52,171 nucleotides of DNA, taken from NCBI GenBank assembly GCA_905234285.1, contig CAJOHK010000024.1:1-52171 (forward strand), read 5' to 3'. Below are positions 1 through 52,171 of this stretch, piece by piece (position 1 is the first letter of the stretch; each line of letters begins with the position of its first letter). The DNA is from an uncultured Bacteroidales bacterium. Its GTDB lineage: Bacteria > Bacteroidota > Bacteroidia > Bacteroidales > UBA932. Made by a program: the position numbers and the translations under genes. The notes under the pieces are model-generated. The model saw only the letters and a program-made list of their open reading frames with translations, was not told the DNA's origin and searched no databases.

Positions 1-51
1 CACCCACGCCGATGGTACTGACCCACCAGTTGGGAGAGTAGGTAGCTGCGG
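1..51 (+). rRNA. rrf: 5S ribosomal RNA, 3' end (partial)
   Basis: The first 50 or so bases match the conserved 3' portion of bacterial 5S rRNA: a GCCGATGGTACTG block, then a GGGAGAGTAGGT block, then GCTGC-G. The 5' part lies outside the window. A strong hairpin terminator follows immediately, so this is probably the end of an rRNA operon. The exact mature 3' end is estimated. Confidence 0.9.
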
Positions 52-58
52 TTTTTCG

Positions 59-98
59 AGAGCCCTGAAGGTCAAACGACCTCCAGGGCTCTTTCTTT
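59..98 (+). terminator. Rho-independent terminator of the rRNA operon
   Basis: A 15-bp stem (59-73 with 78-92, one A-C mismatch) closes a four-base AAAC loop and is followed by a T-rich run. It sits directly after the 5S rRNA. Confidence 0.88.
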
Positions 99-148
99 TG
101 TGTTATTCCATCAAAATGATTAATTTTGTTAGGATATATCCTTGTAGC

Positions 149-1339
149 ATGACAGCAGTTTATACTATTACATCCGGACTTCACGACGAAGCATCCGTTT
201 CCCGTATCAGCGACCAATTCTTGAATGGCGTGTTCCCGGACGGGAATTATACGTTCAAAGGTGTCGAGTTTGCCGATTTTGGCACTCATGACCTGGATCT
301 CATCTACGTGAGAACCGGCGGCGCTGAGGGAATCTTCAAACAATTGTTGCCGGAAATGCTTGCCCGCGGCATTGAGCGTTATTATTTGCTCACTTCGGGT
401 AAGAGCAATTCGTTGGCTGCTTCGCTGGAAATCCTTTCCTATCTGCGTCAGCGGGGCCTCACGGGTGAGGTCCTTCATGGCAGCGAGGAGTATCTGCGAG
501 GCCGCATAGAGGCACTTGAAACGGTTGCCAAGGCCCGTAAGCAATTGCAGGGCTCCCGAATCGGCATTATCGGCCAGCCTTCCGATTGGCTCATTGCCAG
601 TGCGGCCGATCCGGTGCGCATAATGGAAAAGCTGAGCGCCAAGCTGGTCGAGATTCCCATGGAGGACCTGCTGCAGGAAATTGCCAGAGCGCCTAAATCG
701 GACGCACCCGCAGAGGTCCCTATGGCAGAATCGGTGCGTAAATCTTATCCTGGCGCCACCCAAATCTACCATGCGCTGGGGGTGCTGGTACGGAAGTATC
801 AGCTTACCGCACTCACACTCAGATGCTTTGACCTCCTGACCAGTGTGGGCAACACCGGCTGTCTGGCCCTGGCCTCCTTCAATGCCGACGGCTTCCCGGC
901 TTCCTGCGAAGGCGATGTCCCGGCCCTGCTCTCCATGATGATAGCCCAGGCGCTCACAGGGTGTACCGGTTTCCAGGCCAATCCCTCCAGGATAGATGTA
1001 GAAACGGGGAAAATACTCTTCGCTCATTGCACTGTACCCTTCAACATGGTAACTAATTGGCAGTACGATACGCATTTTGAGTCAGGTATTGGCGTGGGAA
1101 TCCACGGTGAGCTCCCGGAGGGCCCCGTGACCGTGTTTAAGGTATCCGGCAAACTGGATCGGCATTTTGCTGCCGAGGGGGAACTGCTTTATAATCAGTA
1201 CGAGGACAATCTGTGCCGGACACAGGTGGTGCTGCAGCTAAAACCGGAGGATGCCAAATACTTCCTCACCAACCCCATCGGCAACCATCACATCATTATC
1301 CCAGGCCACTGCAAGGCCCTTTTGGAGGAATTGCTCTAG
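149..1339 (+). CDS. L-fucose/L-arabinose isomerase-fold protein
   Basis: A 396-residue cytoplasmic protein. The C-terminal half carries hallmarks of the FucI/AraA isomerase fold: a CLALASFNADGFPASCEGDVP segment (about residues 248-268), a downstream NPSRID motif and an AHCTVP motif. In sugar isomerases such Glu, Asp and His residues bind the metal or the substrate. The substrate cannot be told from sequence; this divergent branch may not be a true fucose isomerase. An upstream in-frame start at 98 falls inside the rRNA terminator, so I choose the ATG at 149. The Fur-family gene starts 3 bases after the stop, so the two are probably co-transcribed. No signal peptide or membrane segment is seen. 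Confidence 0.75.
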   Translation: MTAVYTITSGLHDEASVSRISDQFLNGVFPDGNYTFKGVEFADFGTHDLDLIYVRTGGAEGIFKQLLPEMLARGIERYYLLTSGKSNSLAASLEILSYLRQRGLTGEVLHGSEEYLRGRIEALETVAKARKQLQGSRIGIIGQPSDWLIASAADPVRIMEKLSAKLVEIPMEDLLQEIARAPKSDAPAEVPMAESVRKSYPGATQIYHALGVLVRKYQLTALTLRCFDLLTSVGNTGCLALASFNADGFPASCEGDVPALLSMMIAQALTGCTGFQANPSRIDVETGKILFAHCTVPFNMVTNWQYDTHFESGIGVGIHGELPEGPVTVFKVSGKLDRHFAAEGELLYNQYEDNLCRTQVVLQLKPEDAKYFLTNPIGNHHIIIPGHCKALLEELL

Positions 1340-1342
1340 TCT

Positions 1343-1750
1343 ATGGAAAAGCTTGAACATCTGCTGGAAGAGCATGGCGTAAAGATTACGCCCAATCGGC
1401 TGCTCATTGCCAAGGCCCTGCAGGAGGCGGGGCGTCCGCTCTCCATGATGGAACTGGAATCCTTAATTGAGACTATCGACAAGAGTAATGTATTCAGGAC
1501 GCTGCTGGTCTTTAAGGATGCCCATCTGGTTCATGCGCTGGAAGATACCGGAGACGGTGTTCGCTATGAGCTCTGTCACAGTCATCATGACGGCCGCGAT
1601 GACGATATCCATGTCCATTTCTATTGCACCCATTGCCATCGTACCTTCTGCCTGGAAGATACGCCCATCCCTCCTGTGAGCGTACCGGACGGGTATGTTC
1701 AGGAAACGGCTTCCTATTTGATAAAGGGGATTTGTCCCGATTGCCAATAA
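1343..1750 (+). CDS. Fur-family metal-responsive transcriptional regulator
   Basis: A 135-residue protein with the Fur architecture. An N-terminal winged helix (about residues 1-75, with KITPNRLLIAKAL and the recognition-helix-like DKSNVFRTL) is followed by a metal-binding half. That half has a His-rich CHSHHDGRDDDIHVHFYC stretch and two structural zinc Cys pairs, CTHC near residue 95 and CPDC at the extreme C terminus. The family senses Fe, Zn, Mn or peroxide; the double Cys pair and His-rich linker fit Fur/Zur, but the metal cannot be assigned. It starts 3 bases after the isomerase-like gene. The SRP RNA runs convergently toward its stop, with the SRP T-tract overlapping its last bases. Confidence 0.88.
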   Translation: MEKLEHLLEEHGVKITPNRLLIAKALQEAGRPLSMMELESLIETIDKSNVFRTLLVFKDAHLVHALEDTGDGVRYELCHSHHDGRDDDIHVHFYCTHCHRTFCLEDTPIPPVSVPDGYVQETASYLIKGICPDCQ

Positions 1751-1754
1751 AAAA

Positions 1755-1851
1755 GGGAAAGCTGATTACATCGCACCGCTACGACCTCCTACCCTTGCTG
1801 CATTCCTGCCCTGGGGGAGTTCAGAGGGAGCTGGTCGTGTAAGACTTTCCC
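1755..1851 (-). ncRNA. ffs: Signal recognition particle RNA (4.5S-type, small bacterial SRP RNA)
   Basis: Read on the minus strand, this 97-base segment contains the conserved SRP Alu-less helix 8 signature: CAGGGCAGGAA, then GCAGCAAGGGTA. Complementary ends (GGGAAAG at the 5' end, CTTTCCC at the 3' end) close the rod-like fold. A run of Ts on the minus strand (1754 down to 1749) follows as terminator. The RNA pairs with Ffh to target nascent membrane proteins. Ends are set by the terminal helix. Confidence 0.92.
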
Positions 1852-1855
1852 AATG

Positions 1856-1886
1856 CAAAGATAGTCAAATATTGGAAACTATCCAA
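1856..1886 (-). promoter_or_regulatory. Bacteroidota-type promoter of the SRP RNA
   Basis: The minus strand shows a TATCTTTG -7 box (1863-1856) and a TTGG -33 element (1886-1883) separated by 19 bases. Transcription would begin a few bases downstream, at the GGG of the SRP RNA. The -33 element lies in the last codons of the cytidine deaminase gene. Confidence 0.8.
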
Positions 1887-2361
1887 TAGTGAGGCTATCG
1901 AAGATAAACGGCAATACGTCTTCTACCTGGTTAAACTTGCGGATGCGTTTGCTGCCCACGAGGATAATCTTGAAGGGGTGTTTGTACTTCTTTTGATACT
2001 CGGCCATTACCTGACGGCAGGCGCCGCAAGGGGAGGCAGGACTTTCGCACAGGACGCCATGGTCGCTGCCTGCGATGGCCAGTGTGTCAAAGGGGACATC
2101 CGGGTAATTGGCGCTGGCCCAGAACATGGCTACGCGCTCTGCGCAGAGGCCGCTGGGATAGGCTGCATTCTCCTGGTTGGCGCCCTTGACAATGAGGCCG
2201 TTAGCCAGCCTGAGGGCGGCGCCTACCTGAAAGTTGGAATAAGGCGAATAGGAGCCCTTTTGGGCTTCCCTACAAGCGGCAACCAACTCCTGGTCTTCCG
2301 GGAGCATCTGGTCCACGGAAGCGTATTCTTCATAATGAATGTTTAGTGTTTGTTTCATCAT
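1879..2361 (-). CDS. cdd: Cytidine deaminase
   Basis: A 160-residue zinc-dependent cytidine deaminase, converting cytidine/deoxycytidine to uridine/deoxyuridine in pyrimidine salvage. The zinc site is complete: LCAERVA (zinc Cys plus catalytic Glu) and PCGACRQV (two zinc Cys). SYSPYSNFQVGAA is the usual N-terminal substrate-site motif. The frame is open to a TTG at 2412 overlapping the upstream gene's end, but the ATG at 2361 (or the next at 2358) gives the normal family length and N terminus. The gene follows the pseudouridine synthase gene by about 50 bases on the same strand. Its end overlaps the -33 element of the SRP RNA promoter. Confidence 0.93.
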   Translation of the reverse strand: MMKQTLNIHYEEYASVDQMLPEDQELVAACREAQKGSYSPYSNFQVGAALRLANGLIVKGANQENAAYPSGLCAERVAMFWASANYPDVPFDTLAIAGSDHGVLCESPASPCGACRQVMAEYQKKYKHPFKIILVGSKRIRKFNQVEDVLPFIFDSLTIG

Positions 2362-2412
2362 GTGGGGCTCGTTTGCTAACAACGGCTTTACAAGATAAGC
2401 ATTTTTTTTCAA

Positions 2413-3366
2413 TTATCGTTTGATACGGTCAAAAGATTCGGGGAGGGGAGAGGCGCAGCGGACCATTTTCCCGGAGAACGGGTTGCGGAACACCAGACTG
2501 GCGGCGTGTAGGGCCAGTCGCCGGCAGGGATTGGTTTCGGCGCCGTATTTTTCGTCGCCGGCTACGGGTGCATCCATTTCGTAGGCGGCATGGACGCGAA
2601 TCTGGTTCTTGCGCCCGGTTTCCAGATTGAACTCTACCAGCGTATAGTGGCGGGCGCGCCCCAGTACCCTGTAATGGGTAATGGCCAGCTGCCCGTCTTT
2701 CACTTCGGTAGGCGAGGAAGTCATTTTGAGGGACTTAGGATTCTCTACCAGCCAACTCTGCACGGCTCCGGCGTCCTTTTCTACCGTCCCTTCCAGCCAG
2801 GCTACATAGCGGCGCTCGGCTACCAGCTCCTTCCATTTGCTCTGGAGGATGTCTTTGGCACGCTCGTTCTTGGCAAAGACCAGCACACCGGACGTGCCGC
2901 GGTCTATGCGGTGCACAATCCAGATTTTGGCGGTGGATCGGTCCGGCTCCCGGCCCGATATGAGGTCTTCCTTGCGCTGCATGCGGGCATTTACCTTGAC
3001 ATAGGCGTTTAACAGGGAGTACAGCGTGTTCTTTTCCTTTCCGGTGGCCACGGTGAGCATGCCGGAGGGCTTGTCTACCACCAGGTAGTTCTCGTCTTCG
3101 AAGAGAATCTTGACGCCGGCCTTGAGCACTTCCTCGCGGGCATCGCCGCGTACGGCACGGGCGATGGAAATGCCTTTGGGCAGCACTTCTATCTTGTCGC
3201 CCTCACGAAGCGGCGCATCAAAAGCGGTAAGGCTCTCTCCGTTCACCGTAATTTGCCCTTTGGACAACATGTTCTTGATGCTGGTGCGGGACTGGCCGGG
3301 AAGGATTTCAAAGAGGTATTGGAGGAGTTGCGCCGGATGCGTGGCGGTGTATTTCTGAGCGCTCAT
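2413..3366 (-). CDS. RluA-family RNA pseudouridine synthase with S4 domain
   Basis: A 317-residue enzyme that isomerises uridine to pseudouridine in rRNA or tRNA. An N-terminal S4 RNA-binding domain (about residues 25-75, RTSIKNMLSKGQITVNGE) precedes the catalytic RluA domain. The catalytic motif is HRIDRGTSGVLVFAKN (about residue 153), whose Asp is the family nucleophile; LETGRKNQIRVHA lies further on. The architecture matches RluC/RluD-type enzymes, but the RNA target cannot be assigned. Its start overlaps the stop of the upstream leucine-rich-repeat gene by four bases (ATGA), so translation is probably coupled. Confidence 0.9.
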   Translation of the reverse strand: MSAQKYTATHPAQLLQYLFEILPGQSRTSIKNMLSKGQITVNGESLTAFDAPLREGDKIEVLPKGISIARAVRGDAREEVLKAGVKILFEDENYLVVDKPSGMLTVATGKEKNTLYSLLNAYVKVNARMQRKEDLISGREPDRSTAKIWIVHRIDRGTSGVLVFAKNERAKDILQSKWKELVAERRYVAWLEGTVEKDAGAVQSWLVENPKSLKMTSSPTEVKDGQLAITHYRVLGRARHYTLVEFNLETGRKNQIRVHAAYEMDAPVAGDEKYGAETNPCRRLALHAASLVFRNPFSGKMVRCASPLPESFDRIKR

Positions 3367-3983
3367 AGTTCTTGGATATACTTGTGCAAGTGCTTGGGCA
3401 GCAATTGCTTAAAACGGTCTTTTGTTCCCTTGGGGACGCATATCTCTTCCAGGGATTCGCAGTCGTCAAAGACATCCTGGCCGATAGCTTCCAGTTCTTT
3501 GTTAAGCCGGACACGGTACAGGTTGATGCAGCCCTGGAACGCGCCGTCGCCAATCACGCGGACATGCGCCGGCAGGCTGATCTTTTCCAGCTGCCAGCAG
3601 TCCATGAAGGCCGACGCTCCAATGGAAAGCAAACTGGCCGGAAGCTTGATGGACAGCAGTTCCCCGCATTCGGCAAAGGCGCCCACCCCGATGTGCGTAA
3701 CCGAGGCCGGCAGATGGATCTTTTCCAGGTAGGAGGAGCGCTCCTCCAGGGGAATCTCTTCGCCGACTTTCCTGTCGGCCATATAGTCCTGGAAGGCAAA
3801 GACGTCGTTGCAGATGATTTCGCAACCATCACGCACGGTAATCTCTGTGGGAAAATTCTCGGCGTCCAGCAGGCGTTTTCCGTCGGCCGAATAGCTTACG
3901 CAGTTGTCGCTGTCCCAAACGTCCCGGCTCAGCTCTTCCTGCGACGCTGCTGTGGGGACGGACAAAATCGATTCCAGAGTCAT
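3363..3983 (-). CDS. BspA-type leucine-rich-repeat protein
   Basis: A 206-residue protein built of about four BspA/Treponema-type leucine-rich repeats (LRR_5). Each has the pattern LPASVTHIGVGAFAECGELLSI, with the invariant IG..AF..C.L core, between about residues 88 and 185. There is no signal peptide, unlike most surface BspA proteins, so it is predicted to be cytoplasmic. The four-base overlap with the pseudouridine synthase gene suggests co-translation. A binding or scaffolding role is the usual reading of this fold; the partner is unknown. Confidence 0.75.
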   Translation of the reverse strand: MTLESILSVPTAASQEELSRDVWDSDNCVSYSADGKRLLDAENFPTEITVRDGCEIICNDVFAFQDYMADRKVGEEIPLEERSSYLEKIHLPASVTHIGVGAFAECGELLSIKLPASLLSIGASAFMDCWQLEKISLPAHVRVIGDGAFQGCINLYRVRLNKELEAIGQDVFDDCESLEEICVPKGTKDRFKQLLPKHLHKYIQEL

Positions 3984-3987
3984 GGAA

Positions 3988-4449
3988 TTAGAAGGTTTTC
4001 ACGAATTCGATGTCCTTCTTGAGCATTACCTTAGGCTCCATGGCCGATACCTTTTGGAAAAGCTTGAACTGGTAGGCGGGGGAGAGGTACACCTTGTGCT
4101 CGTTCTTCCCCTTGCGCCACCATTTGTAAAAGGCGATAGGGTCTGTGTCGTAGGGGATGCGGGCTTCTATCTCGGAGGAATAGCCGGGAAAGTCGATCAT
4201 CATTTTGAGGCCGGTGATTCGCCGATAATACTCATAATCGGCCCTGCGGAGCTTGGATACCAGGGGCGCGAATACTTCCATCTGGTCTACCTGCAGGGTT
4301 TTTTCCTTGACGACGAGCCGGTGAATGCGCACAGGATCTTTGAGAAGCCACTCTCCAATTTTCAAGGTCACGGGGCCGTCTTCGCAGTCCAGTGTAAGTA
4401 GGTCAGAGGAAAAATAAATTTTTTCCGAATCTAGCGGGAATTCTTCCAT
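3988..4449 (-). CDS. Conserved-type hypothetical protein
   Basis: A 153-residue protein that I do not recognise. It is soluble-looking, without signal peptide or membrane segments, and moderately charged (DPIAFYKWWRKGKNEHKVYLSP near the C terminus). The frame is open to 4722, but that would run through the riboswitch on the other strand. The ATG at 4449 lies about 18 bases after a clear minus-strand -7 box, so it is the likely start. It ends 4 bases before the LRR gene and probably heads the minus-strand operon that runs down to cdd. Confidence 0.6.
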   Translation of the reverse strand: MEEFPLDSEKIYFSSDLLTLDCEDGPVTLKIGEWLLKDPVRIHRLVVKEKTLQVDQMEVFAPLVSKLRRADYEYYRRITGLKMMIDFPGYSSEIEARIPYDTDPIAFYKWWRKGKNEHKVYLSPAYQFKLFQKVSAMEPKVMLKKDIEFVKTF

Positions 4450-4467
4450 TTTGTGCGCTATACGTTG

Positions 4468-4498
4468 CAAATATATGAAAAAAATTTCTTTTTCCGAA
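4468..4498 (-). promoter_or_regulatory. Bacteroidota-type promoter for the LRR/pseudouridine synthase operon
   Basis: The minus strand has TATATTTG (4475-4468) as the -7 box and TTCG (4498-4495) 19 bases upstream as a near-consensus -33. Transcription would start near 4463, giving a leader of roughly 14 bases. It is back to back with the plus-strand promoter of the cobalamin operon. Confidence 0.65.
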
Positions 4499-4506
4499 TT
4501 TTTTTC

Positions 4507-4537
4507 TTTCGTCTGTCGCCGGGCTTTTGTATCTTTG
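4507..4537 (+). promoter_or_regulatory. Bacteroidota-type promoter for btuG-btuB
   Basis: TATCTTTG at 4530-4537 is a consensus -7 box, with a TTTCG element at 4507-4511 eighteen bases upstream. The predicted transcript begins around 4542, just before the first paired stem of the cobalamin riboswitch. Confidence 0.8.
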
Positions 4538-4545
4538 TAACGGAT

Positions 4546-4708
4546 TATGGTGATTTGCCGGTGTCTTTCCGGCGGCTTAATAGGGAATCCGGTGCAAATC
4601 CGGGACTGTGCCCGCAGCTGTGTCGTCCATATCGGCTCCCATTCCATGCCATTGTTCCACTGAGGAATGAGAAGGCGGGAGCCGGGATCAGTCAGAAGAC
4701 CTGCCATA
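4546..4708 (+). promoter_or_regulatory. Cobalamin riboswitch
   Basis: The region has the conserved cobalamin aptamer blocks in order: TAATAGGGAATCCGGTG, then AAATCCGGGACTGTGCCCGCAGCTGT, then CCACTGAGG, then a B12-box-like CAGTCAGAAGACCTGCC. The outermost helix can form between TATGG (4546-4550) and CCATA (4704-4708). It lies between the promoter and btuG. In this class cobalamin binding usually represses uptake genes. A short GGGA/TCCC hairpin (about 4734-4745) just before the start codon could belong to the expression platform. The roughly 315 bases between the divergent genes hold only this element and the two promoters. Confidence 0.96.
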
Positions 4709-4763
4709 GTCAAGTTAAACAAGGGGGCTCGGGGACAAGTCCCGGTTAAAACGATAATCTATC

Positions 4764-5915
4764 ATGAAAAAAACTGCTTGGTTTTTAGCAGCTCTGGCCG
4801 TTGTGTGCGCGTGCCAGAAAGATCCGGAAACACCGGACGATTCTACCCAGGAGGCTTCTCTACCGGAAGCCCCGGCGCAGGAGGCCAGATTGCTTTTCCT
4901 TCTGAACGAAGGAGCGATGGGAACCAACAATGCCTCGCTGGATGTCCTGAATGTAGCGCAGGGAACGTATGTGACCGGCGCTTTCAAAAAGCAGAATCCC
5001 GATGCCGGTGCCGGCCTGGGCGACGTAGGGAATGACATTGCCGTTGTGGCCGATGAAGTTTGGATGGTAATTAACAATTCGGGCCTGGTGGAGGTAGTGA
5101 GCGCCCAGGATCAGAAGGAAATTGCCGCCATACAGGTGGCCACCCCGCGCAATCTGGCTTTTGACGATAAATATGCCTACGTGACCTCCTGGAACGGGGC
5201 TTATGCCAAAGGTTCTTATGATGAGAACTATAAGTACGTCATCACGGATTATAAGAACCCCAAGGGCGTTGTGTACCGTATCAATCTCTCTACCAAAAAG
5301 GTAGATGGAAGCGTTGAAGTAGGCTACCAGCCTGAGGGCATTGCCTTCCAGGACGGCAAGCTCTATGTTGCCAACTCGGGCGGTATTTCCAGCCAGCTGG
5401 CCCCGAACTATGCCTACGACAAAACGCTGAGCATCATAGACACCCAGTCCTTCACCGTCACTAAAACGGTGGATGTGCAGGTGAACCTGAAGAATGTGTA
5501 CGCCGACGGAAAAGGTAACATCTATGTGACCACCCTGGGCAATTACGCCGATGTTCACTCGGGCCTCTATATGCTGACTGCCGACGGCAGCGTGAAACAT
5601 GTGGGCGACTATGTGAGCATGTCCACCATCCTGGACGGCACCGTCTATTGCGTGGGCGCCGAGAACGAGTATGACTGGGCCGCTGCCAGCAAGATCTACA
5701 AGGCATGGACCGCCAAAGAGGGCGTGAAGGCCGACTGGAACTTTACCATGGATGCCGCCGTTCCCTATGGCCTCTTTGCCTTGAACCCCGAAACCTTCTT
5801 TGTGGCAGACGCAGTAGATTACTGGAATCCCGGAAAACTGAGCTGTTACTATAAAGGTAAGAAGGTCTGGACGGTCACCGTGGGCGTGTGTCCCGGTCAC
5901 TTTGCCATTTGGTAG
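4764..5915 (+). CDS. btuG: BtuG-type surface cobalamin-binding lipoprotein
   Basis: A 383-residue lipoprotein: a short signal sequence ends in a lipobox (VCAC, Cys near residue 17), followed by an acidic, Pro/Thr-rich linker. The rest is a beta-propeller of the YncE/DUF5074 type, with repeated short patterns such as RNLAFDDKYAYVTSWNG, PEGIAFQDGKLYVANSGG and VYADGKGNIYVTTLG. In Bacteroides, BtuG is a surface propeller that binds B12 very tightly and hands it to BtuB. The cobalamin riboswitch upstream and the overlapping btuB downstream strongly support the same role here. The stop overlaps the predicted btuB start region. Confidence 0.9.
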   Translation: MKKTAWFLAALAVVCACQKDPETPDDSTQEASLPEAPAQEARLLFLLNEGAMGTNNASLDVLNVAQGTYVTGAFKKQNPDAGAGLGDVGNDIAVVADEVWMVINNSGLVEVVSAQDQKEIAAIQVATPRNLAFDDKYAYVTSWNGAYAKGSYDENYKYVITDYKNPKGVVYRINLSTKKVDGSVEVGYQPEGIAFQDGKLYVANSGGISSQLAPNYAYDKTLSIIDTQSFTVTKTVDVQVNLKNVYADGKGNIYVTTLGNYADVHSGLYMLTADGSVKHVGDYVSMSTILDGTVYCVGAENEYDWAAASKIYKAWTAKEGVKADWNFTMDAAVPYGLFALNPETFFVADAVDYWNPGKLSCYYKGKKVWTVTVGVCPGHFAIW

Positions 5916-7846
5916 CGCTTCTATTCATATCTGCGATGATTTGCCTGCAGGCTCCCGACAGTCTGCAGGCATCGTATGTGTATGCGGTGAAGGAGTTGCC
6001 GGTGGTGCGTCCCAGCGAGGAAGTTCAGCTCTCCCAGGAAGTTGCGCCGCCTGTTTTGGTGGCCGATATCCTGCGGCGTTTTACAGGCGTGCAGGTAAAG
6101 GACTATGGCGGGCTTGGCGGACTCAAGACCGTGAACGTACGGAGTCTGGGCAGTGAACATGTGGGCGTTTTCCTGGATGGCATCCAAGTGGATAATGCGC
6201 AAAATATGCAAGTGGACCTGGGCCGCTTCTCCACCGAAGGAATCGGCCAGGTGTCCCTGTACAATGGACAAAAGACCCGGCGCCTGCAAACTGCAAAAGA
6301 GTATGCTTCCGGTGCGGCCGTGCACCTGGACAGCAAACGGCCCGTGCACAGCGGTGGACAGTTCCGCGTGCGCGGCGGCTCCTTTGGCACCATCAATCCT
6401 TCGGCCAGCTGGAATCAGGTGCTGGGACGGGTTACGCTGCGTGTGTCGGCCGAATTCCTGCACAGCGACGGCCAGTACAAATATCCTTGTTTCGATACCA
6501 CCCTGGTTCGCGAAAACAGCGATATCCGCAGCCTCAGGCTGGAAACGCAGCTGTTTGGCAGTGTGAAAGGGGGAGAGTGGCAACTGCGACTGTATGCCTA
6601 CGGGTCGGAGCGCGGTTTTCCGGGACCGGTTATCCGCCGGGCCCTGGGCTTTCCCTTCAGTGCCGAGCGCCAGGCCGACCAGGACCTCTTTATCCAGGGC
6701 GGCTGGAATCAAGATTGGACGGCACGTTATGCTACTGCCGTCAAATTCAAATACGCCAACAACTATACCCATTATAACACACATCCGGAGAAGAATCCCA
6801 TGTCCATGCCCTGGGATGTGCATTACCGGCAGCAGAGTGCCTATCTGTCCCTGGCCCAGTCGCTGGTGCTGTGCAGCCCTTGGTCGGTGGATCTGAGCAC
6901 CGACGTGCAGCACAATACCCTGGATGCCGACAGCGGGCAATTCGTGCGCCCCCGCCGTACCGCTTTTACCGGTGCGCTGGCTACACGGGTAGTATGGGAA
7001 AAATTCCGGGCGGCCGCGCATCTGGTTTACCAGGGCACCTGGGACAGGTACGACGCGTCTGAGGCAGGCGGTTGGTCCCGCGAAAACAGCTACCGCGATG
7101 CCTGGATGCCGTCATTGAGCCTGTTCTATGCCCCCTGGAAATGGCTGGAGGCCGATGCTTTTGTAAAACGCAGCTATCGGCTTCCTTCTTTCAACGACCT
7201 GTATTATACCCAGATGGGGAACGCTTCCCTCCGGCCGGAATCGGCCTTCCAGGCCGGGGCCGATATCCGGGCCCAAGCAGCGCTGAGGTCCTGGGATTGG
7301 GAGTTGCGGGTTTCGCCGTATTACAACCGGGTGTCGGATAAGATTGTGGCCATCCCAACGTCTTCCCAGTTCCGCTGGACCATGCTCAATATCGGCATCG
7401 TAGATGTGCTCGGGGTGGATATCAAGGCCCGGACGGGCTTCCATGAAGGAGACTGGCAGGGCGTCCTTACGCTCCGATATACCTTTCAGCAGGCCCTGGA
7501 CCACAGTGACCCCGCAAGCCTCACCTGGGGTAACCAGGTCCCCTATATTCCCCGGCATAGCGGCAGCGGAGACCTCTTGCTGGGCTGGCGAAAATGGTCC
7601 TTCTGCTGGGAAAGCACCTTTACCGGCGAACGCTGGTCCCGATCGGCCAACATTCCGGATTACCGGCTGGCCCCATGGAGCATCAGTGACGCGGCCCTGT
7701 CTTATACCCTTGATCTTTCCCGCCGATTGGCGCTGGATCTGAGTCTCCGCTGCAACAATCTGTTCAATCAGCGCTATCAAATTGTCCAGGGCTATCCCAT
7801 GCCCGGTTTCAACGCCATGCTGTCACTTACGCTTCGTATCTGCTAG
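5888..7846 (+). CDS. btuB: BtuB-like TonB-dependent cobalamin receptor
   Basis: A 652-residue outer-membrane TonB-dependent transporter. A signal peptide ends near ..LQA. A plug domain follows (about residues 40-150: VADILRRFTGVQVKDYGGLGG, VRSLGSEHVGVFLDGIQVDN), then a long 22-strand-type barrel with a typical LSLRCNNLFNQRYQ segment near the end. Position under the riboswitch and behind btuG assigns vitamin B12 as substrate. The start is uncertain: the GTG at 5888 overlaps btuG by 28 bases; a TTG at 5909 or the ATG at 5936 are alternatives. The protein ends in ..TLRIC rather than the usual terminal aromatic. Its TAG shares the palindrome CTAG with the stop codon of metF on the other strand. 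Confidence 0.92.
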   Translation: MSRSLCHLVALLFISAMICLQAPDSLQASYVYAVKELPVVRPSEEVQLSQEVAPPVLVADILRRFTGVQVKDYGGLGGLKTVNVRSLGSEHVGVFLDGIQVDNAQNMQVDLGRFSTEGIGQVSLYNGQKTRRLQTAKEYASGAAVHLDSKRPVHSGGQFRVRGGSFGTINPSASWNQVLGRVTLRVSAEFLHSDGQYKYPCFDTTLVRENSDIRSLRLETQLFGSVKGGEWQLRLYAYGSERGFPGPVIRRALGFPFSAERQADQDLFIQGGWNQDWTARYATAVKFKYANNYTHYNTHPEKNPMSMPWDVHYRQQSAYLSLAQSLVLCSPWSVDLSTDVQHNTLDADSGQFVRPRRTAFTGALATRVVWEKFRAAAHLVYQGTWDRYDASEAGGWSRENSYRDAWMPSLSLFYAPWKWLEADAFVKRSYRLPSFNDLYYTQMGNASLRPESAFQAGADIRAQAALRSWDWELRVSPYYNRVSDKIVAIPTSSQFRWTMLNIGIVDVLGVDIKARTGFHEGDWQGVLTLRYTFQQALDHSDPASLTWGNQVPYIPRHSGSGDLLLGWRKWSFCWESTFTGERWSRSANIPDYRLAPWSISDAALSYTLDLSRRLALDLSLRCNNLFNQRYQIVQGYPMPGFNAMLSLTLRIC

Positions 7847-8751
7847 AAGCAGGCCCGCAGGACTTCGATGATGTTCTGCGATTTGCCCATGGTGTAGAAG
7901 TGGACGGCAGGAACGCCGTGGGCTAACAGGTCTCGGCACTGGGCAATGCACCAGTCCACGCCGATGCGGCGCACTTCCTCCTTGTCCATGCCGGATTCGC
8001 GGATGGCCTCGGTGAGGGGCAGGGGAATATCGATGGAGAACGCCTGGGGCAGCATTTCTAACTGACGGACCGTAGTCAGCGGTTTGAGACCGGGGACAAT
8101 GGGGACGGTAATGCCGGCTGCACGGCATTTCTCAACAAAGCTGTAGAAGACCGCATTGTCAAAGAACATCTGGGTAATCACATAATCGGCCCCGGCGTCT
8201 ATTTTTGCCTTGAGGAAGGCAATGTCGGTTTCCAGATTGGCAGCCTCGAAATGTTTCTCGGGATAAGCGCCTACGCCCACGCAGAACGGCCCTTGCTCCC
8301 GGATGGCGGCCACCAGTTCGCTGGCGTGTGCATAGCCGTCGGGCTGGGGTACAAAGCGTTTTTCTCCCGTAAGGGAATCGCCGCGCAGCGCCATTACATT
8401 CTCGATGCCCATGAAGCGGAAGTCCTGCAGTTGCCATTCAATTTCCCGGGCACTTTGGCCGGCGCAGATGATGTGCGGCACTACCTCTACCGGGAAATGG
8501 GCGTTGATGGAGGCGCAAACGGCTACCGGGGATACCCGGCTGCGCACCACTTCCTGCTTGTAGCTACCGTCGGGCTGAGGCACAAAGCGGAGTTCGTCCC
8601 GGTGCGTGGTCACGTTGATGTAACGGGGCTGGAATTCCATGAGCGGACGAATGCTGTCCAGCAGCTCCTGCTGGGTGATGCCGCTTAACGGAGGGACGAT
8701 TTCCAGGGAGGGAAAAGGATGTCCGGAGGAGAAGAGTTCGGTGATTCTCAT
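7843..8751 (-). CDS. metF: 5,10-methylenetetrahydrofolate reductase
   Basis: A 302-residue flavoprotein of the MetF TIM-barrel family, which reduces methylene-THF to methyl-THF, the methyl donor for MetH. Recognisable segments are SLEIVPP near the N terminus (substrate Glu), YINVTTHRDE, HIICAGQS, NVMALRGDS (FAD site) and ADYVITQMFFDN. The start overlaps the metH stop by four bases (ATGA), so the pair forms a methionine-synthesis unit. It converges on btuB, overlapping only the shared CTAG. Confidence 0.96.
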   Translation of the reverse strand: MRITELFSSGHPFPSLEIVPPLSGITQQELLDSIRPLMEFQPRYINVTTHRDELRFVPQPDGSYKQEVVRSRVSPVAVCASINAHFPVEVVPHIICAGQSAREIEWQLQDFRFMGIENVMALRGDSLTGEKRFVPQPDGYAHASELVAAIREQGPFCVGVGAYPEKHFEAANLETDIAFLKAKIDAGADYVITQMFFDNAVFYSFVEKCRAAGITVPIVPGLKPLTTVRQLEMLPQAFSIDIPLPLTEAIRESGMDKEEVRRIGVDWCIAQCRDLLAHGVPAVHFYTMGKSQNIIEVLRACF

Positions 8752-11700
8752 AGCAGATGGGACAAGAAGGCCTGGGCTTCGCTGGGACTGAACCCGCGGG
8801 CCCGGGCATAAGATTCAAATTGGGACGGGGAGATGTGGCGGATATCCGGATAGCCGGCCTGCGGGTGCAGTATCACAAATCCGCAGATAGAGGCGTCGGG
8901 CTGCATGGCGCAGCTCTCGGTGAGCTGGATACCCAGACTGGAAGGCAACAGGGACAGGATGTCACGCTTGAGGCTGTGGTCCGGGCAGGAGGCATAGCCG
9001 GCGGCCGGTTTGGCAACGGGGACGCAGAGTGGCGCCAGTTGTCGGTCCAGCCAGACCGATGCGGCCTCGGCCAGGGTGACCCGTACGGCGCGTTGCATGA
9101 GGCTCTCATACTCATTCCGGCAGGCTTCGCAGTTACAGCCTTCGGGATGTTTCCCATGTACGGCCAGGGCAAAAATTCCGAACGGACCGCTGCCGGTGGC
9201 GGGGACATAATCGGCCAGGGAGCGGCTTTCTCCTTCTTCCTGGCGCAGCATGGGCAGGAGGACATCCGGGCTCAGCCGAATAGCATTGCCTTCCCGGCTG
9301 GCGGCAAAGAAGCGGGCGGCCAGCCGTACCTCCACTGACCCCTCACGGACCATGGCTTCCAGGATAGCACGGCCCTCGGCCTCCAGTTTGGGCCAAGGCT
9401 TTTTGACGCCCCATACCGCCCGGAAAAGGGTCCAGTCAAAGAGGGGAACCAATTCCTGCAAGGGAATGCGGGTGAGGGGAATATCGTTGGGGATGGTGGT
9501 TAGATAGCTGCTGGGAGGGAAGTCGGTGTGCTGCAGCGGCTTGGTCCGGCGACCCTGGTGCTGGAGGCGAATGGTCTCCTGACGGGCATGCTGCTCGGCT
9601 TCAAAGGCTTCGCGGTCCTGCAGGCAGCGCTGGGCCATCACCGCCCCGGCCGATGCATCCGGCGCATGGAAAACGTGTGCGTACAGCGGCGCCAGCTTGA
9701 CGGCGGTATGCAGGTCCGATGTGGTGGCTCCGCCCACAAAAAGCGGCGTAGAGAGCCCCCGGGCCGACATTTCCCGGCACAGCTCCTCCATCTGGTAAAG
9801 CGAAGGCGTGATGAGCCCGCTCACCCCGATTAGGGCGGCGTTGTGCTTCTCGGCCGCCTCCAGGATGGTCTCCTTGTCAACCATGACGCCCAGGTCGATA
9901 ACCTCAAAACCGTTGCACCGAAGCACGGTGCCGGCGATGTTCTTGCCAATGTCGTGTACGTCTTCCTTCACCGTGGCGTTGATGACCACCGGCCGTTGGG
10001 TGCGGTGCCCGTCATCCTGCATATAGGGTCCCAGCAGGGCTACGGCGTCCTTCATGATTTTGGCGCTTTTTACCACCTGGGGCAGGAACATCTTTCCCTC
10101 GCCGAAGCGTCGGCCCACTTCTTCCATGCCGGCCATGAGCGGGCCTTCTATGACCCGGACGGCGCTGCCCAGTTCTTCCATGGCGGCCATCAAATCGGGC
10201 TGCAGCGTGTTGGAACGGCCGCTGAGCAGGGCGTCTTGCAAACGCTCCTGAACGCTGCCCCGCAGGGTTTCGGCGGCTGTTTCCTGCGTTGTCACAGGTG
10301 CACTGATGCGGGCGGCCAGTTCCGTGAGACGGGCGGTGGCATCGGCCCTGCGGCACAGGATCACGTCCTCGGCGGCCTGGCGCAGTTCGGGTTCAATGTC
10401 GTCGTAGAGTTGCAGCATGGCCGGGTTCACAATGGCCATGTCCAGTCCGGCGCGGATGGCGTGGTACAGGAATACGGCGTGCATGGCGCCGCGCACCGGG
10501 TTGTTGCCGCGGAAGGCAAACGACAGGTTGGAGATGCCGCCGGAAGTATAGGCGCCGGGCAGGTTTTGCTTAATCCAGCGCACGGCTTCAATGAAGTCAA
10601 TGCCGTAGCGGTCGTGTTCCGGGATGCCGGTACCAACAGAAAGGACGTTTACGTCAAAAATCAGGTCCTGGGCGGGAATGCCGATGCCGGTGAGCAGCCG
10701 ATAGGCACGCTCGCAAATGGCAATTTTGCGCTCATAGGTGGTGGCCTGTCCTTCCTCGTCAAAGGCCATAACCACCATGGCGGCCCCCAAGCGGCGGATT
10801 TCGGCCGCTTTTTCAAGGAACGCGGCTTCTCCATCCTTGAGGCTGATGGAGTTCACTATACATTTGCCCTGCGCATTCTTGAGGCCCTTCAGGATGGTTT
10901 CCCAGTGGGAAGAGTCAATCATGAGGGCTGCGCGGGCAACGGCAGGGTCATTCTCCAACTGGCGGACGAAGCTTTCCATGCAGGCCGGCCCGTCCAGCAT
11001 GGCGTCGTCCATGTTGATGTCGATGATTCCGGCGCCTCCGGCAATCTGGTCGGCAGCTATCTGCAGGGCTTCGTCATACTTTTCTTCGGCTATGAGACGC
11101 GCGAATTTGCGGGAACCGGCTACGTTGGTACGTTCGCCGATAAGGGTGAAGTTTTGGGACTCCGTATCTACGGTCCAGGCTTCCAGGCCACTCACCGTGA
11201 GGTGTTTATCTGCGGAGGGATGGGGCCGGGACCGAAGTGGGGGAAGGGCTTTGATATGGGCGGGGGAGGTGCCGCAGCATCCGCCGACAATATTCACCAG
11301 ACCGTCGAAGGAGGCCATCTGTGCGGCCATCTGTTCCGGCGATTGGTCATAGGCGCCCAGTTCGTTGGGCAGGCCGGCATTGGGATAGCAGATGATGGGA
11401 ACGGGACACCACTGGGCCAGGTTTTGCACCAGTGGCAGCAGGCCGTCGGCCCCCAGGGAACAGTTGAGGCCGAAGGCCAGCAGGGGATAATGGCTCACCG
11501 CCGTGAAGAAGGCTTCCAGTGTTTGGCCGGTTAGCGTGCGTCCGCTGCGGTCGCTTACGGAGACCGAAACCACAACGGGGAAACCGGGCTGCACCTGGGA
11601 AATGCCATACAAGGCCGCTTTGGTATTAAGGGCGTCGAAGGCGGTTTCGAGCAGCAGAAAGTCCACCCCGCCTTCGATGAGAGCGGCTGCCTGACGGGCA

Positions 11701-12071
11701 TAGTCCTCGGCCATCTGGTCAAAGGAAACGGGGCGCCAGGCGGGCTTGGAGATATCTGGAGCCAGCGTAAGAGATTTGGAGGTAGGGCCCATGCTGCCGG
11801 CTACCCACACTTTTCGGGGGGCTGCATCGGCTACTTTCCGGGCCAGGCGTGCTCCTTCCAGCGCCAGTTCGGGGTTTAGGGAAAAGGAGTTGGTTTCGAT
11901 GATATCGGCACCTGCATCTATGTAAGCGCGATGGATGGCCTCAATGACGTCGGGGCGGGAGAGGTTCAGGCGCTCGAACTGGGTCTCCGCAAGGTGGTAC
12001 TGCTGGATTTGGGTGCCCATGGCACCGTCCAGCCGCAGCACGCGGGAGCGGAGGAGATCCTGCAGGTCCAT
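8748..12071 (-). CDS. metH: Cobalamin-dependent methionine synthase
   Basis: A 1107-residue enzyme with all MetH modules. The homocysteine domain (about residues 1-285) has zinc ligands in GLNCSLG and GGCCGTSP. The pterin domain begins at LIGERTNVAGSRKF (about residue 310). The cobalamin cap and Rossmann domain carries the lower-ligand motif DVHDIGKNI (about residue 690). A C-terminal AdoMet reactivation domain has AAGYASCPDHS and LTESCAMQP. It transfers a methyl group from methyl-THF through cobalamin to homocysteine. It is somewhat shorter than the E. coli enzyme (1227 residues). metF follows with a four-base overlap, and the B12 uptake operon faces it. No riboswitch is seen upstream. Confidence 0.97.
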   Translation of the reverse strand: MDLQDLLRSRVLRLDGAMGTQIQQYHLAETQFERLNLSRPDVIEAIHRAYIDAGADIIETNSFSLNPELALEGARLARKVADAAPRKVWVAGSMGPTSKSLTLAPDISKPAWRPVSFDQMAEDYARQAAALIEGGVDFLLLETAFDALNTKAALYGISQVQPGFPVVVSVSVSDRSGRTLTGQTLEAFFTAVSHYPLLAFGLNCSLGADGLLPLVQNLAQWCPVPIICYPNAGLPNELGAYDQSPEQMAAQMASFDGLVNIVGGCCGTSPAHIKALPPLRSRPHPSADKHLTVSGLEAWTVDTESQNFTLIGERTNVAGSRKFARLIAEEKYDEALQIAADQIAGGAGIIDINMDDAMLDGPACMESFVRQLENDPAVARAALMIDSSHWETILKGLKNAQGKCIVNSISLKDGEAAFLEKAAEIRRLGAAMVVMAFDEEGQATTYERKIAICERAYRLLTGIGIPAQDLIFDVNVLSVGTGIPEHDRYGIDFIEAVRWIKQNLPGAYTSGGISNLSFAFRGNNPVRGAMHAVFLYHAIRAGLDMAIVNPAMLQLYDDIEPELRQAAEDVILCRRADATARLTELAARISAPVTTQETAAETLRGSVQERLQDALLSGRSNTLQPDLMAAMEELGSAVRVIEGPLMAGMEEVGRRFGEGKMFLPQVVKSAKIMKDAVALLGPYMQDDGHRTQRPVVINATVKEDVHDIGKNIAGTVLRCNGFEVIDLGVMVDKETILEAAEKHNAALIGVSGLITPSLYQMEELCREMSARGLSTPLFVGGATTSDLHTAVKLAPLYAHVFHAPDASAGAVMAQRCLQDREAFEAEQHARQETIRLQHQGRRTKPLQHTDFPPSSYLTTIPNDIPLTRIPLQELVPLFDWTLFRAVWGVKKPWPKLEAEGRAILEAMVREGSVEVRLAARFFAASREGNAIRLSPDVLLPMLRQEEGESRSLADYVPATGSGPFGIFALAVHGKHPEGCNCEACRNEYESLMQRAVRVTLAEAASVWLDRQLAPLCVPVAKPAAGYASCPDHSLKRDILSLLPSSLGIQLTESCAMQPDASICGFVILHPQAGYPDIRHISPSQFESYARARGFSPSEAQAFLSHLL

Positions 12072-12075
12072 AAGT

Positions 12076-12993
12076 TTATTGGGATTGGCCAGCCAGCCAG
12101 ATTCGGCTTCTGTGTTCCAGATTCTCGTACAGGTAAGGGGTGTACCAGCGGACTTCCATGGTGTGGTAATCTCCCTCGCCGAAGTAGGGCTCTACAATAT
12201 TCTGGGTGCCTTTATAGCCCTCTACCAGCACCAGCATGGAGGCCCGGTCCAGAGTTACGGTGAGGGTGTCCTGCATGGTGGCAGGGGTCTCGTCAATGCG
12301 CCAGTTAACAGGATTGATGCCTACTACATTTCCGCCGGTGATGATGGCATTGGCGTCCTCCGGCCGGCGTACAGAATTGACGCAGATAGTGACGCCGGTA
12401 TCGTCGGCCCCGGTGGCGGGGATGATGGAAGGGCTGTTTTCCAATTCCTCGGCCGTGATGTGCCAGCCCAGCACGTAGGCCGCTACCATGTGCGCATGCA
12501 CCTCCTCCGGCATTTCCTTTAGCAGTTCTACCACGGCCTGTCCGCCCTGGCTGTAGCCGGTAAGGATGAAGGGCCGGCCGTCATTAAGATGGGTAAGGAA
12601 GTAGTCAAAGGCGCGGCGGATGTCGCTCATGGCAACAGGAAAACGTTGGTCTACGAATGCCTGCTCCAGATAGGCTTCAAAAGTGATTTGCCGATAAATA
12701 GGGGCGAAGAAGTTGAGGGAGCCGCCGAAACGCCGGTTCACGGCACGGGCTTCGCGGCGCATGCCGGGGCACTTGGTGGTATCCACTACCTCGGCGTAGT
12801 GGCTGATTTTTCCGTTAGGGGCAAGAAAACCTACGGTTTCTGTGGAGCTGATATAGAACACATCCACCGGGGCGTCCTTTTCTACGATATACCAGGAACC
12901 GGCCTGGCTATAATCCGGGGCCTCAGGAATATAGTCTTGCTGGCAAGATATCAAAAAACAAAAAATGCAGGAAAGAACAGCTAACCGTTTCAT
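12076..12993 (-). CDS. DUF3089-type alpha/beta-hydrolase lipoprotein
   Basis: A 305-residue secreted lipoprotein: the signal peptide runs to a FLISC lipobox. The body is an alpha/beta hydrolase of the DUF3089 type, with VDVFYISSTE near the N terminus and the nucleophile elbow GYSQGG near residue 155. Substrate is unknown; the family is esterase-like. The open frame extends to 13125, but the ATG at 12993 gives a clean signal peptide. That ATG lies only 6 bases after a TATATTTG -7 box, so the transcript is nearly leaderless. metH starts 4 bases after its stop. Confidence 0.75.
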   Translation of the reverse strand: MKRLAVLSCIFCFLISCQQDYIPEAPDYSQAGSWYIVEKDAPVDVFYISSTETVGFLAPNGKISHYAEVVDTTKCPGMRREARAVNRRFGGSLNFFAPIYRQITFEAYLEQAFVDQRFPVAMSDIRRAFDYFLTHLNDGRPFILTGYSQGGQAVVELLKEMPEEVHAHMVAAYVLGWHITAEELENSPSIIPATGADDTGVTICVNSVRRPEDANAIITGGNVVGINPVNWRIDETPATMQDTLTVTLDRASMLVLVEGYKGTQNIVEPYFGEGDYHTMEVRWYTPYLYENLEHRSRIWLAGQSQ

Positions 12994-12999
12994 ATCCTG

Positions 13000-13007
13000 C
13001 AAATATA
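13000..13007 (-). promoter_or_regulatory. -7 box of a promoter for the DUF3089 gene
   Basis: TATATTTG on the minus strand between the NamZ stop (13022) and the DUF3089 start (12993). No convincing -33 element is visible. Predicted initiation is at or within a base or two of the start codon, implying a leaderless transcript that may also feed metH-metF. Confidence 0.5.
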
Positions 13008-13021
13008 ATAAAAAATTGCCC

Positions 13022-14209
13022 TTATTCCTCTGGGTATAGGAGGTATTTTTGGCGCAATTCCTTGAAATGCTCCACATCTGCCTGCCACCGCTCTCTGATT
13101 TGGGCTTCGGAGCATCCGGCTTCAATCATTTCGCGCACATAAGTCTGTCCCAGCAGGAGGTCAAAGAAGCGGGTGAAGAAACCCTTCTGCTGGTTCTGCT
13201 CCTTAAAGATGGAATAGGCATCGATGACATAGCTCAAATCCAGCCCGCGGCGGTGAATCTCGTCATGGGAAAGTCCCGTAAGATCTACGCCAAAACACTC
13301 CTGGCCCATGAGGGGCGGGTTCTTGGCCCCGGGAACACTCTGCGGAGTAAAGCTGTAGCTATACTTGCTCTGAAGGGCAGGATGCCCATATTGTTGGAAG
13401 GGTTTGTCGGTACCCCGTCCCAGGCTTACCACCGTGCCTTCGAAGGGACAGAGCGAAGGATACAGGTCGATGGCCTGCTCGTTAGGAAGGTTGGGACTGG
13501 GGGCTACCGGCAGCACATAGCGGGTGGCGTGGGTGTAATTTTGGCATGGGATAACCGTTAAGCGGCATTGGTTCCCTTCTTCCAGCCAGCCTTCGCCCAT
13601 GGCCATCCGGGCCAGCTCGCCCAGGGTGAGTCCGTGTACTGCCGGGATGGGAAGGTAACCCACCCCGCTTTTGAGGGTCATGTCCAGTATGGGGCCGTCT
13701 ACATAATCCCCGTTGGGGTTGGGACGGTCCAGTAGAATGAGGGGCTTGTCGTAGGCTGCACAGGCGTCCATGAGCCGGCAAAGCGTAATATAATAGGTAT
13801 AGAAACGCAATCCCACGTCCTGGATGTCGGCCACCAGCACGTCAAAGCTGTCCATGGCCTGGGCCGAAGGGCGGTTCTCTCCGTGCGAGCCGTAGAGGGA
13901 GAGAATGGGAACGCCCGTTTGCGGGTCTACGTCGTTGCTGACCAATTCGCCGGCATCGGCCTTGCCGCGGAAGCCATGTTCCGGGGAGAAGATGGCGGTG
14001 ATGTTCACGCCCCGTTCCAACAGGCAGTCCAGAATGTGTCCCTCGTCGGGGACCAGGCCGGTCTGGTTGCTGAAAATGGCCACCCGCTGGCCTTCCAGCA
14101 GGGGGAGATAGGCGTCAAACTGGGTGTCGCCGGGTAGCACCGGGGCGGGTTTCCCGGCGCAGGAAACGAGGAGCGAGCCCAGCAACATCGCCCTTAAGAA
14201 TGCTTTCAT
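13022..14209 (-). CDS. namZ: NamZ-type exo-beta-N-acetylmuramidase (DUF1343)
   Basis: A 395-residue DUF1343 protein with a lipoprotein signal peptide (..LLVSC). Conserved stretches are VAIFSNQTGLV (about residue 43), AIFSPEHGFRG (about residue 77), VADIQDVGLRFYTYY and LDRPNPNG. The Bacillus subtilis homologue NamZ (YbbC) removes MurNAc from the non-reducing end of peptidoglycan fragments, and the Glu of SPEHG is its catalytic residue. The lipoprotein signal implies envelope location and wall-fragment recycling. It lies 3 bases downstream of the porin gene, which suggests shared transcription. Confidence 0.85.
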   Translation of the reverse strand: MKAFLRAMLLGSLLVSCAGKPAPVLPGDTQFDAYLPLLEGQRVAIFSNQTGLVPDEGHILDCLLERGVNITAIFSPEHGFRGKADAGELVSNDVDPQTGVPILSLYGSHGENRPSAQAMDSFDVLVADIQDVGLRFYTYYITLCRLMDACAAYDKPLILLDRPNPNGDYVDGPILDMTLKSGVGYLPIPAVHGLTLGELARMAMGEGWLEEGNQCRLTVIPCQNYTHATRYVLPVAPSPNLPNEQAIDLYPSLCPFEGTVVSLGRGTDKPFQQYGHPALQSKYSYSFTPQSVPGAKNPPLMGQECFGVDLTGLSHDEIHRRGLDLSYVIDAYSIFKEQNQQKGFFTRFFDLLLGQTYVREMIEAGCSEAQIRERWQADVEHFKELRQKYLLYPEE

Positions 14210-14212
14210 AGA

Positions 14213-15226
14213 TTATTCCGCTGTCTTGCGTTTATACACGGTAAAACGCCAGGTGACGCCCATGTCCAGGTTGTGCACGTTGTCGTGGTTGTCCCGGAAA
14301 TAGGCAATGTGCAGGCGGAGGCGGTCGTTGCCCAGCGGGAAGAACTCCACACCGGCGCCGCCGTACAGGTAGCGGTTGCCGGCCGGCAGGGTGATGTCGT
14401 AGGAAAGGCCGTTTTCATCGGCATTCTCGGCCAGGTTCCATTCGTAGCCCACTTTGGTGCACAGATTCCACTTGCCCAGCGTAAGGATGGCCTTGCCGAT
14501 GAGGGTGCAGTCCGTGAAGAGATAGCGCGGCTGATGGAAGGAGGCGCGGTTGATGAAGTCTATGTCTACCACCAGCGGGCCCATGAAAAACTTATTGCCC
14601 AAGACAATCCAGTTGGACAGGCGCTTTAGCTCGTCGTTTACCAGATTGAAACTCCAGGTGGTTTGCCAGTGCTTGCCGATATGTCCGTTCCAATATACAT
14701 TATAGGAATAGGCGTTTTGCGTAACTGGGGAAACCGGGGAAGGGCAGAACTGGAAATTGATATCCTGCCCGGGGGCCGGCGTCCAGGTAATCGTGGCGCC
14801 AAACGCGTAATACTGGTATAGGTTGTTGCTGAAGGCTCCGTAGTAATAGACGTCGATAGGGGCCGAGTCTATCTCGTAGCCGCCAATCCAGATGGGGTGC
14901 TTGCCGGCCGTGATAGCAAAGTGGGGCGTGGCCTGCCATTTGAGCCACAGGAAGTCGGTGGCGCTGAACGGGTTGTTGTTCTCGATTTGCTTGTTCAGAC
15001 GCTGCCTGACGCGGAAGGTGAGTCCCGGGGCGATTTGCCCTTTGATGTGCAGGTTAAGATAGTCGCCTTGGAAGTGGGTGTCGTACTTGCCGTCCCGCCA
15101 CTCCTGATGGAACGTGCCGCGGGTGTCTATCCACAACTCATCGACATGGGTAATCTGAGCCTGCATGCTTTGGGTCAAGCCCATAAGGAGCAGGCTGGCA
15201 AATGTGGTTAGTAGCCGGTGTTTCAC
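14213..15226 (-). CDS. Outer-membrane porin-like beta-barrel protein
   Basis: A 337-residue protein with a cleavable signal peptide (..QSMQAQ) followed by alternating amphipathic, aromatic-rich strands typical of a barrel (LNLHIKGQIAPGLTFRVRQR, KWQATPHFAITAGKHPIWIGG). The FAITAGK segment resembles phosphate-selective porin OprO/OprP-type proteins. The barrel ends in VTWRFTVY with a short charged tail. The GTG start (15226) shares one base with the stop codon of the upstream aspartokinase-like gene, so translation is coupled. The substrate is unknown; co-transcription with NamZ makes wall sugars one possibility. Confidence 0.7.
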   Translation of the reverse strand: MKHRLLTTFASLLLMGLTQSMQAQITHVDELWIDTRGTFHQEWRDGKYDTHFQGDYLNLHIKGQIAPGLTFRVRQRLNKQIENNNPFSATDFLWLKWQATPHFAITAGKHPIWIGGYEIDSAPIDVYYYGAFSNNLYQYYAFGATITWTPAPGQDINFQFCPSPVSPVTQNAYSYNVYWNGHIGKHWQTTWSFNLVNDELKRLSNWIVLGNKFFMGPLVVDIDFINRASFHQPRYLFTDCTLIGKAILTLGKWNLCTKVGYEWNLAENADENGLSYDITLPAGNRYLYGGAGVEFFPLGNDRLRLHIAYFRDNHDNVHNLDMGVTWRFTVYKRKTAE

Positions 15227-16473
15227 TATTCGTTCAGGAGCTCTGCTGCCAGATTAAGGTCTGCGGCGTCTACTACCAGGGAGATACTGAGTTCCTCACC
15301 GCCCTGGGCCGATGCAATGATGTTGATTCCCTTGGCTCCCAACTTGCCGAATACCGTGCCGGAAACCCCGGGAACATTGCGCATGCGGCTGCCGAAAACG
15401 GTAACGATGCCTACCTCGCGGTTGAGGATCACGACATCGTCCAGCGGCAGCAGGGGATTCTCCTTGAAAAGGCTCTTGATGGCCTCCAGGGCGGCATCTT
15501 TGTCGCTGCTCCGGACCGCAAAGCTGATGCTGTATTCCGAGGATGTCTGGGCAATGAAGCGTACGTTGATGCTGGCCGCTGCCATGGCGCTGAAAATGCT
15601 GCCCGACATACCCACGCGACCCAGAAGGCCCGTGCCATACACCGTGATGAGGTCCAGTTTGTCCTCCTGAAGGATGGCGGTCTGGTGACCGGAACCGGTA
15701 GAAATGAGGGTGCCTTCGAATTCCTGGTTCTGGATATCCTTTACCAGAATAGGAATGCCTGCGTTCTTGGCCGGCCATAAGGCGCTGGAGGAGAAGGGGG
15801 CGTTGGGGGAGGAGCAGAAGTGGGCGGCCTCGTCGTAGGTCATGGCGGGAATGCCCTCGATGCCCTTGCCCTCTACGTAGAACTCAATGCTGGAAGCCTT
15901 GAGCGTGGCGCCGATGAGGGAGGCCATCAGGTGAGCGCCGTCTTTGCCTACGCGTACCACGTAGCCCGATGCCAGGCGGCCGTAACCGCCGGGAATCACC
16001 AGGGGACCTTCGGCGGTACAGCGCTGCAGGATTTGCTGCTGGGAACCGGTCCAGTCAAAGTGCAGCTGCGTGTGGCAAAGCATGAGCTCTGTGCCGTCGA
16101 TGAGTTTGCCTCCGGCCAGTACATTGACAGCCTCGGCGCAAAGACGGGCGCATTTGGCCATGACATAGTCCTCGATGGCGTGCGGGGCAGTCTGTACCCA
16201 CATGCCTTCACGAAGATAGCCTCCAACGGCATCCAGGGTAGAAGAAACCATTTCCTGATAATCAGGATTGGTGGACACGCTTTGGAAGTATTCTTCAATC
16301 TGCTTGAATTCTTCCTGGGCGCTCTTCTTTTCCTCGATGGTTTTACGCACGGCTTCACGGAACAGACCTTCGATGGTTTTGCCGGGTCTGACAATGGCAA
16401 TGGTGTCTTTGTCGCAGTTGGCTACGATTTGTTCCAGACTGCGCGGCTTGAGCAAAAACGACTTGACAATCAT
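15226..16473 (-). CDS. Aspartokinase-like ACT-domain protein, catalytic motifs degenerate
   Basis: A 415-residue protein aligned by eye with aspartate kinases. An amino-acid-kinase-like region (about residues 1-275) has VIPGGYGRLASGYVVRVGKDGAHLMAS where kinases have a PGF.G.....TTTLGRGGSD element. Two C-terminal ACT domains follow (about residues 280-350 and 355-415). The signature KFGGTS at the N terminus is absent, and GRGGSD has become GKDGAH. It may be a divergent kinase or a non-catalytic regulatory paralogue. It begins 6 bases after the serine palmitoyltransferase stop and its own stop shares a base with the porin start. Confidence 0.65.
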   Translation of the reverse strand: MIVKSFLLKPRSLEQIVANCDKDTIAIVRPGKTIEGLFREAVRKTIEEKKSAQEEFKQIEEYFQSVSTNPDYQEMVSSTLDAVGGYLREGMWVQTAPHAIEDYVMAKCARLCAEAVNVLAGGKLIDGTELMLCHTQLHFDWTGSQQQILQRCTAEGPLVIPGGYGRLASGYVVRVGKDGAHLMASLIGATLKASSIEFYVEGKGIEGIPAMTYDEAAHFCSSPNAPFSSSALWPAKNAGIPILVKDIQNQEFEGTLISTGSGHQTAILQEDKLDLITVYGTGLLGRVGMSGSIFSAMAAASINVRFIAQTSSEYSISFAVRSSDKDAALEAIKSLFKENPLLPLDDVVILNREVGIVTVFGSRMRNVPGVSGTVFGKLGAKGINIIASAQGGEELSISLVVDAADLNLAAELLNE

Positions 16474-16479
16474 CGGTTA

Positions 16480-17685
16480 TTACTTTTTCTTGGGTGTCTT
16501 GATAATACCTTCTTCCCGGAAGACCTTGGAAAGGGCCTCTACGGCGCGGTCTACTTGTTCACGGGTATGGGTGGCCATGAGCGAAAAGCGGATAAGAGTG
16601 TCCTGCGGGGCGCATGCCGGCGGGATTACGCTGTTGATGAACACGCCCTCGTCAAAGGCACGCTTGGTCACGATGAAGGTTTTTTCCAGGTCCCTCACAT
16701 ACAGGGGGATGATGGGGCTCTCTGTCTCTCCAATCTCGAAGCCTTCTTCCTTGAAGCGGCGCAGGGCATAATTGGTGACATCCCACAGTTTGGTAATGCG
16801 CTCGGGCTCCTTTTGGATAATATGGAGGGCCTCCAGGGCCGATGCCGTGGCGGCGGGAGTGTCGCTGGCCTGGAAAATATAGGTGCGGGCGGTGTGGCGG
16901 AGGTAGTTGATGATGACTTTGTCGGCCGCAATGAAACCGCCGATGGCCGCGAGGCTCTTGGAGAAGGTACCCATGATGAGGTCAATCTCGTCGGTTAGGC
17001 CGAAGTGGTTGCACACGCCGCGGCCCTGTTTGCCAAAGACGCCCAGGCCGTGGGCCTCGTCTACCATAATGACCACGTTGTCGTACTTGTGCTTGAGTTC
17101 TACAATATGCGGCAGTTTGGCCAGGTCTCCTTCCATGGAGAAAACACCGTCTACCACGATGAGCTTGACGGAATTCTTGGGGCAGCGGCGGAGGCAGCGC
17201 TCCAGGTCCTTCATGTCATTGTGCTTGTAGTGCAAGCCCTTGGCGAAGCTCAGGCGGCGGCCGTCTACGATAGACGCGTGGTCGCGGTCATCGCAGATGA
17301 TGAAATCGTCCTTGGTGAGCAGCTGGGGGATAACACCGCTGTTTACGGTGAAACCGGTACTGAACACCAGGGCTTCGTCCTTGCCCACGAATTGGGCCAG
17401 TTCCTTTTCCAACTGCACGTGGATGTCCAGCGTGCCGTTGAGGAAACGGGAACCGGCGCAGCCGGAGCCGTATTTCTTGAGAGCCTCGATGCCGGCGTTG
17501 ATGACGCGCTCGTCACCGGTTAGTCCGGTATAGGCGTTGGAGCCGAACATCATGATCTGATGCCCGTCCATGGTTACTTCTGTTCCTTGTTTGCTGGTTA
17601 TTTGGCGGAAATAGGGATAGATGCCCTTTTCCATCATCTTCTGGGGAAGATCATATTTTGCCAGTCTGGCGTGTAAGAGTCCCAT
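16480..17685 (-). CDS. spt: Serine palmitoyltransferase (sphingolipid biosynthesis)
   Basis: A 401-residue PLP-dependent alpha-oxoamine synthase. It closely follows the pattern of Bacteroides SPT, with MGLLHARLAKYDLP at the start, NAYTGLTGDERV, and GSGCAGSRFLNGTLDIHVQLE. VMVDEAHGLGVFG holds the PLP-binding Asp/His, and TFSKSLAAIGG the PLP lysine. SPT condenses serine with a fatty acyl thioester to 3-ketosphinganine, the first step of sphingolipid synthesis. The related KBL and BioF enzymes are less likely given this N terminus. The open frame extends to 17871; the ATG at 17685 gives the family start. The gene heads the minus-strand run that continues into the aspartokinase-like gene. Confidence 0.9.
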   Translation of the reverse strand: MGLLHARLAKYDLPQKMMEKGIYPYFRQITSKQGTEVTMDGHQIMMFGSNAYTGLTGDERVINAGIEALKKYGSGCAGSRFLNGTLDIHVQLEKELAQFVGKDEALVFSTGFTVNSGVIPQLLTKDDFIICDDRDHASIVDGRRLSFAKGLHYKHNDMKDLERCLRRCPKNSVKLIVVDGVFSMEGDLAKLPHIVELKHKYDNVVIMVDEAHGLGVFGKQGRGVCNHFGLTDEIDLIMGTFSKSLAAIGGFIAADKVIINYLRHTARTYIFQASDTPAATASALEALHIIQKEPERITKLWDVTNYALRRFKEEGFEIGETESPIIPLYVRDLEKTFIVTKRAFDEGVFINSVIPPACAPQDTLIRFSLMATHTREQVDRAVEALSKVFREEGIIKTPKKK

Positions 17686-17719
17686 TTGTTTAGTTGGTCT
17701 TAATACATTTATATCTCTG

Positions 17720-17727
17720 CAAAAATA
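17720..17727 (-). promoter_or_regulatory. -7 box for the serine palmitoyltransferase gene
   Basis: TATTTTTG on the minus strand, about 35 bases upstream of the start codon, fits TAnnTTTG. No clear -33 element is seen. It shares the short intergenic region with the divergent glnS promoter. Confidence 0.45.
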
Positions 17728-17769
17728 CGAAAAATTTTCGTATGAACTATATATGTGGGGATTTTTTAG

Positions 17770-17777
17770 TACCTTTG
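17770..17777 (+). promoter_or_regulatory. -7 box for glnS
   Basis: TACCTTTG fits TAnnTTTG and lies 20 bases before the glnS ATG. The -33 element is not obvious. The promoter probably also serves the downstream glycan genes, as none is seen after glnS. Confidence 0.5.
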
Positions 17778-17797
17778 AAGGTTTGAAATAAGTGACT

Positions 17798-19432
17798 ATG
17801 GAAGAACGTAAACTTAATTTTCTGGAAGAAATCATAGAGAAGGACCTGGCCGAGGGTAAAGTGGACAGCATTATGACCCGTTTTCCCCCGGAACCTAATG
17901 GTTACCTTCACCTGGGACACGCCAAGAGCATTTGCCTCAACTTCGGCCTGGCGCGGAAGTACGGCGGCAAAACCAACCTGCGCTACGACGATACCAATCC
18001 CACCAAGGAAGATACCGAGTATGTAGATTCCATCAAGGAGGATATCGCCTGGCTGGGCTTCCAGTGGGACAAGGAACTCTATGCTTCCGATTATTTTGAC
18101 CAGCTATATGAATGGGCCGAGGACCTTATCAAGCGCGGTCTGGCCTATGTAGATGACCAGACGCAGGAGCAAATCCGTGAAGGTCGCGGTACGGTGGACA
18201 AGCCCGGTACGCCCAGCCCCTGGCGGGACCGCAGCGTAGAGGAGAACCTCAAACTCTTCCGCGAGATGAAGGCCGGCAAATATGCCGAGGGAGAAAAAGT
18301 GCTGCGCGCCAAGATTGACATGGCCCATCCCAACATGATGTTCCGCGACCCGCTGCTGTACCGCATCAAGTTCGCGCACCATCACCGCACCGGGGACAAG
18401 TGGTGCATCTACCCCATGTACGATTACACCCACGGCCAGTGTGATTCCATCGAGCACATTACGCATTCCATTTGTACGCTGGAATTTGACGTGCACCGTC
18501 CGCTGTACGACTGGTTCATCCAGACGCTGGGTATCTTCCCCAGCCATCAGTACGAGTTTGCCCGTCTCAATCTCACCTATACGCTCATGAGTAAGCGCAA
18601 GCTGCTGGAACTGGTGCAGAAGGGCCTGGTGAGCGGCTGGGACGACCCCCGCATGCCCACCCTCTGCGGCGTTCGCCGTCGTGGCTATACCGCCAAGGCC
18701 CTGCGTATGTTCTGTGACAAAATCGGCGTTTCCAAGCGTGACCAGCTCATGGATATCCAGCTGCTGGAATGGTGCGTGCGCCAGGACCTCAATGAGCGCT
18801 CCAACCGCTATATGGTGGTGCAGGATCCCATCAAACTCACCATCACCAACTGGCCCGAGGGCAAAGTGGAGTGGTTCGACTGCCCGCTCAACCCCGCCGA
18901 TCCGGAGGGCGCCAAGCGCAAGGTCCCTTTCACCGGAGACCTGCTCATCGACCGCGCCGACTTTATGGAGGACGCTCCCAAGAAGTTCTTCCGCCTCAAG
19001 CCCGACGGAGAGGTCCGGCTCAAATATACCTATATTGTCAAATGCAATGAGGTAATCAAGGACGACAACGGTCAGGTCGTGGAACTCAAGTGCACCTATG
19101 ACCCTTCACCCGAGTACCGTTCTGTCAAGGGAACTATCCACTGGGTGAGTGTGACGCACGCCAAGGAACTGGAGCTTCGCAACTACGACCGCCTGTTCAC
19201 CCTGGCCGACATGTCCCAGGTCCCCGAGGACAAGGACTACAAGGACTTCCTGAATCCGGAATCCCTGGTTGTGGGCAAGGGCTACGCCGAGCCTGCGCTT
19301 CTGGAAGACGCCTCCGGCATTGCCGTCCAGTTCGAGCGTACCGGCTACTATGTAATGGACAAGGATTCTACACCGGAGCATCCCGTGTTCAACAAGACCA
19401 CTGCCTTAAAAGACTCTTACAAGCCTGAGTAA
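17798..19432 (+). CDS. glnS: Glutaminyl-tRNA synthetase
   Basis: A 544-residue class I aminoacyl-tRNA synthetase that charges tRNA-Gln. The ATP-site motif is PPEPNGYLHLGHAKS (about residues 31-45) and the KMSKS-equivalent is LMSKRKL (about residue 265). LRYDDTNPTKED and the C-terminal anticodon-binding beta-barrels match GlnRS rather than GluRS. A GTG at 17792, two codons upstream, is also in frame; the ATG at 17798 is preferred. The reading frame of the flippase overlaps its last codons. Confidence 0.97.
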   Translation: MEERKLNFLEEIIEKDLAEGKVDSIMTRFPPEPNGYLHLGHAKSICLNFGLARKYGGKTNLRYDDTNPTKEDTEYVDSIKEDIAWLGFQWDKELYASDYFDQLYEWAEDLIKRGLAYVDDQTQEQIREGRGTVDKPGTPSPWRDRSVEENLKLFREMKAGKYAEGEKVLRAKIDMAHPNMMFRDPLLYRIKFAHHHRTGDKWCIYPMYDYTHGQCDSIEHITHSICTLEFDVHRPLYDWFIQTLGIFPSHQYEFARLNLTYTLMSKRKLLELVQKGLVSGWDDPRMPTLCGVRRRGYTAKALRMFCDKIGVSKRDQLMDIQLLEWCVRQDLNERSNRYMVVQDPIKLTITNWPEGKVEWFDCPLNPADPEGAKRKVPFTGDLLIDRADFMEDAPKKFFRLKPDGEVRLKYTYIVKCNEVIKDDNGQVVELKCTYDPSPEYRSVKGTIHWVSVTHAKELELRNYDRLFTLADMSQVPEDKDYKDFLNPESLVVGKGYAEPALLEDASGIAVQFERTGYYVMDKDSTPEHPVFNKTTALKDSYKPE

Positions 19433-20954
19433 CAGCGTAAACATATCGGAAAACAGCAGAAGGATCGCACGGAATACGGTCCTTCTGTATTTCCGTATGG
19501 GGGTGATGATGGTCATCGGCCTGTTCACCTACCGGATTATCCTTCGGGCGCTCGGTGTTACCGATTACGGAATCTATTCGGCCGTAGGCGGTGTGGTTAC
19601 CATGTTCATGCTGGTGATGAATACCGTTGCGTCGGCAATTACGCGGTACATAACCGTGGGGCTGGGAAAAGGGGATCCGCAAAACATGAGAACCATCTTT
19701 GGAACGTCCCTCGCGGTGATGGCGGGCTTCAGCCTGCTGGTGATTCTCCTTACCGAGACGGCCGGCATCTGGTATCTGAACCATAAGATGGTGATTCCGC
19801 CGCTGCGGATGGATGCGGCCCGTGTGGTGCTGCATACTTCCATGCTAATCCTGGTGGTAAACCTCATGAGCCTGCCCTATACGGCCGAGATTAACGCCCA
19901 TGAGCACATGGGGGCCTATGCCTATATCTCTATTTTGGAGGCCGTGCTCAAACTGGCGGTAGCGGCGGGCGTCTGGTATGCATCGGCCGATAAACTGGCG
20001 GTATATGCCTGGCTGCTCCTGGCGGTTGCCCTGCTGGCCCGCGGGGCCTATGCCCTGTATGCCGTCCTGCATTATCAGGAGTGTCGTGGTTGGCCGCGCG
20101 CGTCGGGTACGCTGGTAAAGGAAATGGGCGCTTTTGCCGGCTGGAATTTTCTGGGGAGCGGCGCCTATATGCTTAATACGCAGGGTATTAACCAGCTCAT
20201 GAACCTCTTCTTTGGGGTGGGAATGAATGCTGCGCGCGGTGTGGCCGACAAAGTGGAACAGGTGGTCCGGCAGTTTGCCACCAACATCGCCCTCGCCCTG
20301 AATCCGGCCCTTACCAAGGCCTATGTGGGGGACAATAAGGCCTATGCCTTTGAACTGGTGTGTAAGGGCTCCAAGTACTATTTCTGGACCCTGTGGACCA
20401 TCGCCCTTCCATTCTTTACCGACGCCGACGCCATCCTGCGCCTTTGGCTGGGAGAGGTGCCGCCGGAGGCCGCGTTCTTTACCAAACTGACCCTTCTGTG
20501 CTTCGTGATTGATTTCACGCCCGGCACGCTCAATATCCTGGAACAGGCCAATGGCCGTATCCGCCGTTATTATCTTTTTACCAGCGGCGTTGCCTGCCTG
20601 GCTTTCCCTATTACCTATCTGGCCTATCGGCTGGGTTCGCCGGCCTGGACGGGCTATGGCGTGTTTGTGCTCATCTACCTGGCCAAGGCGGCCGTGATGC
20701 TCAGGATTGCGCATCGCGATACCGGTCTTTCGGTGCGGGAGTACTGGCAAAAAGGCCTGTGGCCAGCCCTGGTGCCCGGGCTCATGACCTTGATGGTGGT
20801 GACCGGCGTGGCCTCCATTCTGCCGCCAGCCTGGTGGCGTTTCCTGGTAATGGCCGCCATCAGTGCCGGATCCATGGCCGCTCTCATCTGGTTCTATGGC
20901 CTTACAGAGGGCGAGAAAGCGTTTGTTCGCTCCAAACTTCCGTTCCTCAAATGA
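19425..20954 (+). CDS. Wzx-like polysaccharide flippase
   Basis: A multi-spanning (about 12-14 segments) oligosaccharide flippase of the MOP superfamily, expected to move lipid-linked sugar units across the inner membrane. The first ATG (19497) would cut into the conserved N terminus. Upstream in frame the sequence reads SENSRRIARNTVLLYFRMG, the usual start of Bacteroidota Wzx proteins. The frame is closed by a stop at 19407, and the only plausible initiators before the conserved part are CTG 19425, overlapping the glnS stop, or ATA 19443. I give the CTG. The next glycosyltransferase starts in its stop codon (ATGA). Confidence 0.8.
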   Translation: MSNSVNISENSRRIARNTVLLYFRMGVMMVIGLFTYRIILRALGVTDYGIYSAVGGVVTMFMLVMNTVASAITRYITVGLGKGDPQNMRTIFGTSLAVMAGFSLLVILLTETAGIWYLNHKMVIPPLRMDAARVVLHTSMLILVVNLMSLPYTAEINAHEHMGAYAYISILEAVLKLAVAAGVWYASADKLAVYAWLLLAVALLARGAYALYAVLHYQECRGWPRASGTLVKEMGAFAGWNFLGSGAYMLNTQGINQLMNLFFGVGMNAARGVADKVEQVVRQFATNIALALNPALTKAYVGDNKAYAFELVCKGSKYYFWTLWTIALPFFTDADAILRLWLGEVPPEAAFFTKLTLLCFVIDFTPGTLNILEQANGRIRRYYLFTSGVACLAFPITYLAYRLGSPAWTGYGVFVLIYLAKAAVMLRIAHRDTGLSVREYWQKGLWPALVPGLMTLMVVTGVASILPPAWWRFLVMAAISAGSMAALIWFYGLTEGEKAFVRSKLPFLK

Positions 20955-21784
20955 TCCGCTATTCCGTCATAGTGCCTTACAGGGGAGAGCCGGAGCTGCT
21001 GAAGCGTGCCTTGGCTTCCATTCCTTCGCGGGAAGACATACAAGTGCTGGCCGTTGAGGATACCGATGGCCGCGGAGCCGGATGGGCCCGCAATCAAGGC
21101 CTGGCGCAAGCGAAAGGGGAGTGGCTGGTGTTTTTGGACGCCGACGACTTCTTTCTACCGGGGGCATTTGATGTTTTGGACCGTCATGCCTCCAGGGAAG
21201 AGGATATTGTCTATTTTGATATTACCAGCGTATACTCAGATTCTTTGGAATCGTCTCCCCGGCATCTTGTCCGTTCGGGCATGCTTGGGCGTTATGCGTC
21301 CCGTCCTTCGATGGTGCAGTTTTATTGCCGGTATCTTTATAATGAGCCCTGGGGCAAAATGATTCGGCGTTCGCTGGTGGCTTCCCGCAGAATCCGTTTC
21401 GACGAGACCCTCTGTGCCAACGACTATTCTTTTTCTGTCTTCTGTGGTCATTATGCTGCCGAGGTGGCCTATGATTCTACTCCCGTGTATTGTGTGACCG
21501 AACGGGACGGAAGTGTGAGCGCCAGTTATTTTGACTCGCCGGACAAAATCCATGACCGCCTGGCGGTGTACTGGAAGGTGCAGCGCTTCTTTGACAGTAA
21601 CCGCATCCCTCTGCAACCCTTCTATGGCCTCTGGATGATGTGCCGGAAAGAGGGTGGTAAAACGCTTTCAATTGCCCGGTCCTTCTGCGAATTCCGACAG
21701 ATTTCCCGCTGGCAGCTTTGGTGGGGATGTGCCCGGAGAGTATGGAGAAAACGCCTCCGTAGGGGAGTGCCTTATTGTGCTTGA
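20951..21784 (+). CDS. Family 2 glycosyltransferase
   Basis: A 277-residue GT-A fold glycosyltransferase: YSVIVPYRGEPELLKRAL at the N terminus, then WLVFLDADDFFLPG with the metal-binding DxDD (about residues 62-66). Sugar donor and acceptor are unknown. The ATG at 20951 overlaps the flippase stop, so translation is coupled; the longer upstream frame lies entirely inside the flippase gene and is not used. It is the first of three GT2 genes in a short surface-glycan cluster between glnS and secA. Confidence 0.85.
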   Translation: MIRYSVIVPYRGEPELLKRALASIPSREDIQVLAVEDTDGRGAGWARNQGLAQAKGEWLVFLDADDFFLPGAFDVLDRHASREEDIVYFDITSVYSDSLESSPRHLVRSGMLGRYASRPSMVQFYCRYLYNEPWGKMIRRSLVASRRIRFDETLCANDYSFSVFCGHYAAEVAYDSTPVYCVTERDGSVSASYFDSPDKIHDRLAVYWKVQRFFDSNRIPLQPFYGLWMMCRKEGGKTLSIARSFCEFRQISRWQLWWGCARRVWRKRLRRGVPYCA

Positions 21785-21792
21785 CCCGTGTT

Positions 21793-22806
21793 ATGCCCGA
21801 AGTGAGTGTTGTCTTAGTTTGCATGAACCGTCCGGACATCCTGTATCCTTGTCTGGATAGCTTGTTTGCGCATACCTCTGTCTCCTATGAGGTGTTGGTG
21901 GTGGCGTACCGTTTTTCTCCCGAAAACCTGGCTCAACTTAGGACAAATTATCCCTGTGTTCGGGTGGTAATTTCTGATGAGGTCCGAGGCTTTTCGGAGA
22001 ATAACAACCTGGCCCTTAGGGAGGCCCGCGGCCGGTATTGCTTTGTGGTAAATGACGACACCCTGATTTCCATGCCGGTCGTCGACCGCCTGCTGGAAGA
22101 TTTGTCCAGGTTGCCGGCTACTGCAGCTGCTATCAGTCCTTGCATCCGCTTCGCCGACGGTCGCATCCAAACCTGCGGCCGCACGCCCTGGACGCCTTGG
22201 CGGTATGCTAAGCATTATTTGCATTTGGTGGACGAAGGAGGTGCGGGGCTTCCGGGGAACTCCGTTCGCTGCGCTCACTCCGGCCCCTCCCATTGTCTCC
22301 TGCGTCCCCTCCCCCTACCCGTGTGCGGGGGTGCACACGTCCCTGGAAGCCCCACACCTCCTTCGTCCAACCTGTTTCAAACCTATACGTTAAACGGCGC
22401 ATGTTTCCTCATTAAGACAGAGGTGTTTAAGAAGGTGGGGTGGTTTGATGAAAGGTTTTTCTTTACGCCTGAGGATATCGCTCTGGGGCATGCGCTGAAT
22501 GAGGCCGGATATACCGTTTGGGTAGATCCGGACGTGGATATTACCCATCTGGCGGGCGGCTCGGTTTCAAAGATGGAAGCGGCCATCAAACCGGCGCGGG
22601 TGCGGGGCTCTTTGCTGTTTTATGGTGAGCCTTTGTGGCTTCGCTGTTTTATCTGGTGCTTTGAGGCCATGAGGGCTTTTAAATATCTGTTTTTGCCTCG
22701 CACGGAGCGGAATCTGCTTATGGCCCGTACGGCCCGGAATGTGATGCGAACGGCTTTCTCCAAGGCCTCTCCAAAGGAACTCTTTATCCGTTTTAGTCAT
22801 GAATAA
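21793..22806 (+). CDS. Family 2 glycosyltransferase carrying an in-frame palindromic insertion
   Basis: A 337-residue GT2 enzyme: PEVSVVLVCMNRPDILYPCL at the N terminus, VVNDDTLIS as the DxD-like motif (about residue 95), and a conserved LNGACFLIKTEVFKKVGWFD segment followed by an FFTPEDIALG acid motif. Between them, about residues 146-192, lies a Pro/Gly/Cys-rich stretch of 47 codons that looks foreign. It is encoded by a 141-bp element with 30-bp inverted ends (22229-22369). The frame is kept. The start is the ATG at 21793, 8 bases after the preceding stop; the stop overlaps the next glycosyltransferase start by 8 bases. Whether the enzyme tolerates the insertion is unknown. Confidence 0.8.
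   Translation: MPEVSVVLVCMNRPDILYPCLDSLFAHTSVSYEVLVVAYRFSPENLAQLRTNYPCVRVVISDEVRGFSENNNLALREARGRYCFVVNDDTLISMPVVDRLLEDLSRLPATAAAISPCIRFADGRIQTCGRTPWTPWRYAKHYLHLVDEGGAGLPGNSVRCAHSGPSHCLLRPLPLPVCGGAHVPGSPTPPSSNLFQTYTLNGACFLIKTEVFKKVGWFDERFFFTPEDIALGHALNEAGYTVWVDPDVDITHLAGGSVSKMEAAIKPARVRGSLLFYGEPLWLRCFIWCFEAMRAFKYLFLPRTERNLLMARTARNVMRTAFSKASPKELFIRFSHE
22229..22369 (+). mobile_element. MITE-like palindromic element inside a glycosyltransferase gene
   Basis: A 141-bp element bounded by 30-bp inverted repeats (22229-22258 and 22340-22369) matching at 28 of 30 positions. An inner hairpin is also present: CGTGTGC at 22320-22326 with GCACACG at 22333-22339. It has no coding capacity for a transposase. 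Its length is a multiple of three and it has no stop in the host frame. No clear target-site duplication is visible. Confidence 0.75.
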
Positions 22807-23458
22807 GCGCGTTCTGGTCATAGTGGTAACGTATAACGGCATGCGGTGGCTGGATTGTTGCCTTGGCTCGGTTGTATCAGACGCCGATCTGTATGTCTGG
22901 GACAATGATTCTACCGACGGAAGCGCGGACTTTGTGGCTAAGAATTACCCGGCCGCAACGCTGGTCAGAAGTGCCGAAAATTTAGGATTTTCGCGACCTA
23001 ATAATTTGGGCGTAGAATATGCCATTAAAAACGGCTATGATTACGTCTATTTCCTGAACCAGGACGCCTGGCTGGACCCCGGCGCTTTGCAAAAAATGCT
23101 TGCAGCCTCAGAGGCCCATCCGGACTACGCCGTTCTCTCCCCGCTCCAAATGACCGACGGCTACCAGGCTCTTGACCATAACTTCGCCAAATGCCTCCCC
23201 TCGTGCACAAAAATGGCCGAATTTGTTCCCCTGTCGGCCAAAAACGGAGTCTCGTGCACAAAAATGGCCGAATTTGTTCCCCAGTCGGCCAAAAACGGAG
23301 TCTCGTGCACAAAAACGGCCGAATTTGTTCCCCAGTCGGCCAAAAACGGAATCTCGTGCACAAAAATGGCCGATTTTGTTCACCAGACGGAAAAATGGCC
23401 GATTTTGTTCACCAGACGGCCGAAAACGGGAATTGGTCGGTCGAGATACCGGCGGTGA
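22799..23458 (+). CDS. Family 2 glycosyltransferase, N-terminal part (gene split by repeat duplication)
   Basis: A 219-residue product holding the N-terminal half of a GT2 glycosyltransferase (rhamnosyltransferase-like). It has VLVIVVTYNGMRWLDCCL, WDNDSTDGSADFV, NLGFSRPNNLGV and YFLNQDAWLDPG (DxD-like, about residue 85), up to LDHNFAKC near residue 133. It then runs into three 17-residue repeats (SCTKMAEFVPQSAKNGV type) plus a fourth, diverged one. A 29-bp tandem duplication in the fourth repeat shifts the frame, ending the protein about 20 codons later. The missing C-terminal half follows in another frame. Without one copy of the duplication the two halves would join as a 349-residue enzyme of normal size. 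Confidence 0.75.
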   Translation: MNKRVLVIVVTYNGMRWLDCCLGSVVSDADLYVWDNDSTDGSADFVAKNYPAATLVRSAENLGFSRPNNLGVEYAIKNGYDYVYFLNQDAWLDPGALQKMLAASEAHPDYAVLSPLQMTDGYQALDHNFAKCLPSCTKMAEFVPLSAKNGVSCTKMAEFVPQSAKNGVSCTKTAEFVPQSAKNGISCTKMADFVHQTEKWPILFTRRPKTGIGRSRYRR

Positions 23459-23877
23459 TTGAGGTAAAACGCATTATGGCGGCGCACTGGCTGGTACCGG
23501 TGTGGGCGTGGGAACGTGTGGGGGCGTTCAATGAGGAGCTGTTCCCGCTATATGGCCAGGATGATGACTGGTGCAACCGGGCGCGGTACTGCGGTCTAAA
23601 AATCGGCGTGGTGCTTGCTGCCAGGGCTGTGCATGACCGGGCCTACAGGAAAGAGGGGGTTGAGCGGCTTGTGTCCCGGAATTACTACACGGGATCGCTG
23701 GTGCGGCTGGCTAACCCTAATCGTGCTTTGTGGCTTACCTGGCCCTATGTTTTCCTGTTTACGCTGGTAAAGGCGGTGAAGTATCGTAGCATATTGCCAT
23801 TCAAATATTTACGTGCAATACTTAAGCAAATGCCGGCTGTGAAAGCCTCGCGTATGCATGAAGTGCACGCGCGATAA
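23191..23877 (+). pseudogene. Family 2 glycosyltransferase, C-terminal part in a shifted frame
   Basis: The frame here reads the C-terminal half of the same glycosyltransferase. After the repeat array come VIEVKRIMAAHWLVP, ERVGAFNEELFPLYGQDDDW (the conserved acceptor/acid region) and a C-terminal amphipathic segment. The true coding content begins near 23434; the ATG at 23191 in this frame only reads through the repeats and is unlikely to be a natural start. The segment is out of frame with the N-terminal half because of the 29-bp duplication. Either the gene is broken, or it is switched on and off by gain and loss of that copy. Confidence 0.75.
23201..23433 (+). repeat. 51-bp intragenic tandem repeat array with internal 29-bp duplication
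   Basis: Units begin TCGTGCACAAAAAYGGCCGA at 23201, 23252, 23303 and 23354. The first three are 51 bp and nearly identical. The fourth is diverged and contains a perfect 29-bp direct duplication (23362-23390 and 23391-23419), making it 80 bp. The first three units each contain a 7-bp inverted repeat that is GGCCGA/TCGGCC at its core (for example TGGCCGA with TCGGCCA in unit 1), and could form a hairpin. The array codes for 17-residue repeats. Confidence 0.92.
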
Positions 23878-23929
23878 TTTGCGCGTATGGGAAAAAGTGC
23901 GTATCTTTGTATGATAAAATGATACGCAC
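23878..23929 (+). promoter_or_regulatory. secA promoter with overlapping palindrome
   Basis: TTTG (23878-23881) and TATCTTTG (23902-23909) form a Bacteroidota promoter with 20 bases between them. A perfect 9-bp inverted repeat, GTGCGTATC (23897-23905) and GATACGCAC (23921-23929), straddles the -7 box and predicted start site. It ends 3 bases before the secA ATG. It could be an operator or a leader hairpin. Confidence 0.7.
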
Positions 23930-23932
23930 ACT

Positions 23933-26056
23933 ATGGCAATTGCAAATATACTCAAGACCATCTTCGGCACAAAAAGCGACCGGGACATGAAAGCCATCCG
24001 GCCTGTCCTTGACCAGATTCTCAAGATTTATCCCGACATCGACAGGCTTTCCAATGACGAGCTTCGCGCCCACAGCGCCGCCATTCGTGCCCGCATAGCA
24101 GAGGTAGAAAAACCTTTCGAGGACCGTATCGCAGAAATCAAACTGGAGCTGGATAAAGACATTCCCGTCAGCGAAAAGGAAGATCTGGCCACAGAGAGCG
24201 ATAAACTGGTAAAGGAAGAGGATGAGGCCATCGAGAAAATCCTGGAAGAAGTACTCCCGGAGGCCTTCGCCATTGTCAAGTCCACCGCTCGCCGTTTCGC
24301 CCAGAGCGAATCCGTAGAGGTAACGGCCAGCGAATTCGATAAGGACTTGGCTGCCCAGGGTCGCGATTTCGTGGAAATTCAGGGCGACAAAGCCATCTGG
24401 CACAACCACTGGCAGGCCGGCGGCAACGAAATCACCTGGGATATGGTGCACTACGACGTGCAGCTAATCGGCGGCATTGTCCTTAACGGCAGTGTAAAAA
24501 CCAACAAGGAGCAGCGCGGCAGCATCGCCGAAATGGCAACCGGTGAAGGTAAAACCCTGGTGGCTACGCTCCCCGTATTCCTTAATGCCCTCGCAGGCAA
24601 GGGCGTGCACGTGGTTACCGTGAACGACTATCTGTCCAAGCGTGACTCGGAGTGGATGGGCCCGCTCTATCAGTTCCACGGCCTCAGCGTAGACTGTATC
24701 GACAAGCATCAGCCCAACTCGGCCGCCCGTAAGAACGCCTACAACTGCGACATCACCTTCGGCACCAACAACGAGTTCGGCTTCGACTACCTGAGAGACA
24801 ATATGGCCACCCGCCAGACCGACCTGGTACAGCGCAAGCATCACTATGCCATTGTTGACGAGGTGGACTCCGTGCTCATCGACGACGCCCGTACGCCCCT
24901 CATCATCTCCGGCCCCATGGAAAAGACCAGCGGGGACGAGCAGTTCATGGAGTATCGGCCCTATGTGGAAAATCTGTACAACAAGCAGCGTGCGCTGGTG
25001 AACGAGACCTTGAACAAGTCCAAGAAACTCATCGCCGAGGGCAACGAGCAGGAGGGCGGGAAGCTCCTCTACCGCTGCCACAAGGGCCTGCCCAAGTATC
25101 AGCCCCTCATCAAGTTCCTCAGCGAGCCCGGCATGAAGCAGCTCATGCAAAAGACCGAGGCTTACTACATGCAGGACAACGAGCGGGAAATGCCACAGGT
25201 CACCGACGAGCTCTACTTTGTGATTAACGAGGTGCTCAACAGCGTGGACATGACCGATAAGGGCCACGACACCCTGGCCGGCAGCGTAAGCGACCCCAAC
25301 TTCTTTGTGCTCCCCGATATGGGATCGGCCATTGCCGAAATTACCCATTCCAACCTCACCGCACAGGAAAAGGCCGAAAAGAAGGACGCCCTCATGGAGG
25401 ACTTCTCCCTCAAGAGCGAGCGTGTACACACCGTCATCCAGCTCCTCAAGGCCTACGCCATGTTCTCCAAGGACATCGACTACGTGATTGTAGACGGCAA
25501 GGTCAAGATTGTGGACGAGAGCACCGGCCGTATCATGGAAGGCCGGCGTTGGAGCGACGGCCTGCACCAGGCCGTGGAAGCCAAGGAAAACGTGAAGGTG
25601 GAGGCCGCCACGCAAACTTTTGCCACCGTCACCCTGCAGAATTACTTCCGCATGTATCACAAGCTGGCCGGCATGACCGGTACCGCCGAAACGGAGGCAG
25701 GGGAGTTCTGGAGCATCTATAAGCTGGACGTGGTGGTCATTCCCACCAACCGTCCCGTAATCCGCGACGACCAGGACGATATTATCTACAAGACCAAGAA
25801 GGCCAAATTCAACGCCGTTATCGATAAGGTGGTAGAGCTTTCCAATGCCGGAAGGCCCTGCCTGGTGGGTACCACCGATGTGGAAACCAGTGAGCTGCTG
25901 GCTCGCATGATGCGAATGAGAGGCCTGCATCCCAATGTGCTCAACGCCAAGGAGCACGCAAGGGAGGCCGAAATCGTGGCCCAGGCCGGCCAGAGCGGCA
26001 AGGTGACCATTGCCACCAACATGGCGGGCCGTGGTACCGATATCAACCGGAGGTGA
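23933..26056 (+). CDS. secA: Preprotein translocase ATPase SecA, N-terminal part (frame interrupted)
   Basis: A 707-residue product covering NBD1, the preprotein-crosslinking domain and the first part of NBD2. Visible motifs are [14 protein letters not shown] (Walker A, about residue 200), [19 protein letters not shown] (DEAD-like box) and [13 protein letters not shown] (motif V) near the end. SecA drives Sec-dependent secretion. After GTDI the frame breaks: family members read [11 protein letters not shown], whereas here only AA of the Lys codon precedes CCG GAG GTG, consistent with loss of 7 bases. The result is an immediate TGA at 26054-26056. The rest continues in the next frame. Confidence 0.9.
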
Positions 26057-27237
26057 AGGCCGCCGGTGGTCTGGCCATCATCGGCACCACCCGCCACGAT
26101 TCCCGTCGCGTAGACCGTCAGCTCCGTGGCCGTGCCGGACGTCAGGGAGACCCCGGAAGCTCCTGCTTCTACATTTCCCTGGAAGATGACCTCATGCGCA
26201 AATTCGGCTCCGAGCGTATTGCCGGGGTGGTAGACAAGCTGGGTATGGCCGACGACGAGGCCCTGGTGAGCGGCATGCTCTCCAAGAGCATCGAGAACGC
26301 CCAAAAGAAAGTGGAAGAGAACCACTTCGGCTGGCGCAAACGTACCTTGGAATACGACGACGTCATGAACTATCAGCGCGAGGCCGTGTATTCCCGCCGC
26401 CGCAACGCCCTCTCCGGAGAGCGCATCGAGATCGATGTCCAGAACATGATGGAGGATACCGCCATGCTGCTGGCCCAGGAGAGCGAGGGCATGAGCTATG
26501 AGGCCTTCGAGGAATATGTAATCGGCAAACTGTCCATCGACCTGGGCTTCGACGCCGAGTTTTTCGCCCACGCCAAGCCGCGGGAGATTGCCGAGAAACT
26601 GGCCGCCCACATGCAGGAGGTGTATGACCGCCGTATGAACACCATGATCGAGAAGGTGAATCCCGTCATCAAAACCGTGTTCGAGAAGCAGGGGAGCATG
26701 TACGAGAATATTGCCATTCCCATTACCAACGGCAAGCGTCAGCTCACCCTGAGCGTGAACCTCAAGAAAGCCTATGAAACCGAAAGCCGGGAAATTGCCA
26801 AGGCCTTGAGCCGCAACATTATCCTGTACTACATTGACGATTACTGGAAGCAGCATCTGCGCGACATGGATGACCTCCGTCAAAGCGTTCAGAATGCCGC
26901 TTACGAGCAAAAAGACCCGCTGGTGGTGTACAAGTTGGAAAGCTACAACCTGTTCACCGAAATGCTGGAAAAACTCAACGAGGAAATTCTTACCTTCCTG
27001 CTGCGTGCCTTTATCCCGCTGCGGGATGCCGCCGATGCCCGTGAGGCCAGGCCCGCCCAACAGCCTAACCGCAACCTGCAGCAGATGCGTCACACGGATC
27101 CTTCGCAGCTCTCTACCAACGGAGAACAGCAGAGCCGCATGCCCGTGCACGTAGACAAGAAGGTGGGCCGCAACGACCCTTGCCCCTGCGGAAGCGGTCT
27201 CAAATACAAGAATTGCCACGGAAAGGGCTTGGTATAG
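26053..27237 (+). CDS. secA: Preprotein translocase ATPase SecA, C-terminal part (shifted frame)
   Basis: A 394-residue frame continuing Sec[13 protein letters not shown], motif [22 protein letters not shown] (about residues 20-39), the helical scaffold and wing domains, and the C-terminal zinc SEC-C motif [20 protein letters not shown]. It begins with GTG at 26053, which overlaps the upstream TGA as GTGA, the geometry of coupled genes. Together the two parts make 1101 residues, normal for Bacteroidota SecA. Because SecA is essential, an assembly or sequencing error, or a true two-piece SecA, must be separated experimentally. Confidence 0.85.
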
Positions 27238-27279
27238 AACAAAAATAAATAATATAAACCTTATAAAATGCTTCAAGCA

Positions 27280-29415
27280 ATGAAAAAACTTCTGCAAATG
27301 ACGGGTGTGACGCTCGTAGCCATTTGTATGATGGCTTGCCAAAAGGAGAACAACACCCCCGACCCGGAGACGGTGAAAACTCCTCAGGCCAAAGTAAGCG
27401 TTTTCAACGCCGAGAAAGTAGACAGCTATTACGCTACCGCCCAGATTTCTGTCCCGGCCGGCGTAAATACCGTCTATCTGGTCAATTTCAAAGGCCGTGA
27501 TGCCAATGGCAACATGATCGACCCCAAGGAGCCTGTCGCTATCCAGGTGGAGCCGGTTATGCCCGCGCTCACCGGCAACCGCGACGTGGAGCCCTTCGGC
27601 AACGTGACGCTCTTCTTCGAGTCTCCCGCCAAAACCAAAGTGGCCGTGTATTATGTAATCGGAGACGGCGCCCAGGAGTATGTCCCTGCCAAGGTTAAAG
27701 CCGACAACGAAGAGGATCAGCCTGCCAAGGTGTATGCCCTGGACGATTTCCCCGTAGAGAAGATTGAATTCGGCGAGTTTGGAAAAACCCGTTACGTGCA
27801 GCTTCCCTGGAGCTTCGCCTACAAGAACGACGAGAGCACGGGCTGGCAGAGCGTTCCCACCTATCCCAAGGATGTGGTGTTCTACGACAAGGAGCATGAC
27901 CATACCCTTCGCTACACCTTTGCCTACGAAGGCGCCGGCTGTGGCTTTGGCTATGTGCTCACCGATGCCTATACCGTAGAGAATCACGTAGTTACCAAGC
28001 AAAATTACGATTACTGCGGCGGTTGTGGCTCTTGCCCCTATTGCATGCCCTGGAGCTGCTCATGCGGCTGCGGCAGCGTGAACCCCGACTTCGTAGGCAA
28101 TGGCAACCAGACGGCCTCGGCCGGGTCTGACGCCATTGTAGTAGATCCCCAGACCCCCGGTACAACCGAAACCGGTGACGGCGGCCGGGTAACCGTAGAC
28201 CAGTATGGCACCATTATCGTGGACTATGCCCCCTACGACGTCACCTCCGTCAAGCTCACCGAGCCTGCCTCCTATGTCAGCACCGACGATGCCCTTACCG
28301 CCTATCATTCCAGCGGCGTGGTTATGTTCGAGGACAGCTGGCCCACCGTGAGCCGGGGTAATGTCTATGACACTGACTTCGATGACGTGGTTGTAGACTA
28401 CGACTTCGAGACCAAGATTGTCCCAGACGAGAAACTGGAAAGCGACGGCTGGCGCGAGCAGCTGAAGGTGGTCCTGCATCTTCGTGCTGTCGGCAGCGGT
28501 TATCCCTATCGTGTGGGCGTTCGCATGGAAGGCTTCGACCAGCAGTATGTAGATTACATCGACAAGTTCTTCACCCTGGACAGCTACAACAACCCTCACG
28601 GCGAGCTTCCTAAGTTCACCAAGGAAACCCTTCAGAAGATGTCCGACGTGTACACCAACGACCCGCTCAATCCTGTGGTAGAGATGGCGCACTTGCACCG
28701 CATGAACACCAAGGATTATGCCGGCCTGGGCGAGAATGCCGTTTATACTTACCAGAACGGCAGTTTCACCAATACTACCGTGTTCAACCTTACCTGGGGT
28801 TACAAGGGTAAGTACGAGAATGGCGCCTGGACCCAGAATGCCGATTGGCACGAGAGCCAGTACAGCCCCGAGCTCAAGACCATGAATCTGCCTTATGCTT
28901 TTGAAAAGATCATGAAGCAGACTTACTATAACTGCATCCCCGGCTACATCAATGTTTCCGGTGGTCTGCTCACTTTCACGGTAATCTTCCACATGAGGTC
29001 CCGTGCCGATATGAGCGCCGAAGACCGCGAGAAGGCCAAGCAGAACATGATTGACGCCGTGATGAACACCCAGAGCCAGAACTTCTTCATCATTGCCGAC
29101 AGTCAGTGGACGCCGGTAGGCCTCAAGGGTTACAGCCCGGTGCTGGTGCACAACGAGTCGGTGAAGCGCTTCAATCAGAAGGTGCAGGAAGGTTTGGATG
29201 CCCGTTACATCGAGTCGGCCGACAACCCGTATTCCGGTACCAACGGTATGGTTTGGGGCTTCAAGTGCCCTACACTCACCAAGCACGTGTGGAACAAACT
29301 GTACTTTAGCGCCGCCTATCCCAATTATGAATCGTGGGTTACCTCCAAGGGTGCCCAACACGCAGACTGGTATTACAACAACGTAGACAACCGTTTCCTG
29401 GTTTGCGAGTGGTAA
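27280..29415 (+). CDS. LruC-domain (DUF4842-type) lipoprotein with Cys-rich segment
   Basis: A 711-residue surface or periplasmic lipoprotein: MKKLLQMTGVTLVAICMMAC gives a clear lipobox. The central VVMFEDSWPTVSRGNVYDTD..DVVVDYDFE is the LruC/DUF4842 signature (usual form EDLWP..GDYDFND.V.DY.F). A cysteine-rich stretch, CGGCGSCPYCMPWSCSCGCG (about residues 246-265), is unusual and could bind metal or form disulfides. The family's function is unknown. An ATG at 27268 four codons earlier is also possible; the later one gives a standard signal peptide. It lies 42 bases after secA and 19 bases before the exopolysaccharide-type operon. Confidence 0.75.
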   Translation: MKKLLQMTGVTLVAICMMACQKENNTPDPETVKTPQAKVSVFNAEKVDSYYATAQISVPAGVNTVYLVNFKGRDANGNMIDPKEPVAIQVEPVMPALTGNRDVEPFGNVTLFFESPAKTKVAVYYVIGDGAQEYVPAKVKADNEEDQPAKVYALDDFPVEKIEFGEFGKTRYVQLPWSFAYKNDESTGWQSVPTYPKDVVFYDKEHDHTLRYTFAYEGAGCGFGYVLTDAYTVENHVVTKQNYDYCGGCGSCPYCMPWSCSCGCGSVNPDFVGNGNQTASAGSDAIVVDPQTPGTTETGDGGRVTVDQYGTIIVDYAPYDVTSVKLTEPASYVSTDDALTAYHSSGVVMFEDSWPTVSRGNVYDTDFDDVVVDYDFETKIVPDEKLESDGWREQLKVVLHLRAVGSGYPYRVGVRMEGFDQQYVDYIDKFFTLDSYNNPHGELPKFTKETLQKMSDVYTNDPLNPVVEMAHLHRMNTKDYAGLGENAVYTYQNGSFTNTTVFNLTWGYKGKYENGAWTQNADWHESQYSPELKTMNLPYAFEKIMKQTYYNCIPGYINVSGGLLTFTVIFHMRSRADMSAEDREKAKQNMIDAVMNTQSQNFFIIADSQWTPVGLKGYSPVLVHNESVKRFNQKVQEGLDARYIESADNPYSGTNGMVWGFKCPTLTKHVWNKLYFSAAYPNYESWVTSKGAQHADWYYNNVDNRFLVCEW

Positions 29416-29434
29416 TACGCAATAAGTAAGAGGT

Positions 29435-30628
29435 TTGGAGTACTATACCCTCAGTAGGTACGCGTACCTGAGATATTATGTCCTTATCCTGTACTACCGG
29501 CTGGCCGAGTATCCACCGGTAGTACGGGTTTGGGCTATATTCAGTACGCTGGCTCTCATCCTGATTGTCTCTATCCTGCTGGGCATTATTCTCCGGGCTG
29601 CCAAGAGCAGCGCAGACCTCATGATTATTGCGAATAACCGCAAGCGTTATTACGATCACATGAAGGAGGTGGCCATGACGCCCCGCGCCCTGGAGCCCGG
29701 TGAGATAGTGGCCATGCTCCACCTGCCCAAGAATTTCAAGATGAAGGAGCGGCAGAACCGTCTCCTGATTCCCGTGATGCACGAGCTTCACCAGGAAATT
29801 CATGGGGTGATGAGCCGCGTCAACTGGCAGCGTATGCTCCAGGCCTTCAAGATGCCTGCCTACTTTGAAGAGCAGGTCCGTTCCCGCTCTATCCGCAAAC
29901 GTGTGGTGGCGTTCAAGGACGTCATAGATCTGGATGCCAACCTGAAAGAAGCGGTTGCATCGCGTTACCTCTTTACCAAGGACCGCAAGCTTCAGATCCA
30001 TGCCCGTTTGCACGCCGCCCGTTTCGGCACCTCCTATCCCTTCAAAGTGTTGGAAGAGGATCCCAACCTGGTATTTACCGACGAATTGGTAGTGAAATAC
30101 CACAACGTGTTGGTATACCGCAGCCAGAACGGGCTCACCATGCCCAACTTTATCCGCTGGTGCAACCGCGTGCCCATCAATGAGGAGCTCCGCATATTCG
30201 CCGTGAACGAGATTCGCCTCTTCAAACGCCGCGAAGACTGCGCAGAGCTGCTCTCCATGCTGGAAAACAGCCGTGACGAGCGCTTCTCCTGTGCCATTAT
30301 CCAGGCATTGGGCGATATGGATTATGTCCCCGCCGAGAAAGAATTCTGCCGGCGCTATCTGAGTGCTTCCTTTACGGAGCGTCAGGTCCTGGCCGAGGCT
30401 TTGGGCCGCATCAATTCAGGCAGCCCCGAAGTACTGAACTTCCTGGTAGAGGACTTCCAGCAAACCACAGACTATGTGACCCGCATGCGTCTTCTCCGCG
30501 TCATTTACAACTATGGACGGCACGGCAGGGATGCCTTCTATCAGTTAAAGGCCACATGCAGTCCGGATTACGCCATCTACTTTGAGCATATTGAGTGTAA
30601 CTTAATTGACAGTCGCCGTTATGCCTGA
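29435..30628 (+). CDS. Membrane-anchored HEAT-repeat-like protein of the exopolysaccharide operon
   Basis: A 397-residue protein with one strong membrane segment (about residues 30-53, VWAIFSTLALILIVSILLGIIL). A long soluble alpha-helical part follows, with HEAT-like repeats in the second half (ELRIFAVNEIRLFKRREDCAELLSML, SCAIIQALGDMDYVPAEKEF, QVLAEALGRINSGSPEVLNFL). The start appears to be TTG at 29435, preceded by AAGAGG, because no ATG precedes the membrane segment. Its stop overlaps the ATG of the synthase. I infer a scaffolding or regulatory role for the neighbouring synthase, in the way c-di-GMP- or partner-controlled synthases have cytoplasmic co-subunits. No direct evidence exists. 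Confidence 0.65.
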   Translation: MEYYTLSRYAYLRYYVLILYYRLAEYPPVVRVWAIFSTLALILIVSILLGIILRAAKSSADLMIIANNRKRYYDHMKEVAMTPRALEPGEIVAMLHLPKNFKMKERQNRLLIPVMHELHQEIHGVMSRVNWQRMLQAFKMPAYFEEQVRSRSIRKRVVAFKDVIDLDANLKEAVASRYLFTKDRKLQIHARLHAARFGTSYPFKVLEEDPNLVFTDELVVKYHNVLVYRSQNGLTMPNFIRWCNRVPINEELRIFAVNEIRLFKRREDCAELLSMLENSRDERFSCAIIQALGDMDYVPAEKEFCRRYLSASFTERQVLAEALGRINSGSPEVLNFLVEDFQQTTDYVTRMRLLRVIYNYGRHGRDAFYQLKATCSPDYAIYFEHIECNLIDSRRYA

Positions 30629-32072
30629 GTGGATGTTGGATTTCTTCGGCTATTTTGTGGTCATTTATTCCACGCTCGTTATTTCGAGTTACATAGCCAT
30701 GGCGGTGCTCGCATTCTTCGAGCACAAGAAACACTATACTTATCACGACGACAAGTATACCATCGAGGAGCTCAAAAAGAGTCCCTACACGCCCGGTATT
30801 TCCATTGTCGCACCTGCCTATAACGAGGAAAAAACCGTTATTACCAACGTGAACTCCCTCCTGAGTCTGGATTACCCCGACTTTGAGGTTGTCATTGTGA
30901 ACGACGGCTCCAAGGACAAGACGCTGGAATTGCTGATAGAGAACTTCGACCTGGTGAAGGTGCCCTACGCATACGTAGAGAAAATCAAAACCAAGCCTTT
31001 CAAGGGCCTGTATAAGACGCAGAGCAACAATCCGGCCTTCAAGCGCCTGACCGTGGTGGACAAGGTGAACGGCGGCACCAAGGCCGATGCGTCCAATGCC
31101 GGTGTGAATGTGGTGAGCAACAAATTCTTCGTGTGTACCGACGTAGACTGCGTGTTGGAGAAATACGCCCTGTACCGCATAATCTGGCCCACCATGGCCA
31201 GCACCCGCCGGGTAATTGCCGTGAGTGCCACCATGCGCATGAGCAATGGCTCTATCGTAGAGGCCGGACAGATGGTAGAAACCCATCCGCCGCACTCGCT
31301 CATCCCGCTGTTCCAGGATTTGGAGTATACCCGCTCCTTCCTTATCGGCAAGAGCGCACTCAGCCGCATCAATGCCATGCAGAATGTGTCGGGCGGGTTC
31401 GGTATGTTCGACCGCGAGATTGTCATCAAGGCCGGCGGCTATGACGGTGACTCCTTTGCCGAAGACATGGATATGGTGGCCCGTATGATCCGCTATATGT
31501 GCGATGCTGGGGAGGACTATCGCGTGGTCCAGATCCCGGAAACCTGCTGCTGGACCGAGGGCCCGCCCAACTTCAAGGTGCTCAATCGTCAGCGCACCCG
31601 CTGGGGGCGCGGCCTCTTCCAGTTCTTCTCTGTCCATAAAGATATGGTATGGAACCGGAACTACAGGCAGTATGGCATGCTCACCTTGCCGTACATCCTC
31701 ATCTTTGAACTGTCGGCTCCGGTCATCGAAGCCTGCGGTTATCTAATGGTACTATGGCTGTTTATAGAACAGGCCATTAACTATCATACTATCTGGGTCG
31801 CTTTCCTGGGACTGTATATCTTTGCCCAGCTCCTTACTACGGTCATCGTTTCCTATGACTTGTACGTGGGTACTTCTTTCCGGCGCAAGCGGGATTACCT
31901 GTGGTTTGCCCTGGCATCCATGCTGGAGCCGCTGTTCTATCATCCCATTAACGTTTTCTTCAGCCTTCGCGGTTACTGGAAGCACATCTGGGGTACCCAG
32001 ATGGTATGGGGCAACATGACCCGTAAGGGTGTGCAGAGTGCCAAGCCCAAAAAGGAGGTGCCCAATGCGTAA
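30621..32072 (+). CDS. Processive family 2 glycosyltransferase (PgaC/cellulose-synthase-like)
   Basis: A 483-residue inner-membrane glycan synthase. One N-terminal membrane segment precedes a GT-A domain with all processive-synthase motifs: SIVAPAYNEEKTV, VIVNDGSKDKT, CTDVDCVLEKY (DxD), FAEDMDMVARM (catalytic ED) and QRTRWGRG (QxxRW). About four C-terminal membrane segments follow. It resembles the poly-N-acetylglucosamine synthase PgaC/IcaA and hyaluronan synthases, making and exporting a polysaccharide in one step. The polymer is unknown. The ATG at 30621 is chosen over an upstream TTG. A TPR/beta-barrel gene follows, as pgaA accompanies pgaC. Confidence 0.88.
   Translation: MPEWMLDFFGYFVVIYSTLVISSYIAMAVLAFFEHKKHYTYHDDKYTIEELKKSPYTPGISIVAPAYNEEKTVITNVNSLLSLDYPDFEVVIVNDGSKDKTLELLIENFDLVKVPYAYVEKIKTKPFKGLYKTQSNNPAFKRLTVVDKVNGGTKADASNAGVNVVSNKFFVCTDVDCVLEKYALYRIIWPTMASTRRVIAVSATMRMSNGSIVEAGQMVETHPPHSLIPLFQDLEYTRSFLIGKSALSRINAMQNVSGGFGMFDREIVIKAGGYDGDSFAEDMDMVARMIRYMCDAGEDYRVVQIPETCCWTEGPPNFKVLNRQRTRWGRGLFQFFSVHKDMVWNRNYRQYGMLTLPYILIFELSAPVIEACGYLMVLWLFIEQAINYHTIWVAFLGLYIFAQLLTTVIVSYDLYVGTSFRRKRDYLWFALASMLEPLFYHPINVFFSLRGYWKHIWGTQMVWGNMTRKGVQSAKPKKEVPNA
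32051..32060 (+). promoter_or_regulatory. Strong Shine-Dalgarno sequence, rare for this phylum
   Basis: AAAGGAGGTG lies 4 bases before the ATG at 32065, inside the last codons of the synthase gene. Bacteroidota genes seldom use such a strong site, so it supports ATG 32065 as the start, though it may be incidental to the Lys-Glu-Val codons there. Confidence 0.55.
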
Positions 32073-34896
32073 GTATTTGATTATATGCCTCCTTTTGCTT
32101 TCGGCTACGGCAGTGGCCCAGCCCCGTCAGCAGCAGCAACAGCATAAAGGCTTCCTTATCAAGAAGCGCCAGTTGCCTTCGCAGTATATAGACCAGGTTA
32201 CCAACCTCTTCTCCCAGCACCGTTGGGCCCGTGGTAAGGAACTCCTGGACGAAGGCCTGGAACTCTATCCTGGAGAAGCTGCCCTCCACTATCTGGCCGG
32301 CCGATACTGGTGGAACGGTAAGAACTATGACCAGGCGCGCTACCATCTGGTAAAAGCCTGTCAAATCAAGTATCATTACGTAGATGCCAAACAGCTGCTG
32401 GTAAGCGTTGAGGAAATCACCGGAAACTATTCCAGCGCCATCTGCTATGTGAATGAGCTGTTGGAGGTGAATCCCTATTGGAAGGGCCTCTGGCTAAGGA
32501 AAGTAGACCTTTACAAGAAACTGGGCAATTTTGAAGAGGCCAATATTCTGCTGCAGCGATTGTCCCAGATTTACCCCAATGACCTGTCCATCAACGGGGA
32601 CTACTTTGATGTGCTGGAGACCACCTATGAGCAGGCCCGGCGCAATGGTGATGCATCGGCCCAGGAAGAAGCGCTCCGGGAAATAGTCCGCCTGAATCCT
32701 ACGGATGTGGATTATCAGCTGGCCTATGCCAACGTGCTCATCCGCCGCGGCCGAATGGACGATGCCCTGGACAACCTCAAGGCCGCCGTGAATGCCAACC
32801 CCGGCAATGTGCCTCTGGTGAAGAAAGCCACCGACGTGCTCATGGAAACCGGTCAGACGATGGGCGCTCTGGCGCTTCTGCGTTCCCAGATGTCCAAGTA
32901 TCCCTCGCCGGCTTTCACGCAGCTTTACCAGACCCTTTTGGCCGAGACGGCCCGTATGGAAGACGAAGCCGACCCCTATGCCCTCTACTCCCGTGTGTAC
33001 GGAACCAGCGGCAGCATGGAATCCCTGGATTACCTGCTCCGTCAGGCTGTTCGGCGCGGCTACGACGAGGATGCCTTATATTATATAGCCGAAATGCGCA
33101 AGAAAACGGGCAATACCCCGCATCTGGTCATGCTGGAATATGAGGTGCTTCGCCGTATGGGCCGACAAGAACCGTCCATTCAAGTGCTGGAAGCCGGTGC
33201 CCAGGAATTCCCGGACAGCTACGACATCAATCTCACGCTGTCCCGCTACAAGCTGTCCGACGCTGCCGACCATATGGCCGCCGAGCAATACGCTGCTGCC
33301 ATTCCTTTGCTGGAATTCGTACGTGAGCGCTGCGAGGAGGAGGACCTCAGGCATATGGCCATGCGCCGCCTGAGTACATGCTACAGGGAAACCAATCAGC
33401 CCGACAAGGCCGAGCAAGTACTTTACCAGCGCCTCCGCTTTGATCCGGAATATATGGTTACGGTAGAATTTGCCGCCCTACGTAACAAGGAAGGCCGCAC
33501 CCAGGAGGCCCTGGATGCCCTTACGGCGTCCTATCAGCAAACCCGCGACAGCCTCTCCAAGGCCAAGCTGGCCAATGCCTATGTAGAGCTGGCTTATCCA
33601 TATATCCATAGTAAGATGGAATCCGGCTCATTCACCGGAGTCCAGGCCATCTGCGACCAGATGCTCAAGATGGAGCCCGATAACTATTGGGCCATGCGCT
33701 ATGCCATCAATGCATCCCGGCACCCTTCCAAATACATCGAGATGGGCATGAAATACTATCCGGAGGATATTTTCTTCCCCATCAAGAAGGCCCAGATTAT
33801 GGCCGATGACGGACAGTATCTGGATGCCCTCAAGTTATTGGGCCCCATGCTGGACCGTTACCCGGAGGATGAGGACCTGAACAAGGCTTACACCGGCATT
33901 GCCGACCGCTATGCCATGATCAAGTACAAAGAGCGGGATTATGAGACGGCGGCCACCTATTTGGATACGGCAGTTATGCTCCGTCCAAAGGATGATCCCA
34001 TTCGGTACGACCGGGGGCTGGTTTACGAGCGGCAGCGGCAATGGGATTCGGCCTATGTTTACCAGCGCAGCTACCTTCCTTCGCTGCTGGAACAGGCCGA
34101 GTTCAAGGCCCGGATGGACGCCCTCCGCGGCCGCACGCTGCGCAATTCCATCGATATGGGGGCCGATTTGTACCGCTTTACGGACAGTGACCATCTCATG
34201 GCCATGGCCACCCTGGGCTATTCCCATCTTTGGGGAAACAATGAATTGCAGTTCCGCCTCAACTACACCGGACGCGATGCCGAGTACGATGCCGATAAGG
34301 AAATGTACCTTTCCTTGGGCGGCCGGGGCATTCAGGCGCAGTTGGGTCTTGCCCACCACTTTGGCCACAGCTGGACGCTGCAGGGGAGTGCCGCCTATGG
34401 ATCGGCCTATTTCCCTCGCTGGAACGCCGATTTGTCGGCCACCTGGCACCTGCCCTATGACTGGGATATTGAGCAGGGATTCTTCTTCCGGCAGTTCCAG
34501 GATCAGGAGCTTATGTATGGTATCAATCTCATCGGCTCCCATACCTGGGAACATATCTATGCGGCCGTCAAACTCACCGGGGGCGGCTTGCACAATATCT
34601 TCTACTTTAACGGACTGGCCCGTCTGCGTTTCTATCCCTATGACGGCGGGCGCTCCTACCTGGAAGCTCAAGCCGGAGGCGGTACAGCCCCGGAAGTGAC
34701 CTTCCTCAACTATTACTATACGTCTTCCATTTACAGCCAGCTGAATACGTTTGTAGCGTTTACGGCCAACTGGTACATTACCTATAATTTCTCCGTTCAG
34801 CTCGGGGGTTCATGGAATACGCTATATGACCAGCGCACCTCTGTTCAATTCCGTAATTTACTGATGCTACATGTATCCGCTGCGATTTCTTTCTAG
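32065..34896 (+). CDS. TPR periplasmic domain plus outer-membrane beta-barrel (PgaA-like exporter)
   Basis: A 943-residue protein: signal peptide (..SATAVAQ), then a long array of tetratricopeptide repeats to about residue 690. Examples are ALHYLAGRYWWNGKNYDQARYHL, VDYQLAYANVLIRRGRMDDALDNL and DDPIRYDRGLVYERQRQWDSA. A C-terminal YaiO-like barrel of about 240 residues ends in a terminal Phe (..VSAAISF), as BAM substrates do. TPR-plus-barrel is the layout of PgaA, AlgK/AlgE and BcsC, which export polysaccharide made by a processive synthase. The context directly downstream of the PgaC-like gene makes this role likely. It overlaps the synthase stop by 8 bases. Confidence 0.8.
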   Translation: MRKYLIICLLLLSATAVAQPRQQQQQHKGFLIKKRQLPSQYIDQVTNLFSQHRWARGKELLDEGLELYPGEAALHYLAGRYWWNGKNYDQARYHLVKACQIKYHYVDAKQLLVSVEEITGNYSSAICYVNELLEVNPYWKGLWLRKVDLYKKLGNFEEANILLQRLSQIYPNDLSINGDYFDVLETTYEQARRNGDASAQEEALREIVRLNPTDVDYQLAYANVLIRRGRMDDALDNLKAAVNANPGNVPLVKKATDVLMETGQTMGALALLRSQMSKYPSPAFTQLYQTLLAETARMEDEADPYALYSRVYGTSGSMESLDYLLRQAVRRGYDEDALYYIAEMRKKTGNTPHLVMLEYEVLRRMGRQEPSIQVLEAGAQEFPDSYDINLTLSRYKLSDAADHMAAEQYAAAIPLLEFVRERCEEEDLRHMAMRRLSTCYRETNQPDKAEQVLYQRLRFDPEYMVTVEFAALRNKEGRTQEALDALTASYQQTRDSLSKAKLANAYVELAYPYIHSKMESGSFTGVQAICDQMLKMEPDNYWAMRYAINASRHPSKYIEMGMKYYPEDIFFPIKKAQIMADDGQYLDALKLLGPMLDRYPEDEDLNKAYTGIADRYAMIKYKERDYETAATYLDTAVMLRPKDDPIRYDRGLVYERQRQWDSAYVYQRSYLPSLLEQAEFKARMDALRGRTLRNSIDMGADLYRFTDSDHLMAMATLGYSHLWGNNELQFRLNYTGRDAEYDADKEMYLSLGGRGIQAQLGLAHHFGHSWTLQGSAAYGSAYFPRWNADLSATWHLPYDWDIEQGFFFRQFQDQELMYGINLIGSHTWEHIYAAVKLTGGGLHNIFYFNGLARLRFYPYDGGRSYLEAQAGGGTAPEVTFLNYYYTSSIYSQLNTFVAFTANWYITYNFSVQLGGSWNTLYDQRTSVQFRNLLMLHVSAAISF

Positions 34897-37054
34897 CCTG
34901 ATAGCGCTTATGCTCTCCTTCTCCTGCAGTTTGACTGGCGGGAAGGCGGTGCATACCTATAATATCCATCCCGATATCCCGGGACGCGCGCCCGATGTAC
35001 AAATGTCGGACTATCTCAAGAAGCACCTGCAGCGCCGCAGCGAGAAGGTGCTCCTGGATAAGGATGGGCTGGATGTTTCGGTACATGTAGGGCCCGATGT
35101 AGACGGCGACTTCGCCTTTGCGCGCACGGAGCATGGCGGTTACTATCTGTCGGCCAAGGATGAGCGCACCATGACCTGGCTGGTTTACCAGTTCATCAAG
35201 ATGGCCGGGAAGGAAGACCCTTCCATAGAGGCTACCGACCTTCCGCCGCTGGTGCTCTCGGGAAAGGATACCGTGGTTACTTTCCCCTTCGAGTACAGGG
35301 ACATCTACATGCCCGCCAACCAGAACCCCGACGTTACTTATTTGCTGGCGCTACAGAATCTGGAGTATGACTGGGGCATCTGGGGACACAATCTGTCCAA
35401 GGTGCTGGGTGGTAACGGAGACACCTCCTTCGGCTTCCAGAACATGTCGCAGGAACTCTTTGCCCGCACCAATGGCATCGTGCACCAAAGCCAGTTCTGC
35501 TTCTCGTCGGGCCGTCTTTTCGACCTTACGGTGCAGTATATCCTGGATCAGTATGGAGACGGGACGGAGACGCCCTACCGGATTATGATCGGTCCCAACG
35601 ACAATGAGATTGTGTGCACCTGCCGTAGCTGCGAGCTGGCCGGGAATACCCTTACCAATGCTACTCCCACCGTTGTCGCTTTTGTGGAGCGCCTGGCCGC
35701 CCGTTTCCCCAATCATACCTTCTTCATTCCGGGATACTCTACAACGGCCGCCCTGCCGGATCATCGGCTCCCCGACAATGTGGGCGTATTCCTCTCGGCC
35801 ATCGATTATCCCCGCACCGGCGACGAGGCATCCAATCCTAAGGTAGAGGCTTTCTTCGATTTGCTGCACAAGTGGAAAACCCTCACCAACCAGGTCTATA
35901 TTTGGGACTATATCTGCAATTTTGACGATTACCTAACGCCATATCCCATTCTGTATGTCATGCAGAACCGCTTGCGCCGGTATAGGGAAGAGGGCGTAAA
36001 AGGACTTTTCCTGAATGGCAGCGGTTATTTCTACTCCATCCACCAGGAGATGTACACCTTTGTACTGGCCAGCCTGCTCATCAATCCCGATGCCAATGTT
36101 GACAAGCTGGTGCGTTCCTACTACGCCGATGCCATGCCGCATGTGGGAGAGTTCTGTGCCTCTGTAATGCTCTCTATGGAGAAGCATTTTCTGCGTTCAG
36201 GAGCCGAGTTCCCGCTCTACGGCGGTATGGATGAGGCGGTTAAAACCTATTTGTTCGAGAAGGAATTCAGGGAGTATTATCCCGTATTTCTCAGGGCGCG
36301 GGATATGGAAATGACGCCGCGGGAGAGGGTGATTTATGAAAAGACCCGCCAGTTTGTCTCGTTCACTTTCCTGGAAATGTGCCGAATGAGGGGCCTCGCT
36401 TCCGGTGGCTTTGCCGAGCTAATGGGCTCGGAGTGGGTAGTGAAACCCGAAATCTGGGCCGCCCTGGAAGATTTGAAAATCATGACCTCCGAGGATGACC
36501 TTTGGTATCTCACCGACAGCGACTCCTTTTCCATGGACTTGATGGACCGCGTTAACGAGGCCGGTGTGTATATCGCCGATTATGAAAATGAGCTGGAGAT
36601 GTGGCTGGCCGGACAGTGGTGGAAAGGGGATTATCTCCTGCGATATCCTGTAAAGGTGCATTATGACGACCAGACGCTCATTACCACCAAGCTCACCGAC
36701 GGCATTGCCGGTATTTCTCAAAACTACCATTGGGGCTGGCAGATTTTCCCGCAGCAGAAGGGTTTGGTCATAGAGCTTCCGGCCGAAGCCGTGGCCGGCA
36801 AGTCGGGCGAGTTCTTTATGGCTTTCCTCAATAGCGAGCGCCATCGCATGGCCCCGCCCAAGTTTGTTGAAATATGGGCCGATGGCCGCAATGTGGGCGT
36901 CTTGCGCCGGGAAGGCCTCATCGACTACTATGACGAAGGGGAGAAAGTAGTCTTCCGCGGCTTGGCTAGTTTCGGCCATCCGGAACATGTAGAATTGCGC
37001 GTGATCCCTTCGCATACTCGTAATGTTGGAATTGACCAAATCTATTTCAAGTGA
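34871..37054 (+). CDS. DUF4838-type lipoprotein, possible glycan-active enzyme
   Basis: A 727-residue exported protein, with a lipoprotein-like signal (..LMLSFSC). The N-terminal region (about residues 40-115) resembles the small alpha/beta domain preceding many glycosidase barrels. The DUF4838 region (about residues 130-440) contains WGHNLSKVLGG, CTCRSCE, a Tyr/Asp-rich VYIWDYICNFDDYLTPYP and GLFLNGSGYFYS. DUF4838 is related to TIM-barrel glycoside hydrolases such as alpha-glucuronidase-like enzymes. By analogy with PgaB it could trim or modify the exported polymer; this is inference. It overlaps the exporter gene by 26 bases and is followed by an overlapping DUF1573 gene. Confidence 0.75.
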   Translation: MYPLRFLSSLIALMLSFSCSLTGGKAVHTYNIHPDIPGRAPDVQMSDYLKKHLQRRSEKVLLDKDGLDVSVHVGPDVDGDFAFARTEHGGYYLSAKDERTMTWLVYQFIKMAGKEDPSIEATDLPPLVLSGKDTVVTFPFEYRDIYMPANQNPDVTYLLALQNLEYDWGIWGHNLSKVLGGNGDTSFGFQNMSQELFARTNGIVHQSQFCFSSGRLFDLTVQYILDQYGDGTETPYRIMIGPNDNEIVCTCRSCELAGNTLTNATPTVVAFVERLAARFPNHTFFIPGYSTTAALPDHRLPDNVGVFLSAIDYPRTGDEASNPKVEAFFDLLHKWKTLTNQVYIWDYICNFDDYLTPYPILYVMQNRLRRYREEGVKGLFLNGSGYFYSIHQEMYTFVLASLLINPDANVDKLVRSYYADAMPHVGEFCASVMLSMEKHFLRSGAEFPLYGGMDEAVKTYLFEKEFREYYPVFLRARDMEMTPRERVIYEKTRQFVSFTFLEMCRMRGLASGGFAELMGSEWVVKPEIWAALEDLKIMTSEDDLWYLTDSDSFSMDLMDRVNEAGVYIADYENELEMWLAGQWWKGDYLLRYPVKVHYDDQTLITTKLTDGIAGISQNYHWGWQIFPQQKGLVIELPAEAVAGKSGEFFMAFLNSERHRMAPPKFVEIWADGRNVGVLRREGLIDYYDEGEKVVFRGLASFGHPEHVELRVIPSHTRNVGIDQIYFK

Positions 37055-37557
37055 TGAAACGCGTCCTGCTTTTGGCTTTGTTGGCCCTCTCTTTGGCGGC
37101 TTGTACCAGCCGGGTTCAGTTCACCACGGTGGAAATCAAAGATCCCATCCGTCATTATTATCCTATCCTCCAGGGACAGGAACTTACGGTGATGGTGCGT
37201 GTGAACAATACCGGCAAGGTGCCCCTGGTGGTCAAGGACGTGCAGCCGTCGTGCGGTTGTATCATATTGGAAAACGACCGTGAGATTGTGGTCCCGCCCG
37301 ACAGGTCCATGTATGTAACCCTCAAGTACGACAGCCGTAAGAATGTGGGAAAGGTAGAGCATTCCGTTCGCTTCTGGGGAAACATCGCACCGTCCGGCAT
37401 GGCCGAGATGCGCTTTGACGTGAATGTAGTTCCCGACGCCTCCTACCATCACGATTATGAGGAACTGTTCGATAAAACGGAGTCTATGCAGCGCATGCGC
37501 GATTTTGTAGACGGAGTCAATTCCCAGACCGATCTGGGCTATTATGTAGACCGCTAG
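37054..37557 (+). CDS. DUF1573 lipoprotein
   Basis: A 167-residue lipoprotein (MKRVLLLALLALSLAAC lipobox). The DUF1573 immunoglobulin-like domain follows, with VNNTGKVPLVVKDVQPSCGCIIL (the hallmark SCGC near residue 69) and a late FDVNVVP strand. DUF1573 proteins are common in the Bacteroidota envelope, without a known function. The ATG at 37054 overlaps the TGA of the preceding gene (TGATG), so it is the last gene of the exopolysaccharide-type operon. An in-frame GTG lies one codon upstream. Confidence 0.85.
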   Translation: MKRVLLLALLALSLAACTSRVQFTTVEIKDPIRHYYPILQGQELTVMVRVNNTGKVPLVVKDVQPSCGCIILENDREIVVPPDRSMYVTLKYDSRKNVGKVEHSVRFWGNIAPSGMAEMRFDVNVVPDASYHHDYEELFDKTESMQRMRDFVDGVNSQTDLGYYVDR

Positions 37558-37607
37558 GGAGCCCCCAAGGCCGTTGGCGTAACCAATTGAATTTCAGTTA
37601 TATAACA

Positions 37608-37641
37608 AATTATCCCCAGTCGTTTTTGACTGGGGATAATT
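37608..37641. terminator. Strong hairpin terminator between convergent operons
   Basis: A perfect 14-bp stem (37608-37621 with 37628-37641) closes a GTTTTT loop. A second small perfect hairpin, GTGACT-GTC-AGTCAC, lies at 37652-37666. The region separates the plus-strand exopolysaccharide operon from the minus-strand permease gene and holds nothing else recognisable. There is no T-tract. Confidence 0.7.
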
Positions 37642-37680
37642 GCTTAAAACCGTGACTGTCAGTCACTTACGCCCACGCGG

Positions 37681-39012
37681 TTAGATAAAGATGTACTTGC
37701 AGATGAACATGGCGGCCAGCACCCACATGGTGACGCTGATTTCCTTGAACTTACCGGCTACAACGTGGCAGAGTACATAGGAAATGACCCCCAGGAGGAT
37801 ACCGTCAGAGATGCTGTAGCAAAGGGGCATCATGATGATGGTGATGAAGGCGGGGATGGCTTTGCAATAGTCGTCCCAGTGGATGCGCTTAATGGAAGGC
37901 ATCATCATCACACCAACTACTATGAGGGCAGGAGCGGTGGCGGCGCCGGGGATGGCCAGGAACAGCGGGGAGAAGAACAGGGCCAGGATGAAGCACACAG
38001 CCGTAGAAAGGGCGGTGAGACCGGTACGGCCGCCTTCACCTACACCGGAAGCACTCTCTACATAGGTGGTGGTGGTAGAAGTACCCAGGCAGGCGCCGGC
38101 TACAGTGGCAACGGAATCGGCCAGGAACATCTTTTCCATATCGGGTACATAGTCACGCGGCTTGTCGTCAGGGACCAGACCGGCACCCTGGTGCACGCCG
38201 ATGATGGTGCCCATGGTATCGAACATATCAATGAACAGGAAGGTGAACACAACCACCAGCATGTCCAGGGACAGCACGTGCCCCCACTCGAACTTGCAGA
38301 AGATGGGATCCACGCTGGCGGGCATGGAAATTACGCCATTGAGCTTGGTGATAGCCTCGCCGGTGGAAGGATCCTTGATTACCAGGCCCAGGAGGGTGGT
38401 GGCCAGGATACCCCAGAGGATGCCGCCGCGCACTTTGGCCATCACCAGACCGGCGGTGATGAACAGGCCGATCATGGCCAGCAGGGCGGTGCCTTCGGTG
38501 ATGTTGCCCAGGCCCACGAGGGTGGCGTCATTGTTCACGATAATGCCGGCGTTTTGCATGCCGATGAAGGCGATGAACAGGCCGATACCGGCGCCGATGG
38601 CCTTCTTCAGGGTACCGGGAATGGCGTTGAGCAGCCAGCTGCGCACCTTGGTGAGGGTAAGGATGATGAAAAGAATACCTTCCAGCAGTACGGCGGTGAG
38701 GGCGAACTGCCAGGTGTAACCCATGCCCAGGCATACGGTGTACACGAAGAAGGCGTTCAGGCCCATACCCGGAGCCAGGGCAAAGGGCTTCTTGGCGTAA
38801 AGGGCCATGATCAGGGTGCCGATGATGGCGGCCAGGGCGGTGGCGGTGAAAACAGAGCCGGCGGGCATGCCCGGAAGGGCGCTGAAGATACCGGGGTTCA
38901 CGGCCAGGATATAGGCCATGGTGAGGAAGGTAGTAATACCGGCCAGGATTTCAGTACGGACGCTGTGCTGCTTGGAATCAAAGCCGAACAGTTTTTCAAA
39001 AGCAGGTTTCAT
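37681..39012 (-). CDS. NCS2-family purine permease (AzgA/PbuG-like)
   Basis: A 443-residue inner-membrane transporter with about 12-14 segments. It has the AzgA/PbuG signatures: FLTMAYILAVNPGIFS at the N terminus, KPFALAPGMGLNAFFVY, FLFIDMFDTMGTIIG and GTSTTTTYVESASGVGEGGRTG. These import adenine, guanine or hypoxanthine with protons; the exact base is not evident. It ends the minus-strand nucleobase group, downstream of the Tsx-like channel gene by 17 bases. Confidence 0.92.
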   Translation of the reverse strand: MKPAFEKLFGFDSKQHSVRTEILAGITTFLTMAYILAVNPGIFSALPGMPAGSVFTATALAAIIGTLIMALYAKKPFALAPGMGLNAFFVYTVCLGMGYTWQFALTAVLLEGILFIILTLTKVRSWLLNAIPGTLKKAIGAGIGLFIAFIGMQNAGIIVNNDATLVGLGNITEGTALLAMIGLFITAGLVMAKVRGGILWGILATTLLGLVIKDPSTGEAITKLNGVISMPASVDPIFCKFEWGHVLSLDMLVVVFTFLFIDMFDTMGTIIGVHQGAGLVPDDKPRDYVPDMEKMFLADSVATVAGACLGTSTTTTYVESASGVGEGGRTGLTALSTAVCFILALFFSPLFLAIPGAATAPALIVVGVMMMPSIKRIHWDDYCKAIPAFITIIMMPLCYSISDGILLGVISYVLCHVVAGKFKEISVTMWVLAAMFICKYIFI

Positions 39013-39029
39013 GGATGATTCCTCCTATA

Positions 39030-39845
39030 TTAGAAGACCCACTTTATACCGGCGCAAGGGCGTACGCGGAAGCCCTGGAGCGTACCAAAGTTATAGCTGA
39101 GCTCTACCTCACCGCCAATGTTGAGGTTGTTTACGCCAAACCACTGGCCCACATTGTACCAGAGCTGAGGCTCTGAAATGAAGGTCACATATGTTTCTTT
39201 ACCGCTGGTGAAATCACGGTAACCCGTTTCTGCATTGTCGGCCCAGGCATAGAGGAACTGATTCTGCCACCAGAAATCGGCAAAACCGCTGAAACGCAGA
39301 CCCTTGAGTCCAAAGAGATCCTGCAGACCCCATACAACGGTGAACTGCATGGGAACTTTGCTGGTTGCGCCAAGGATTTTCTTGTACAGAACCTTGAGAT
39401 TGAGGGTATTGCGGAAATCTTTGCTGTGGATGAAATAATCTACGCCAGCCAGAAAGGCGTGGTTGATGCCCCATCCTGTATATGAGCCCTCGGGAATTGC
39501 CTGAGGATCGCCAATCAGAAAACCGCCATTATACTCGGCCTGGAGACTGAACCCGTTGAGAACGGGAACACTGTGCCAGAAATTGAAGCAACGGGCAATC
39601 TCGAAGTACGTGCTGGAAGGGTTTACGTTCTTCTTGTCGGCGTTGATTCCTTTATAGTCATAGTCGATGAAGAAGAAGGTGTTTCCCCAATTGTCATTGT
39701 AGAAGCCTTCGAGCGTGGTGGTTACGTGTCCGCGATCTTTTCCGAAATCGTAGAACACCTGGAGGTTGGTCTGCGCCTTGGCTTCCTGAGCCAGCGCGAG
39801 GGTTGCAGTAGCAACGGCTAAGGTAAGAATAGTTTTGTTAGACAT
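39030..39845 (-). CDS. DUF5020 / Tsx-like outer-membrane nucleoside channel
   Basis: A 271-residue outer-membrane beta-barrel: a signal peptide ends at ..EAKAQ, and the protein ends in GIKWVF with a terminal aromatic. DNWGNTFFFIDYDYKG near residue 50 resembles the start of Tsx-type nucleoside channels, to which DUF5020 proteins are related. Its position between two nucleobase permease genes supports a role in nucleoside or base passage across the outer membrane. Start at ATG 39845. Confidence 0.75.
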   Translation of the reverse strand: MSNKTILTLAVATATLALAQEAKAQTNLQVFYDFGKDRGHVTTTLEGFYNDNWGNTFFFIDYDYKGINADKKNVNPSSTYFEIARCFNFWHSVPVLNGFSLQAEYNGGFLIGDPQAIPEGSYTGWGINHAFLAGVDYFIHSKDFRNTLNLKVLYKKILGATSKVPMQFTVVWGLQDLFGLKGLRFSGFADFWWQNQFLYAWADNAETGYRDFTSGKETYVTFISEPQLWYNVGQWFGVNNLNIGGEVELSYNFGTLQGFRVRPCAGIKWVF

Positions 39846-39879
39846 AAAACGTAGTTTATGAATGGGTTATTAAATGATT

Positions 39880-39902
39880 CACCCGGCCACGGTGGCCGGG
39901 TG
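39880..39902 (-). terminator. Hairpin between uracil permease and channel genes
   Basis: CACCCGGCCA (39880-39889) and TGGCCGGGTG (39893-39902) form a perfect 10-bp stem with a 3-base loop. It follows the uraA stop on the minus strand by 5 bases. No T-tract follows, so termination may be partial. Confidence 0.55.
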
Positions 39903-39907
39903 TGAGT

Positions 39908-41260
39908 TTACTTTCGGAGTGAAGGGTTAATTTCAAAGTTCACGGCTTGGTCGCCTTCGGGGTTGGCGCCAAAGTCATAGTCCTTGCCGGGCAGCACGGC
40001 GTTGAGGATAACACCCACCAGGGCGGCTACGGCCAGGCCGCTGAGGCTGGTGAAGCCCAGGGGGATGGCGTCGCCGGCACCGTACTTGATGCCGATGGCG
40101 AGCACCAGGATAAGGGCCATTACAATGACGTTGCGGCTCTTGGTGAAGTCCACTCTGTTTTCCACGATATTGCGCACACCCACGGCGGAAATCATACCGT
40201 AAAGCACCAGGGACACACCGCCGATGGTGGCGGCGGGCATGCAGCTGATAAGCGCGCTGAATTTGGGGCAGAAGCTCAGGAGGATGGCGAAAACGGCGGC
40301 GATGCGGATCACGCGGGGATCAAAGACCTTGGTGATGTTGAGCACGCCGGTATTTTCACCGTATGTGGTGTTGGCGGGGGCGCCGAACAGGGAAGCAAGC
40401 ATAGTGGCCAGGCCGTCACCCATGAGGGTGCGGTGCAGGCCCGGATCCTCCAGATAATTGATGCCGGTGGTGGAGGAGATGGCGCACATGTCACCGATAT
40501 GCTCCATCATGGTGGCCATTGAAATGGGGACAATGGCAATGACGGCACTCACAACCAAACCCCAGTTGGGATTCTGGAACACATGGAAGGCCGTGTCCTC
40601 CCAGCGGAAGGGAAGGCCTACCCAAGCGGCCTCTTTGACGGCGCTGAAGTCGCACAGACCGAAGCAGGCAGCCATGATGTACGAACCCAGCACACCCAGC
40701 AGGATGGGGATGATCTTGATCATCCGCTTGCCCCAGATGTTGCAAACAATGATGATGACAATAGCCAAAAGGGCAATCCACCAGTTCTGGTTGCAGTTGC
40801 CGATGGCACTGCCGCTAAGCGTGAGGCCGATGGCAATGATGATGGGGCCCGTAACGATGGGCGGGAAGAAACGCATCACCTTCTTGGCGCCGAACGCGGC
40901 AAAGAGTCCTGCCAGGATGAAATAAATAATGCCTGCCGAGAAAACTCCGATGCAGGCATAAGGCAATGATTCTTGGGCGGTGAGTCCTTGTTGCGCTCCC
41001 ATGGAAACTACGGCTGCGTAACCGCCGAGGAACGCGAAGGAGGAGCCCAGGAAGGCCGGCACCTTCATCTTGGTGAGGAAATGAAAAATGAGTGTACCCA
41101 GACCAGCGAAAAGAAGGGTTGCACTCATCGAAAGACCGGTGATAACCGGGACCAGTACGGTGGCTCCGAACATGGCGAACATGTGTTGAAGCCCCAGGGT
41201 AAGCATCTTGCCCTTGCCTAAGGTGCGGGCGTCGTAGATAGCTTGCTGATTTTGTGTCAT
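39908..41260 (-). CDS. uraA: Uracil-xanthine permease family transporter (UraA-like)
   Basis: A 450-residue NCS2 nucleobase:proton symporter with about 14 segments. It has LGLQHMFAMFGATVLVP, IVPISMATMMEHIGDMCAIS (the conserved Glu of the uracil site) and GAPANTTYGENTGVL (second conserved Glu/Asn motif). Those features fit uracil rather than xanthine transport. The open frame extends to 41368, but the ATG at 41260 follows a promoter and short leader. It is first in the minus-strand nucleobase group. Confidence 0.9.
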   Translation of the reverse strand: MTQNQQAIYDARTLGKGKMLTLGLQHMFAMFGATVLVPVITGLSMSATLLFAGLGTLIFHFLTKMKVPAFLGSSFAFLGGYAAVVSMGAQQGLTAQESLPYACIGVFSAGIIYFILAGLFAAFGAKKVMRFFPPIVTGPIIIAIGLTLSGSAIGNCNQNWWIALLAIVIIIVCNIWGKRMIKIIPILLGVLGSYIMAACFGLCDFSAVKEAAWVGLPFRWEDTAFHVFQNPNWGLVVSAVIAIVPISMATMMEHIGDMCAISSTTGINYLEDPGLHRTLMGDGLATMLASLFGAPANTTYGENTGVLNITKVFDPRVIRIAAVFAILLSFCPKFSALISCMPAATIGGVSLVLYGMISAVGVRNIVENRVDFTKSRNVIVMALILVLAIGIKYGAGDAIPLGFTSLSGLAVAALVGVILNAVLPGKDYDFGANPEGDQAVNFEINPSLRK

Positions 41261-41312
41261 ATAGTATAAGGTTGTTAAAAGATTTCTTCCCTTCAGGCCT
41301 ATAATGACCACG

Positions 41313-41343
41313 CAAAGGTAGATAATAAAAAAAATTATCACAA
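41313..41343 (-). promoter_or_regulatory. Promoter of the uracil permease gene
   Basis: Minus-strand TACCTTTG (41320-41313) as -7 box and TTG (41343-41341) as -33 element, 20 bases apart. The leader of about 48 bases is too short for a known purine or PreQ1-type riboswitch, and none is recognisable. Confidence 0.75.
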
Positions 41344-41389
41344 GCGAATGCCTGTAATTTTTCAACAAAAGTTATCAACAGGAGAAAAC

Positions 41390-41962
41390 TCAGCCCAGCA
41401 GGTGCTCCAGGAGAATCTTGACGCCGATGCCCACCAGTATAATGCCGCCCAGTAACTCTGGACGCATTTTGCGGTTCACGGTTTCGCCAAAACGGGCGCC
41501 CAGCCAGAAGCCCAGGAGGCTCATGCCAAAGGAAACCAGGCCGATATAGAGCAGGGGAACGCTAAGCTGGGCAAAGGTGTCATAGCCGGTGCAGGCATAG
41601 GAGATGCCCACGGCCAGCGCGTCGATGCTGGTGGCAACGGCAAGGAGCAGCTGGGTGCGCAGGTCCCGCGGATTCATGGACTTGTCTTCCTCTTCCTTCT
41701 TGAAGGAATCCAGGATCATTTTGCCTCCGATAAAGCCCAGCATGGAAAAGGCAACCCAGTGGTCTACCGCCTGCAGATATTCGCTGAAGCGGGAAGTCAG
41801 GAACCAGCCGATGACAGGCATCAGTGCCTGGAAAAAGCCAAAGAAGAAAGCCAGACGCAGCAGGATGCCGGCCTGGTATCGGCGTACAATGACCCCGCAT
41901 ACCACCGATACGGCAAAGCAGTCCATGGCCAGCGCCAGTGCGATGAGGATATTCTCAAGCAT
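41390..41962 (-). CDS. mntP: Manganese efflux pump MntP
   Basis: A 190-residue membrane protein with six segments in two repeats, each carrying the conserved acidic motif: ALAMDCFAVSVVCG near the N terminus and VATSIDALAVGISYA near residue 110. MntP exports Mn2+. The start overlaps the ABC transporter stop by 8 bases, making it the last gene of the seven-gene minus-strand run. No yybP-ykoY manganese riboswitch is seen, in line with transcription from the upstream genes. Confidence 0.92.
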   Translation of the reverse strand: MLENILIALALAMDCFAVSVVCGVIVRRYQAGILLRLAFFFGFFQALMPVIGWFLTSRFSEYLQAVDHWVAFSMLGFIGGKMILDSFKKEEEDKSMNPRDLRTQLLLAVATSIDALAVGISYACTGYDTFAQLSVPLLYIGLVSFGMSLLGFWLGARFGETVNRKMRPELLGGIILVGIGVKILLEHLLG

Positions 41963-43583
41963 GATCCAACGTTAGCATTTGGTCGGCGTACTGCATGGCT
42001 GCCGGCCTGTGGGAGATGAACAGGATGGTCTTTTGGCCGTGATAGAGTTTGTGCAGGGTGTCCAGCAGCTGTTGCTCTGTGGCGCCGTCCAGAGAGGAGG
42101 TGCTCTCGTCCAGAATCAGTACGCCGCCGGGCCGTAGCAGGGCACGGGCTATGGCGATGCGCTGGCACTGGCCTTCGCTGAGTCCGCTGCCTACCTCTCC
42201 GCAAGGAGTGTCTAAACCGTCAGGTAAATCCATTACAAACCCGGCCTGTGCATGCTCCAGGGCCTGTTTGAGCGTTTCCTCGCTGGCCGTTGGCGCCGCC
42301 AGCTGCAGGTTGGAACGGATGGTGCCGCTCAACAGGGAGTTGCCCTGGGGAATGTACATGAAATTGCTGCGAAGGGCGGCTCCGGCCAGGTGGCCGCCAA
42401 TGGTGACTCTCCCTTCCTGCGGCTTAAGGAGACCCAGGATAAGGCGGATGAGGGTACTCTTGCCCGCACCCGTGTGCCCGGCAATGACCGTAAACGATCC
42501 GGCCGGGAAAAGGCCGTTGAAATGCTTGAGCACCGGAGTGGGGGAGCCGGGATAGGTATAAGTAACATCCTGCACCACCACTTCCGGGGCGCCGGACAGC
42601 TGGATGGCCTTCGCCTGCTGTTCCAGTTCCAGCTCTTGAAGTTCCATGAGCCGCTCGATGGAGGTGATGGCCTGGATAAAGGCGGGAATCTGTCGGCCCA
42701 GCTCGGCGATGGGACGCTGCACCTGGCCCACCAGTTGAAGGAAGGCGGTCATGGTACCGTATGTGACCGTCCCGGCCATGATGCCGAATACGCCCCAGAG
42801 GAAAGCCGCTGCATGGCCCAGCTGGAATCCCAGGAACATGAGGCCGCGGGCTACGGCATTGTAATTGAGCCGTTTGCGGGTATTGTTAATAATGTCTTGC
42901 TGCAGCCAGCCGAATTTCTCCAGCACCTTTTCCATGTTGGTGAGAGTGAGTACCAGGACCCGGTGTTGCAGGCTCTCCTGCATATGCTGCTGCAGTTCGC
43001 TCTCGCGGGTGCGGATGGCGGCCATGAGCTTGCGCAGCTGGCGAAAGAACATGCGGGAACCTACCACCGCGGCGAACATGAGAATGACAAGGACCCACAG
43101 CAGGTTGGGAGCCAGCATCATCAGGTAGGCCGATGCGGCAATGAGTTGCAGGATGGTAATGGTGAAGGCGGGGATGCGGTCGCACAGGAGGTCTCCGACT
43201 ACGCGGATGTCCTCTTCCAGGCGGTTGATGGTGTCGCCGGTCAGGAAGCGCTCGCGCCCGTCCCATCGGCTTTTCATTACATGGGAGAAAAGGTCGATGC
43301 GGAGTGCATTCTGCGCCTTAATCTGGTTGTAGCTGTCCCACCAGTTGGCCAGCACGATGCTACCTACCTGCAGCAGCAGGATTCCGCCGAAGATCCAGAT
43401 GACCGGCCAGATGGGATGGCTGCTGGCGCCAGTTGCGATATCCACCAGCCATTTGCTCACGGCTACGAAGCTCAGCGAAGCGGCAATGCGTACAATACCT
43501 ATTACTACGCTCACGCACATGCGCCAGCGCACGGGGGCACTCATGCCCCATAGGGACCGTATGCACGCCCTGAGGTCTTTCAT
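41955..43583 (-). CDS. ABC transporter, fused permease and ATPase (exporter type)
   Basis: A 542-residue half-transporter: six membrane segments (about residues 20-310) and an ATP-binding domain with AGHTGAGKSTLIRLIL (Walker A, about residue 370), GLSEGQCQRIAIARAL (signature) and GGVLILDESTSSLD (Walker B). There is no N-terminal peptidase domain, so any leader must be removed by another enzyme. The start shares one base with the stop of the PqqD-like gene. Context suggests export of a peptide or a modified lipid/sugar; the substrate is not known. Confidence 0.88.
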   Translation of the reverse strand: MKDLRACIRSLWGMSAPVRWRMCVSVVIGIVRIAASLSFVAVSKWLVDIATGASSHPIWPVIWIFGGILLLQVGSIVLANWWDSYNQIKAQNALRIDLFSHVMKSRWDGRERFLTGDTINRLEEDIRVVGDLLCDRIPAFTITILQLIAASAYLMMLAPNLLWVLVILMFAAVVGSRMFFRQLRKLMAAIRTRESELQQHMQESLQHRVLVLTLTNMEKVLEKFGWLQQDIINNTRKRLNYNAVARGLMFLGFQLGHAAAFLWGVFGIMAGTVTYGTMTAFLQLVGQVQRPIAELGRQIPAFIQAITSIERLMELQELELEQQAKAIQLSGAPEVVVQDVTYTYPGSPTPVLKHFNGLFPAGSFTVIAGHTGAGKSTLIRLILGLLKPQEGRVTIGGHLAGAALRSNFMYIPQGNSLLSGTIRSNLQLAAPTASEETLKQALEHAQAGFVMDLPDGLDTPCGEVGSGLSEGQCQRIAIARALLRPGGVLILDESTSSLDGATEQQLLDTLHKLYHGQKTILFISHRPAAMQYADQMLTLDHA

Positions 43584-43852
43584 CAGTCCTCGGCTACGCC
43601 CTGCTCCTTCCAGGTGGCGGCTAGTTTGGCGGCATCGGCGCGGGCTACATCCTCGGCTACCTCGTAGCGGTCCAGGAGGAGCCGGGCGAGGTCTTCTACG
43701 CTGAATTCCTTGCCCTGTACTTCTTTCCAGAGGTAGGCGGCACTCTCGTTGAGTGACATCATCTTGTTAAAGTTCACCTGGGCCAGGCCTTCGCCTACTA
43801 CAATGTATTCGCCACAAATCTGGCGCAAGATAAATCCTTCTTTGATTCTCAT
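43583..43852 (-). CDS. PqqD-family peptide-binding protein
   Basis: An 89-residue protein of the PqqD fold (the RiPP recognition element). MRIKEGFILRQICGEYIVVGEG is the usual N-terminal beta-hairpin, followed by MMSLNESAAYLWKEV and a winged-helix half with SVEDLARLLLDRYEV. In RiPP pathways this domain binds the leader of a precursor peptide. It overlaps the peptidase-like gene by four bases and the ABC gene by one. No precursor peptide is seen next to it. Confidence 0.82.
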   Translation of the reverse strand: MRIKEGFILRQICGEYIVVGEGLAQVNFNKMMSLNESAAYLWKEVQGKEFSVEDLARLLLDRYEVAEDVARADAAKLAATWKEQGVAED

Positions 43853-44271
43853 AAGGGTAGTCTCCTATAAATGGCCAATATATATCTTCTGAAGGGCTTG
43901 ATGGCGCGCCAAAAACGGCCTTTGCCCGGAATGATTTCTCTTTTTCCCTTTTGGATGGCCACCACGGTGCCCATCACGTCGCTGCGCCGGCAACTCTCGG
44001 TTCCCACAATATTTCCGTCGCCCATGAGGGTTACCTTTTCTCCTTCCAGGGCAATGATGCGGTGCAGGACGTATCGGCCCTGCAAACGTACCAGCACAAT
44101 GTCTCCCACCTCCAGGCTGTCTTTCTTTTGCAGCCGTACACTGTCGCGTCCGCCGCGGATGTAGGGGAGCATGCTGCTCCCGAGGGGCGTAAAACTCACT
44201 TCGCGACCTTCGTCCAGGAGGCTTCCGACTTCCTCCAGGAACACTTCGTTGGAAAGGATGCGCTTATCCAT
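43849..44271 (-). CDS. S24/S26-type peptidase-like protein
   Basis: A 140-residue protein with the signal-peptidase/LexA fold. FTPLGSSMLPYIRGG (about residues 27-41) contains the SxMxP-type nucleophile serine, and VLVRLQGRYVLHRIIALEGEKVTLMGDGN matches the beta-strands around the catalytic base in S26 peptidases. The usual lysine is not obvious: RYVLHRI stands in its place, as in several archaeal-type enzymes that use His. A membrane anchor is not clear. Location between the HPr-kinase-like and PqqD-like genes suggests leader cleavage of a peptide. Confidence 0.75.
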   Translation of the reverse strand: MDKRILSNEVFLEEVGSLLDEGREVSFTPLGSSMLPYIRGGRDSVRLQKKDSLEVGDIVLVRLQGRYVLHRIIALEGEKVTLMGDGNIVGTESCRRSDVMGTVVAIQKGKREIIPGKGRFWRAIKPFRRYILAIYRRLPL

Positions 44272-45148
44272 GGCTCACGGTACTATGGCAAAGCTGGGCG
44301 GCCGCTTCGTCGGGCAGGCAGTCCAGCACATAGCAGGGGAGGGTGGCAACCATGCTTTCAAGGGTATGGTGCCAGTGGTCTGACAGCGTGCTGAAAGGCC
44401 TGAAGGAGGAGGCCGAGGCCATCAGGGAGGCATAGGCCTGAATGAGCGGCAGCCGCTCTATCTTGTTGAAGGGCGCCTGACGGATGCGCACAACCGCGCC
44501 GGCAGGGACGTCTTCATTCTTGTAGCAAGGCGTTTTCCCGCTCCAGGGCGAGCCAAAGACCCGAACTGTTCCGTCTGGCATGAGGCGCAGGATGGGATTG
44601 TCGTCGTTCAGGAGTTCGGTGCCGGGAATATGGCGGAGCCACAGCTTGCTGTGGGTGCTTTTTCCGGTGCCGCTCTTGCCCAGGAACAGATAGCCTTTTC
44701 CTGCGTTCATCACCACTGAGGCATGCATTTCCAGGGCGCCATAAGGGGCCGATGCAAAGGCATACAGCAGCATGAGCGTATTGTTAAGGGCAAAGTGGTC
44801 GTCGGTTCCCGTAGCGTGCAGCCAGGCTTCCCGGAAGTCTTTGGTGGTGAGCACCTCGCTGGCCAAGGGGCGGCCGGGGAGGGGACGCATACGGAAGAGA
44901 TAGCCTTTGGGCGTTTCCCAAATGCCGATTTCCGGGAAACCCGGGCCGTCCTGGGTTTGGAATACGGGCGTCTCTTCCTGCGTGTCCAGGCTGGGAACGA
45001 AGTGAAGGATAAAGATGTCCTCGGCGGCTTCCAGGCATACAAAAGGACTCAGATTGCCCATGCTGCCAAGGAACGACGGGTTGGCGCCCTCAATGGTGAA
45101 GCGCAGTCCAGCCACCTTGTATGACCATTTCATTCCCATAATATGCAA
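44264..45148 (-). CDS. HPr-kinase-like P-loop protein
   Basis: A 294-residue protein with a central P-loop, YLFLGKSGTGKSTHSKLWLRH (about residues 151-171), followed by a DDNP motif and VRVFGSPWSGK. These match the HPr serine kinase/phosphorylase and PEP-carboxykinase-like fold. Homologues occur beside PqqD-like genes and, in lasso-peptide clusters, phosphorylate the peptide; here the target is unknown. Initiation could be at ATG 45148, 45139 or 45133. It lies 2 bases after the GT4 gene and overlaps the peptidase-like gene by 8 bases. Confidence 0.75.
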   Translation of the reverse strand: MHIMGMKWSYKVAGLRFTIEGANPSFLGSMGNLSPFVCLEAAEDIFILHFVPSLDTQEETPVFQTQDGPGFPEIGIWETPKGYLFRMRPLPGRPLASEVLTTKDFREAWLHATGTDDHFALNNTLMLLYAFASAPYGALEMHASVVMNAGKGYLFLGKSGTGKSTHSKLWLRHIPGTELLNDDNPILRLMPDGTVRVFGSPWSGKTPCYKNEDVPAGAVVRIRQAPFNKIERLPLIQAYASLMASASSFRPFSTLSDHWHHTLESMVATLPCYVLDCLPDEAAAQLCHSTVSHG

Positions 45149-45150
45149 AC

Positions 45151-46314
45151 TTACGAATTCTTTATGGCTTTTTCAAACATGTTAATCAGCGCCTGGGCAC
45201 TTTTGGCAATGTCGTATTGCTCCATGCTTTGGACATATTTCCAGCCCATTTCCCAACGTTCCTTGGGATGAGACAGCCAGTAGTCTATCCTGTTAGCCAG
45301 TGCTTCGGGGTTTCTCTCGGGGAAACGGCTGCGGCCGTCCAGCGCAAATTGGGAGGTGCCGGTGGTCCGGCCAACGGCAATCACGGGGACAGCCCCCTGC
45401 TGCATGGCTTCCATGATGGACAGGCCTTCTACCTCGATGGTGGCGCAGTGGGCACAGAGATCGGCCTCGGCAGACAGTTTGCGAAGGCCGTCCCGGTCAA
45501 GAAAGACAAACTGGGGCTCATAACCTACAACGCCATCCAAATAGAGTTTGTGGGCCATCCGCTTGATGCGTTTTTCGTCCGGGCCGATGCCGGCAAAGAT
45601 GAGTTGGATGCGCTGGGCATAGGAGCTGAAGCGCATAGCCTCCAACAGGGTGGGCTGGTCTTTTTCTTTGGATAGACGTCCGATATAAACTAGCTTGAGC
45701 GGACGGGTAGCGTCTTCATAGTCTTCCGGTATCTCCTTGGGCCGAATGCACACGTCGGGGATGATGCCGTTGGAGATGAGCGTCAGATTGGACTTGAAAT
45801 GGTAGCGGCGTAGACGGTCCATAACGTTTTCCGTGGGGCACTGCACGTAGGCGCAGTGGTTGAAGACCAGGTTACGCCCCAGGCGGAGAAGGGTGCGGTT
45901 GAGTCCCTTCCAGTAACGCAGAGGACCCAGGGAATTGGTAATGTTCTCTGGATGAAGATGGTAGGTGGCCGTAATGGGCTTTCCTAACTTTTCGGCAATC
46001 CTGATGGTCTTAATCTCCAGAACAAAGGCCTCTTCCAGGTGTACTACGTCGGCCCAGCGGATGGCTTCTTCCATAATCTTGGGGTCGCTGGAGGCGTAAC
46101 TGAATCCTTGCGCATCAATGATGCTCTGCACGAAGGGAAACTTGAACTCTTTTAGACAATACTCGGGCTGGGGCTCGGCGGCGTTTTTGTTGGGCCCGGC
46201 CAGAACGCGCACCTCGTGCCCCATTTCCTTCAGGTACTTCACGGTACGGCGGGCCGAAGCAGCCATTCCGTTGCCACTCATGTAAAAGTTATTGATTACA
46301 AAAAGAATCTTCAT
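45151..46314 (-). CDS. Family 4 glycosyltransferase
   Basis: A 387-residue GT-B glycosyltransferase: ILFVINNFYMSGNGMAAS at the N terminus, LVYIGRLSKEKDQPTLLEAM at the start of the C-terminal domain, and the EVEGLSIMEAMQQGAVPV nucleotide-sugar motif (EX7E). It resembles diacylglycerol or polysaccharide glucosyltransferases, but donor and acceptor are unknown. It sits second in the minus-strand run, 2 bases after the esterase gene. Confidence 0.85.
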   Translation of the reverse strand: MKILFVINNFYMSGNGMAASARRTVKYLKEMGHEVRVLAGPNKNAAEPQPEYCLKEFKFPFVQSIIDAQGFSYASSDPKIMEEAIRWADVVHLEEAFVLEIKTIRIAEKLGKPITATYHLHPENITNSLGPLRYWKGLNRTLLRLGRNLVFNHCAYVQCPTENVMDRLRRYHFKSNLTLISNGIIPDVCIRPKEIPEDYEDATRPLKLVYIGRLSKEKDQPTLLEAMRFSSYAQRIQLIFAGIGPDEKRIKRMAHKLYLDGVVGYEPQFVFLDRDGLRKLSAEADLCAHCATIEVEGLSIMEAMQQGAVPVIAVGRTTGTSQFALDGRSRFPERNPEALANRIDYWLSHPKERWEMGWKYVQSMEQYDIAKSAQALINMFEKAIKNS

Positions 46315-46316
46315 AG

Positions 46317-47210
46317 CTAGTCTTTAAAAACCGCCTGGAGCATTTCGCAGTACTCGTCTATCCAGCCGTTTACCCAGTCGTGGGAGCCGGGATACTTTTT
46401 GTAGCTGTGCCGATAGTTGTTCCGGTTCATGAACCGGTGGTAGCTCAGGACGGCAGGACGCATCATGTCCCATTTGCCGGCATAGAGATAATACTGCCTG
46501 GGCGGATCCTGGAACTGCTTCCTGAGTTTGCTGGTAATGCGCGTGTAAAAGTGCATGTACTCCTTGTTGGGCCAGCCCAGGCTCCACATATAGGGTGACA
46601 TGGCACCTATATAATCGAAGGTGTCCGGGTGGTTGGCGCTCAGCCAGATGCTCTGGTACCCGCCGATGGAAAGCCCGGCTATGGCGCGGTGCTGTTTATC
46701 AGGGATGGTGCGGTACAGGCTGTCGGTCAGGTGTACCACGTCGTTTACGAAGGCAGATTCTACCCGTCCGTTCACTTCCAGGATGGATTCGAAGGCGCCT
46801 TTGAACCGGCCGCCTTCATAATCCTTGTCGTTATTGTACTGGTTCACGTTGGGCATAACCACAATGCACGGGACGGCCAGTCCCTCGCGGAAGAGGCTGT
46901 CTGTAGTTTCGTATACATATCCCTTCCTAATCCAGGAGGTCTCATAGCCCCTGGCGCCGTGCAAGAGGTAAAATACCGGGTAGCGGGTGGTGGTGTCCTT
47001 ATAATAATCCGGCGGAAGGTATACAATCATGCGGCGCTGCGTGGGACCGGGCACCGAGCAGGGTTGAACAACCTCTTCTACTATCCCTTGCTCCTGATAG
47101 CCTTCTTTGTGTGCGGGCCCCGGATAAAAATTGGGATTGCCGCGAATCAAAGATACGCCGCAGGAGCTGAATGATAAAATGGACAGTATGAGGAAAAGGG
47201 ACCTTCGCAT
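46317..47210 (-). CDS. Secreted esterase-like lipoprotein (esterase D / CE1-type)
   Basis: A 297-residue lipoprotein (..LSFSSC lipobox). The alpha/beta hydrolase has YPVFYLLHGARGYETSW (oxyanion region), the nucleophile elbow AGLSIGGYQS (about residue 171) and a late PGSHDWVNGW with the catalytic His. Family members cleave acyl or feruloyl esters on glycans, or act as mycolyltransferase-like enzymes. The start codon lies only 5 bases from a bidirectional hairpin, so its own promoter is unclear and it may be read from upstream. Confidence 0.8.
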   Translation of the reverse strand: MRRSLFLILSILSFSSCGVSLIRGNPNFYPGPAHKEGYQEQGIVEEVVQPCSVPGPTQRRMIVYLPPDYYKDTTTRYPVFYLLHGARGYETSWIRKGYVYETTDSLFREGLAVPCIVVMPNVNQYNNDKDYEGGRFKGAFESILEVNGRVESAFVNDVVHLTDSLYRTIPDKQHRAIAGLSIGGYQSIWLSANHPDTFDYIGAMSPYMWSLGWPNKEYMHFYTRITSKLRKQFQDPPRQYYLYAGKWDMMRPAVLSYHRFMNRNNYRHSYKKYPGSHDWVNGWIDEYCEMLQAVFKD

Positions 47211-47215
47211 TTTAA

Positions 47216-47249
47216 CTAAAAAAGCCGGACCATTGGGTCTGGCTTTTTT
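47216..47249. terminator. Bidirectional terminator between yebC and the esterase gene
   Basis: A 12-bp stem (47220-47231 with 47236-47247, one G-T pair) with an ATTG loop. It carries A/T tracts on both sides, so T-runs follow it on either strand. On the minus strand it closes the TPR-yebC unit but also sits directly in front of the esterase start codon. Confidence 0.8.
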
Positions 47250-47266
47250 ACTTCGGATTACGGATA

Positions 47267-48025
47267 TTATTCGGCCTCCGGAGCCATGGTGGTGTACACG
47301 TTGGTGACGTCTTCGTCGTCTTCCAGCAGGCCGATGAGTTTCTCTATGGTGGCACGCTGCTCGGCGTTCACTTCCTTCAGGTCCGTGTTGGGAATTTGTT
47401 CGAAGCCGCCGGAGATGAGCTCATAGCCTTTTTCCTCGATGTATTTTTGGATTTGGCCGTAGGCGCTATAGTCTCCGTAGATGGTGATTTCTACCGTTAC
47501 GTTCTCGTCCTCGTCTTCTACTTCCTGCTTGAATACTTCCTCGGCGCCAAAGTCGATGAGGTCCAGCTCCAGTTCTTCGAGGTCGATGGGGGCGGCGGGA
47601 TTGTCCTTGATGCGGAACACGCACTTGTGGTCGAACATGAAGGCCACGCTGCCACTGGTCTGGAGGGTGCCGCCGCACTTGGTGAAGTAGCTGCGTACGT
47701 TGGCCACGGTGCGGGTGTTGTTATCTGTGGCGGCCTCTACCAGGACGGCGATGCCGAAGGGGCCGAAGCCTTCGTATACCAGTTCCTTGAAGTCGCCGGT
47801 TTTGGCCTCGGTGGCCTTCTTGATGGCGCGCTCGATGTTTTCCTTGGGCATCTGCTCGCTCTTGGCCTCGGCGATAAGGGCGCGCAGGCGGGGGTTACCG
47901 GTAACCTCGGCGCCGCCTTGCTTTACGGCGATGGTGATTTCCTTGCCCAGTTTGGTGAAGGTTTTGGCCATGTGGCCCCAGCGCTTCATCTTGCGCTCTT
48001 TGCGGAATTCAAATGCTCTTCCCAT
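47267..48025 (-). CDS. yebC: YebC/PmpR-family protein
   Basis: A 252-residue protein of the TACO1/YebC family, starting MGRAFEFRKERKMKRW, with KQGGAEVTGNPRLRALIAEAKSEQMPKENIERAI, YEGFGPFGIAVLVEAATDN and FDHKCVFRI. It acts in the cytoplasm, historically described as a transcription regulator and more recently linked to translation at difficult peptide motifs. It lies 3 bases after the TPR membrane protein, so the two are co-transcribed. Confidence 0.93.
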   Translation of the reverse strand: MGRAFEFRKERKMKRWGHMAKTFTKLGKEITIAVKQGGAEVTGNPRLRALIAEAKSEQMPKENIERAIKKATEAKTGDFKELVYEGFGPFGIAVLVEAATDNNTRTVANVRSYFTKCGGTLQTSGSVAFMFDHKCVFRIKDNPAAPIDLEELELDLIDFGAEEVFKQEVEDEDENVTVEITIYGDYSAYGQIQKYIEEKGYELISGGFEQIPNTDLKEVNAEQRATIEKLIGLLEDDEDVTNVYTTMAPEAE

Positions 48026-48028
48026 GGC

Positions 48029-48706
48029 TTACTCGGCAATTTGGATGCGGGTGATGTACTTGTCAATTTCCATGGCCTCGGGGGCATTACCCCACTGGTC
48101 CTTGATTTCCTGGTAGAAGGAGAGGGCTTTTTCTTTGTTACCGGTGGACTCGGCGGCGATACCGGCCTTGAGCAGGTAAGCGGCGGCAAGGGCGTTATCC
48201 GTGGTTTTGGCGGCCTTCTGGTACCAGTTAATGGCCTCGTCAAGATTATCCAGCTCTACATAGCAGTCGCCGATGCAGGCCTGGGCGCGGCCCAGCATGA
48301 CGGGGTCTTTTCCGTTATATTTCTTGAGGTAGGTGAGGGCGTCCTCGAATGCGCCGGTCTGGAGCTTGGCCACGCCGGCATAGAGATAAACAGCCTCGCC
48401 GGCCTTGGCGCCGTACTCGCTGATAATCTCTTCCAGGCCGGGGAAATTGTCGTCACCGTTAAGGGCCAGCTCATATTCGCCGGCGTCGAACCAGCGTTCG
48501 GCCTGGGCCATCTGGTCCGTAGCCTGCTGCTTCTTGGGCTGCAGGATGAAACGGTTGTAGGCCAGTACGCACAGGGCGATTACCAGCACGGCCAGAACAC
48601 ATCCGTAGATGTATTTGCCATTGTCTTTGAAGAATTGTTCGGTTTTGGAAACAGCCTCCGCCACGTTCTGCTGGCGGGCTTCCTGTTCTTTGGTGATTTT
48701 TGCCAT
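48029..48706 (-). CDS. Membrane-anchored tetratricopeptide protein
   Basis: A 225-residue protein with one membrane segment (about residues 32-50, YGCVLAVLVIALCVLAYN) after a charged N terminus. Tetratricopeptide repeats follow (AERWFDAGEYELAL, GRAQACIGDCYVELDNLDEAINWYQKA, KAGIAAESTGNKEKALSFYQEI). The layout resembles YfgM-type TPR proteins at the inner membrane, with the TPR part outside the cytoplasm. Exact role unknown. Confidence 0.75.
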   Translation of the reverse strand: MAKITKEQEARQQNVAEAVSKTEQFFKDNGKYIYGCVLAVLVIALCVLAYNRFILQPKKQQATDQMAQAERWFDAGEYELALNGDDNFPGLEEIISEYGAKAGEAVYLYAGVAKLQTGAFEDALTYLKKYNGKDPVMLGRAQACIGDCYVELDNLDEAINWYQKAAKTTDNALAAAYLLKAGIAAESTGNKEKALSFYQEIKDQWGNAPEAMEIDKYITRIQIAE

Positions 48707-48765
48707 AAAATATCTATTCTTTTGTATATTCTTACTGTTGCTGAGGCTAGTGCCTTAAAAGCCTG

Positions 48766-48796
48766 CAAATTTACACAAATTTTCTTATATTTGCAA
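48766..48796 (-). promoter_or_regulatory. Promoter for the TPR-yebC unit
   Basis: Minus-strand TAAATTTG (48773-48766) with TTG (48796-48794) 20 bases upstream. The -33 element lies immediately next to the plus-strand -7 box of recF, so the two divergent promoters overlap. Confidence 0.6.
48786..48793 (+). promoter_or_regulatory. -7 box of the recF promoter
   Basis: TATATTTG lies 21 bases before the recF ATG. No clear -33 element is visible upstream. Confidence 0.55.
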
Positions 48797-48814
48797 TGAA
48801 AATGCGCGCGCCTT

Positions 48815-49888
48815 ATGCCTGTACTTAAGAAAATAGTAGTCCAGGATTTTCGGAATATCCGTTTCCAGGAATTGTCCTTTTCTCCCAACATAAACTGCAT
48901 CAGCGGGAATAACGGGGAAGGGAAAACCAATCTGCTAGATGCCATCTATTACCTGTCCATGACCAAGAGCGCATTCCCGGCGCCGGACCGCTGTAACTTC
49001 CGTTATGGCACCGACGGTTTTACTGTGGGAGGCACTTATGCCATGGAGAACGGCCTGGAATCCCGTTTTTCCATCAAAGTGGCCGAAGGCGAGAAAAAAT
49101 TGGTACGGGACGATAAACCCTATGTGCGTATGGGAGAACATATTGGCGTACTGCCTGTGGTGATGGTGTCGCCCGGGGATATTGCCCTGGTGAGCGATTC
49201 CGGAGAAGAGCGGCGCCGCCTGGTCAATGCAGTCCTCTCCCAGATGGACCGGGAATATCTGGCCGCCGTACAGGCCTACAACCGCCTGCTGGCACAGCGC
49301 AACAAACTGCTCAAGGATGCTCTGCCCGATACCTCCCTGCTGGCGGTGCTGGGGCAGAAGATGGCAGGGTATGCCGCCGTCATCCAGGCTGCCCGCGCCC
49401 GCCTCACAGAGGCATTGGAGCCTGTCGTGGCCGAGTACTATAGGCTCATTTCCGGCGGTGGAGAATCCGTATCGGTCCAGTACAGGGCCGATGCCTTTGT
49501 CCCCAATCTGGATCGGGATTTCCAGCTCCGGTATACGTCCTCGGGCCCCCAGCGGGACGATCTTCTGTTCTCCATGAACGGTCATCCCATCCGTCGCGCC
49601 GGTTCCCAGGGGCAGCAAAAATCCTTCCTGGTGGCTCTCAAATTTGCCCAGTACGAGGTTATGAAGCGTGCCTATGGATTTGCCCCCATGCTGCTGCTGG
49701 ACGACGTCTTTGACAAACTGGACTTGGGGCGCATCGCCAATCTCATTGGAATGGTGGCCGGCTCCGACTTCGGCCAAATCTTCATTACCGATACCGACAA
49801 ACCCCGCCTGAGCGGGATTGTAGACCGCATTACCGAGGACCGCGCCTATTTTGATACCGTGGACGGCGTATTCACACAAGTGGAGTAG
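48815..49888 (+). CDS. recF: DNA replication/repair protein RecF
   Basis: A 357-residue SMC-like ATPase that helps load RecA at gaps. Visible motifs are VQDFRNIRFQELSFSP, SGNNGEGKTNLLDAIYYLS (Walker A, about residues 31-49), SSGPQRDDLLF, GSQGQQKSFLVALKFAQYE (signature) and PMLLLDDVFDKLD (Walker B). Start ATG 48815. The DUF721 gene begins 2 bases after its stop, a common pairing. Confidence 0.96.
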   Translation: MPVLKKIVVQDFRNIRFQELSFSPNINCISGNNGEGKTNLLDAIYYLSMTKSAFPAPDRCNFRYGTDGFTVGGTYAMENGLESRFSIKVAEGEKKLVRDDKPYVRMGEHIGVLPVVMVSPGDIALVSDSGEERRRLVNAVLSQMDREYLAAVQAYNRLLAQRNKLLKDALPDTSLLAVLGQKMAGYAAVIQAARARLTEALEPVVAEYYRLISGGGESVSVQYRADAFVPNLDRDFQLRYTSSGPQRDDLLFSMNGHPIRRAGSQGQQKSFLVALKFAQYEVMKRAYGFAPMLLLDDVFDKLDLGRIANLIGMVAGSDFGQIFITDTDKPRLSGIVDRITEDRAYFDTVDGVFTQVE

Positions 49889-49890
49889 CT

Positions 49891-50229
49891 ATGGCAGACG
49901 AACCTATCCGCATCCACAGGAAAGAAGCCGTGAGCATGGAAACATTGGTGTCCCAGTACATCAAGTCCATGAAACTGGCAGCCGGCCTCAATACCCAGCG
50001 CATCTTTGCCGCCTGGGACGCTTGTTCGGGTGCCGGCCCTTTCACGCTCAAACGTTTCTTCCGCGGCGGTAAACTCTACATTACGCTCAACTCCTCCGTC
50101 ATTCGCAACCAGCTTTATTTCCAAAAAGAAGCGCTGGTAGAAAAAATGAACGAGTTCCTTTCCCGGGACGAGCTGTTTACGGCCGATAATCGCAGTGTAA
50201 GTTTCGTTCAGGAACTGATTTTGAAGTAA
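49891..50229 (+). CDS. DUF721 (DciA-like) protein
   Basis: A 112-residue protein with the DUF721 domain. AWDACSGAGPFTLKRFFRGGKLYITLNSSVIRNQLYFQKEALVEKMNEFL shows the strand-helix pattern with the typical NS.....QL....... motif. DUF721 includes DciA, the ancestral loader of the DnaB helicase; the Bacteroidota members are shorter. The position directly behind recF supports a DNA-replication role. Confidence 0.85.
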   Translation: MADEPIRIHRKEAVSMETLVSQYIKSMKLAAGLNTQRIFAAWDACSGAGPFTLKRFFRGGKLYITLNSSVIRNQLYFQKEALVEKMNEFLSRDELFTADNRSVSFVQELILK

Positions 50230-50238
50230 GAACCCTTC

Positions 50239-50733
50239 GTGCGTAGCCGCCTTTCATATCTGCTGCTGGCCCTGTGCCTGCTTTGGCCCGTTTCCGCTGC
50301 TGCCCAGCGGGATTCATCGGCCGTGGCGCTGGCCGATTCAGTAGTGGCCTATGCCCGCTCATTCCTGGGCCAGCCCTATAAACTGGGCGCCTCCGGTCCC
50401 ACGGAATTTGACTGCTCCAGCTATACCCGCTACGTGTTCAAACACTTTGGCTACGACATTACCGCCTATTCCCAGGTACAGTTCCGGGAGGGCCGCGAAG
50501 TCCCGTCCTACTCCGATTTGCAAACCGGCGATTTGGTTTTCTTTGGCAAACGTGCCGGCGTCCGTACCATCGGACACGTGGGCATTGTGGTTTCGGTAGA
50601 CCGGGAGCGGGGGAGTTTTACCTTTATCCACGCCTCGGTCAGAGGGGGAGTGATGGAGCAGAGCTCCTCCCATCCCTATTTCCTCATGCGATACGTTGGC
50701 GCCCGGCGTCTCCTGCCGGATCAGGAAGAGTAA
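50239..50733 (+). CDS. NlpC/P60-family peptidoglycan hydrolase
   Basis: A 164-residue secreted protein with a signal peptide (..WPVSAAAQ) and an NlpC/P60 domain: FDCSSYTRYVFKHFG (catalytic Cys, about residue 56), GHVGIVVSVD (His) and FIHAS (third residue). Such enzymes cut D-Glu-diaminopimelate bonds in the peptidoglycan stem. The start is GTG at 50239, 9 bases after the DUF721 stop. Its last 50 bases overlap the convergent MATE transporter gene. Confidence 0.9.
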   Translation: MRSRLSYLLLALCLLWPVSAAAQRDSSAVALADSVVAYARSFLGQPYKLGASGPTEFDCSSYTRYVFKHFGYDITAYSQVQFREGREVPSYSDLQTGDLVFFGKRAGVRTIGHVGIVVSVDRERGSFTFIHASVRGGVMEQSSSHPYFLMRYVGARRLLPDQEE

Positions 50734-52081
50734 GATACTTTTTCCTGTGGATATACACCACGCCCTGAATCCAGATACAAAGCGAATAGACGCCATCGGC
50801 CGTCCAGCATACGGCTATGCTCGAATGTAGCATGCCGATGATAACAATGCAGTATACGGCATAGATGCAGAGGGCCACCACGTCGAAGCGGAGGCAGACA
50901 CGGGTATCTCCGGTTCCGGCGACAGACTGCAGATACACATTCCACGGCAAGGTAATAACGGTGGCGGCGCACATCACCCAAAGCGTGTGAACAGAAGCAT
51001 CAACCAGGCTGGGGATATCGGTAAACAGGCCGATGATAAAGTGCGGGCATAGGGCAAAGAATGCCAGCAGCGGCAGCATGGTAATGGCGCAAAGAATAAT
51101 CACCCTCCGGATAATCGGTGTAACGCCCTCGGGATGGCCTTCCCCTAGGATATTGCTCACCAGCGTTGCCGATGTAGAGGCAAAGGCCGCCGAGAAAACA
51201 AACGGCACCTCGGAGATACTCCGCACGATATTGGCGATAGCCAGCTCCTCCTCTCCCAAATGTTCGATGAAGAGGAAGAAAAGCAGCCACACGGAGACGT
51301 TGAGCACGTACTCCACCATAACCCAGGAGGCTGTGGAAAACAGTTGCTTGAGCTCCTTCCATACGGGTTTGACCATCTTCTGCAGGCCGTATTTCCTGTC
51401 GGCCGTAATGGCGGCCCATATCACAAAGAAGAGGAAAGAAATGCCCTCCGAGATGGTAGAGGCCAAAGCGGCACCCTTGATGCCCATTTCCGGCGCTCCC
51501 AGGTGACCGAAGATGAGCACCCAGTCCAAAAGGATGTTGCTGCCCACCAGCACCACTGAGTTCCAGGTGAGGCTCTCTGTCTCCTTAATCCCTACATAGA
51601 AAGCACGGAACAGGGCTGTCATAAAAGCAAAGAGCAGCCCCGGAATGCGCCAGTTCACGTAGATGAGGGCAGCATTGAAAATATTCTCCGATTTCAGGAG
51701 CCCCTTCAGAAGTGGCGGGGACAGAAAATAGGAAAGGACCATGGTCACAAGGGCCAGGGCCGACAGAAACCATACGCCCTGCCAGAAAACGCGCCCTATG
51801 GCACCGTAGCCCTTTCCGCTGTCGTAAGCCTCCCCGTTGCGCCGGCCGATGATGATCTGAACCCCGATGGAGAAGCCAAAGCCCAGCATGTACAGGATGG
51901 TGAAGTAGACTCCAGCAATGGCCGATGCGCCCAGTTCTATCTCTCCCACGCGCCCCAGGAAGGCCGTATCGGTCATTCCCAACAGCTCTTCCATTACCAG
52001 GGCTACCAGGATAGGGAATGTGATCCTCCAAATAGATTTGAAGGAATAACGTTGCGGGAGTATGTAGGACGAATTGGGCAT
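50684..52081 (-). CDS. MATE-family efflux transporter
   Basis: A 465-residue membrane protein with about 12 segments in two related halves. Recognisable segments are SIWRITFPILVALVMEELLGMTDTAFLGRVG and IGVQIIIGRRNGE in the first half, with equivalents in the second. MATE proteins export drugs or metabolites with Na+ or H+. The frame is open to 52159, but the ATG at 52081 gives the family start and follows the previous gene by 7 bases. Its end overlaps the NlpC/P60 gene on the other strand. Confidence 0.9.
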   Translation of the reverse strand: MPNSSYILPQRYSFKSIWRITFPILVALVMEELLGMTDTAFLGRVGEIELGASAIAGVYFTILYMLGFGFSIGVQIIIGRRNGEAYDSGKGYGAIGRVFWQGVWFLSALALVTMVLSYFLSPPLLKGLLKSENIFNAALIYVNWRIPGLLFAFMTALFRAFYVGIKETESLTWNSVVLVGSNILLDWVLIFGHLGAPEMGIKGAALASTISEGISFLFFVIWAAITADRKYGLQKMVKPVWKELKQLFSTASWVMVEYVLNVSVWLLFFLFIEHLGEEELAIANIVRSISEVPFVFSAAFASTSATLVSNILGEGHPEGVTPIIRRVIILCAITMLPLLAFFALCPHFIIGLFTDIPSLVDASVHTLWVMCAATVITLPWNVYLQSVAGTGDTRVCLRFDVVALCIYAVYCIVIIGMLHSSIAVCWTADGVYSLCIWIQGVVYIHRKKYLTLPDPAGDAGRQRIA

Positions 52082-52088
52082 TTTTAGG

Positions 52089-52171
52089 TTATCTTCCCCA
52101 GGTGTTGCCGGGGGTGTCTTTGATACGGATGTTATCTTCAGAAGAGAGGTTAGTGGCAATGGCAGAGAACA
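52089..52171 (-). CDS. C-terminal end of an unidentified gene (partial)
   Basis: On the minus strand, the frame entering from the window edge reads FSAIATNLSSEDNIRIKDT and ends GNTWGR followed by TAA at 52091-52089. The MATE gene starts 7 bases later on the same strand, so the two probably share an operon. The fragment is too short to identify. Confidence 0.4.
   Translation of the reverse strand, partial: FSAIATNLSSEDNIRIKDTPGNTWGR

Follow-up and report, generated by a model that had tools for sequence, protein, structure and literature searches.

The best-known cases of palindromic elements lying in frame within conserved genes come from Rickettsia, and Chanin and colleagues reportedly described, in 2024, DNA inversions within genes of gut bacteria. 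The Rickettsia palindromic elements (RPE) are dispersed among conserved genes that are unrelated to one another and are translated there in frame, as set out in the available sections of two accounts (PMC10969869, PMC2229807). The REP sequences are multi-copy palindromic repeats, some of which lie within coding regions, and the accessible part of one paper gives a loop of 4-5 bases for the CGTC repeats (PMC3733652). BrickBuilt of Porphyromonas gingivalis is a dispersed minisatellite with a 23-nt unit, exclusively intergenic according to the portion of the text at hand (PMC4596501). For the genus considered here, the entries listed by a Bacteroidales-focused search, judged by titles and abstract openings, included no literature on in-frame elements. 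Here we describe a glycosyltransferase gene of an uncultured Bacteroidales bacterium that carries a palindromic repeat array within its coding sequence and is broken by a short duplication. The whole stretch of DNA that was analysed, 52,171 nt long, is referred to as the window, and its features are collected in Table 1.

Table 1. Position of the repeats, genes and RNA features discussed in the text; coordinates refer to the window unless a genome stretch (L093) is named.
Feature	Position	Strand	Remarks
GT2 gene, N-terminal half	22799..23458	+	ORF of 219 aa; PF00535 match; frame crosses the array, stop past the duplication
Frame with GT2 C-terminal half	23191..23877	+	ORF of 228 aa; relatives of the C-terminal half; first 80 codons are array and duplication
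Conserved C-terminal part of the enzyme, 3' of the array	23431..23874	+	translation; matches in related genomes
51-bp (17-codon) palindromic repeat array	23200..23390	+	TRF counts 3.7 units, the translation four; repeat dispersed through the genome
29-bp duplication, first copy	23362..23390	+	perfect pair; TRF
29-bp duplication, second copy	23391..23419	+	frame shifted by 2; TRF
Neighbouring GT2 gene, open frame	21775..22806	+	ORF; PF00535; E2 in the homologous loop, compared with homologues
E2 in the neighbouring GT2 gene, in frame	22229..22369	+	141 bp; 30-bp inverted arms at 22229-22258 and 22340-22369; 81-bp core
Small SRP RNA, Bacteroidales	1751-1858	minus	Rfam
Cobalamin riboswitch	4531-4722	plus	Rfam
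Paired palindrome TGCGGTAGGTGGT, three copies	L093 2538-2632, 3633-3727, 5386-5480		

The sequence-only reading had held that a GT2 gene at 22799-23877 is split between two frames, and both half-length ORFs were indeed found, that of the C-terminal half being offset by 2 bases relative to that of the N-terminal half. In a Pfam scan the N-terminal ORF matched PF00535 (Glycos_transf_2) at an E-value of 1.6e-13, and no family was matched by the C-terminal ORF scanned alone; the conserved part 3' of the array was matched in 35 of 120 related genomes (its own genome counted). An intact, near-identical natural protein of 298 aa, here called P0005, is encoded on a 2035-base public contig and also matched PF00535. 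Its predicted model matched the structure of GalNAc-T2 (E 2.6e-13, TM 0.67 by query) as well as WrtF structures, both of which we take to be of the GT-A type, and by this match the enzyme is predicted to have a GT-A type fold. None of the three forward frames has a stop within the array region, so that the half-frames share 268 bp, and a net shift at any point of this overlap would rejoin the N- and C-terminal frames. Taken alone, the 51-bp unit is open in all six frames; of 5000 shuffles of its letters, 213 had no stop in any forward frame.

At the break stands a perfect 29-bp tandem duplication, as had been read from the letters: its two copies are identical and directly adjacent. Besides this pair, TRF lists in the window the 51-bp array and an unrelated short array at 44199, and a scripted scan of the window for perfect tandem duplications with a period of 20-119 gave this one alone. 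The accompanying argument on the frame also holds, 29 being 2 modulo 3, and the removal of one copy leaves a single frame of 350 codons including the stop (1079-29 = 1050, by arithmetic only). The duplication is known here from the assembled sequence of a draft genome (63 contigs, 77.88% complete), and near-identical unit arrays are difficult to assemble, which together with the intactness of P0005 counts for the view that the assembler made an extra 29-bp copy in the array of a gene that is truly intact. Against this, the 21-mer across the junction of the duplication occurs once in its own genome even at up to 3 mismatches (one chance match was likewise obtained with a reversed control), and a mis-join to another array was rejected on this ground, although such a result argues against mis-joining and not against every assembly error. 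Furthermore, a collapsed or over-counted array would be expected to alter the length by 51 bp, not by 29. We therefore consider an assembly error unlikely. The duplication could also be one allele of a mixed population.

P0005 has one 17-residue unit where the window gene has four, and the difference in length (349-298 = 51 residues) equals 3 x 17; for copy-number change in this very gene this is the one comparison at hand, P0005 being the only near-identical allele of the same species that was found. The 29-bp duplication is absent from its single unit. The two proteins differ at 3 of 134 residues in the N-terminal half and at 9 of 148 in the C-terminal half, five of these nine falling in the first ten residues beside the loop, and past the break only 4 of the last 138 residues differ. 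If instead the enzyme had been lost from the lineage and its gene were a fixed, decaying pseudogene, the frame break would be accounted for, and the cysteine at residue 20, a position held by arginine in 184 of the 187 proteins that could be read (this protein included; 10 of 197 were unreadable), could mean a longer decay. So few differences from P0005 on both sides of the loop, in frames that are otherwise open, make this very unlikely. The same observations, with the intactness of a near-identical protein, uphold the earlier view of a gene that is not dead, as far as its close relatives are concerned.

In a survey of the genus, 124 of 300 genomes (the window's own included) were matched at an E-value of 1e-40 or better. 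Among the matches listed, 18 other genomes gave the two halves as separate segments with open frames equal in length for both, whereas the window's genome gave unequal open frames of 237 and 231. In the comparison with intact homologues that had been suggested, P0005 is whole, and these 18 genomes are single-framed. The gene of G267 had been taken up as a half-length candidate and was rejected, as its contig ends within the gene. Close relatives differ in length by regular steps. Six proteins that are 97-99% identical outside their loops (P0012, P0026, P0031, P0030, P0097 and P0118) measure 358, 341, 341, 324, 307 and 307 aa, and P0039 and P0069, of 370 and 353 aa and 99.6% identical, differ by one exact 17-residue step. 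Judging from these sequences, near-identical proteins vary in copy number with the frame kept, by whole 51-bp units.

These ladders bear directly on the proposal that slippage between the perfect 29-bp copies toggles the enzyme on and off within the population. One part of it stands, in that arrays in the loop do vary in length; the switch itself is not supported, as the unit that varies is the 51-bp one, which preserves the frame. The perfection and adjacency of the two copies would suit a switch, and surface-glycan genes are often phase-variable, both as general knowledge and in the available part of a review (PMC11868660). Half-length relatives broken at the same loop are likewise consistent with it: P0024, P0063 and P0066 end in or just past loop B, and P0142 and P0181 start directly past it. 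Some of these proteins may have been cut by contig ends, and they leave room for recurrent breaks, hence for a switch. Yet the 29-bp repeat is present in just two copies and, once collapsed, would have no tandem partner to regain from, which would make it a poor reversible switch, and no second allele with such a duplication appeared among the homologues and genome matches listed. On these grounds we regard a switch as quite improbable.

The array lies in one loop of the enzyme. The P0005 model has a mean pLDDT of 92.2, and the block of residues 141-150 inside the repeat-bearing loop a mean of 59, so that the array loop is of low confidence and predicted to be flexible. Its length could be measured in 186 of the 196 homologues listed, with a median of 36 residues and a 5th-95th percentile range of 23-87. 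Genome records gave a measurable loop in 72 of 80 cases, the motif search having failed in the 8 that were left out, and the loop had at least 40 residues in 30 of the 72; nearly all of these records are labelled as assemblies of Bacteroidales or Bacteroidia, and ruminants are the source of many; among the few others are one labelled Lachnospiraceae and one labelled Bacteroides fluxus. Inverted arms scoring at least 14.5 were present in the loop DNA of 18 of the 72 records, and ten shuffles each peaked at no more than 12.

On balance we favour the explanation that the last unit was partially duplicated, by 29 bp, in a sporadic slippage mutation that would inactivate this copy. A dedicated on/off switch seems less likely, since the gene is whole in a near-identical strain and relatives vary in whole-codon steps. 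A palindromic repeat, mobile or copied, would probably have entered the loop of the GT2 gene, and it may have been tolerated because its unit is 17 codons long and open in every frame and the loop is predicted to be flexible. Whole units are gained and lost, presumably by slippage, with the frame kept, as the 17-residue steps between near-identical proteins show. Slips by a number of bases not divisible by three break the gene, as the off-register 29-bp duplication does in this sequence. The copy is predicted to be inactive because its truncated product would lack the conserved C-terminal half.

The repeat of the array is dispersed through the same genome. The 51-bp unit consists of a short palindrome and a spacer; with up to 2 mismatches allowed, its core was found 26 times, including 4 in this array (reversed control 0). 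A looser form of the palindrome gave 107 matches on the forward strand and 97 on the reverse, with none for the control; a single palindromic site is often scored on both strands. We examined 41 element clusters in 29 stretches of the genome, which cover a part of the sites of the 51-bp repeat. Among 27 other clusters of the palindrome (at most 1 substitution), 3 lay at the end of a contig and 3 were spanned by an open frame, and a Pfam scan of two of these three frames matched no family. A recognised gene holds the 51-bp repeat at 1 of the 28 sites examined, namely this glycosyltransferase. Neighbouring palindromes in the stretches examined are spaced by 51 bp (17 of 39), 52 bp (14), 103 bp (7) or 104 bp (1), and since the 51-bp spacing also occurs in non-coding arrays, such a period does not set genes apart. 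Neither the array nor E2 was matched by Rfam, and across 8 sources only the small SRP RNA and the cobalamin riboswitch reached the gathering score.

E2, the element carried by the neighbouring GT2 gene, belongs to a second dispersed family. A search of its own genome gave 26 matches, 3 of which were the window copy and its arms; the other 23 fall at 16 sites, and complete copies span mostly 121-187 bp. At 8 of the 17 sites the element is in frame in a gene recognised by Pfam, the hosts, named from their Pfam families, being truB, truA, a SpoU methylase, an M20 peptidase, an aminotransferase, murB, murE and the glycosyltransferase; some copies, such as those in the murE and aminotransferase genes, are short fragments. 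Apart from the window copy, these in-frame members lie in stretches L092, L094, L095 and L100 of the genome. Over 20 nt, the arms of 11 readable copies are complementary to a mean of 0.96 within a copy (lowest 0.85); for the 110 pairs formed between copies the mean is 0.61 and the 95th percentile 0.85. Because the arms differ between sites, an arm used as the query matched the window's own arms alone. An inverted open reading of the window's own E2 was tried and rejected, as it contains 1 stop. A murB-like gene (L095 9652-10995, minus strand) seemingly has two inserts of different families, and an insert from the glycosyltransferase loop of G285 matches C31:14116-14228 of the window's genome, within the same murB-like frame.

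Relatives of the gene differ in what their loops contain and in how it is oriented. Between L153 and L179, 188 bp are 97% identical in opposite orientation while the flanks, about 93% identical, run in one direction. A similar arrangement is seen between L132 and L137, at 86%. The proteins P0033 and P0044 (318 aa each) have 35 differences, 27 of them in the core, and P0141 and P0152 (343 aa each) have 46, of which 36 are in one block. In all four of these pairs, the opposite-orientation cores between the same arms are open both ways. Inversion within the gene is a possible reading of such pairs of related sequences. Three further proteins that are 97-98% identical outside their loops, P0136, P0125 and P0128, have respectively no insert, a short insert and a full insert. 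The loop insert of G005 had 14 matches in its own genome (itself included) and was matched in 7 of 8 other genomes searched, G051 having no match; that of G285 had 32 in its own genome (itself included), many on both strands. Dispersal in the own genome therefore held for the window's 51-bp repeat, its E2 and the inserts of G005 and G285, and the loop-A unit of G317 was found only once in its genome, so that dispersal of every loop insert was rejected as a general rule.

Across the genus, the loops of this gene and of its neighbour thus hold many translated dispersed repeats, some of them in both orientations between the same arms. It is conceivable, though on the doubtful side, that the genus shares a machinery for diversifying loops, the GT2 loop being the hottest target, in which in-frame palindromes would rewrite the loops of glycosyltransferases and housekeeping enzymes through gain and loss of 17 codons, flips of the core between site-specific covarying arms and rare frame-breaking slips. 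This wider pattern of translated dispersed loop repeats is more interesting than the frame break alone. A gut Bacteroidales genus with elements in truB, truA, murB, murE and glycosyltransferase loops constitutes a natural comparative test of whether such elements are neutral passengers or a source of protein variation, into which the unit ladders and the two core orientations among close relatives feed. The locus also cautions against calling a frameshift within an array of this kind a switch unless population reads bear it out.

How these repeats relate to described families differs from one family to another. With BrickBuilt, as far as it is described in the text available (PMC4596501), they share dispersed short tandem repeats in the same phylum, but here the 51-bp unit is translated inside an enzyme. 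The likeness to the GTAG- and CGTC-tagged REP sequences lies, on the accessible account, in many-copy palindromes some of which are in coding regions; the palindromes of the 51-bp family, however, have a loop of 8 or 9 bases, against the 4-5 given there for CGTC repeats (PMC3733652). Within 16 bases of these palindromes (n=66), GTAG was found 0 times and CGTC 12 times, and two control words 8 and 4 times. The genome, 78% complete, has 3 Y1_Tnp genes, and the 6-7 kb around each contained no 51-bp palindrome. Because the tags are near control levels and no RAYT is linked in the stretches seen, the 51-bp family is not filed as REP. A RAYT-like gene in L093 (2635-3504, minus strand) is flanked on either side by a copy of the paired palindrome TGCGGTAGGTGGT, and a third copy lies farther out; together they are perhaps a REP-RAYT unit of another family. 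A second such gene in L091 (2022-2936, minus strand) has 100-nt palindromic repeats nearby (1781-2016 and 3648-3747).

Slippage contingency loci, in the part of the review available (PMC11868660), resemble this locus in having frame-altering tandem repeats in a gene of the surface-glycan type. In phase variation by slippage the variable unit is not a multiple of three, which fits the 29-bp unit, present here as two copies in the single allele known, whereas the unit that varies is 51 bp, a multiple of three. Intragenic inversions, like the flips proposed here, alter coding sequence; ours are drawn from pairs of sequences in relatives, and the window's E2 is not open when inverted. With the Rickettsia palindromic elements, as partially described (PMC10969869, PMC2229807), E2 shares dispersal, terminal inverted repeats and an in-frame position in unrelated conserved genes; its complete copies, mostly of 121-187 bp, compare with about 105-150 bp for the Rickettsia elements, a description that does not suit the 51-bp array. 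It differs from them in coming from another lineage, in arms that vary by site and in the occurrence of related glycosyltransferase-loop cores in both orientations. The 51-bp repeat is further removed from the Rickettsia elements, as it forms a tandem array and, in contrast to E2, lies in a recognised gene at just 1 of the 28 sites examined.
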